Source: a virus. From it: a stretch of DNA of 35,339 bases. The notes under the pieces were generated by a model. That model did no database searches. It was not told where the DNA came from and saw only the letters and a program-made list of their open reading frames with translations. The stretch spans positions 1-35,339 of IMG/VR virus record IMGVR_UViG_3300049811_000173. One strand, written 5' to 3'. Positions 1-35,339 of the stretch are shown here, piece after piece (positions within the stretch are counted from its first letter, which is position 1; every line of letters starts with the position of its first letter). Made by a program: the position numbers and the translations under genes.

Positions 1-326
1 AGTTCTTCATCTGGTACACCGCCAACGCCACCAGCACCGGCTCGCGCTGGACGATTCAGGGTCCCGGCTCGCCCACGGCTCTTGCTTATCGGTCGGATTA
101 CAGTCTCACGGTAGCAACACGCACCTTCAACGAAGCTGTGGCTTACGATATTCCTGCAGCAGCAAGTGCGAGTTCCGCCAACACCGCGGGCAACATCGCG
201 GTACTTGAGGGCTTCATTCAGCCGAGTGCAGACGGCAACGTGCAGCTTCGCTTCGCGTCGGAGATCGCCAGTGGCGCCATCACGGCAAAGGCTGGCTCCA
301 TGGTGCGCTACATCGCGGTGACCTGA
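1..326 (+). CDS. Virion structural protein, C-terminal part (5' end outside window)
   Basis: The frame is open from the first bases (codons begin at base 3) and ends with TGA at 324-326, so only about the last 107 residues are present. The visible part is Thr/Ser/Ala-rich with alternating hydrophobic residues and a late segment GFIQPSADGNVQLRF followed by ITAKAGSMVRY. This looks like a beta-sandwich domain of the kind found at the end of phage tail or decoration proteins. No Met start with a ribosome site lies inside the window; a GTG at 138 has none and would cut the fold. The next gene begins 2 bases after the stop, so both are probably translated from one late message. The function is inferred from composition and neighbours only. 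Confidence 0.6.
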   Translation, partial: FFIWYTANATSTGSRWTIQGPGSPTALAYRSDYSLTVATRTFNEAVAYDIPAAASASSANTAGNIAVLEGFIQPSADGNVQLRFASEIASGAITAKAGSMVRYIAVT

Positions 327-327
327 C

Positions 328-2187
328 ATGGGGTGCCTGTTCCGCTGGAATGGCCTGACTTGTGAAATTGGCAAGATGGCCGTTCCGGGGACCACTGGCC
401 ACGGTGACATCGGTTCGCCGACCGGGAACTCCTACATCAGTGGCAACAACCTTGGCCCGCGACTCGAGACAAAGGCGTCCAACGACGCCAACCGGGTCAG
501 CGGGACTCGCGTTGTCGAGGCGAACGACTACGCCACCGGCAACGACACCTTCTACTGGTCGATCGCGCCGACCGCTACGCCCGGAACGAGTCTCCCGGGG
601 ATCTACAGTGGCCCTTGGTCCATGCGGATGATGGTTCGCTTTCCAACGCCACTTGCCACGATGTCTTTTCTCCAGTGGCGACGCGCTGGAAGTACCCAGT
701 TCTCGATGGGTCGCTTCATCAGTGCGGACAGGATCGGCCGAGTCGGCAGCGGCAATCTCGTTACCCTTCCATCGCCTTCCGCTTGGTACCGAATTGAGAT
801 TCAGGCCGATCCCGCCAGAACCACTCAGGTGGTTTGGAGGGTTTACCGAGAGGATCAGACGACTCCACTCGGCGGCTATGTCGACTCGGGCGCAGGCTCG
901 GCCGCAGAGTGGGACGAGATGCGGATTGGTTACTTGTCTGCTGGCTTTAGTGCCATTCAGGCAATGTTTGCCGAGATTGAGATTCACGACGATTACGACC
1001 TCGGTGGCTTGTTCGGGTCTTCGCCTCAAGATGGGGTCACGCCTGCTTCTTCAAGTGCTCGGGGTGCGCCGAGTTACCCACCCATTGTCGGTGGCCAGTA
1101 TCGCTACAGCGCCTCGACCAACAAGACCGTTGCTCGAACTTCCCCGAGCTACACCAGTCATCTGAACATCGACTACGCGACATCGCCTTCGGTGTACGGG
1201 CGTCGGTTGGACCTCTTCGTGCCGAACGGAACCCCACCCTCGGGCGGCTGGCCCGTGCTGATGTGGGGGCATTCGGGCTTCTTCTCCGAGGGGAGCAAGT
1301 CCGATCTTCCTGCCAACTGGCGTGACGAGATGCTGGCAGCGGGGTACGCGATCGCGTCGGTGCAGTACGTCAAGACCACAATTGACCCGGTGCCCACCTA
1401 CGACGCCTATGGGACCAACGACACCGATGGCCCCGGCTTCGGGCGCTATCCCTCCTTCATCATCGACTACAAGGTCGCTACGGTGTTCTTGAAGAACAAC
1501 GCAGCCACCTACAACCTCAACGTCAACAAGTTCTTCGCTACCGGCTACTCGGCGGGCGGCTACGTGGCGCTGGCAGCGGCCATGACGAGGGGACTGGCCA
1601 CTGACTCTGCTGGCACCAAGCTCACGATCGCTGGCGCAACGGCTGACGGCAGCCCTTGGGGCAACGGCATGTCTGATGCCGACCCCTCCTACATCGGCTG
1701 CATGGTCTTCGCCGCCCCGATCGACATGGACTTGGCGAACTCGTGGGACCCAACGCACCCCAACTCGGGTTCCCTGATTCGGAAGTTTGCCTATCGCGCC
1801 TTTCAGGGCCTCGTTGCAGACGGCAGTGCGACTGCATCTTCTTACCCGCGCCAGTCGATCGCCAGCCACATCGGGCTGAACAGCCTCTCGAACCTGTGTC
1901 CAGTCCTCTACGTTCGCGGCACCGCCGACTTCTTGGTCCACTGGGAGCACGAGGATGCACTCGCTGATGCAATGGCATCCAAGGGCGGGGACTACACGGT
2001 CATGCTGACGCCCAACAACCACGACAGGGCCAACGACATCTTCGACGCCGACGCCCTGTTGGGCTGGCTCGACGCGCTCGCCTACCCCGACTCGGGGGGC
2101 GGCCCCACGGGCCGGTCCCTCACCTCCGCCACAGGCGACCCGTTGTCGCTGTTCACGGCCTCTGGGGACCCACTGGCGCTCGACTAG
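328..2187 (+). CDS. Tail-associated esterase: LamG-like domain fused to alpha/beta hydrolase
   Basis: A 619-residue protein. Residues about 1-225 look like a LamG/concanavalin-type jelly roll (WYRIEIQADP, then FAEIEIHDDYDL), a common carbohydrate-binding or trimer-supporting module in virion proteins. Residues about 255-600 form an alpha/beta hydrolase: an early WGHSGFF segment, the nucleophile elbow GYSAGG with Ser408, a GTADFL turn with Asp534 and NNHDR with His565, so a full Ser-Asp-His triad is visible. The tail end carries two copies of a short SGDPL motif. The likely role is hydrolysis of an ester on the host surface or envelope during adsorption or release. A LysB-like mycolyl-arabinogalactan esterase is the main alternative, but the added LamG-like part favours a virion enzyme. 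The ATG start lies 2 bases after the previous stop. Confidence 0.75.
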   Translation: MGCLFRWNGLTCEIGKMAVPGTTGHGDIGSPTGNSYISGNNLGPRLETKASNDANRVSGTRVVEANDYATGNDTFYWSIAPTATPGTSLPGIYSGPWSMRMMVRFPTPLATMSFLQWRRAGSTQFSMGRFISADRIGRVGSGNLVTLPSPSAWYRIEIQADPARTTQVVWRVYREDQTTPLGGYVDSGAGSAAEWDEMRIGYLSAGFSAIQAMFAEIEIHDDYDLGGLFGSSPQDGVTPASSSARGAPSYPPIVGGQYRYSASTNKTVARTSPSYTSHLNIDYATSPSVYGRRLDLFVPNGTPPSGGWPVLMWGHSGFFSEGSKSDLPANWRDEMLAAGYAIASVQYVKTTIDPVPTYDAYGTNDTDGPGFGRYPSFIIDYKVATVFLKNNAATYNLNVNKFFATGYSAGGYVALAAAMTRGLATDSAGTKLTIAGATADGSPWGNGMSDADPSYIGCMVFAAPIDMDLANSWDPTHPNSGSLIRKFAYRAFQGLVADGSATASSYPRQSIASHIGLNSLSNLCPVLYVRGTADFLVHWEHEDALADAMASKGGDYTVMLTPNNHDRANDIFDADALLGWLDALAYPDSGGGPTGRSLTSATGDPLSLFTASGDPLALD

Positions 2188-2260
2188 GACCGGGGTGCGT
2201 GACCGCGGAAGCTGCACCGGCTACCCTGCATCGAAGCCGTTCCATCAAGGAGAAGAACGA

Positions 2261-2659
2261 ATGAGCGACGAGACCGCAACCGAGACCCCGGGCACCGCGC
2301 CCACCGAGGGCCTGCTCGGCGTCGACCTGTCCAACATGGGCACGCAGATGAAGGCGGCCGCCGACGCGCCCGTCATGCACGACCGAGTGTCCGACGCCAT
2401 CCGCGAGCGTGACCTGAGCGAGCGCCGGGTGAAGGACTACGCCAACCCGAGTGCGCAGATGAACGGGGAGCCGGACCTGTTGCTCCCGCCCACCGTGGGT
2501 CGCGACCGCGAGGTGGCGGAGGTCCCGTCGGAGCCGGGTGACGTGGCGCCGGTGGAGTCCCCCGACGCCGACACCCTGTCCGGGGATGTCCAGCTGGAGG
2601 TCGCCGAGGAGCCCGAGGTCGTCGGCTCCGGTGACGGCTACTACAGCCCCGAGGGCTGA
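2261..2659 (+). CDS. Hypothetical acidic protein
   Basis: A 132-residue acidic protein with no family I recognise. The start is the ATG at 2261, behind AAGGAGAAG at 2247-2255; an upstream in-frame GTG at 2195 has no ribosome site. Residues about 20-75 could be helical (DRVSDAIRERDLSERRVKDY), while the rest is rich in Pro, Glu, Asp and Val and is likely disordered. The C terminus reads GDGYYSPEG. It lies between the esterase and the endolysin modules. Small acidic proteins in such places are often head decoration, scaffold-like or head-tail joining accessories, but nothing here proves that. Confidence 0.6.
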   Translation: MSDETATETPGTAPTEGLLGVDLSNMGTQMKAAADAPVMHDRVSDAIRERDLSERRVKDYANPSAQMNGEPDLLLPPTVGRDREVAEVPSEPGDVAPVESPDADTLSGDVQLEVAEEPEVVGSGDGYYSPEG

Positions 2660-2665
2660 CCAAGA

Positions 2666-2684
2666 TCGCACACCCCCTGTGCGA
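2666..2684 (+). other. Short perfect hairpin between genes
   Basis: TCGCACA (2666-2672) pairs exactly with TGTGCGA (2678-2684) around a CCCCC loop, 7 bases after the preceding stop codon. There is no T-run after it. It could be a weak terminator or an mRNA end-protecting structure. Confidence 0.4.
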
Positions 2685-2689
2685 GTAGC

Positions 2690-2734
2690 GGGCCGGTGGC
2701 CGTCGAGAGTCGGCGCTTGGGTGGCCACCGGTCC
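2690..2734 (+). other. Second intergenic hairpin (possible attenuator)
   Basis: GGGCCGGTGGCC (2690-2701) pairs with GGCCACCGGTCC (2723-2734) through 12 pairs including one G-T wobble, with a 21-base loop. It follows the first hairpin directly and ends 25 bases before the next ATG. Two tandem stems in a 98-base gap inside an otherwise close-packed operon suggest processing or partial termination. No T-tract is present. Confidence 0.4.
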
Positions 2735-2758
2735 CGCCCAGACCAGAAAGGCAAGTCC

Positions 2759-2902
2759 ATGGCAGACGAAGAGAACCAGACGCCCGACGACCACCCGGAG
2801 AACGTCGACAAGACGCCCTTCGAGGTCGACGGCGAGCAGCCCCAGCCCCCGTCCGTGCTGACCGAGTACGGAGAACTGCCGGAGGTCGACCCCTATGGCT
2901 GA
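2759..2902 (+). CDS. Small acidic hypothetical protein (47 aa)
   Basis: A 47-residue, strongly acidic, Pro-rich peptide beginning MADEENQTPDD. The ATG at 2759 follows AAAGG at 2747-2751. The upstream in-frame GTG at 2696 lies inside an intergenic hairpin and is unlikely to be the start. The gene ends at TGA 2900-2902 and overlaps the endolysin ATG (2895) by 8 bases, which suggests translational coupling. The low-complexity composition gives no family assignment. The coupling hints at a small partner of, or a translational leader for, the endolysin gene. Confidence 0.55.
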   Translation: MADEENQTPDDHPENVDKTPFEVDGEQPQPPSVLTEYGELPEVDPYG

Positions 2903-3698
2903 GCGCTTCAAGACCAACCACAGGGTCCTCGAGATCGCATGCCAGTACCTCGGCACCGTCGAGAAGCCGGTCAACCGCACCATCTTCGGCGAGTGGTTCG
3001 GCTGGAACGGTGTGGCGTGGTGTGCCATCTTCGTGAGCTTCGTGCAGTGGTTCGCCGGGGTCAAGGTGGCGGCCCTGCAGACCCTCAAGGGGTGCGCCTA
3101 CGTGCCGCTCTTCGTGGAGCACGCGAAGAAGATGGGTCAGTGGCGCCCGAAGTCGAGTGGCTACAAGCCGCGTCCCGGTGACCTGATCATCTTCTGGTTC
3201 ACCACGCGGCCCGACCACATCGGCTTCGTGGAGGCGCTGTACGACGACGGCAGCGTCATGACGATCGAGGGCAACACGAACGCCGCTGGCTCGCGCACCG
3301 GGGGCATGGTTGCCCGCCTGCGGCGCCGGACGCGCATCCACGGGTACATCGAGGTGGATCGGCCCGCAGAGGGCGGAGTCGACCTCGCGGCTGTGCGCCG
3401 TTGGGTTGCTGGCGTGTGCCTCAGCAAGCTGCAGGGCGTTCGCACGAAGGTGCCCACCGACAACTCCTACAACGAGGACATCAAGCTCGTGCAGGAGGCC
3501 CTGAACATCGTCCGTGGTGCCGGTCTCAAGGTCGACGGCGTCTACGGCGACGCCACCGCTCTCCACGTGATCGGCTTCCAGCGCGACTGTCGGTCGATCG
3601 GCCTCAAGGTGTCCGACCCCACCGCAGTGTTCGGTGAGTGGACCAAGTGGTGGCTGTGCGTCAGCCTCGAGCGCATCCGTGACGGCAAGGCGATCTGA
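2895..3698 (+). CDS. Endolysin: CHAP-type amidase/endopeptidase with peptidoglycan-binding C terminus
   Basis: A 267-residue cell-wall hydrolase without a signal peptide or membrane segment. Residues about 10-150 form a CHAP/NlpC-like cysteine hydrolase: Cys43 in VAWCAIF, His108 in RPDHIGFVE and the IEGNTN strand (Glu125, Asn127), preceded by the typical RPGDLIIFW segment. Residues about 175-260 resemble a peptidoglycan_binding_1 repeat (DIKLVQEALNI, then LKVDGVYGDATALHVIGFQRDC). It should cut peptide bonds in host peptidoglycan at lysis and needs a holin to leave the cytoplasm. Whether it is an amidase or an endopeptidase cannot be told from the sequence. It overlaps both neighbours (8 bases upstream, TGATG downstream). 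Its position just before head-tail genes is unusual, since endolysins are often placed beside a holin. Confidence 0.85.
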   Translation: MAERFKTNHRVLEIACQYLGTVEKPVNRTIFGEWFGWNGVAWCAIFVSFVQWFAGVKVAALQTLKGCAYVPLFVEHAKKMGQWRPKSSGYKPRPGDLIIFWFTTRPDHIGFVEALYDDGSVMTIEGNTNAAGSRTGGMVARLRRRTRIHGYIEVDRPAEGGVDLAAVRRWVAGVCLSKLQGVRTKVPTDNSYNEDIKLVQEALNIVRGAGLKVDGVYGDATALHVIGFQRDCRSIGLKVSDPTAVFGEWTKWWLCVSLERIRDGKAI

Positions 3699-4207
3699 TG
3701 GCTGACTCCCTGTACTGCGAGCCGACTGACGTGGACATGGGGGGCATGGGTGTGCCCAGCCCCGATCCGCGGCAGGGCTTCGTGCAGGCTGCGTGCGACG
3801 AGATGAACGCCAAGCTCGGGACCCTGTACGAGGTCCCGATCGACCCCAACGCGATCCCTGAGCACCAGCGCCTCATGCTCAAGGTCATTGCCGTCAAGAT
3901 TGCTTCCGGCCGGATGCTGGCGACGTGGTCGGCCCCCGACGAGGGGAGCTCGGTTCACGCCTACGCTCGCCGCCTGCTGGACGAGGGCCTGTCCGAGCTC
4001 CACCTGATCGCCAACGGCGACTACCTCCTGAACGCCCCGCCAGCCGACACCAATGACGACGGGTTGCCCGACACGATGGGTCCTTCGGTTGCCGGTTCCC
4101 GCATGCCGACCATTCATGTCGCAGACGAGTGCTCGCCGGTCGAGGTCTTCAATGCGCAGGTGTTCGGTGGGTCGCCAAGTCGGTTCCCCGGCTTCGACGG
4201 AGGCTGA
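3698..4207 (+). CDS. Probable head-tail connector/adaptor protein
   Basis: A 169-residue protein whose ATG overlaps the endolysin stop (TGATG at 3696-3700). Residues about 25-110 look mainly helical (RQGFVQAACDEMNAKLGTLY, HQRLMLKVIAVKIASGRM, AYARRLLDEGLSELHLIANG). This matches the layout of gp6/gp15-type or DUF1320-like adaptors, which sit as a ring under the portal. The C-terminal third is loop-rich and contains a Ca-site-like NDDGLPD. The assignment rests on the helical pattern, the size and especially gene order: it is the first of the adaptor, gpG-like, terminator, tube sequence. No sequence-specific motif proves it. Confidence 0.55.
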   Translation: MADSLYCEPTDVDMGGMGVPSPDPRQGFVQAACDEMNAKLGTLYEVPIDPNAIPEHQRLMLKVIAVKIASGRMLATWSAPDEGSSVHAYARRLLDEGLSELHLIANGDYLLNAPPADTNDDGLPDTMGPSVAGSRMPTIHVADECSPVEVFNAQVFGGSPSRFPGFDGG

Positions 4208-4213
4208 GTCACA

Positions 4214-4768
4214 ATGCTGGCCGTCACCGCTGTGGCGCAACCCCAGACTGCTCAGGTCGACAACATGGTCGGAGTCGTGCTCGACTCCCTGAACCCGGCC
4301 AGCATGGCCATGTTCGGCGAGGCCGTTGCGGATCACTTGGAGCGTCGTGTGGTCCAGCGATTCGCCGACGAGGGTGACGCCGCTTCCGGCAACTGGCCCG
4401 AGCTACGACCCACGACCAAGCGCATTCGAGCCAACCTCGGCTACAGGGCTGATGGTCCGATCAACGTGCGCACCGAGGAGCTCTTCCGGTGGGCGGCGTA
4501 CAGCGCCCGCATCGACAACGTCTGGGGCGGGGTGGTCGTCACCAAGCCCGACGTGTCGGCGATGGACGACGTGACACTGGCCAAGCTCGAGACGGCCCAG
4601 AAGGGCCGATCCGACAATCCTCTCTTCCCCGGCGCCTCAACTCCGGCCCGCAAGGTGGTGGCGCTGGATGGGGCTGACCTCACGCAGATCATGGCGCTGC
4701 TGCAGGTGCACATCATGGGTCAGGTCATCTCGCGTGTCGGGGCCTCACTGCAGGGGTTCACCTTCTGA
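4214..4768 (+). CDS. Phage virion morphogenesis (gpG/HK97 gp10-like) protein
   Basis: A 184-residue protein. Its centre carries features of the phage virion morphogenesis or Mu gpG/HK97 gp10 group: a helix ending in RRVVQRFADEGD, then NWPELRPTTKRIRANLGY, and a later INVRTEELFRWA. The NWPxLxPxT segment followed by an L-x-TGEL-like turn is the usual signature; here the turn reads RTEELFRW. These proteins act at neck completion between the connector ring and the tail terminator. GGAGG at 4199-4203 precedes the ATG. The stop overlaps the next start (TGATG at 4766-4770), showing a coupled operon. Confidence 0.65.
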   Translation: MLAVTAVAQPQTAQVDNMVGVVLDSLNPASMAMFGEAVADHLERRVVQRFADEGDAASGNWPELRPTTKRIRANLGYRADGPINVRTEELFRWAAYSARIDNVWGGVVVTKPDVSAMDDVTLAKLETAQKGRSDNPLFPGASTPARKVVALDGADLTQIMALLQVHIMGQVISRVGASLQGFTF

Positions 4769-5238
4769 TGACCTACATCATCGTCGGCATCCGCAACGCC
4801 TTCCAAGACGTGGTGGATCGTCGCTTCGAGAATCACACCTTCCATGCCCGCAGATTGCGTGCCACGGACGGCCCCTTCTCGGTTGGCATGCGCGTCGCGA
4901 ACTGGACTCACGACCAGAGGTCGGCTCAGATCGCTCAGGTCGAGCCGGGTGTGGGTTCCTACACCCTGCAGGTCCAGAACATGGTCGTGCACATGGACGA
5001 GGAGCAGGGGCGGGCGATCTTCGACCGGCAGTGCGCCTTGGTGCGGACGGTACTGTACCGGGACGAGCCGCTTCGGGTAGGGTTGCTCGGCATCGAAGAA
5101 GTGCTGGATGGCTACGTGGAACGCACCAAGCGGCTCACGATCGTCAGGCAGGACTTCTTGGATGCAGAAGTCAGCAAGCGAATGACGTACCTCTGCTCAA
5201 CAGAGGTCAGGATCGAGACAGAGATCACCCGTCAGTGA
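4768..5238 (+). CDS. Probable tail terminator protein
   Basis: A 156-residue protein coupled to the gene before it by TGATG. The first 50 residues resemble the start of minor capsid/tail-completion proteins (VGIRNAFQDVVDRRF), followed by mixed alpha/beta with basic patches. Position is the main argument: in lambda- and HK97-like gene order the tail terminator, which caps the tail tube and joins it to the head, lies between the gp10-like gene and the major tail protein. No decisive motif is visible, so a second head-tail completion protein is also possible. Confidence 0.5.
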   Translation: MTYIIVGIRNAFQDVVDRRFENHTFHARRLRATDGPFSVGMRVANWTHDQRSAQIAQVEPGVGSYTLQVQNMVVHMDEEQGRAIFDRQCALVRTVLYRDEPLRVGLLGIEEVLDGYVERTKRLTIVRQDFLDAEVSKRMTYLCSTEVRIETEITRQ

Positions 5239-5249
5239 TCTAGGAGGCC

Positions 5250-5600
5250 ATGGTGGCAACGGCAGAGGAAGTCAAGGCCGAGCGAGAGCGGGTCGACGGA
5301 CTGCGTCAGCGCATCCGTGAGGCACGGGCAGCCAAGGCCGGTGGCAGCATCGGCGACGAGGTCAACGACCTGAAGCTGGCCCAGCTGAAGCGGGAGGGCG
5401 ACAACCTCGAGGCCGAGCTCGCTGCCCTGACGGGCTCGGCAGCGGAGGCGCCGCAGCCCCCCGTCGAGGCCCCCGTCGAGGAGGCTCCCGCCTCGGAGGC
5501 CCCCGTCGAGGGAGCCCCCGGCGAGGAGGCGCCCCAGTCCCCCGTCGAGGGCGCGACCGACATCCCCGCCGAGCAGGCCGAGGGTCGTCGGCGGCGCTGA
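5250..5600 (+). CDS. Small coiled-coil protein with Pro/Glu/Ala repeat tail
   Basis: A 116-residue protein starting at ATG 5250 behind a strong AGGAGG (5242-5247). Residues 1-65 are highly charged and heptad-like (EVKAERERVDGLRQRIREAR), so a coiled coil is likely. Residues about 70-105 consist of imperfect repeats of the form PVE(A/E/G)AP, and the protein ends in a basic EGRRRR. The function is not recognised. It sits between the tail terminator and the tube protein. Possible roles are a virion accessory or assembly factor whose Pro-rich tail acts as a flexible tether. Confidence 0.6.
   Translation: MVATAEEVKAERERVDGLRQRIREARAAKAGGSIGDEVNDLKLAQLKREGDNLEAELAALTGSAAEAPQPPVEAPVEEAPASEAPVEGAPGEEAPQSPVEGATDIPAEQAEGRRRR
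5457..5550 (+). repeat. Imperfect direct repeats of CCCCCGTCGAGG inside a CDS
   Basis: The unit CCCCCGTCGAGG occurs at about 5458-5469, 5470-5481, 5500-5511 and 5539-5550. It encodes the repeated Pro-Val-Glu of the coiled-coil protein's tail. Spacing is uneven, so this is protein-level low complexity that may have grown by slippage, not a CRISPR or binding-site array. Confidence 0.6.
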
Positions 5601-5643
5601 GCCGGACCCGACCAAGAACGCAGTCACAGGAGGCTGAACCAGA

Positions 5644-6681
5644 ATGGGTTACTTGTCGCAGGCCGGTCACATCGGCATCAAGACGCAGGACACGAGGGGC
5701 ACCTTCAAGACCCCCGCGCAGGGGACGCCGGGAACGCCCGCACCGGCCGACGGCATCTTCCTGTACCACCTCGGTGGATCGCTCGGTGGCAACCGCGAGC
5801 TCATGGTGCCCGATCCCGAGATCGGCGGCACCCGTGACGTGCCGGATGCCCAGCTGGGTCCGATCAGCTACTCGGGGGAGTACGAGTTCTACGCTCGCAT
5901 GGAGGCCCTCCCGACCCTGCTGAAGGCGGCGCTCGGGACCGGCGCCAGCGCCGGGACGGGAACGGCGGGCTACACGCACACCATCACCCCGAACGACGGC
6001 CAGCTGCCGTGGCTCTCGGTGGAGGAGCGCATCGCCGACGGCTACATGACCTTCCGGTACACGGACGCCGTCGTGAACACCCTGCACCTCGAGGCCGACG
6101 CGACCGGTTACCTGCGGGGCACCGTGGGTCTGATCGCGCTGAAGCAGGAGACCACCACGCCGACGGCCCTCAACGCACGGGACTACGACTCGACGCCCAT
6201 GATCGTCGGCTCGAACGTCTGCGTGCGCTGGGGTGGCGTGGACCTGCCCGCCAAGTCGTTCTCCATCGACATCAACAACAACTTCGAGGACGACGACTTC
6301 CGTCTGTGCTCCATGACGCTGGGTGACCTCGTGCCCAAGCGTCGGGAGATCACCCTCGGCGCCACCATCCGGCCGCAGACCTCGGACCTGTGGAAGACGG
6401 CGATGTGGGGCAGCCCCACCGCCACCGAGCCGCTCGGGCAGTCCTACAAGGACGACGTGGAGCTCGAGTGGAACACCTACGAGACCATCCCCGGCACCTC
6501 GCCGGCCGTCGAGTACAGCGGTCTGGTCACCATCCCGACCGCCATCGTGGCGCCCTTCAACGTCGAGCCGTCCGGTGACGACGTGATCGAGCACGACATC
6601 GAGATCAGGGCGGTGCGGCCGACCGTGGCCACGCCCATCCTGACCGCAGCCATCGTCAACGGTCTGGCGACGATCCGCTGA
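5644..6681 (+). CDS. Major tail tube protein
   Basis: A 345-residue protein, the expected size and place for the tail tube subunit that stacks in hexameric rings around the tape measure. AGGAGG at 5628-5633 precedes the ATG. The N terminus (MGYLSQAGHIGIKTQDTRGTF) and the alternating strands with EYEFYARMEALPTLLKAALG and GYTHTITPNDGQLPWLSVEE match the phage tail tube beta-sandwich family. It is followed by a strong hairpin and then by the tail-assembly chaperone pair and tape measure gene, which is the standard siphovirus order. It should be one of the most abundant late products, in keeping with the strong ribosome site and the isolating terminator-like stem behind it. Confidence 0.85.
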   Translation: MGYLSQAGHIGIKTQDTRGTFKTPAQGTPGTPAPADGIFLYHLGGSLGGNRELMVPDPEIGGTRDVPDAQLGPISYSGEYEFYARMEALPTLLKAALGTGASAGTGTAGYTHTITPNDGQLPWLSVEERIADGYMTFRYTDAVVNTLHLEADATGYLRGTVGLIALKQETTTPTALNARDYDSTPMIVGSNVCVRWGGVDLPAKSFSIDINNNFEDDDFRLCSMTLGDLVPKRREITLGATIRPQTSDLWKTAMWGSPTATEPLGQSYKDDVELEWNTYETIPGTSPAVEYSGLVTIPTAIVAPFNVEPSGDDVIEHDIEIRAVRPTVATPILTAAIVNGLATIR

Positions 6682-6704
6682 GTTCCTGCCATGGAGATGG
6701 ACTA

Positions 6705-6739
6705 GGGGGTGGTGTCAGGGTCCAGCTGGCACCACCCCC
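6705..6739 (+). terminator. Strong GC-rich hairpin after the major tail protein gene
   Basis: GGGGGTGGTGTCAG (6705-6718) pairs with CTGGCACCACCCCC (6726-6739) over 14 bases with one T-G wobble and a 7-base loop. It begins 23 bases after the tube-protein stop. The following bases (GTCCGTTTCA) hold only a short T-run, so termination may be partial. A partial terminator here would reduce expression of the chaperone and tape measure genes relative to the abundant tube protein, as is usual in siphoviruses. Confidence 0.75.
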
Positions 6740-6791
6740 CGTCCGTTTCAGGCACACCGACCACAACAAGAAGGACTAGGAGGTCCAAACC

Positions 6792-7301
6792 GTGGAAGAG
6801 ACACCGACCATCGAGCAGAAGATGGCAGCCGACGGCGTGAGCACCACAGCGCCCGTGCAGGCCGACTACTTCGCGTTCGAGGAGACCGTCAACGTCGACA
6901 TGCCCGACGGCGCGTCGTGGGTGCAGATCAAGGCCCTCAACGAGGGTGAGCGGCGCAAGTACCTGAACAACGTCAACCGCGACGTGCGCATCCAGCGCAC
7001 GACCGGCGACGCGGTCATGCAGCTGGCAACGGGCGAGGAGCGGGCCGAGATCCTCAAGAAGTCGATCGTCGGCTGGAACTTCATCAGGGGTGGTGCCCCG
7101 GTGCCCTGTGACGACAAGGCGAAGGCCGACTTCCTGAACCGGGCCAACCCCAAGATCGTGGACGTGATCTACGAGGCCGTCCAGAAGCTCAACCCGTGGC
7201 TCACGCAGGACGTGACCGTGGAGGAGATCGACCGCCAGATCGACGAGCTCCAGAAGCTCCGTGAGGAGAAGGTGAAGGAAGAGGAGGGAAACGCCAGCTG
7301 A
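6792..7301 (+). CDS. Tail assembly chaperone, short form (G-type)
   Basis: A 169-residue protein from the GTG at 6792, fixed by AGGAGG at 6778-6783. It is acidic and mostly helical (QIKALNEGERRKYLNNVNRDVRIQ; VEEIDRQIDELQKLREEKVKEEEG), as expected for the lambda gpG equivalent. These proteins bind the tape measure protein during tail assembly and are absent from the finished virion. It ends at TGA 7299-7301. A slippery GGGAAAC lies three codons before the stop, so a fraction of ribosomes continue in the -1 frame to make the longer form annotated separately. Confidence 0.85.
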   Translation: MEETPTIEQKMAADGVSTTAPVQADYFAFEETVNVDMPDGASWVQIKALNEGERRKYLNNVNRDVRIQRTTGDAVMQLATGEERAEILKKSIVGWNFIRGGAPVPCDDKAKADFLNRANPKIVDVIYEAVQKLNPWLTQDVTVEEIDRQIDELQKLREEKVKEEEGNAS

Positions 7302-7591
7302 GGGAGGTCGCTGAGGCTACGTTTCGCGGTCGAGCACGTCCGTTCGACCCGATGCCGGAGTCTCTGCGGCTGTACCTCCTCTGCAAGGCGATGAAGTGGA
7401 CGCACCTGCCAGTGGCGGGCGGCATCTACGACCAGCACCCGAAGCTGTTGGACGACTTTCTGGTCATCATGGAGATCGACGGGAAGGTTCAAGAAGACAA
7501 GCATCGGGAGATGGAACGAAAGCAGCAGCAGCAGCAACGGGGCGCTGGGGGGTCACGACGACCCCCACAGCGCCGGGGACGAAGGAGGTGA
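6792..7591 (+). CDS. Tail assembly chaperone, -1 frameshift product (GT-type)
   Basis: Joining 6792-7292 to 7292-7591 by a -1 slip at GGGAAAC gives a 266-residue fusion. After the slip the new frame reads RQLREVAEATFRGR and continues without a stop through PMPESLRLYLLCKAMKW, a hydrophobic, Trp-containing T-like domain, to a Gln-rich and Arg-rich tail ending in RRGRRR. The downstream part does have an ATG at 7352, but no ribosome site precedes it and the open frame extends 60 bases upstream to the slip site. This is the conserved arrangement between the tube and tape measure genes of nearly all long-tailed phages. The basic tail is likely the part that interacts with tube or tape measure. Confidence 0.8.
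7286..7292 (+). other. Programmed -1 frameshift slippery site GGGAAAC
   Basis: In the zero frame the site reads gaG GGA AAC, the X XXY YYZ form, equivalent to lambda's GGGAAAG. After slipping, tRNAs re-pair on GGG and AAA and the next codon is CGC at 7292. The zero-frame stop follows three codons later. Confidence 0.85.
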
Positions 7592-7600
7592 GCCTGCCCC

Positions 7601-10600
7601 GTGGACGCGACACTGACGATCCAAGTTCGTGTCCTCGGGGCACAGGCTCAGCAGCAGATCAAGGCGCTGCAGTCCCAGCTGAACGCCCTGAACACCCAGA
7701 GCGCCGCCAGCACGGCCACCAGCGCAGCTGGGGCGTCCGCTCTGGGCACCCTGTGGACCCAGACCTACCAGAACGTCGGAAAGGCGTGGTCGGGCCTGCG
7801 TGCGGCGTGGGCGAACGGGACGAACAACTTCAACAGGACCATCAGGTCGCTGGATCGCGCCGGGCAGTCGCTACGTCGTTCCGGCCAGCAGATTGCCTTC
7901 GGTTTCACGCTCCCCCTCACGCTGGCCGGGGCGGCGATCTTGAACTGGGCCATGGACAACGAGCGGGCCATGACTCAGGTCAAGAAGGTCTATGGCGACG
8001 CGTCCTACGGCACCGAGCGGATCAAGGCGGAAACTGACGCGCTGGCAAAGACCTTCGAGTTGCTGTCCTCGGTGTTCGGCGTCCATCAGGATCAGGTCAT
8101 CAACATCGCTGGCGAGTGGGCGGCAGCAGGCTTGGCCGGCGAGGACTTGGCTCGAGCCACGCGGGCCACCATGGAAGCCATGATGCTCGGTGACCTCGAT
8201 TCCGAGCGGGCGACGAAGTCGCTTATCTCCATCATGGCGACGTGGCGAACCTCGCTGGACGACATGGGGAATGGGTTCTCCGAGCTCACGGACGCCATGG
8301 CGATCCTGAACTCGGTTGAGAACCAGACCGGCGCACGGTTCGCCGATCTGATCGACGCCTTCGATCGCGCTGGCGGCGCAGCCCGTCAGGCGGGCATGTC
8401 GATGGTCGAGCTCTCCGCTCTGGTGGCCGCGCTGGTGCCTGCAACCGGCTCCGGGGCGGCGGCTGGCAACGCCATCAAGACGCTCGTGTCGCGCATCATG
8501 GCGCCGACCAACGAGACCATCGAGGTCCTGAACGCCATCGGCATCACGACCAACGACCCCGAGTGGATGGGTGCCACGGCCACTCAGAAGATCGAGAGGA
8601 TGGCGAGGGAGTTCGAGTCCCTCGATCAGGCGACCAAGAACGTCGTCACCTCCACGGTCGCTGGCCGCTGGCAGCTGAACCGGTTCGAGGTCATGATGGC
8701 TGACATCGCCTCTGGGACCGGCATGTACGCCAAGGCCCTGAAGGCCGGTAGCGACGCGACGAAGCGTCAGGGGGATTACCTCAAGGAGCTCGACGCCATC
8801 ATGGAGTCGAACCCCAAGAAGATGGACATTCTCACGAACGTCCTTCGCAACGAGCTCAGCACGGCGATGATCCAGTTCATCCCGATCATTCTCGGGGTAC
8901 TGAACGTCTTCGGGAAGCTGGCGCAGGGCTTCAACAACCTGCCGCCGCAGACCAAGAGGTGGATCGTCCTCATCATTGCCCTGATCGCCGTCCTCGGCCC
9001 CCTGCTGATGCTGCTGGGCGTGCTGACCACCACCATGAAGTTCGTCTTCGAGGCGATTGGCTTCTTCATCGGGGTGCTGCACGTCGCATGGTCGGCTCTT
9101 GGCATCTTCGGGAACATGCTCGGCTGGGTTGCCACCACCGCCCTGCCGCTGCTGAAGGTCGCGATCTGGCGGGCCGCCGCTCAGATCATGATTGCCTTCC
9201 GCTACATTCAGCTGACTTGGGTGGGCACTGCGGCGCAGATGGTCCGGCAGGGCGCCATCATGGTGGGGACGTGGATCGGCATGGCCGGGTCGGCCGTCAT
9301 GACGGCTGGCAAGGTAGCCTTGGCTTGGCTGGGCACCGCCGCCAAGGGTGTGGCGTCCGCTGCGCTGCAGATGGTCAAGAGCTTCGGCACCCTGCTGGTC
9401 AGCTTCGCGCTGACGGCGGTGAGTGCAGCGCGAAGTGCCGGTGTGGTCGGCATCATGTGGCTCCAGTCAGCGGCACCGGGACTCACTGCCGCAGTGATCG
9501 CGATGGTCGGTTCGATGCGGACCATGATCACTGTCTCGGCCATGATGGCGGCCGCCTCGGTTCGTTCGGCGCTCGTGACCCTGACGGCGTGGGCCGTCAT
9601 GGCTGCCCCCGGCATCGTCAGCGCCATCGGGGCGATTGGCGCAGCGATCGGCGCTGCGGCCGCTGCCATCGGGGTCCCGACGGCGGTGCTGGTGGCGGCC
9701 ATTGCCGCAGCGGTCGGCTTCATCGCCTTCCTCTTCAACCGAGACTTCCGTGACGCGATCGGCAACGCCATTGAGTGGGTTGCACGCGGTATCTGGGGCC
9801 TGCCAAAGGTCTTCGCGAGTGCGCTGAGCGCACTCATGCGAGTGGTCGCCAAGGCCATCTCGAAGATCGTGGACTGGCTCAGCTACCTGAACCCGTTCCA
9901 GCGCCACTCGCCCTCGCTGGTCGACAACGTCAAGGCCGGTGTCGCAACCATCTTGGACGAGTACTCCAGACTGCGCGGCATCAGCGCCGTGGTGAAGTCC
10001 GCCGCTGCGGCCCATCAGGAGTTCCAGAACGCCATCGCCGGGGCGCAGGGCGCCATGGACGCTCAGGAGACCGCCGAGCAGCGACAGGTGATCGCCCGGC
10101 AGGCCCCCAATGCCGTGGGCGCCTTCGACAACATGGTGGCCCAGCGAAGCGCCCTGAACGCCCAGCTGCCCCCCATCGCCCAGCAGATCGCCGCTCAGGC
10201 CGCAGTGGTCGGCCCCCTGCAGGCCCGCTACGACGAGCTCGATCGCTCGGTCACCGTGGCGACGCGAACGCTGGAGGACCTGCAGTACCAGCTGGACTCG
10301 GTCAACGCCTCCATGGACGCCTCGCAGGAGGCAATCGACCGCTACGCCAACACCGGCATCACCGGCATGCGGGCCATGAGTGATTCCATCTTCGAGAACA
10401 CCATGGCACAGAAGCGACTGAAGCTTGCGATCATGGACCTCGAGGATGCCGGTGGGGCGCTTGATGACCTTAAGTCTCGCATGGAGGCCCTGAACGGTGA
10501 GATGGAGATGCTCACCGGCGTCCGCAACGGCCTCTACATGGCGGGGGCTGGCAGCGACATCTTGAGCGTCTACGACGCCCAGATCGACGCTGTGCGTGCT

Positions 10601-13309
10601 CAGCAGGAGGGCATCTCCGACAACGTGACCGAGCTCGAGCGCATGAACGCAGAACTCGAGCGACTCCAGCGGACCGGCGAACGCCTTGACTTGGAGAACT
10701 CGATCAACTTCGATCCGCAGCTGCGTCAGATCGAGCAGTTGGCGGACGGACTCGAGGAGCTCCCGTTCGAGGAGATCATCGCGAACATCCAGCGCGAGCA
10801 GGCCAGCATGGCGGCGTTGGCGCCGCTGCAGCAGAGCCTCAACGTCAAGGTCGATCAGCAGCGGTCCACGCTGGACGCGATCACGTGGCAGCGCGACCTC
10901 ATCAAGCGGCAGTTGGACGACGAGCAGGCGAAGCTCGATGACCTTGAGGCGGCGTACCGGGACATCGAGTCCTTGATCAGCGACATGACTTCTTCGATGC
11001 AGGACTTCGCGTCTGCTTCGGAGCGAGCGCAGTCTGCCGCCAAGGCGGCGAACGAGGGGCCGCTCGACGGGCTGTCGGGCGACTACGACATCCAAGGCGG
11101 AAGTGCAGTCTTCGACACCGAGTCCTCGTTGGCTGGCATCGAGGAGATCAATCGTCAGCTGGAGCAGGAGCTCGCCGGAATCCTCGATGACATGCCTGAC
11201 CCCTTCAAGACACTTCGCGAGAAGTGGGATCAGGTCGTCGGTTGGATTCAAGAGTCTTGGCTGGGTGACGTTGCTGGTTGGCTGGGGCGCAACCTGTCGC
11301 TCGAGGGGCTGGGGAACATCGCCAGTGAGGTCGGGGGCTTCTTCCAGCGCAACTTCTCGCTCGAGGGACTCAAGAACATCGGCAGCGAGATCCTTGGATT
11401 CTTCCTCAACATCGGCGGCATGCTCCTCAACATTCTCCTGTGGCCGTTCCGTCAGATGGCCAACCTGCTGCGCCCGATCTGGCAGCCGGTGTGGTCGATC
11501 ATCTCGACGGTGTTCTCCATCATCGTCACGATCGTCACGACGGCTTGGAATGTAATCTCGGCCGTGTTCACTTGGGCGTGGCAGAACGTGATCTACCCCG
11601 TGCTGATGGCGCTGTGGAACTTCTTCTACACGTACATCTTCCCGGTGTTCCAGCTGCTCGCTGGGATCGTGCAGATCGTCTTCACGGTCGTGTACCGGAT
11701 CATCGAGTTCGCAGTGAAGGTGGTCATCGCCATCCTGATGGGCCTCTGGTGGGTCATCACCCACGTTGGCGACGTGGTCATGTGGCTGTGGAACAACGCC
11801 GTGAAGCCCGTCTTCAACTGGATCAAAGACCTTATCAAGCAGGCTTGGGAGGTCTTCATCAGGCCCGCACTCGACGGGCTGCGTGGATTCGTGAAGGACA
11901 AGCTCGGTCCGGCCATGTCGTGGCTGTGGGAGGAGATCATCAAGCCGGTCTGGGAGCACATCAAGGGCGCCGTGAAGGGCGCTTGGGATGCCATCAGGCC
12001 CGCATTCGAGGCAATGAAGGGTTGGCTCGAAGACAATCTGCCGAAGGCGTGGAACGTCCTCAAGGACGCCGTCACAGGCGTGTTCGACTTCCTCAAGACC
12101 GGCGCAGAGACTTGGGCAAACGCAATCGTCGCTGCGGTCAACATCGGCATCAAGGCCTTCAACAAGCTCTCCGGTGGCGTCAAGGCTGTCGGCTCTGCGT
12201 TGGGCATCGACATCACCATCAACGAGATTCCCGAAATTGACAAGGTCAAGCTGGCGAAGGGTGGCATTCCGCCCGTTGACTCCAACGGCGGCCTGTATGC
12301 CGGAGTTCGGGCCATCGTCGGTGAGGGCAGTCGCGTGTGGCCCGAGTACGTCATCCCCACGGACCCCAAGTACCGGGACCGCGCCAAGATGTTGGCGCAG
12401 GCCGCAGCGGAGCGAGTGGGCCTGTTCGCTAGGGGTGGCGCTGTTGGTCAGGGCGACCACGACCAGAGCCTCTTCGACCGCGCTCGGTCGGCTGCCTCCT
12501 CCCTGATCGGCTCCGGCATGGACGTGGTCAAGGGTGCGGCGCGGGAAGGCGCCAAGCTCGCCTTCGCTCCGGTTAAGGCCCTCATGAACGCCCTCATCGA
12601 CACCATCCCGAGTGAGTTCATCAAGGGGATTGCCCGCAAGCCGATCACGATGATCGAAGATTGGATCAAGAACGCCGACCCAAAGATCAAGGGCGACCGC
12701 GGCACGCTCGAGGGATGGAAGGGCCGCCCTGGCTCCTTCGTGGCCCTCATGAAGTACTTCGACAGCACGGGTGTGCCGGGGCATGCCATCTCGACCATCC
12801 GGCCCGGCGCCACCACGCGTGGCTCGGGCAACACGCGTGCCTCGCTGCACGCCTCGGCTCGTGCCGTCGACTACGGCACGCGTCCGATGAGCGTGGACAG
12901 CGATGGCCTGCTGGCGATCTACCGGGCCTTCCTGCCAGTGCGCGACCTCCTGACAGAGCTCATCTACTCCGGTCCGGGCGGCTCGAACCCACGCAACCCG
13001 ATCACTGCTGCCGACCACCACAACCACGTGCACGTCGGGCTGGCCCGTGGTGGCGTGCTGGGCCAGACGGTGCACCAGTTCGCCAACGGCGGGCGCTTCA
13101 CGGTGCCTCGGGTTCCGGGTGGCGTGCTAGCCCGGATCGGTGAAGGCTTCTACGACGAGGAAGTTCAGATCAAGCCGATCCGCAACTCGGACTTCGATGG
13201 CGGCGGCGACACCTACAACTTCTTCGGTGACCTGTCCTTCCCGAACATCACCGACCCCGACGACGCAGAGAAGTTCATCGAGAACCTCAAGGCGATGGCA
13301 GACACATGA
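7601..13309 (+). CDS. Tape measure protein with C-terminal M15/LAS-like zinc peptidase domain
   Basis: A 1902-residue protein, GTG start at 7601 with AGGAGG at 7583-7588. The N terminus (about 1-420) matches the phage tape measure core (SLRRSGQQIAFGFTLPLTLAGAAIL). Hydrophobic blocks at about 445-525, 665-715 and 1268-1400 are candidate membrane-inserting segments. Long coiled coil lies at about 790-1190, and two 20-residue repeats at 1230-1269. Near the C terminus, SLHASARAVDYG (His1750, Asp1757) and HNHVH (His1809, His1811) form the metal-ligand pattern of M15/LAS-type peptidoglycan peptidases, suggesting local wall cleavage during DNA entry. Using about 0.15 nm per residue, the tail would be near 285 nm long, an estimate only. 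The stop overlaps the next ATG (ATGA). Confidence 0.9.
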   Translation: MDATLTIQVRVLGAQAQQQIKALQSQLNALNTQSAASTATSAAGASALGTLWTQTYQNVGKAWSGLRAAWANGTNNFNRTIRSLDRAGQSLRRSGQQIAFGFTLPLTLAGAAILNWAMDNERAMTQVKKVYGDASYGTERIKAETDALAKTFELLSSVFGVHQDQVINIAGEWAAAGLAGEDLARATRATMEAMMLGDLDSERATKSLISIMATWRTSLDDMGNGFSELTDAMAILNSVENQTGARFADLIDAFDRAGGAARQAGMSMVELSALVAALVPATGSGAAAGNAIKTLVSRIMAPTNETIEVLNAIGITTNDPEWMGATATQKIERMAREFESLDQATKNVVTSTVAGRWQLNRFEVMMADIASGTGMYAKALKAGSDATKRQGDYLKELDAIMESNPKKMDILTNVLRNELSTAMIQFIPIILGVLNVFGKLAQGFNNLPPQTKRWIVLIIALIAVLGPLLMLLGVLTTTMKFVFEAIGFFIGVLHVAWSALGIFGNMLGWVATTALPLLKVAIWRAAAQIMIAFRYIQLTWVGTAAQMVRQGAIMVGTWIGMAGSAVMTAGKVALAWLGTAAKGVASAALQMVKSFGTLLVSFALTAVSAARSAGVVGIMWLQSAAPGLTAAVIAMVGSMRTMITVSAMMAAASVRSALVTLTAWAVMAAPGIVSAIGAIGAAIGAAAAAIGVPTAVLVAAIAAAVGFIAFLFNRDFRDAIGNAIEWVARGIWGLPKVFASALSALMRVVAKAISKIVDWLSYLNPFQRHSPSLVDNVKAGVATILDEYSRLRGISAVVKSAAAAHQEFQNAIAGAQGAMDAQETAEQRQVIARQAPNAVGAFDNMVAQRSALNAQLPPIAQQIAAQAAVVGPLQARYDELDRSVTVATRTLEDLQYQLDSVNASMDASQEAIDRYANTGITGMRAMSDSIFENTMAQKRLKLAIMDLEDAGGALDDLKSRMEALNGEMEMLTGVRNGLYMAGAGSDILSVYDAQIDAVRAQQEGISDNVTELERMNAELERLQRTGERLDLENSINFDPQLRQIEQLADGLEELPFEEIIANIQREQASMAALAPLQQSLNVKVDQQRSTLDAITWQRDLIKRQLDDEQAKLDDLEAAYRDIESLISDMTSSMQDFASASERAQSAAKAANEGPLDGLSGDYDIQGGSAVFDTESSLAGIEEINRQLEQELAGILDDMPDPFKTLREKWDQVVGWIQESWLGDVAGWLGRNLSLEGLGNIASEVGGFFQRNFSLEGLKNIGSEILGFFLNIGGMLLNILLWPFRQMANLLRPIWQPVWSIISTVFSIIVTIVTTAWNVISAVFTWAWQNVIYPVLMALWNFFYTYIFPVFQLLAGIVQIVFTVVYRIIEFAVKVVIAILMGLWWVITHVGDVVMWLWNNAVKPVFNWIKDLIKQAWEVFIRPALDGLRGFVKDKLGPAMSWLWEEIIKPVWEHIKGAVKGAWDAIRPAFEAMKGWLEDNLPKAWNVLKDAVTGVFDFLKTGAETWANAIVAAVNIGIKAFNKLSGGVKAVGSALGIDITINEIPEIDKVKLAKGGIPPVDSNGGLYAGVRAIVGEGSRVWPEYVIPTDPKYRDRAKMLAQAAAERVGLFARGGAVGQGDHDQSLFDRARSAASSLIGSGMDVVKGAAREGAKLAFAPVKALMNALIDTIPSEFIKGIARKPITMIEDWIKNADPKIKGDRGTLEGWKGRPGSFVALMKYFDSTGVPGHAISTIRPGATTRGSGNTRASLHASARAVDYGTRPMSVDSDGLLAIYRAFLPVRDLLTELIYSGPGGSNPRNPITAADHHNHVHVGLARGGVLGQTVHQFANGGRFTVPRVPGGVLARIGEGFYDEEVQIKPIRNSDFDGGGDTYNFFGDLSFPNITDPDDAEKFIENLKAMADT
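11288..11407 (+). repeat. Tandem 60-bp (20-residue) duplication in the tape measure gene
   Basis: Two adjoining copies, 11288-11347 and 11348-11407, encode RN(L/F)SLEGLxNIxSE followed by a hydrophobic GFF end. They differ at scattered bases, so the duplication is not recent. It is the kind of in-frame repeat that can change tail length. Confidence 0.7.
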
Positions 13310-15006
13310 CCGCACCACAGGTACCCACGAACCTCGTCCCCGCCAACGGGTCGACCGTGACGACGAGCAACTTCGCTGTGTCTGCTCGGCTACTCCCGTG
13401 GCCGAACCGTCAGAAGCTCCAGTTCCAGATTGCCTCGAACAGTGGCTTCACGGTGGGCGTCAGGACCGTGGAGACCGACTGGAGGAACCCCGGCGCCGCG
13501 ACGGCCTTCGCTGGCCTGCCTCGAATCGCTCAGGGGTCGGTCTGGGTGCGCGTCCGTGCGGTCGAGGAGGGCAGCAACGACGCCTCGGCGTGGTCAGCCG
13601 CAGCGCAGCTGACCGTTTCGCACCCCGGCAACGCTCGGCTGCTGCGGCCGGGTCGCAACGAGGCCCTGCCATGGAACGCGGGTTCGGTCACCTTCGAATG
13701 GGACTTCGCCGACACTTGCGAGTACGACACCCAGACGGCCTATCGGGTCAGGGTGCAGACCGACAACTCGGACTCCACCTACGACGTGATCGAGGACGTG
13801 TACGCCTCCTACGGCAGCATCTTGGCGCTGAACACCGACTACGCCGACCTCATGTCGTCCGGTGGCTCGAGCACGCTGTACGACAGCGGCAAGATCACCA
13901 GCCCCAACGAGTCTCGGGTTGTGACCATTCCGGCAGGTGGGCGCAATGAAGTGCTTCGCTGGAGTGTCGAGACATGGGACAACGACGACGCATCTGCTGG
14001 GGTCACCAGCTACCACCCCTTCTTCGTCGGTGACTCTCCGGTGGTGACGATCGTTTCACCGACGACGACCGTCACCACACCATCGCCAACCATCGACTGG
14101 ACCTACGCATCCGCTGCCGGGCACACCCAGCAGTCCTTCCGGGTCCGCTTCTTCCGATCGGACAACGGACAGGAGTTCTTCGATTCGGGTCCGCAGGTCG
14201 GCTCCGTGACCGCCTACACGCCACCATCGGGAGTCTTGACGAATGGCCTCGAGTTCGAGGCGGTGGTCTACGCCGTTTCGAGCCTCGGCGTCATGAGCAC
14301 CGATTCGGTGGCGCTCACGGCCCAGTGGGTTGCCCCTCCCGGCCCCAGCTTCAGCATCGACCGGCAGTGGTACGCAGACTTCAATCAGGTCGACCTCGAC
14401 TGGGCCGGTGCGCCACGCGACGCAACCTTCGTGGAGTGGAGGGTCTACCGGCGCTTCGACTCTGACCACAGCTGGGAGTTCTTGGGGTCCACCACCGTCG
14501 ATCAGTGGATGGACCACAGTGCCGCTGCTGGCGACGACGTGCAGTACGCCGTCACGCAGGTGGGCGTGGCCTTCGGGGTGCAGGTGGAGTCGCCGCTGTA
14601 CCCGGTGTCGGTCGACCTGTCGGTGACCACCTACCTCCTCAAGGCCGTGAACGATCCCACGCTCGTACTCGAGCTTCGCAACGTCACGGCAGACGACTTC
14701 GCCCACCAGTACGAGAGTGAAGTTCTCGACGTCATGGATGTGGGCCGCAAGGCCGAGGTGGGAACATCGTTGGGTCGTTCCGGCACCCTGTCGGTGCAGT
14801 TGCGCGATCTGGGCGTGGCCGGTGCTGCTGGAGATGCCTACCGGCGACTCGTTGACATTCAGGAGTCGAAGCAGGCCGTCATCATGCGGGTTCCCTTCAG
14901 GGAGTCGCTTCTGGTCCATCTGGGCGACATCTCCGTCACCCGGATCGCCGGGGTCGTCACTGAGCTCAGCGACGTGTCGATCCCCTACACAGAGATCACA
15001 CAGTGA
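13306..15006 (+). CDS. Minor tail protein with fibronectin-III-like repeats
   Basis: A 566-residue protein coupled to the tape measure gene by ATGA. It looks like three or four beta-sandwich modules: residues about 5-110 (PTNLVPANGSTV, then VWVRVRAVEEGSNDASAWS), 115-240, 245-345 (SPTIDWTYASA) and 350-430 (VEWRVYRRFD, then VQYAVTQVGVAFG). Each has the Trp/Tyr pattern and the Val-Arg-Ala-Val strand typical of Fn3/Ig-like phage modules. Residues about 440-566 form a different domain (LELRNVTADDFAHQYESEVLDV) resembling the distal-tail region of siphoviruses. The probable role is a distal tail/baseplate protein binding the host surface. Position directly after the tape measure gene supports a distal tail assignment. 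Confidence 0.7.
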   Translation: MTAPQVPTNLVPANGSTVTTSNFAVSARLLPWPNRQKLQFQIASNSGFTVGVRTVETDWRNPGAATAFAGLPRIAQGSVWVRVRAVEEGSNDASAWSAAAQLTVSHPGNARLLRPGRNEALPWNAGSVTFEWDFADTCEYDTQTAYRVRVQTDNSDSTYDVIEDVYASYGSILALNTDYADLMSSGGSSTLYDSGKITSPNESRVVTIPAGGRNEVLRWSVETWDNDDASAGVTSYHPFFVGDSPVVTIVSPTTTVTTPSPTIDWTYASAAGHTQQSFRVRFFRSDNGQEFFDSGPQVGSVTAYTPPSGVLTNGLEFEAVVYAVSSLGVMSTDSVALTAQWVAPPGPSFSIDRQWYADFNQVDLDWAGAPRDATFVEWRVYRRFDSDHSWEFLGSTTVDQWMDHSAAAGDDVQYAVTQVGVAFGVQVESPLYPVSVDLSVTTYLLKAVNDPTLVLELRNVTADDFAHQYESEVLDVMDVGRKAEVGTSLGRSGTLSVQLRDLGVAGAAGDAYRRLVDIQESKQAVIMRVPFRESLLVHLGDISVTRIAGVVTELSDVSIPYTEITQ

Positions 15007-15022
15007 TCGGAAAGAAGGCAAG

Positions 15023-15469
15023 ATGAAGTACGGACTCAAGGTGCAGTTCTCACTCATGTTCGAGAAGGTGCTCAGCACCTTCGTGCAGGTGTTCGTGGTG
15101 ACCCTGCTGGGCATGAACAACCTCGGCGCCGATGCCCAGAAGGCGGCCGGTCTGGCGGCAATCGCAGCTGGCGCCAGTGCGGCGCTGGCGGCGCTGCCGG
15201 TGATCCCCGACGGCCTCCCGTGGGCGACCGACCTGTTCTGGCGCATCGTGAGGACCTTCGTGGTCTCCTTCGGAACCCTCTTCTTCGCCGCCAACAGCGA
15301 CGGGACCTTCAACATGAGCGTCAGTGGGGCGCAGGCTGCCGCCTACGCTGGCGCGATCGCCGTGCTGGTCTTCCTCAAGGGCTGGATCGCGAAGCGTACC
15401 GGTGCGCAGAACTCCGCCGCCGTGCTACCGTCGTCAGTGGACCCGGCGAGCTTCGCCCTCGCCAGCTGA
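15023..15469 (+). CDS. Membrane protein, holin candidate
   Basis: A 148-residue protein from ATG 15023, with AAAGAAGGCA (15011-15020) before it. The much longer in-frame opening upstream only shadows the previous gene. Four hydrophobic stretches are visible: about 8-30 (VLSTFVQVFVVTLLG), 40-62 (AAGLAAIAAGASAALAAL), 76-92 (RIVRTFVVSFGTLFFA) and 105-122 (AAYAGAIAVLVFLKGW). Size, multiple short membrane segments and a polar C-terminal tail fit a phage holin, which would permeabilise the membrane for the endolysin. It is embedded among minor tail genes, so a tail-linked membrane protein remains possible. The protein begins with a basic, amphipathic MKYGLKVQ. Confidence 0.55.
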   Translation: MKYGLKVQFSLMFEKVLSTFVQVFVVTLLGMNNLGADAQKAAGLAAIAAGASAALAALPVIPDGLPWATDLFWRIVRTFVVSFGTLFFAANSDGTFNMSVSGAQAAAYAGAIAVLVFLKGWIAKRTGAQNSAAVLPSSVDPASFALAS

Positions 15470-15484
15470 CCCCGGAGGACGATC

Positions 15485-15907
15485 GTGGCGTTCAAGAAGA
15501 AGGGCCAGACCTTGGCCGTCGAGGCGGCGGCAGGCAGGCTGACCGCTGGCAACCTCACACTGGCCACATCGGGTTCGCCCCGCTACTTGGCCGCCCTCAC
15601 CGCCGCACCAAGCGGCGAGGACCCCACGTCGATCGCTGAGGTCGCAGGTACCAACCTGCGGCCTCAGGTCACGTGGGACGCGACCAACACCGCCGCAGCG
15701 CCCGTGGAGGTTGCCAGCAGCGGTGACATCTTCATCGGCCCCTTCAGTGCGTCCGGCACGATCACCCACGTGGCCCTGCTGACGACCAACGGGTCGGTGT
15801 CCGGGGGCGGCACGATCATCAGCGTGGTGGCGATCACGCCGAAGGCAGTGGTCAGCGGCGATCGGCTGAAGTTCACCTCGGGCACCCTCAAGCTCACAGC
15901 GACCTGA
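15485..15907 (+). CDS. Small minor tail/fibre-associated protein
   Basis: A 140-residue protein, GTG start at 15485 with GGAGG at 15474-15478. It begins MAFKKKGQTLAVEAAAGRLT, then shows alternating beta strands rich in Thr, Ser, Gly and Val (SGDIFIGPFSASGTITHVALLT), ending in a strand-like FTSGTLKLTAT. This matches a family of small beta-rich proteins found among actinophage tail genes, often labelled minor tail or Gp80-like. It probably forms a trimeric or cap-like beta structure at the tail tip. I recognise the pattern but not a defined activity. Confidence 0.5.
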   Translation: MAFKKKGQTLAVEAAAGRLTAGNLTLATSGSPRYLAALTAAPSGEDPTSIAEVAGTNLRPQVTWDATNTAAAPVEVASSGDIFIGPFSASGTITHVALLTTNGSVSGGGTIISVVAITPKAVVSGDRLKFTSGTLKLTAT

Positions 15908-15923
15908 TCCAAGGAGCACCACC

Positions 15924-17006
15924 ATGACCGACGCAATGGGGGACGAGCTCCCCAATCCATCTCCAGCGGTCGGCTCGCCCGGCCACGTGCAGGACCACAT
16001 CAACCTCCGCAAGGAGTTGGTCGACACGCAGGCGTTCGTGCAGGAGCTCCTCGACACCCGACCGCGCATCATCGGCACGGTGACCCAAGAGTCGAATCTT
16101 CCGAGCACGGGCGCTTACGGCGAGCATTGGCTCGTCGGCAACGAGGGCGACCTCTGGGGCTACGACCCCAACGTGACTCCTCCATGGACCTACGTCGGCA
16201 ACATCGCTGGCCCGCAGGGTCAGCCCGGCACCAACGGCACGATCGTCGGCGTCCTCGACTTCGGCGAAACCCCGCCACCCGGCACGCTTGCGGGGACGCT
16301 GTGGTTCGTGGCCGATGAGGGCGAGACCGTGCCCGGCCCCGACCTCACGCCGACCTACGTCGGCGGCGCCGCCAACGACGCGAGTACGACGGCACTCGGG
16401 ATCACGATGCCAGCCTTCTCTCCGGGCGACGTGGCCGTACTGGCGACGGTGGTGAACACGACCGACGCCACCACCACCGTGAGTCAGGCAGGCTGGACCG
16501 AGATCAGCGGTTCGGCCGTTCAGAGCGGCAACCTTCACCTGAAGTTCTGGACGAAGGTGCTGCAGGCCGGCGACGGCAACTTCACCATCAACAAGACCGG
16601 CGTAGCCGTGCGCATGGCGGCGGCAATGATGATCTTCCGCAACGTCGACTTGACGGCCAACCAGCCGCAGAACTTCGCTTACCGTCAGGTCAGCAGCGGC
16701 ACCACCAACTACGCACCGTCGGTCACGCCAGCGGTCGACTCCATCGTGTGCGGCTTCTGGCTCGAGCAGAAGGACGCCAGTGGCTCCGGTGCGTTCACGC
16801 TGACCAAGCCCGCCGACTGGACAGCTGGCCCCGCTGCCCTGTCGGCGGCCACGGGCTCCAAGGCATGCAGCGCCGCTGCGGCCTACCACCTCGCGGTCGC
16901 CAACGGCGCCGCCCGACCCACCACGGGCGGCCGTGACTGGGTGCGGAGCATCGCTGGTACCGGCGCCCTCGGGCTGGCGACCATCGCCCTCAAGAAGAAG
17001 GTCTGA
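15924..17006 (+). CDS. Minor tail/fibre protein with short collagen-like linker
   Basis: A 360-residue protein with AAGGAG (15911-15916) before the ATG. Residues about 20-50 look like a fibre coiled coil (HVQDHINLRKELVDTQAFVQELL), followed by a small domain with EHWLVGNEGDLWGYD, common in phage fibres. Next come a brief Gly-X-Y-like stretch (GPQGQPGTNG, about 93-102) and a second short domain containing GTLWFVADEG. Residues about 140-360 are a Gly/Ala/Thr-rich beta domain (FSPGDVAVLATVVN, FTINKTGVAVRM, then DWVRSIAGTGALGLATIALKKK). The N terminus likely attaches to the baseplate and the C terminus reaches the receptor. The layout is like other actinophage tail fibres. Confidence 0.6.
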   Translation: MTDAMGDELPNPSPAVGSPGHVQDHINLRKELVDTQAFVQELLDTRPRIIGTVTQESNLPSTGAYGEHWLVGNEGDLWGYDPNVTPPWTYVGNIAGPQGQPGTNGTIVGVLDFGETPPPGTLAGTLWFVADEGETVPGPDLTPTYVGGAANDASTTALGITMPAFSPGDVAVLATVVNTTDATTTVSQAGWTEISGSAVQSGNLHLKFWTKVLQAGDGNFTINKTGVAVRMAAAMMIFRNVDLTANQPQNFAYRQVSSGTTNYAPSVTPAVDSIVCGFWLEQKDASGSGAFTLTKPADWTAGPAALSAATGSKACSAAAAYHLAVANGAARPTTGGRDWVRSIAGTGALGLATIALKKKV

Positions 17007-17009
17007 CTC

Positions 17010-18872
17010 ATGCCGGTTCGGCTGTGGGATGGTGCTGCGTGGGTCGACGGGACCATGCACATTGCGAATGGCTCCGGGGGCTTGGTCCCCGGCGTCGTTC
17101 GCCAGTGGCCGTGGCTGGGCGGCGACGATCTGGTCGGTGAGCTCAACTACCCGGTCTACGCCGGGAATCGCTTCGGCATGTCCGAAGCGAACGAGAACAC
17201 GCTCTTCGCCGCGAACACCCTCTTCACGAACCCAAATCTGCAGGCTGTGTTGCCTCGGATTTGTGGGGCTTGCGATCTTCGTGTCCTCACCGGTGAGACT
17301 GGGGTCAATTCGCTGGTCTTGTCCTTCAACTCGATCACCGAGACCACGGCGTCCCAGTGGAACAGCAAGACGATCCCTTCCCCCCTTGGTGGCGGTTCTG
17401 CTCAGCCCGCCACCTTCTGGGACAACGCGAGCTACCCGGCCAAGAGTGTGGCGCGCATCTGGGCCGGGAAGCAGGTGCTCATGCCGACCATCAAGGTCGC
17501 GGCCGCAGTGACCCCGCTGATCGACTGGGTGGAGGCCAACAACGCTTTCGGCAACATCATCGCGGTCTCGGAGGCCTACTCCGAGTGCACCACGATGGCC
17601 GCCGCCAACCTGAATGTCCTCTACAAGATTCCGAGTGGCGCGCCCGGTGACGGAACCGTCGCCAGTCCGGCGACCATCGCCGCTGCCGGGATCATGGGCG
17701 TGCAGATGCCAGCCGGGAACGTCAATCTCACCATCGTCAACGCCTGCAAGGCCGCTGGACTCAAGGTCTGGGTCTACACGGTCAACACGAACGCGCTTGC
17801 CGAGGCCCAGATTGCACTCGGCGTGGACGGCATCTACACCGACAACCCCTCAACGGCAACCCAGCCCGTCGCACCGCCGCCACCGAGTGGCGACCTGCCG
17901 GTGGTCTACGGCTACGGCGCCGACGTGGGCGGCGGCACATGGAACGGCGTCAGCGGCCAGATGGCCAGAGGTCTCCTGAAGCCGGGTGTCGTTCGCATCT
18001 TCACGGGAAGTGGCAATGCCTCTGGATTGCCACAGAGCTTCATCACGCAGGCCAAGAACCAGGGCGCTGCGATCTGGGTGTCGTGGAAGCCAAGCGCGTC
18101 GATCGGCGGCGGCATGGAGAACCCCTCTAGCTGGGCGCCTTCTTCGGTCAATTGGCTGAAGACGAACGTCGGCAAGAACACGCCATGCTTCATGTGCGTG
18201 TGGCACGAGCCAGAGGGCGACGACAGCCGCAACGGTCGCCCGGTGTCCACGTGGCAGGCCATCTGGCGCGATGCACACAGCGCCTTGTACGAGCAGTGTC
18301 TCGCTGCACGCGCCGAGGGGTACCAGTTCTACGTCGCCCCGATCATTTGTGACTGGACCTTCTGGGATACCAGCAAGGGAAGTGCACAGACGTGGTACCC
18401 CGCCTCTTGGACCGAGTACGACCTGATGGGGTGGGATATGTACCCCCGCGGCCAGAAGGCAAGCGGGTCACGCATGATCGCTCGCTTGGCGACCCTCGGC
18501 GACTACCAGCCGGACATCTACAACTCCGAGCAGCGAACCAACTCGGGAGCTCGAAACGACTCGTACCGAACCATGCGCCTCATCGCTGCGCTGGCCAAGA
18601 GCAGGGGAAAGCCTTGGGGATCGGGTGAGACCGGCATCATCCGTGGGGCCGAGGTGGGCGGCGACTCACTTCACAAGTACAGCAAGGCTCAGCGCGCCCA
18701 GCTGTACTACGACATCACCAACGACCATCGCAACCTCGACCCAGCACCCTTGCTGTGGTGCTGGTACTCCCATGGTGGGTGCAACATCGTGGACGAGCCC
18801 GACCTTCAGACGATCGAAGCGTGGAATGCTTCGATTCGACTCAACCCAACCCAGTTCCCAGTCTTCCAGTGA
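17010..18872 (+). CDS. Tail protein: degenerate GDPD-like domain fused to GH26-like glycoside hydrolase
   Basis: A 620-residue protein. Residues 1-40 (PVRLWDGAAWVDG) are a typical minor-tail attachment segment. Residues about 48-285 follow the glycerophosphodiester phosphodiesterase (GDPD) barrel: ENTL at 62-65, CDL at 88-90, and the clear final strand GLKVWVYTVNT with GVDGIYTDNP. The catalytic residues are gone: His-Arg-Gly reads Asn53-Arg54-Phe55 and the His-Asp pair reads Phe106-Asn107. A Pro-rich linker (APPPPSGD) leads to residues about 298-615, resembling GH26-type mannanases. There Glu400 in WHEPEGD is the candidate acid/base and Glu540 in SGETGI the candidate nucleophile. The likely role is binding (GDPD) and cutting (GH) of host surface glycans. 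The GH family is inferred from motif pattern only. Confidence 0.7.
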   Translation: MPVRLWDGAAWVDGTMHIANGSGGLVPGVVRQWPWLGGDDLVGELNYPVYAGNRFGMSEANENTLFAANTLFTNPNLQAVLPRICGACDLRVLTGETGVNSLVLSFNSITETTASQWNSKTIPSPLGGGSAQPATFWDNASYPAKSVARIWAGKQVLMPTIKVAAAVTPLIDWVEANNAFGNIIAVSEAYSECTTMAAANLNVLYKIPSGAPGDGTVASPATIAAAGIMGVQMPAGNVNLTIVNACKAAGLKVWVYTVNTNALAEAQIALGVDGIYTDNPSTATQPVAPPPPSGDLPVVYGYGADVGGGTWNGVSGQMARGLLKPGVVRIFTGSGNASGLPQSFITQAKNQGAAIWVSWKPSASIGGGMENPSSWAPSSVNWLKTNVGKNTPCFMCVWHEPEGDDSRNGRPVSTWQAIWRDAHSALYEQCLAARAEGYQFYVAPIICDWTFWDTSKGSAQTWYPASWTEYDLMGWDMYPRGQKASGSRMIARLATLGDYQPDIYNSEQRTNSGARNDSYRTMRLIAALAKSRGKPWGSGETGIIRGAEVGGDSLHKYSKAQRAQLYYDITNDHRNLDPAPLLWCWYSHGGCNIVDEPDLQTIEAWNASIRLNPTQFPVFQ

Positions 18873-18883
18873 GCCGGTGACCC

Positions 18884-20485
18884 ATGGCCGACATCTACGA
18901 GGAGAGTTACTCCGACTACTACGGCGGTGAAGACCCCGCGGCTCTGGACGATGTCTACTCGGACACCTACGGCGACACCTACGGCGCGCCGACCACCAGT
19001 GTCGTCCACACCGTCGAGCCGGTCACCTTCGACACGAGCGCCACCACCGAGCTCCTCGCCCTGATCGAGGGCGAGGAGGAGTTGGTCAGCGGCGGTGTCA
19101 CTGGCGCACTGGTGGCAGACCCGGTGGTCGTGCCCGGTGGAACCGATCAGGACGGCGGCAGCGTCACGTTCGGGGCCTCTGGCGGGCTGACCACCGGCGA
19201 TCCGACCGTGGAATCGGGCGGCCGGGACATCGTCGTGGAGCCGATCAGGTTCGGTGCCACCGGGGCGCTGTATGCGCCCGCAGGGCGCTCGCGTGCCCAG
19301 CAGGGTCGTGTACTACTGACCACCCCCACTGCGGCGGTTTCAGATGCCCTGAACGCTGCACGCATCCACGTCTGGCGGGCTGTCGACATCCTGAACCGGG
19401 ACGAATCCCTGTGGGCGGAGACCGTGCCGTTCACCGACGGCAACGTGAACGTGGAACTGGATCGCGACGAGCGGCGCACCCTTGCGTTGACCCTCGACAA
19501 CAGCGACCGTCGCTTCAGCCCCGACGAGCGTGAGTTCTGGTACGACAAGATCATTCGCGTGCGCCGGGGCGTGGTGGTGGACGAGGTTCGCTTCGAGTTC
19601 GACCTCGGGCACTTCATGATCGACCAGATCGCGCCGGCGAACAAGGCCAACAGCGCCATCAGCGTCACGGGACGTGACTACTCGAAGGCCATGATCACTT
19701 CCCGCATCGAGGCTGCCCTGACCTTCAAGAAGGGTACGCGAGTCAGCGACCTGATCCGGGCACTCGCGGGCAACTGCGACATCCGCCGCGTGGCTGTGCC
19801 GTGGACCGCCGAAACGCTCCTCAAGGACACCACCTTCGACGCCGACACCTCGAGGTGGGCTATCGCGAAGGACATCGCGACGGCCTTCAACTACGAGCTC
19901 TACTTCAGTGCCAGCGGTGAGTTGGTCATGCGGCCGCAGCGGGACCCGGTCACGAGCCCGACCGTGCTGACCCTCGGCCCGTCGGCAGGCAACGTGGTCG
20001 ACCTCACCCCGTCGACCAACGACGGCGAGCTCTTCAATCACGTGGTGGTGGTGTCGACCGTCGGGGACACCACGCTGCCGGTGTGGGCTGCGGCCGAGAA
20101 CAACGAGCCGTCCAGCCCCAGTCGCATCAGCCGCATCGGTCGGCGCACCAAGAAGATCGAGTCTGCGGTTGCGACGACGAGGGAGCAGTGCCTCGAGCTC
20201 GCCAAGACCTACCTGTCGGTTGCGGCTCTGGAGCAGTACGACGTTGCCTTCTCGTCGCTGAACTACCCGTGGCTGGAGGTGGGCGACATCGTGAGGGTCG
20301 ACAACCCGGAGGCCCTGCCCGGTGACCCCAGTCGGTTCCTGCTGACCTCCCTGACCGTCCCGCTGAAGGTCGGCGCGATGAGCGGCAACTGCAAGCGCGT
20401 CACCGTTGTGGGTCGCGACTACTCCCTGAGCGAGTCTGGCGAAGAGTCGCCTGACCTCGTTTGGGGTGACGAGTTGGCGGCATGA
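18884..20485 (+). CDS. Tail hub/baseplate protein
   Basis: A 533-residue protein. Residues 1-35 are an unusual Tyr/Asp/Gly-rich segment (SYSDYYGG, DVYSDTYGDTYG), probably disordered or metal-binding. Residues about 40-135 contain imperfect beta repeats (VEPVTFDTSA, GSVTFGASG, VEPIRFGATG). Residues about 155-533 resemble siphovirus hub proteins: VNVELDRDERRTLALTLDNSDRRFSPD, ISVTGRDYSKAMI, a central FTFDADTSRW-like helix region, and YPWLEVGDIVRVDNPEA. DUF5047-type and gp27-like hubs have the same strand order. It should form the ring that closes the tail tube and anchors fibres and spike. Its stop overlaps the next ATG (ATGA), coupling it to a spike-like protein. Confidence 0.65.
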   Translation: MADIYEESYSDYYGGEDPAALDDVYSDTYGDTYGAPTTSVVHTVEPVTFDTSATTELLALIEGEEELVSGGVTGALVADPVVVPGGTDQDGGSVTFGASGGLTTGDPTVESGGRDIVVEPIRFGATGALYAPAGRSRAQQGRVLLTTPTAAVSDALNAARIHVWRAVDILNRDESLWAETVPFTDGNVNVELDRDERRTLALTLDNSDRRFSPDEREFWYDKIIRVRRGVVVDEVRFEFDLGHFMIDQIAPANKANSAISVTGRDYSKAMITSRIEAALTFKKGTRVSDLIRALAGNCDIRRVAVPWTAETLLKDTTFDADTSRWAIAKDIATAFNYELYFSASGELVMRPQRDPVTSPTVLTLGPSAGNVVDLTPSTNDGELFNHVVVVSTVGDTTLPVWAAAENNEPSSPSRISRIGRRTKKIESAVATTREQCLELAKTYLSVAALEQYDVAFSSLNYPWLEVGDIVRVDNPEALPGDPSRFLLTSLTVPLKVGAMSGNCKRVTVVGRDYSLSESGEESPDLVWGDELAA

Positions 20486-20997
20486 GCCTCGGTAGCCCGG
20501 CGTTCGCCGCGGCACTGCGCGACCTGATTGTCAAGATGGTGCGCCGCGAGGTGGCCCAGCTGCACCCCCCGGCCACCTACGGGGTGGTGAAGGGCTTCGA
20601 TCGTCGCGCATTGACCGCAGACGTGCTCCTGCCGGGCGCCACCGAGCCGGTGGTGGTGCGCATGGGTGCCGTTCAGCCGCAGCAGGCCGGGCAGAAGGTC
20701 AGGTTGTCGATGGTGAACGGTGACCCGTTCATCGAGAACGTCGTGGGGCCTGCCTTCTTCGTCGGCATCGCTGGTCGGGCCAACGGCTTGCAGGGGGACA
20801 CTCCAGCACCAGAGGCGGAAGCTGTTGACTTCACGCGCTCGGGTGGGCTGATGTTCAGCGGTCTCGAGCCGCCCACGGAGTTCATCGGGGACAACGGGGA
20901 CTTCTACTTGCAGGTCCTCGAGACCGGTGGCCGCAGGCTGTACGGGCCGAAGCTGGACGGCGTCTGGCCCGCTCCGTTCACGCTCTCCGGTGCCTGA
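20482..20997 (+). CDS. OB-fold baseplate spike-like protein
   Basis: A 171-residue protein coupled to the hub gene by a 4-base overlap. An N-terminal helix (ALRDLIVKMVRREVAQL) is followed at about 30-90 by an OB-fold-like barrel: ATYGVVKGFDRRALTADVLLPG, VVVRMGAVQPQQAGQKVRLSMVNGDPFIENVVGP. This is the pattern of gp45/gp5 N-terminal domains in baseplate spikes and of actinophage proteins next to hubs. The remainder is short strands ending GRRLYGPKLDGVW. No lysozyme or beta-helix domain follows, so it would be a small cap or plug at the tail tip. The assignment is by fold pattern and context. Confidence 0.5.
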   Translation: MSLGSPAFAAALRDLIVKMVRREVAQLHPPATYGVVKGFDRRALTADVLLPGATEPVVVRMGAVQPQQAGQKVRLSMVNGDPFIENVVGPAFFVGIAGRANGLQGDTPAPEAEAVDFTRSGGLMFSGLEPPTEFIGDNGDFYLQVLETGGRRLYGPKLDGVWPAPFTLSGA

Positions 20998-21045
20998 CAG
21001 GGCCACCAAGCCCGCTGTAGGGTTCAGCTGATCTGAAGGGACGAC

Positions 21046-21912
21046 ATGAGCACAACCACGCCGATCCAGAGCCTTCCGGTACCGGAGTCGACTGACACGC
21101 CGAACATCCCCGGCAACCTCATGACGCTGGCGCAGGCCATCGAGAACAAGCTCGTCATGCGGTTCGCCAGTGTCACGGCCCGGAACTCCGCCATCCCGAC
21201 CCCGATCGACGGCATGGTGGCCTACGTCGAGGACATCGGCGAGATGCAGGTGTACGAGGACGCCGCATGGCGCACGTTCTTCACAGCGAAGGACCCCGGC
21301 TCGGGCATCAGTCGTGGGCATGTCTCCTCGTTCCAGAGTGCCTTCCCGAGTGACGCCCGGCCGGGGCACGTCGCCCTCGACCGCGACACCGGCCAGAGCT
21401 ACGTCCGCACCAGCGGCGGAGCTTGGGCGCCAGTGGGTGCAGCCAAGGTGATGGCCTTCGGCAACACCGACATCAGCGCACCCGGCACCGCCACCAGCGA
21501 GGGGACATCCAGTCAGTCCGTGGCCTTCTCGATCACGACCACTGCGCCGAACACCGACTTGCACATCGACGGCACTGGCAAGTACGACCTCATGGGCGTC
21601 GGAGTGTTCGGAGGCGTCTACGGCGGCTGGCAGGACGTGGCGGTCTCCCTGAACGTGACCCCGCCCGGTGGCTCCCTGACCGAGATCAAGCGGCAGACCA
21701 ACCGAGAGATGAACACGGGTGGCACCGGCTCGACCACGGTGGGGGGGCCGACCCCACGCCATCAGCGCGTCCACTGGGTCTACAGGTGCGTCACGGCGGG
21801 TACCTACACCTTCGCCGTGCGAGTGCACTGTGGCTCGGGTGGCCAAGGGTCCGTCAACAACCGCGGTGGTGATCTGACCATCTCGCCGATCGTTCGGGTC
21901 ACTACCTTCTAG
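21046..21912 (+). CDS. Tail fibre/receptor-binding protein
   Basis: A 288-residue protein; GAAGGGAC precedes the ATG. Residues 1-50 (PIQSLPVPESTDTPNIPGNLMTLAQAIENKLVMRF) are the N-terminal segment seen in many actinophage fibres. Residues 50-125 include DGMVAYVEDIGEMQVYEDAAW and a second similar element GHVALDRDTGQSYVRTSGGAW, two copies of a small beta motif typical of fibre necks. Residues 140-288 form a Gly/Thr-rich jelly-roll-like domain with paired Cys/Trp features (VHWVYRCVTAGTYTFAVRVHCGSGG), a candidate receptor-binding tip. It is the last clear structural gene of the late region. Confidence 0.65.
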   Translation: MSTTTPIQSLPVPESTDTPNIPGNLMTLAQAIENKLVMRFASVTARNSAIPTPIDGMVAYVEDIGEMQVYEDAAWRTFFTAKDPGSGISRGHVSSFQSAFPSDARPGHVALDRDTGQSYVRTSGGAWAPVGAAKVMAFGNTDISAPGTATSEGTSSQSVAFSITTTAPNTDLHIDGTGKYDLMGVGVFGGVYGGWQDVAVSLNVTPPGGSLTEIKRQTNREMNTGGTGSTTVGGPTPRHQRVHWVYRCVTAGTYTFAVRVHCGSGGQGSVNNRGGDLTISPIVRVTTF

Positions 21913-21927
21913 AAGGAGTACCCAGAG

Positions 21928-22338
21928 ATGAAGCACGCAACGCCGGTCAGCCCCTACACACGTGCACTGCTCGCCATCTTCGCCGCGCTGTCGATCTGGC
22001 AGATCACGTGGCTCTTCCAGTTCGAGGAGCTCATCGAGGGCCTCCTGCCAGCGGCCATGAGCGCCTCCATGTGGGAGGTCGTCTGGTCGGTGGTGGCCGT
22101 TCCCTGCATCGTCGGAGCCGTCACTGGCAGCGACCTGTTCTCACGCATCGCCTTCGGGTTCGTTGCAGTGGTCAGCACCATGGGTGCGGCCACCGTGGTG
22201 GTCAACGAGCGCCCCATGGAGCTCGAGTTCTGGGCATTCGGGATGGCCGTGGTGCTCGCCCTTTCGTGCTTCGTGCTACTACTCTCACCGCTGCGGACCC
22301 CGCCCAAGGGGCTCGAGAAAGGGCTTCCTGAGTTGTGA
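21928..22338 (+). CDS. Four-segment membrane protein, lysis candidate
   Basis: A 136-residue protein starting 15 bases after the fibre gene, behind AGAAGGAG. Four hydrophobic segments are seen at about 10-30 (ALLAIFAALSIWQITWLF), 47-65 (WEVVWSVVAVPCIVGAVTG), 71-91 (IAFGFVAVVSTMGAATVVV) and 100-120 (FWAFGMAVVLALSCFVLLL), with short loops and a charged C-terminal tail. Size and topology fit a holin or other lysis membrane protein. Its stop overlaps the next GTG (GTGA), so it is made together with a second membrane protein carrying a coiled coil. Such holin plus holin-like pairs are frequent in actinophages. Confidence 0.6.
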   Translation: MKHATPVSPYTRALLAIFAALSIWQITWLFQFEELIEGLLPAAMSASMWEVVWSVVAVPCIVGAVTGSDLFSRIAFGFVAVVSTMGAATVVVNERPMELEFWAFGMAVVLALSCFVLLLSPLRTPPKGLEKGLPEL

Positions 22339-22709
22339 GCGAGTGGGTGGGGCTTCTCATTCTGGCTCAAGAGCAAAGTGGGCCAAGTCCATGGGTGTTG
22401 GCGTCAGGGGCAATCTCTGCAGTGCTGGTCGCCGTCCTCGGGCTGTACGGCTCCTCGCGTGCCGGTCGGGTCAGCCAGCAGGCGGCGCTGGTCCAGCACT
22501 GGGCGGACTGGTCGAAGTCCATCGCCGACTCGGAGCGTGCGTGTCGTGAAGAGCAGGCGGAGCTACGGCAGGGGTTCGATGACCTGCGGCGGATGAACTA
22601 CCACATCCGCTACGAGCTCGACGCAGCGAAGCAGGAGCTCGTGGAGGCCAAGGAGGAGCTCCGCGAGGCTCGTGACGAGATCGCTGAACTCAGGCGCAAG
22701 ATCGGCTAG
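22335..22709 (+). CDS. Single-span membrane protein with coiled-coil tail
   Basis: A 124-residue protein from the GTG at 22335. A hydrophobic segment at about 20-41 (WVLASGAISAVLVAVLGLYG) is followed by a long charged coiled coil, residues about 65-124 (AELRQGFDDLRRM, then heptads of ELVEAKEELREARDEI). The layout resembles second holin-like or spanin-like lysis accessories. It is the last gene of the + strand block. Its TAG stop (22707-22709) shares the CTAG with the stop of the facing gene. Without an outer membrane in the expected host, a classical spanin is less likely than a holin partner. Confidence 0.6.
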   Translation: MSEWVGLLILAQEQSGPSPWVLASGAISAVLVAVLGLYGSSRAGRVSQQAALVQHWADWSKSIADSERACREEQAELRQGFDDLRRMNYHIRYELDAAKQELVEAKEELREARDEIAELRRKIG

Positions 22710-22921
22710 GGGAACCACAGTCGGATCAGCCGGTCGCGGAACAGCATCCGCATGTGCACGGCAGGGTGGCCGTTGGCGCAGACCATCTGCCGTCGCGACA
22801 GGTCCCGCAGGTCGAACTCCACCGCATACTCGCCGCAGCCGTAGGGGCACACCAGCCAACGGCGGTACTGGCGGATCGAGTCGTCGTCCCACTCGGGGCG
22901 CTCGGTGGCTTCAGTCGCCAC
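22706..22921 (-). CDS. Small zinc-binding protein (71 aa)
   Basis: A 71-residue protein beginning at GTG 22921 with AAGGG eight bases upstream. A Cys25-Pro-Tyr-Gly-Cys29 knuckle and a later Cys48-Ala-Asn-Gly-His52 make a likely CxxxC/CxxxH zinc site, a small zinc-ribbon-like fold. The rest is basic and aromatic (RQYRRWLV; MRMLFRDRLIRLWF), compatible with nucleic-acid or protein binding. It overlaps the upstream nuclease gene by 11 bases, so both are co-translated. It is the last gene of the - strand block and ends in the shared CTAG. Its role is unknown. Confidence 0.6.
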   Translation of the reverse strand: MATEATERPEWDDDSIRQYRRWLVCPYGCGEYAVEFDLRDLSRRQMVCANGHPAVHMRMLFRDRLIRLWFP

Positions 22922-24071
22922 CGACTGGACCCTTGGGCTTCACCTCGAGTGTGCTGCCGGTGTGTCGCATCTGGATCAACTGCTGCAGTGCGGTTGCCTG
23001 ATCCGGGGTGAAGTTCTCCCGGGCGATCATCAACTCGTAGTCCTTCAGGGTGATCTTCGAGTAGCGGGCGTACACGTCGGCCCCGGCGATGCGAGCGGCC
23101 ACCGGGCCATCGACTGACCGCCGTCGGTTGGACTTGACCTTGATCGTGTACTGGTCGGTCTCGAGCTCCTGCACGCCCTCGTGGGCCAGTCGACTGACGA
23201 GGAGGTCCGTGGCCTCTTCGTAGAGGCTCTCGATGGCCTTCTTCGCGCCGGCCAGCTGGACTCGCATCTCGGCCAGACCAGCCAAGTCGCCGTCTGCGGA
23301 CATGCCGTAGAGGGGGTCAGCGCCGACGATGTTGCGCAGCGCCGTGCAGGAACCCTTGCGGGCGCACCAGCCGCACTCGAGGTTCAGTGTCTCTTGGGTG
23401 CCGTCGCTGTCGATCACCTGCTGGGCCTTGGTCTTGAGCCACTGCCACGCGACGGCGTGCTCGGCATCGGTCATTCGCACGCCGATGGCGTCGTGGCGCA
23501 GGAAGTCGAACTGCACCCAGATCACCGGCGCCTGCGGGTAGTGCATCTTGGCGAGCATGCCGTAGAGCGTGGGCTGGGGCTTGGACCGGAGGTCCTCGTA
23601 GGTCATCGGCACCATCTGCGACTTGTAGTCGACCACCCTGATGGAGCCATCGTCCAGCTGGTCCAATCGGTCGATGATGAAGTTGAATGTCACCGTGCTG
23701 GCCGATCCGTCCGGCATGGTGACCGGGACCTCGATCGACTGCTTCTGCTCGGTCGAGAGAACTGTGACGCCGTCCCACTTGGTGCGCTTGTGCCACTTGC
23801 GCAACATCTCGGCGCCCTCGTTGAGTCGCGCATCAGTGTCGAACAGCGACCAGTAGTGGCGCCCGTAGTGGTCGATCAGCACGTCCAGCTTGGCGCCTGA
23901 CTGCGCCTCGCCACTGGCGACGAAGTCCTCGAGTGCCCCATGGCAGGCCGTGCCGAGGTTGGCGGCGTCGCCCGATGGGGTTCGTGCTCGGTCGATCTGC
24001 TCGGCCTTGAAGCGGGCCTCACAGAGATCGAACACTCCGATGGATGTCGGTGACAAGCTCTTCGGCTGCAT
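22911..24071 (-). CDS. Cas4/RecB-like PD-(D/E)XK nuclease with Fe-S cluster motif
   Basis: A 386-residue protein from ATG 24071, chosen because CAGGAGA stands just upstream; a longer opening to 24203 covers a hairpin-bearing leader. It has the RecB/Cas4 layout: Cys17 near the N terminus, His44 and Glu48 in TACHGALEDF, Asp134 in NFIIDRLDQL, then Asp148 and Lys150 in VVDYKSQ. Later come Cys233, Cys236 and Cys242 (CGWCARKGSC). With Cys17 these make the four ligands of a probable 4Fe-4S cluster. The conserved Gln/Tyr motif after the core (QPTLYGMLAKM) is also present. Such enzymes are single-strand or end-specific DNA exonucleases used in phage recombination and replication. CRISPR adaptation is an unlikely role because no cas1/cas2 is nearby. 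Confidence 0.85.
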   Translation of the reverse strand: MQPKSLSPTSIGVFDLCEARFKAEQIDRARTPSGDAANLGTACHGALEDFVASGEAQSGAKLDVLIDHYGRHYWSLFDTDARLNEGAEMLRKWHKRTKWDGVTVLSTEQKQSIEVPVTMPDGSASTVTFNFIIDRLDQLDDGSIRVVDYKSQMVPMTYEDLRSKPQPTLYGMLAKMHYPQAPVIWVQFDFLRHDAIGVRMTDAEHAVAWQWLKTKAQQVIDSDGTQETLNLECGWCARKGSCTALRNIVGADPLYGMSADGDLAGLAEMRVQLAGAKKAIESLYEEATDLLVSRLAHEGVQELETDQYTIKVKSNRRRSVDGPVAARIAGADVYARYSKITLKDYELMIARENFTPDQATALQQLIQMRHTGSTLEVKPKGPVGGD

Positions 24072-24075
24072 TGAT

Positions 24076-24082
24076 TCTCCTG
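24076..24082 (-). promoter_or_regulatory. Ribosome binding site setting the nuclease start
   Basis: On the - strand CAGGAGA lies 4 bases before the ATG at 24071. No comparable site precedes other in-frame starts up to 24203. Confidence 0.7.
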
Positions 24083-24098
24083 TCCAGAGGAAGAACGA

Positions 24099-24120
24099 GG
24101 CCAGCGGGCTGACGCTGGCC
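24099..24120 (-). other. Leader hairpin before the nuclease gene
   Basis: GGCCAGCG (24099-24106) and CGCTGGCC (24113-24120) form a perfect 8-bp stem with a 6-base loop, 28 bases upstream of the nuclease ATG. It could modulate translation or mark an RNA end. The 165-base stretch 24072-24236 is the longest non-coding gap on the - strand and holds this stem, a second stem nearer WhiB, and possibly a promoter that I cannot define. Confidence 0.45.
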
Positions 24121-24169
24121 GAGGGACTGAGGTAACAGACGACCCATCCACACCTACAGGGAGAACCCC

Positions 24170-24199
24170 GGCTGGTCCGGCCCGCTGGCCTGACCAGCC
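24170..24199 (-). terminator. Candidate terminator hairpin after the WhiB gene
   Basis: GGCTGGTC (24170-24177) pairs with GACCAGCC (24192-24199), and inside it GGCC pairs with GGCC around CGCT, with one mismatch between the two parts. On the - strand it lies 37 bases after the WhiB stop. Only a weak T-content follows, so termination is inferred from position and stem strength. Confidence 0.45.
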
Positions 24200-24236
24200 C
24201 CATGGTAGACGGGCGGCGGATGGGAGTCCATGGCGG

Positions 24237-24491
24237 CTACCCAGATTTCCGCGGTCGGCTGTCGTCCAGTGTGACGACTACCGCAACCTCACGGGGGCGC
24301 TGCACCTTGTGCACCCTGCCACCCCAGACACCCTGCAAGTAGTTGGCCGTTGCGTAGTCGTCGCACTCCTGCCGGACACTGCACTGGGCGCAGACCCGCT
24401 TGGCCGGTGCCGTCGGCTGGCCACGCTCGGTCACGAAGATGTTGGGGTCCATGCCCCGACAGGCGCCCTTCGACTGCCAGTCCTCGGCCAT
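24237..24491 (-). CDS. whiB: WhiB-family Fe-S transcription regulator
   Basis: An 84-residue protein with the complete WhiB signature: Cys11, Cys34, Cys37 and Cys43 (C..CxxCxxxxxC) for a 4Fe-4S cluster and the GVWGG turn at 54-58, followed by a basic C-terminal part (HKVQRPRE; SRPRKSG) for DNA contact. WhiB proteins bind the housekeeping sigma factor's region 4 and adjust promoter choice in actinobacteria. Phage versions can inhibit host WhiB function or alter superinfection; mycobacteriophage TM4 WhiB is the known example. The ATG lies 12 bases after the previous gene's stop. The C-terminal tail is longer than in the shortest family members. It probably redirects host or phage transcription. 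Confidence 0.9.
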   Translation of the reverse strand: MAEDWQSKGACRGMDPNIFVTERGQPTAPAKRVCAQCSVRQECDDYATANYLQGVWGGRVHKVQRPREVAVVVTLDDSRPRKSG

Positions 24492-24503
24492 GTGTGCGGG
24501 CGG

Positions 24504-24788
24504 TCAGCTGGGGATCAGGTCGTCGGGGTAGTCGGCTGGTGCCGGGGTGCCTGCGTCGGCCTCGGTCACGTCCATCGGCAGGGGGCCGTCGGGGTGGGGC
24601 GTGGGGGTGGCCGGGGTCGGGTACGGCTCGGAGTCGGGCGGCACGGGACCGGGGTTGCCTGCGGGATGGGCCTGCAGGGCCTCCTCCACTGGGTCCACCC
24701 GCTCGGGGGTGGCGCTGAAGTTCTTCGTCACCACCGGCCCGTCACCGTCGAAGAACGTGACGGGACGAAGTTCGCGTGGTTCTGCCAT
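24504..24788 (-). CDS. Hypothetical Pro-rich acidic protein
   Basis: A 94-residue protein from ATG 24788, set by GGGAGG directly upstream; an in-frame GTG at 24818 has no ribosome site. The N terminus is structured-looking (PRELRPVTFFDGDGPVVTKNF). Residues about 40-94 are Pro/Thr/Asp/Gly-rich and likely disordered, ending DYPDDLIPS. No family is recognised. The gene stands between the methyltransferase and WhiB genes in one transcription unit. Confidence 0.55.
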   Translation of the reverse strand: MAEPRELRPVTFFDGDGPVVTKNFSATPERVDPVEEALQAHPAGNPGPVPPDSEPYPTPATPTPHPDGPLPMDVTEADAGTPAPADYPDDLIPS

Positions 24789-24824
24789 GGGTCCTCCCTT
24801 GCTGAGTGCGGGCACCATACCGCG

Positions 24825-25526
24825 TCACTCGGCCCATGCAAAGCCGACCTGCTCGAGGCGGGCCTGCGACTTGGTGACGTACTTCTTGGACTTCTCGATG
24901 CCGATGCAGTTGCGGCCGGTGCGCTGGGCGGCCAGCGTCGTGGAGCCTGAGCCGGAGAACGGGTCCACGATCATGTCGCCCGGGTTGGTGCTCACCTTGA
25001 TGAGCTCCTCGATCAGGGCCACCGGCTTCTCGGTCGGATGGATGTTCTTGCCGCTCGGAACCCGCGGGATGCTGATGACGCCACGCCGCCGGTGGTTGAC
25101 CGGCCGCCTGCCCTTCTTGCAGTAGAGGATGACCTCGTAGCCGCAGCCCCAGTTGTAGGTCAGGTCACCCAGTCCGGGGTAGCCCTTCTCCCAGATCAGC
25201 TGCATGCTGACCGGCAGCCCCATGTCAGCCATCGCGTCTGACCACTGCGGGGCAACGGTCCAGTCCGTGAACACGTACACGTCCGCGTCGTCGGCGAGCT
25301 TCGGGGCGACGTGCTCCATGACTGCCTGAAAGACCTCCAGTGCGCCGTCCACGTCGCCGTCGTTGTCGATCTTGTCGTTGTACTCGTCTGCCGATGCACC
25401 GCGACGCACCGAGTTCGACTCGAAGTCGATGCCGTAGGGCGGGTCGGTGATGAGGCAGTGGATCGGGCTGGGCAGGTCGGCCGCCAGCTTGATTGAGTCT
25501 CCGTGCCAGATTTCGTTGGTCGTCAT
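24825..25526 (-). CDS. DNA methyltransferase, beta class (N6-adenine or N4-cytosine)
   Basis: A 233-residue enzyme. Catalytic motif DPPY is at 28-31 and the SAM-binding motif DPFSGSGST at 188-196, in the order that defines beta-class amino-methyltransferases. HPTEKPVALIEELI before the SAM motif is typical of the family. The spacing between motifs contains the target-recognition part, including PVNHRRRGV. No restriction endonuclease lies beside it, so it is a solitary enzyme, most likely protecting phage DNA or altering replication or expression signals. N6-adenine is the usual product for DPPY enzymes of this shape, but N4-cytosine cannot be excluded. It starts 2 bases after the resolvase stop. 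Confidence 0.88.
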   Translation of the reverse strand: MTTNEIWHGDSIKLAADLPSPIHCLITDPPYGIDFESNSVRRGASADEYNDKIDNDGDVDGALEVFQAVMEHVAPKLADDADVYVFTDWTVAPQWSDAMADMGLPVSMQLIWEKGYPGLGDLTYNWGCGYEVILYCKKGRRPVNHRRRGVISIPRVPSGKNIHPTEKPVALIEELIKVSTNPGDMIVDPFSGSGSTTLAAQRTGRNCIGIEKSKKYVTKSQARLEQVGFAWAE

Positions 25527-25528
25527 GG

Positions 25529-26059
25529 TCAGAAGATTCCCGTCGGGTCGATGCCTGAATCGTTGTCTCGGCTGGGTTGGATGTCCCGCTTGGAGGCCTC
25601 ATGCAGCATGGCAGAGGCCCACTCGTCGTCGTCGTTCCACTTCAGCAGCTTCGCCATGATGACTACCGCTGGCCGGACCATGGGGTTCTGCTCCATGATC
25701 CGGCCAGTCACCCGGTGGTTGGACGCGTCGTTGGTGAACAGCGACCCATGCAGGGCGTCCTCGGTCGACTTCACCAAGTTGGTCGCATCCGCAGCAGAGC
25801 GATGACGCTTGCGCCAGAAGAAGATGCGCACGTCGAGGTGAACCCCGTCGAACGGCTCGGTCGGCCAGACGAGGCAAGTGCCCGGCCAATCGAGCGCTTC
25901 CCGTAGCGCGTTCTGATAGGTCACGACCTTCGGGTTCGGACTGCCGATGGCGACAAGCTTGCCGGCGCGCCGACCGACACTGAACTCCGGTGCCCGCCAC
26001 GGCTCGGGGTTGATGTCCAGCACCGTGGCTGCGGCCACGAGTGTCCCGTGCTCGATCAC
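25529..26059 (-). CDS. RusA-like Holliday junction resolvase
   Basis: A 176-residue protein if begun at GTG 26059, which overlaps the clamp stop as GTGA, the rule in this region. An in-frame ATG at 26098 with GGAGG upstream would give 189 residues and a 43-base overlap; both remain possible. The RusA-like core is visible: DATNLVKSTEDAL (Asp91, Asn94, Lys97, Asp102 in the shorter numbering) followed by FTNDASNHRV with Asp111. RusA enzymes are dimeric metal-dependent nucleases cutting four-way junctions. The second Asp of the usual D-x-D-N motif is Thr here, a variant that I believe occurs in other phage members. It sits beside clamp and methyltransferase genes, in keeping with replication/recombination. 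Confidence 0.7.
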   Translation of the reverse strand: MIEHGTLVAAATVLDINPEPWRAPEFSVGRRAGKLVAIGSPNPKVVTYQNALREALDWPGTCLVWPTEPFDGVHLDVRIFFWRKRHRSAADATNLVKSTEDALHGSLFTNDASNHRVTGRIMEQNPMVRPAVVIMAKLLKWNDDDEWASAMLHEASKRDIQPSRDNDSGIDPTGIF

Positions 26060-27174
26060 GCCGAGATGGGGCGCCGCGGCATGAGCACCGACAGCCATCC
26101 GGTTGCGTCCTCCAGCTTGGCTGGGTGGATGGCGTCGGCATGTCGGTCAGCGGGGTTGCCGTAGTGGAACGTGAAGCTGTCACCCTTCGACGCCTTGATG
26201 GCGTCGAGCAGGGTGCTCAGACCGAACCGGCCTGCGTAGCCGTCGCTGGGGCCGTCCTTGATGGCGAGGGCCTCGTCGCTGGCCGCCACACCGGAGACCA
26301 CCAGACGGAGTGTCATGCGGGTCTTGGTCATGGTGATCTCGACTGACGGCATGTTGCCTCGGTCCATGCCGCCCACGATGGCGAGTCGCTCGAGGCAGGT
26401 GAGGATCGGCTCCCGCTGGAGCTCGATGGCGCCCGCCCACTTGGTCCGCTCCAGCACCATCGGGTAGTTGGGGTAGCTCTCGGCGAACAACGACGCCGAC
26501 ACCCAGTCGTCGTCGCTCAGCCACAAGAACACCTTCTCGGAGTCAGCAGTGATCCTGCTGTTGAAGCCGCGCAGGAGTCCGATCAGTTCGCGAGCTTGGA
26601 AGGTCACCGGCTCGGTCACGGGGATGTCGGCCGGTGCGATGGCCATGGCCTCCTCGCTGACCCCCACGACGTGCTCGCTGGTGACGTGCAGACCCGATCG
26701 GGCGCCACTGCTGATGGTGTCACAGGCCCACAGCACCCGGTCGGCCAGTGAGCCGAGGTCGAGGCTTTCGTCGGGCGCCGCAGTGGGCGGCTCGTGGAAG
26801 TCGGGGTAGTCCGTGGCGTCCATGAGGGGGGCCAGCAGACGCGAGGACCCGGACTTGAAGAGCAGCGAGTTCTTCTTGAGGTCGTCCTCGATCGTGACGG
26901 CCGCCGTCAGCGAGCGGATGAACTGGGCCAAGAAGAGCGACGACACCCTGCGCCGCACCGGCTGGTCGGGGGCCTCGATGAGGTCCTCGGCCTCGATCAC
27001 GATGCGGACCGCCACGTCGAGGTTCGTCGCCCTCACGGTGGTGGTGCCGTCGGTGTCGATCTCCATGAGCATGCCAGCGGCGGTGTCCCATGCCCCGCCC
27101 TTGGCTGTCGGCGCCACACGCGAGGCGAGCTCGAAGGCTCGAGCGAGCGACGGCTGTCGGTACTGAATCTTCAC
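26056..27174 (-). CDS. dnaN: DNA polymerase III beta-like sliding clamp
   Basis: A 372-residue protein, the normal length for a bacterial beta clamp with three repeated domains. Recognisable points are RATNLDVAVRIVIEAED in domain 1, DATDYPDFHE (the F/YP-D-F segment), FQARELIGLLRGFNSRI at the domain 2/3 border, FAESYPNYPMV, and the C-terminal WLSVLMPRRPI, which stands where bacterial clamps end in YVLMPMR. It should encircle DNA and tether a polymerase. No DNA polymerase lies in the window, so it may hold the phage polymerase encoded elsewhere or compete for host polymerase. The GTG start at 27174 overlaps the upstream microprotein stop (GTGA), with GGGAG ahead. Confidence 0.82.
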   Translation of the reverse strand: MKIQYRQPSLARAFELASRVAPTAKGGAWDTAAGMLMEIDTDGTTTVRATNLDVAVRIVIEAEDLIEAPDQPVRRRVSSLFLAQFIRSLTAAVTIEDDLKKNSLLFKSGSSRLLAPLMDATDYPDFHEPPTAAPDESLDLGSLADRVLWACDTISSGARSGLHVTSEHVVGVSEEAMAIAPADIPVTEPVTFQARELIGLLRGFNSRITADSEKVFLWLSDDDWVSASLFAESYPNYPMVLERTKWAGAIELQREPILTCLERLAIVGGMDRGNMPSVEITMTKTRMTLRLVVSGVAASDEALAIKDGPSDGYAGRFGLSTLLDAIKASKGDSFTFHYGNPADRHADAIHPAKLEDATGWLSVLMPRRPISA

Positions 27175-27296
27175 AGGTCTCCCTCGTCATCGAACCAGTC
27201 GGGCAGCGAGCCGATGGCCCAACCGACCACGGCGGCAGCCGCGATCACTGCCCCTAGCGTCGCGGCCAGTGCCGCCATCGCTACCTTCTTGCGCAC
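27171..27296 (-). CDS. 41-residue single-span membrane microprotein
   Basis: Starts at GTG 27296, six bases after a perfect AGGAGG, and ends in a GTGA overlap with the clamp gene. The peptide begins MRKKVAMAALAATLG, continues with a hydrophobic Ala/Val-rich helix of about 22 residues, and ends in an acidic PDWFDDEGDL. Positive N terminus and acidic C terminus predict an N-in, C-out orientation. Longer in-frame openings upstream enter the helicase gene and lack ribosome sites. No family is recognised. Such small peptides may be toxic, signalling or replisome-anchoring. The tight coupling to dnaN suggests co-expression. Confidence 0.6.
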   Translation of the reverse strand: MRKKVAMAALAATLGAVIAAAAVVGWAIGSLPDWFDDEGDL

Positions 27297-27302
27297 CGGT
27301 TT

Positions 27303-27308
27303 CCTCCT
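27303..27308 (-). promoter_or_regulatory. Strong ribosome binding site (AGGAGG) for the membrane microprotein
   Basis: A full AGGAGG on the - strand six bases before GTG 27296. It sets the microprotein start and, through overlap, also feeds the clamp gene. Confidence 0.7.
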
Positions 27309-27339
27309 GTGGGTCGGCGGGTTGTCGGACGGTACTGCC

Positions 27340-29772
27340 TTAGTCGCGATCGTGCAATGCCGCCGCAACGATCTTCTTCAGTTCGGTCGCGTCCACGACC
27401 TCCTTGCCGAGCTTGCGCTTCCGGCGGAGGATCTTCTCGACGCGATCCTCGACCGTGCCGGTGCACAGCATCTCGTAGATCGTCACCGGCTTCGTCTTGT
27501 TCATGCTGAGCCGGTGGCAGCGATCCTCGGCTTGCGTGTTCATGTCCGGCACGTACAGCTTGTCGAGGAAGATCATGTTGGACGCCGCAGTGAAGTCGAG
27601 ACCGACTCCAGCTACCTGCAGCATGGCCACTAGCGCCCCGGCAGCAGGTGCGTCGCGCCACTCGTGGACCAGTGGCACGCGAAGCTTCTGGGGCACGTCA
27701 CCGTGCATCTGGTAGACCGGCACCTTGATGGCGGCCAGACGGGTGACCATGGCCTCCAGCACGCCGCGGAACTGAGTGAAGATGACAACCTTCTCCCCGT
27801 CCTCGATCAGCTGGGCAGCAATCTCGACGGCTCGGTCGAGCTTGACCGACTCGTCCTCGAACCCCAGCGTGGCCGGGGTTCCGGTGATCTGCTTCAGGCG
27901 CAGCATCTTGGTCATGGCGTTCTCGAGTTCCATGGGGTCCGGGTTGCCGGGCACCTCCAACTGCAACTCGTCGGTGGCCTGTTTGTAGAGCTTGGTCTGC
28001 AGTGGCGACAGGGGGACGTGCACCGGCACGTAGTTCTTGGGCGGCAGCTGGATCATCTCGGACTTCAGTCGCCGCAGCATGTAGCGGTCGAGGATCTCGA
28101 CCAGTTCGAGGCGGTTCTTGACGCCGGTCACCTGCTTCCCTTGGAACCCGCCCATCTTGCAGAAGTGCTCACGGAATCGCCAGTAGCTCGGGAACTCGTG
28201 CGGGTTGATGCGGTGCAGGATGCCCCAGAGCTCGTCGGGTTGGTTGAGCATCGGGGACCCGGTCAGCAGGAAGGAGCGCTTCGAGAAGATGTTGTGGCAC
28301 GCCTTCGTGCGCTTGGACTTGGGGTTCTTGAGGTAGTGCGCCTCGTCGAAGATGAGCACGTCGATCACGCAGGCGTTGATGGCGTCGAGGTGTCCCGGCA
28401 CCTGCTCGTAGTTCATGATGAGGATGTCGGTGTCTGGGTCGGTGCGAAAGTCCTCGATGATGGCCTCGCGCTTCTTGGGGGTTCCCTGACACACCACTGC
28501 CTTGAAGGCGGTGTGCTCGGCGATCTCTGAGGCCCAGTTGTCCTTCAGGGTGGCCGGGCAGACGATCAGGGTCTTGCTGGCGTTGCCCAGCTGGTAGTCG
28601 ACTGCTGTCACGGCGAGCACCTGAAGGCTGTTGTGGGTGACGGTGTAGCCGTTGGTCAGGTACAGGCCCTCGCTGTCGTCCACCGTGATGCAGCAGCACT
28701 CGGACTCGCCAGCGGGACTGATCTGCGTCACGTACTTGCTGGGGAAGGGGGTGTCGATGGACACCCCGGTGACGCTGTGCCAGTAGTGGGGCATGTCCAT
28801 GTGGATGAAGGTTCCATCCACCGTGGCGCCGATGCCCAGCGACCGGGCAAGGCTGGCAAAGCCCTCCACCACGTTCGCATTTGTGGAGTAGAACAGGTCC
28901 AGCCCAAACCGCCACCCGGTGGAGGCGCCGATGCCGCCGACGGCGAGCATGGCTCCGCTCAGGAACAGGGTGCGTGTCGCGATCGACTCGAACATGAGCC
29001 ACTCGGGGAACTTGCGTCGGGTGGTCATGCGATGGAACCCGAGGGCCTCGAGGTTCTGGTAGAAGGCAGTTAGGGCTTCGGGGCGCTGGTCGTCAGGCGC
29101 CAGTCCCTTGTTCTCGAAGCTCAGCAGGGTGTCCGGCACCGTCAAGTGCTCGAGCGACGGGTACCGCTTGGTGCTGGCCTTGAAGCAGGCGAAGTCGGAG
29201 CGCTTGTTCTCGAAGGTGAAACCCCCGGCGTAGGCGAACCCCGCCGCCATCGGGTCCAGCTGGTCGGGCCACAGGGCGCCCGTCTGCGCCGTCGCCACCG
29301 GCATGGGGAGCCGCCATCGGTGGCGCCCGTCAGGGGTGCTGACACCGGCGTCGTGCAGTTCGGTGGTGGTCAGGTCCACCCAGCCGTCCGCATCGCTGAG
29401 CACGGTCCACAGGTGGTCCCACGATGCCACCGTGGACGTGCCGTCGCTGAACGACACCCGTGCCACCGGGGTGACCCCCTGCGGGTGCACCGCAGCGACG
29501 CGTTGCATGCCACCAGAGGGTCGGCAGATCACGTCACCGGGCTGCAGGGCGCCGATCGGGCGCCAGCCCTCGGGGCAGAGCACCGGCCTGTCGATCGGCT
29601 GAGCCTTGCCGCCGCCCATCTCGTCGGCCAGCAAGAAGCTGTTCAGGCGAGCGAGGTGGCGCACGCCGTCGATCTGGTGCTGGTAGAACTTGACCTCGTC
29701 CTTGATCTTGGAGAGTGCGCCGCGGCCGTTGCCTGCGGTGCCGTACTCGGGGGCCGTGGTGTCCAGTGTCAC
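27340..29772 (-). CDS. SNF2-type DEAH helicase interrupted by an intein
   Basis: An 810-residue precursor; excising residues 57-381 leaves a 485-residue helicase. The start is GTG 29772, nine bases after AGAGGA; the opening reaching 30036 overlaps another gene and encodes Arg/Pro-rich nonsense. Before the intein lie FYQHQIDGVRHLARLNSFLLADEMGGGK, the Q-motif and first part of Walker A, completed by Ser382 after splicing. Further motifs are DEAH (476-479), FLLTGSPMLNQ, KVVIFTQFRG, VYQMHGD, and QAEDRCHRL as motif VI. These define a SNF2-family double-stranded DNA translocase. Phage members may remodel replication intermediates or protein-DNA complexes. Because the intein splits the ATP-binding loop, the protein should be inactive until it splices. 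Confidence 0.9.
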   Translation of the reverse strand: MTLDTTAPEYGTAGNGRGALSKIKDEVKFYQHQIDGVRHLARLNSFLLADEMGGGKAQPIDRPVLCPEGWRPIGALQPGDVICRPSGGMQRVAAVHPQGVTPVARVSFSDGTSTVASWDHLWTVLSDADGWVDLTTTELHDAGVSTPDGRHRWRLPMPVATAQTGALWPDQLDPMAAGFAYAGGFTFENKRSDFACFKASTKRYPSLEHLTVPDTLLSFENKGLAPDDQRPEALTAFYQNLEALGFHRMTTRRKFPEWLMFESIATRTLFLSGAMLAVGGIGASTGWRFGLDLFYSTNANVVEGFASLARSLGIGATVDGTFIHMDMPHYWHSVTGVSIDTPFPSKYVTQISPAGESECCCITVDDSEGLYLTNGYTVTHNSLQVLAVTAVDYQLGNASKTLIVCPATLKDNWASEIAEHTAFKAVVCQGTPKKREAIIEDFRTDPDTDILIMNYEQVPGHLDAINACVIDVLIFDEAHYLKNPKSKRTKACHNIFSKRSFLLTGSPMLNQPDELWGILHRINPHEFPSYWRFREHFCKMGGFQGKQVTGVKNRLELVEILDRYMLRRLKSEMIQLPPKNYVPVHVPLSPLQTKLYKQATDELQLEVPGNPDPMELENAMTKMLRLKQITGTPATLGFEDESVKLDRAVEIAAQLIEDGEKVVIFTQFRGVLEAMVTRLAAIKVPVYQMHGDVPQKLRVPLVHEWRDAPAAGALVAMLQVAGVGLDFTAASNMIFLDKLYVPDMNTQAEDRCHRLSMNKTKPVTIYEMLCTGTVEDRVEKILRRKRKLGKEVVDATELKKIVAAALHDRD
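28630..29604 (-). other. Class 3 intein with degenerate LAGLIDADG region (325 aa)
   Basis: The insertion lies between Lys56 and Ser382 of the helicase Walker A loop. Intein residue 1 is Ala, so the usual Cys/Ser nucleophile is missing. Instead Trp66 (in SWDHLW, with His64), Cys305 (in CCCITVDD) and Thr323 (THN end) give the W-C-T set that defines class 3 inteins. Splicing there starts from the block F Cys and ends on the +1 residue, here Ser. His324-Asn325 form the C-terminal cleavage site. The middle, about 112-262, resembles a two-motif LAGLIDADG endonuclease (AAGFAYAGG at 120-128; FLSGAMLAVGG at 214-224; then STNANVVEGFASLARSLG). The catalytic Asp positions are Gly128 and Val222, so the nuclease is probably dead. 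Confidence 0.85.
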
Positions 29773-29785
29773 GGTGGGGGTCCTC

Positions 29786-30505
29786 TCAGAAGGGGTGCGG
29801 GGTGATCGGGTCGCCCGGCTGGGAATCGCGGAGGTGAACGAAGAAGTTCTTGGCCGCATGCTGGCCCTCAAGCCACTTGTAAACCCGTGCGATGTCGGAC
29901 TGCGGCAGGTTCTCGATGGCGTCCTCGGCGATCTGCTGGGTCTGGCCGTCAGCGTAGGTGATCCGCCAGCCGCGCATGCCCTCGACCTCGTAGACGGATG
30001 TGATCTCGGCGGGGTGCAGGGTGGGGCCGGTGGCATGCACCACAGGCGGCTGTAGCTGGATCGTCAGAGAGCCGGGCGGAACCTTCATCTTCTTCCATGG
30101 CTCAAAGTGAAGCTGGGAGCGCAGCACCATCAGTGCCCACTCGGGCGCAAGATCGTCGGCCTGAAACGTGAGGATCAGGCCCAGCGAGGTTGCCCTGAGC
30201 ACCCCGGTCAGGTAGAGGTGGTTGGCGTTGACGAAGGTCTCGACTTCACCGATGCCGTCGTTCATGAAGCGCACCGGGTGACTCCGCTCGTGGAGGCAGG
30301 TCACATCCAGATGCGAGTACTCCATCGGCAGGTTGAGGCTCGAGAGCTTGTTGCCGGGGTTCGGCACTACGAAGTAGACGCGGAAGGTTCCGGGGTCGTC
30401 CTGCTTCCACTGCAGGCGGTTGAGGAGACCGGCAACGATGTCCTCGGGTGGGTCGACCCTGAGTCGGCTGATGGGGTGGTTGTCAGTGGGCTTCTTGGGG
30501 GGCAT
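29786..30505 (-). CDS. Hypothetical protein (239 aa)
   Basis: A 239-residue protein, ATG 30505 with GAGG seven bases ahead, overlapping the upstream gene by 23 bases. The centre has alternating strands with conserved-looking features (FRVYFVVPNPGNKLSSLNLPMEYSH; HLYLTGVLRATSLGLILTF), followed by EWALMVLRSQLHFEP. The C-terminal third (VYEVEGMRGWRITYADGQTQQIAED) resembles a small barrel with a peptide-loop. No family is recognised. It ends 13 bases before the SNF2 helicase start, so the two are probably expressed together and may be partners. Confidence 0.6.
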   Translation of the reverse strand: MPPKKPTDNHPISRLRVDPPEDIVAGLLNRLQWKQDDPGTFRVYFVVPNPGNKLSSLNLPMEYSHLDVTCLHERSHPVRFMNDGIGEVETFVNANHLYLTGVLRATSLGLILTFQADDLAPEWALMVLRSQLHFEPWKKMKVPPGSLTIQLQPPVVHATGPTLHPAEITSVYEVEGMRGWRITYADGQTQQIAEDAIENLPQSDIARVYKWLEGQHAAKNFFVHLRDSQPGDPITPHPF

Positions 30506-30833
30506 GCTCGTGCCTCATGTGCATGGGTGGGGCGCCGATCGGCTCGTACACGTCGGCGATGTCGCCGGTTCGCTTGTTGCGCAGCTTCACGCCGCTGGGG
30601 CCACACGGGATGGCGGGGTGGACCATGATGATCTTGGAGAACAACCCGTGCTCCTCCCTGTCGAACCACTCGAGCTCGTACTCCTCTGGGAAGTAGGTGC
30701 CCGGTGCGACGCCTTCGGGGTGCCGCAGGATGATGTACCGGGTGATGGCTGAGTTCCAGTTCGGCGGACGCCGACCCGGATGCCGACAGTGCTCGGTCGG
30801 CTCCGGAGCGGGTCCACTGTTGCGGAGACTCAC
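30483..30833 (-). CDS. Hypothetical protein (116 aa)
   Basis: A 116-residue protein from GTG 30833, which overlaps the upstream stop as GTGA; the longer opening to 30914 runs over the neighbouring gene. Residues about 28-60 look like beta strands (AITRYIILRHPEGVAPGTYFP), then ELEWFDREEHGLFSKIIMVHP, VKLRNKRTGDIADVYEP, and a His/Met-rich end (MHMRHEHAP) that could bind metal. No family is recognised. The arrangement is compatible with a small barrel domain. It belongs to the chain of overlapping unknown genes upstream of the helicase. Confidence 0.6.
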   Translation of the reverse strand: MSLRNSGPAPEPTEHCRHPGRRPPNWNSAITRYIILRHPEGVAPGTYFPEEYELEWFDREEHGLFSKIIMVHPAIPCGPSGVKLRNKRTGDIADVYEPIGAPPMHMRHEHAPQEAH

Positions 30834-31090
30834 AGCCCCATCCTGCTGGGGCTGAAGAAGCCGCCGATCGGAGACCCAGCGTCCCGAATCGCTGCGTTGA
30901 GGTCGACGTGCCACTTGTAGTGGTTCTCGTAGTCGAACGTCAGCAAGAAGCAGATGGGACAGAGGTTGATGCGCTCGAGGTCCTCCTCGGAGAGCTTGGG
31001 GAAGATGACGTTGCCCTCATCGTCGGCAAACCGCGGGCGACCCGACTCCGAGGTCGGCGGGGTCGTCGGCCCTGACCCGCTGGCGCTCAC
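30830..31090 (-). CDS. Small zinc-finger-like hypothetical protein (86 aa)
   Basis: An 86-residue protein from GTG 31090 in a GTGA overlap, with GAGGAA before it. The first 30 residues are Ser/Pro/Thr-rich. The core reads NLCPICFLLTFDYENHYKWH, a Cys-x2-Cys, about nine residues, His-x3-His arrangement that could bind one zinc like a classical finger. An acidic helix (KLSEEDLERI) precedes it and the protein ends GGFFSPSRMGL. No known phage family is recognised. A role in DNA or protein binding is plausible, but that is inference from the Cys/His pattern only. Confidence 0.6.
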   Translation of the reverse strand: MSASGSGPTTPPTSESGRPRFADDEGNVIFPKLSEEDLERINLCPICFLLTFDYENHYKWHVDLNAAIRDAGSPIGGFFSPSRMGL

Positions 31091-31311
31091 TTCCTCGCCT
31101 TTCGCTTGCGCTTCGGCTTCTGCGCCTTCTTCTGCCCGCTTGGGGGGTACGTCACCGTGGGCAACCCGACGTGCTCGATGGCTTCCAGCACGCGGCACAC
31201 GGTCTCGCGGTCGACCCCGCTAGCGGCACAGATGTCGTCCACGTAGAGCGTGCTCGGCGAACGGTGGTCGACCAGCCGGGGCATGGGCGGGATGTCCAGT
31301 GGCAGGGTCAT
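31087..31311 (-). CDS. Small putative helix-turn-helix protein with basic tail
   Basis: A 74-residue protein whose ATG overlaps the upstream stop (TGATG on the - strand). Residues about 22-50 (LYVDDICAASGVDRETVCRVLEAIEHVG) match the spacing of a helix-turn-helix: a helix, an SGV turn and a recognition-type helix. The C terminus is very basic (KKAQKPKRKRKARK), suited to non-specific DNA contact. It may be a small regulator or DNA-binding accessory. It is placed in the middle of the block of unknown overlapping genes. Confidence 0.6.
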   Translation of the reverse strand: MTLPLDIPPMPRLVDHRSPSTLYVDDICAASGVDRETVCRVLEAIEHVGLPTVTYPPSGQKKAQKPKRKRKARK

Positions 31312-31586
31312 CAGTCGGGCACCTTCCTGTTGAGCGACTCCCAGTCGCGAGCCTTGTCGAGCAGCTGATCCGCCAGCTGGTGCAGGTTGTCTGCAACTTC
31401 CGAGTCGAGCTCGATGCCGAGGTCGTGCTGGGCGTCGAGGATGGTCTGGATGCTCTGGGCGTAGGCGTACAGCGCCGAGGTGGCGAACACGTCCTTGGAG
31501 CGAATGACGAAGTAGGTGCCCTCGAGGAGTGGCTCGTCCGAGCCGACCTTGGTGACGACGTACTTCTCGGTGTATTCGGCGCTCAC
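31311..31586 (-). CDS. Hypothetical protein (91 aa)
   Basis: A 91-residue protein from GTG 31586, with AAGGAG six bases upstream and a one-base overlap with the previous stop (TAGTG). The far longer opening to 32168 is a shadow across two other genes. Residues 1-40 are beta-like (EKYVVTKVGSDEPLLEGTYFVIRSKDVFA); residues 40-91 are helical (ALYAYAQSIQTILDAQ; ADNLHQLADQLLDKARDW). No family is assigned, but the two-part layout and size resemble small phage proteins of unknown function. Confidence 0.6.
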   Translation of the reverse strand: MSAEYTEKYVVTKVGSDEPLLEGTYFVIRSKDVFATSALYAYAQSIQTILDAQHDLGIELDSEVADNLHQLADQLLDKARDWESLNRKVPD

Positions 31587-32107
31587 TACTTCTCCTTGTG
31601 TGCGTTGCGGATGGACATGGCCCGATCGAACTCGGACGCGATGGTGGGGTGCTGATCGAACGGCACCCAGATGAAGTCGGTTCGCCTCTGCGGGTTGAGT
31701 CGGTCCCAGTAGCCCCACGTCCGTCGCCGGGGTCCGGTCAGCAGGAGGGTCCACGTCGGGACTCGAACGAGGTGACGGATGTAGTGGGACGCAGTGGCCC
31801 GCTTGACGTTGACTCGACGGACCAACCTGTACTTGACCTTCCAGCCGGGCTGGTCCCGAGTGTCGGTGTCGGTCATCTCCCAGTAGCCGCCCCGCAGCAC
31901 GAAGCTGATGAAGTCCCACGGGTGGTCGTGGAGCACAGCGCGGCTGTCGGGTCGATCCATGCGGTGGACGTAGATCGCGAACAGGGGAGTGCGCACGATC
32001 ACGTAGCGGGTGAGGTAAGTCTCCAGCGGTTCGTCCAGATCGGGGACCTCGAACTTGCGCAGTAGGCCCCAGCGGCGACCCTTGCCCTCGGGGCGGAAGA
32101 TGCTCAT
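31586..32107 (-). CDS. Cupin-like protein of unknown function
   Basis: A 173-residue protein from ATG 32107, fixed by an ATGA overlap with the 32-residue gene upstream. The centre shows LHDHPWDFISFVLRGGYWE, with His60, Asp61, His62 and Glu77, the metal-site pattern of a cupin barrel, followed by HYIRHLVRVPTWTLLLTG. Phage genomes often carry this type of HDHPW protein without known function. The barrel could bind iron or another metal and act as an oxygenase, or it could bind a nucleotide or sugar. The residues before and after are rich in Arg and Trp. The enzyme class cannot be told from the sequence. Confidence 0.6.
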   Translation of the reverse strand: MSIFRPEGKGRRWGLLRKFEVPDLDEPLETYLTRYVIVRTPLFAIYVHRMDRPDSRAVLHDHPWDFISFVLRGGYWEMTDTDTRDQPGWKVKYRLVRRVNVKRATASHYIRHLVRVPTWTLLLTGPRRRTWGYWDRLNPQRRTDFIWVPFDQHPTIASEFDRAMSIRNAHKEK

Positions 32108-32202
32108 GCCCACCCCCAGAGGTGCAATAGACCCATGACCACGTAGTGACCCTTGATCTTGCCGCCACGGTGGGCGGCCCGAATGACCTCGATGTCGCTC
32201 AT
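32104..32202 (-). CDS. 32-residue microprotein between overlapping genes
   Basis: The ATG at 32202 overlaps the upstream stop (ATGA), and its own TGA (32104-32106) overlaps the following ATG (ATGA). The peptide begins MSDIEVIRAAHRGGKIKGHY and ends VVMGLLHLWGWA. A charged N-terminal half (with GGKIKG) is followed by a hydrophobic, Trp-containing end that may associate with membrane or a partner. Both 4-base overlaps follow the rule of the surrounding genes, which is the main argument that it is real. No family is known. Confidence 0.6.
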   Translation of the reverse strand: MSDIEVIRAAHRGGKIKGHYVVMGLLHLWGWA

Positions 32203-32621
32203 CCGATGACCACCTCGGGCAGGCCGTTGTCGCGGTCGATCAGGATGCGGCCCAGCAGATGCATGGACTCCTGCGCCAGATCGAACAGGACGAAGAGCTC
32301 ATCGGTCGGCCGGTCTTCGGGGTAGTACTCCGAGGGGAGCTCGCCATCGCGCTCGAGGATCATCTGCGCCACGTACATGACCAGATCGAAGGCTTCCTCG
32401 AAGGCGTCACGAGTGGCGTCGCGCCCGTTGTTGACGTGGAGCGCCTGTCCGTAGCGATGCACCCCGAGTTCCTTGCGGTCGGCAAGGTACTTGAAGAAGT
32501 CGGCGTACAGCCGCCGACCGTTGGCGTGCCAGTGCTCCGCCACGGCGTCCTGCACGCAGACGTGGGCGGTGGCGGCGTTGTCGGGAAGCGGCTGGTCGCC
32601 TGCCTTGGGCTGGTCGGTCAC
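32199..32621 (-). CDS. Putative all-alpha nucleotide pyrophosphohydrolase
   Basis: A 140-residue protein from GTG 32621 in a GTGA overlap with the thyX stop. The helical core (YADFFKYLADRKELGVHRYG, then GRDATRDAFEEAFDLVMYVAQMILE) has the Tyr-Gly, Gly-Arg-Asp and Glu-Glu-x2-Asp (Glu75-Glu76, Asp79) pattern seen in MazG/dUTPase-like all-alpha NTP-PPases and in related phage proteins. It would remove pyrophosphate from a non-canonical or surplus nucleotide. The C-terminal half has a second helical pair (LFVLFDLAQESMHLLGRIL). Placement next to thyX and a second MazG-like gene supports nucleotide metabolism. Substrate is unknown. Confidence 0.6.
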   Translation of the reverse strand: MTDQPKAGDQPLPDNAATAHVCVQDAVAEHWHANGRRLYADFFKYLADRKELGVHRYGQALHVNNGRDATRDAFEEAFDLVMYVAQMILERDGELPSEYYPEDRPTDELFVLFDLAQESMHLLGRILIDRDNGLPEVVIG

Positions 32622-33388
32622 GGTGCCAGCCTCCCGTTCGCTTCGAACGCTGCCATGGTGATCGGCATGATGTCGCTCAACTCGACCTCGAGCATCTCGG
32701 CGCACATCTCGATCTCCCGCATCGGCTTGGACGGCTTGAGCGCGTCCTCGCGGTTGGTCCGCAGCGACAGGAAGGCCATCAGTGCCCGTGCGTTCGCCGT
32801 GGCGTACATGGATGAGAACAGGTTGACCGGGAGGGTCATCCGGGCAACCTCTTTGTGGATGCCGCGACCCAGACGCTCGAGGTACTTGGCGTACAGCAGC
32901 ACGCAGTCCTCCATCATGTCGTCACGCAACCACTGGTGGAGCTTCTCGTCACCGAGCTCGAGAACGTACTCGCCGGCCTTGGTCCCGGGAACGGCGAGGA
33001 TCTTGCGCTCGTTCGACGGCAGGTAGAACACGCCGTTGAGCTCCTTGTAGCGACCCGACTCCTCGTTGTACGACCAAGCGATCCGGTGGCGGTGCCACTC
33101 CCGGTAGACGAAGATCGGAGCTTCGACCACGAACGTGAAGCTGTTGTGCTCGAACGGGGTGCCGTGGCGGTTGCGCATGAGGAAGTTGATGAGGCCCTTG
33201 AACTTCTCGGGGTCCTCGTCCCAGAACGCCCACGACTCGGCGCCCTGCGTGCTCACCTTGGCAGATGCGACCACGGCCTCGTCGCCGCCCATGTGCTGGA
33301 CCAGCTTCACCGACACGTGGTCGCGAAACTGGACCTCTACTTCGTCGCCGTCCGCGTCGTAGATGACGGCCGGGGTGTAGTGGGTCAC
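32618..33388 (-). CDS. thyX: Flavin-dependent thymidylate synthase
   Basis: A 256-residue enzyme making dTMP from dUMP with methylene-tetrahydrofolate and FAD/NADPH. The signature is clear: WHRHRIAWSYNEESGRY, with Arg100-His101-Arg102 and Ser111, followed by a conserved region PFEHNSFTFVVEAPIFVYR before it and ARMTLPVNLFSSMYATANARALMAFLSLR later. The C-terminal helix (REIEMCAEMLEVELSDIMP) is also typical. Start is GTG 33388, which overlaps the MazG-like gene's stop (GTGA). The spacing between RHR and Ser111 is eight residues, within the range I recall for the family. It boosts thymidine supply for phage DNA synthesis, together with the two pyrophosphohydrolase-like genes beside it. Confidence 0.95.
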   Translation of the reverse strand: MTHYTPAVIYDADGDEVEVQFRDHVSVKLVQHMGGDEAVVASAKVSTQGAESWAFWDEDPEKFKGLINFLMRNRHGTPFEHNSFTFVVEAPIFVYREWHRHRIAWSYNEESGRYKELNGVFYLPSNERKILAVPGTKAGEYVLELGDEKLHQWLRDDMMEDCVLLYAKYLERLGRGIHKEVARMTLPVNLFSSMYATANARALMAFLSLRTNREDALKPSKPMREIEMCAEMLEVELSDIMPITMAAFEANGRLAP

Positions 33389-33777
33389 AGCGTCTTGCCT
33401 CCATGTCGGTGGCCACGCGTGGCGTTGTAGGCGAGCTTGGCCTCGAACTCGGCACCGAGGTCGATGTCGTACCGCTCGCAGAAGTCGAGCAGGCGCACAA
33501 GGATGTCGGCTGCCTCACTGGGCACGCCGAGGGGCTTGCTGTGCTCGTACTCGGCGGGGTGGTCGACCCGGATCGGGATGATGGTGCCGTCGTCGTCGTC
33601 ACCCATGATGTAGGCGTGGACCCCGTGGTCGCGGAACTCCTCGAGCGCCTCACTGACCTCGCTGTGGAGCAGCGCGATGTCGTCGCCGAAGGTGCGGTCC
33701 GCATCGAACCACCCATTGGCCTCGTTGACCTCCCTGACTCGACGCTGGGCGTCGGCCAAGGCTTCCTGCAGGTTCAT
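33385..33777 (-). CDS. MazG-like nucleotide pyrophosphohydrolase
   Basis: A 130-residue protein from ATG 33777, behind AAGGGAG; the opening to 33876 lies antisense-frame over another gene. The MazG signature is complete: Glu40 and Glu43 in HSEVSEALEEF, then Glu88 and Asp91 in EAADILVRLLDF, and the typical phage ending YNATRGHRHGGKTL. These enzymes hydrolyse (d)NTPs to NMPs plus pyrophosphate with Mg2+, and phage versions have been proposed to keep nucleotide pools or alarmone levels favourable. A variable insert with Asp repeats lies at about 60-64. It is coupled to thyX by GTGA. Confidence 0.88.
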   Translation of the reverse strand: MNLQEALADAQRRVREVNEANGWFDADRTFGDDIALLHSEVSEALEEFRDHGVHAYIMGDDDDGTIIPIRVDHPAEYEHSKPLGVPSEAADILVRLLDFCERYDIDLGAEFEAKLAYNATRGHRHGGKTL

Positions 33778-33790
33778 GTGTTCTCCCTTT

Positions 33791-33967
33791 CTAGGAGTTG
33801 TTGTTGGCGTTCTTCTGGCAGGTTGTCGAGCAGTAGAGGTGCCCGGCGTTGTTGCGTCGCCCCGGCCTGCCGTCACCTTCGCAGACCCGCTTGCCGCACT
33901 TGCGACAGCGACCGGTTCCCCGTGGACAGGGACGCAGCCGCTTGATCCACGGGGAACCGGTCGCCAT
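33791..33967 (-). CDS. 58-residue zinc-ribbon-like protein with a hairpin over its start
   Basis: The ATG at 33967 overlaps the upstream stop (TGATG), and a TAG ends the gene 13 bases before the MazG-like ATG. Residues 21-29 read CRKCGKRVC and 46-50 read CSTTC, a two-knuckle zinc ribbon with a basic N-terminal part (IKRLRPCPRGTGR) and an Asn-rich end. It may bind nucleic acid, in the manner of small HNH-associated or transcription-factor-like ribbons, but no catalytic His motif is seen. A perfect 19-bp inverted repeat covers codons 2-21 (annotated separately), so the message would fold right at the start codon. Confidence 0.65.
   Translation of the reverse strand: MATGSPWIKRLRPCPRGTGRCRKCGKRVCEGDGRPGRRNNAGHLYCSTTCQKNANNNS
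33908..33964 (-). repeat. Perfect 19-bp inverted repeat behind a start codon
   Basis: Left arm GCGACCGGTTCCCCGTGGA (33908-33926), right arm TCCACGGGGAACCGGTCGC (33946-33964), 19-base loop. On the - strand the stem begins on the base directly after the ATG at 33965-33967. Each arm contains the palindrome ACCGGT. All third codon positions match the pairing, so selection at DNA or RNA level is likely. Possible roles are an operator, a translation-blocking RNA hairpin or an RNase III-type site. Confidence 0.85.
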
Positions 33968-34986
33968 CAGGAGACTCGCTTCCAGATATCGAACCAGTCG
34001 AGGGTCGCCGAGCGCAGCGGATTCAGCTGGGCCTGATCCCAGCGTGCGTCAGGGTCGAGTCCGGTGGCGTGGTTGCCGGACGTGTCCACCACCATCAACC
34101 CCTTGTCCTCGTAGCACTCGACCACCGCGGACAGCTGGGGCCTGCCCATGGCCTTGAGCTCGCGTGCGATGCCCGGCTTCATGCGCAGCACCATGCCCAT
34201 CCACACGGCATTCGGGTGCGTGGAGGGGCCGTCGGTGCCTCGCGCCGGGGCGAGGTAGTCGAGCTTGAAGGCCGCAGGGGTGCCCATCGTGGTGGTCTGT
34301 CGCCAGCCGGACATCAGGTCATCGAAGCGGAGCACGCTCTCAGTCAGGCTGATCTTGGCGGCGGAGCGGCCCTCGCCCACGTCCTGCGGGCCGGACAGGT
34401 CGATGACGCTCAGTCCGTGCGCTCGGTAGGCGCGGCCAGAGGGGACCGGCATCTCTTCGCAGTGCTGGATCTCCACGATCACGTTGGAGGCTGCATCGAA
34501 GATGTGCACCTTGGTGTCGGAGTAGTTGCGCATGGGGAAGCCCTGCCGAATCACTTCGCGTGGAATGCGCACCTGCGTGCCGACGAGGTTGCGGTCGACC
34601 TTCGGGTACTGGCCGTCGTTGACCAAGATGCGGCCAGCCTGCAGCTGGGTGGCGCTGGTCACGATGGTGTACTTGGGGTCGTCTTCGACGGCAATGTTGA
34701 CCCGGCGACCCTCGGTCTTGCCCTCGGCGTTCGGGATGACCGAGCCGGTGCTGATGACCAGCCGCCCGCTTGACTTCATGTGCTCGATGATGGCGCTCGA
34801 GTTGTCGACCCGCACCAGTGGGCCACCGGCCAGCAGGGCGTCACCGTCGGCGTGCCACGGCTTGGGCGGCAGCTGCGGCGCTGGCGGGAACTTGTTGAAG
34901 TTCGCCCACGGCCCCACCCTTCCGGTGCGCCAGTTGAAGTTGGTCACCTTGTAGTAGAGCTCGTCGGCCAGCGTGATCGACTTCAT
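33967..34986 (-). CDS. Hypothetical protein (339 aa)
   Basis: A 339-residue protein from ATG 34986, with GGAGGAC upstream and an ATGA overlap with the preceding gene. The longer opening to 35289 is a shadow of that gene. Composition is mixed alpha/beta with no membrane segment. Notable parts are ELYYKVTNFNWRTGRVG, RLVISTGSVIPNAEGKTEGRRVNIAVEDD, QVRIPREVIRQGFPMRN, VIVEIQHCEEMP and a final DARWDQAQLNPLRSATLDWFDIWKR. Repeated beta strands around a basic centre suggest a compact binding or enzyme domain, but no catalytic motif is recognised. It is large for an accessory gene and lies upstream of the nucleotide-metabolism group. Confidence 0.6.
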   Translation of the reverse strand: MKSITLADELYYKVTNFNWRTGRVGPWANFNKFPPAPQLPPKPWHADGDALLAGGPLVRVDNSSAIIEHMKSSGRLVISTGSVIPNAEGKTEGRRVNIAVEDDPKYTIVTSATQLQAGRILVNDGQYPKVDRNLVGTQVRIPREVIRQGFPMRNYSDTKVHIFDAASNVIVEIQHCEEMPVPSGRAYRAHGLSVIDLSGPQDVGEGRSAAKISLTESVLRFDDLMSGWRQTTTMGTPAAFKLDYLAPARGTDGPSTHPNAVWMGMVLRMKPGIARELKAMGRPQLSAVVECYEDKGLMVVDTSGNHATGLDPDARWDQAQLNPLRSATLDWFDIWKRVS

Positions 34987-35318
34987 GTGTCCTCCGTTGT
35001 GTCGGGTCGCACGGACTTGAGGTACCGCACGATCCCGTCCACGATACCGAAGGGCACCCCGCTGGTGCTGCTGCCGTGCTTCATCTCTCCCCAGTGGTGG
35101 ATCAGGGAGTCGATCACGTCGCCGTCCTCTCGCCAGAGGGGCATGTCCTCGTAGGCCACAACGAGGGTCGGCTCGCTGCCCCACCCGTGCGACTGCTCGG
35201 GTCGCACCGGAATCGGGAAGCAGAAGTCCTTGGAGCGCAGGTCCAGCATCTCGGACCCGATGGCTTCCCACCACGTCCAGAGCCAGCACACGCCAGCCAA
35301 GGCGGGGATAGGCTCCAT
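34983..35318 (-). CDS. Hypothetical protein, start uncertain at window edge
   Basis: At least 111 residues from ATG 35318, preceded by GAGGGCGAC; the frame stays open to the window end, so the true start may be outside. It is rich in Trp and aromatic residues (VCWLWTWWEAIG; HGWGSEPTLVVAYEDMPLWRED), with Cys and His scattered (DFCFP; LIHHWGEMKHG). The middle contains short strands and a helix (DGDVIDSLIHHWGEM). No family is recognised. It overlaps the next gene by 4 bases (ATGA), continuing the coupled chain. Confidence 0.55.
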   Translation of the reverse strand: MEPIPALAGVCWLWTWWEAIGSEMLDLRSKDFCFPIPVRPEQSHGWGSEPTLVVAYEDMPLWREDGDVIDSLIHHWGEMKHGSSTSGVPFGIVDGIVRYLKSVRPDTTEDT

Positions 35319-35339
35319 GTCGCCCTCATCCTCGTAGCA

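Follow-up and report, generated by a model that had tools for sequence, protein, structure and literature searches.

A phage SNF2 helicase with its Walker A motif split by a predicted class 3 intein whose homing endonuclease has decayed

What is a stretch of 325 residues doing between the lysine and the serine of an ATP-binding loop? The question is raised by one gene of a 35-kb IMG/VR virus record (IMGVR_UViG_3300049811_000173; 35,339 nt, all of it analyzed here and called the window), which also carries tail, endolysin, exonuclease, methyltransferase, RusA-like, and beta-clamp genes. Its tape measure protein and the helicase discussed below both indicate relatives among Gordonia and Rhodococcus phages, and in ReqiDocB7 the helicase is likewise close to DnaN. 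Elsewhere in the window, a minus-strand gene (31586-32113) encodes a protein matching phrog_4786, annotated as cysteine dioxygenase (E 2e-28). The original prediction was that a phage SNF2 helicase carries a class 3 intein in Walker A, and it agrees with the profile matches, predicted fold, Trp-Cys-Thr signature residues (W-C-T), intein-free alleles, and same-site relatives described here. The insert is thus very probably (about 93%) a class 3 intein between the Walker A Lys and Ser, predicted to splice and with a homing endonuclease that is probably dead. It is a further example of a known intein type at a known kind of site.

The interrupted helicase and its intein-free relatives

The stop-to-ATG frame begins at 30036 and runs into the upstream gene; a GTG at 29772 is preceded by a ribosome-binding-like GAGAGG, and precursor length is counted from there. 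The features are as follows:

27340..29772, minus strand: precursor ORF, 810 aa counted from GTG 29772
29605..29772, minus strand: N-extein, 56 aa, with C-terminal ...LLADEMGGGK, the first part of Walker A
28630..29604, minus strand: predicted class 3 intein, 325 aa, Ala1 to Asn325
29389..29604, minus strand: N-terminal splicing blocks A and B, intein residues 1-72; DHLW contains His64 and Trp66
28750..29268, minus strand: decayed LAGLIDADG homing endonuclease (HEN) domain, intein residues 113-285; Gly127 (block C) and Val222 (block E) in place of catalytic Asp
28630..28749, minus strand: C-terminal splicing blocks F and G, intein residues 286-325; Cys305, Thr323, His324, and Asn325
27343..28629, minus strand: C-extein, 429 aa, SNF2 ATPase core and Helicase_C; first residue is Ser+1 of Walker A

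The insert (29604..28630 on the minus strand, residues 145-469 of the stop-to-ATG ORF) lies precisely between the Walker A Lys and Ser, with the junctions ...LLADEMGGGK / AQPID...VTHN / SLQVLAV... (slashes mark junctions throughout). The coordinates, length, Ala start, His-Asn end, Trp66, Cys305, Thr323, and run of cysteines at 303-305 given in the original prediction are all exact. The exteins have both Pfam domains of an SNF2 helicase, the SNF2-related domain (PF00176, 5e-43, interrupted by the insert) and Helicase_C (PF00271, 2e-14), and the predicted spliced protein would be 485 aa, given the GTG start.

The best phage matches to this spliced helicase are from Rhodococcus and Gordonia phages (36-46% identity over ~93-99% of its length), and the five of these that were aligned have an uninterrupted Walker A motif, GLGKS or GLGKT. 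A further 80 helicase loci were found in IMG/VR, the top one 51% identical; overall, the nearest helicases lacking the insert, from Rhodococcus and Gordonia phages and IMG/VR contigs, are 33-51% identical. The search for intein-free homologues that had been proposed with the original prediction thus yielded an unbroken GxGK[ST] in 84 of the 85 relatives checked: this is an in-frame insert at a conserved motif, missing from orthologues, and an ordinary helicase domain common to all relatives is ruled out. The sole exception, an IMG/VR SNF2 relative (L074:1530-3788), has a class 1-like mini-intein in the same P-loop, inserted slightly (a few residues) upstream of where the class 3 inteins lie, with Cys1, His-Asn, and Cys+1 (LADDMG/CIAGD...LVHN/CGKT).

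Close relatives of the locus were found neither by megablast of 6 kb against phages nor by IMG/VR peptide-pattern scans with the intein alone or the C-extein alone, which gave no matches. The closest intein homologues are only ~32-35% identical. The extein groups with actinobacteriophage helicases free of inteins, whereas the identity of the intein to any other is only ~30%, a contrast consistent with horizontal arrival of the intein. The HEN region is not distinct in GC by codon position or in codon usage, and so gives no sign of recent foreign origin.

Class assignment and same-site inteins

A profile made from other phage inteins only, with the window sequence left out, matches the ORF at E=2.5e-43, too strong for chance, and this is its sole match in the six-frame window. 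By PDB sequence search, the top match is the class 3 DnaB intein of Mycobacterium smegmatis (Msm; 6bs8, 4e-6). An AlphaFold2 model (35 sequences, pLDDT 78, pTM 0.79; Foldseek was also run) matches 6bs8 with Z 18.8 and rmsd 1.4 Å over 123 residues, and, across 310 residues, the entire PI-SceI intein-endonuclease (Z 24.6), although its HEN loops are of low confidence, with pLDDT <50 in places.

Blocks A, B, F, and G of a HINT domain are all present, with His B:10, a C-terminal His-Asn, and Ser at +1. Position 1 is Ala rather than Ser, Cys, or Thr, and the +1 residue is one of the two (Ser or Thr) required for class 3. The published signature positions B:12, F:4, and G:5 (PMC5222942) are occupied, by alignment, by Trp66, Cys305, and Thr323. 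In an alignment with 47 distinct phage relatives these columns are nearly invariant (Trp66 in 45, Cys305 in all 47, Thr323 in 46), as are those of His64 (46), His324 (46), and Asn325 (47). Several PHROG profiles also match the intein region (28630-29604), namely those for a DnaC-like loader (phrog_50), terminases, and a primase; these profiles therefore seem to include intein sequence, and may mislabel proteins.

Most of the related inteins in phage and viral loci break a P-loop at Lys/Thr or Lys/Ser. Two, in L092 (IMGVR_UViG_3300012041_000020) and L002 (Brevundimonas phage Papperlapapp, ON529860), are same-site class 3 inteins in SNF2 helicases; they share the extein family, the Walker A Lys/Thr or Lys/Ser site, and W-C-T with the window intein, and are ~30% identical to it. 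L002 keeps Asp in both HEN motifs, and L092 has Asp in block E and Asn in block C. Bacterial class 3 inteins at the same step, in ORFs matching the SNF2 extein, were found in Anaerolineae, Chthoniobacterales, Eremiobacterota, two Hymenobacter, Acidobacteria, Bacteroidaceae, and Bacteroidota. A separate group of class 3 inteins, in L163, L174, L188, and many other loci and common in Streptomyces and relatives, is at a non-Walker A site, PLAYMRGR/TLND, in what we take from its motif to be possibly a PhoH-like protein.

These relatives were also compared in a tree of 83 inteins, on which the SNF2 inteins need nine label changes (shuffled mean 11.4). Few of its branches are strongly supported, and those that are force only two changes. 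A single SNF2-specific intein lineage was considered but not recovered: the SNF2 inteins are not one clade on this tree, on which support is limited. The window intein itself is on a very long branch, with no supported neighbor.

Class 3 inteins in SNF2 proteins are not new. One from Deinococcus is already known, as cited in PMC6195587 and PMC3196547; in the D. radiodurans Snf2 protein (Brace et al. 2010), a branched intermediate at the block F Cys was, according to these citing descriptions, detected experimentally. Unlike that of the window its host is a bacterium, and the likeness is drawn from the citing descriptions rather than from sequence or site. Two further counterparts, Msm DnaBi1 and MchDnaB1 (6bs8, 6rix, 6riy), share the P-loop insertion, Ala1, W-C-T, Ser+1, and the HINT fold, but are mini-inteins without a HEN, in a DnaB extein, and have a regulatory Cys48 for which the window intein has no equivalent. 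Mycobacteriophage counterparts, whether as phage class 3 or as phage helicase inteins, include MP-Bethlehem DnaB, MP-Catera Gp206, and the HEL inteins of cluster C1. The "classic" Lys/Thr P-loop insertion has been described in mycobacteriophage inteins (PMC5050341, PMC3196547); the HEL inteins, which are HepA-related (PMC5050341), are comparable as helicase inteins.

Decay of the homing endonuclease

The segment separating blocks B and F is a domain with a predicted LAGLIDADG fold, as judged from the PI-SceI match of the model; its sequence match to Hom_end is weak (E 0.034, below the cut-off). The block C motif DPYxLGxxLGDG reads DPMAAGFAYAGG in the window intein, and the block E motif GLMDTDG reads GAMLAVG. 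The catalytic Asp is thus missing from both: in block C it is replaced by Gly127 (Asp in 43 of the 47 relatives, Asn in three) and in block E by Val222 (Asp in 44 of 47), with the Asp at 220 changed to Leu as well. No other alignment row with a full-length endonuclease shows loss of both.

Divergence extends beyond the two motifs. Identity of the HEN to the family consensus is 0.37, vs. 0.70 ± 0.06 for the relatives (z -5.5, or -3.5 with both motifs masked), while that of the splicing blocks is ordinary (z -0.7 and -0.9). The scan pattern used for genome_contigs required an intact HEN motif, a possible selection bias, but restricting the comparison to viral rows, which came mostly from a splicing-block pattern, did not change the outcome. 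Among viral rows, the end branch of the window intein is 3.85 for HEN columns (median 0.86) and 0.86 for splicing columns (median 0.45), or ~4-5 and ~2 times the relatives' median, respectively.

With both catalytic Asp lost and the domain strongly diverged, homing is probably dead, a decay (Gly127, Val222, and the long HEN branch) that had been missed in the original prediction. The endonuclease reading frame is still open, as production of the helicase requires. The simplest inference from this one sequence and its relatives is that splicing was retained, following a past homing phase, while the endonuclease decayed.

Splicing, persistence, and possible roles

A phage SNF2 helicase would thus have been invaded by an intein at the Lys/Ser site of its Walker A loop. 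In the translated precursor, the Lys-Ala1 peptide bond would be attacked by Cys305 (block F:4), the N-extein transferred to Ser+1, and the intein freed by cyclization of Asn325; an acyl shift would then link GGGK to S, making the ATP-binding loop whole again. These steps are modeled on biochemically studied class 3 inteins, and for the window intein are suggested by its residues and predicted fold. It is a sound inference that the helicase is inactive before splicing. The intein probably persists both by splicing and because its clean deletion from an active site would be difficult. Slow or failed splicing is possible, since the splicing blocks have evolved somewhat faster than the median.

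Could splicing also regulate the helicase? By analogy with Msm DnaBi1, the precedent for such a role, the intein could possibly be a redox or stress switch, as the original prediction supposed: oxidation of Cys303-305, or zinc at Cys305, might keep the helicase off until conditions are reducing. In Msm DnaBi1, oxidation acts via Cys48-Cys118, with the class 3 nucleophile taking part in a regulatory disulfide (PMC6195587), and zinc also inhibits splicing (PMC7360933); the window intein has three consecutive cysteines (303-305), in addition to C10, C27, and C140. The position corresponding to Msm Cys48 is not occupied by Cys, however; among the 47 phage relatives, Cys303 is found in nine and Cys304 in none, so that no conserved switch is visible; and sensitivity to oxidation is general to enzymes with a Cys nucleophile. 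A redox or metal switch is accordingly unlikely. The same CCC run is found in two bacterial inteins.

A broader version is domestication, in which the endonuclease is dead and splicing, kept and possibly acting via Cys303-304-305, times or conditions activation of the SNF2 helicase. This would be compatible with HEN decay and retention of splicing, but no function is needed to explain that decay, and it is an improbable reading.

Still less probably, the intein is a splicing-dead pseudogene, with the helicase lost or supplied in trans. Its endonuclease has decayed, and there is a precedent for a splicing-dead class 3 intein, Arth_1007 of Arthrobacter FB24 (PMC3196547); that pseudogene, however, lacks Cys F:4 and His B:10, whereas the window intein keeps every catalytic residue. 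Its decay is centered on the HEN, sparing the splicing blocks, and both exteins are open, full length, and have their conserved motifs. There is next to no chance that the 325 residues form an ordinary insertion domain of the helicase, never removed, as this stretch is missing from nearly all relatives, would break Walker A, and has a predicted HINT fold with a complete set of splicing residues.

Read as a class 3 intein that probably no longer homes, the insert is a clean phage case of recurrent class 3 insertion between the Walker A Lys and Ser/Thr. A decayed endonuclease with splicing blocks kept is a stage predicted by homing-cycle models. For comparison, the survey supplies several same-site inteins from phage and bacterial SNF2 genes, and the window intein should be useful in asking whether persistence without homing comes from difficulty of deletion or from acquired usefulness.
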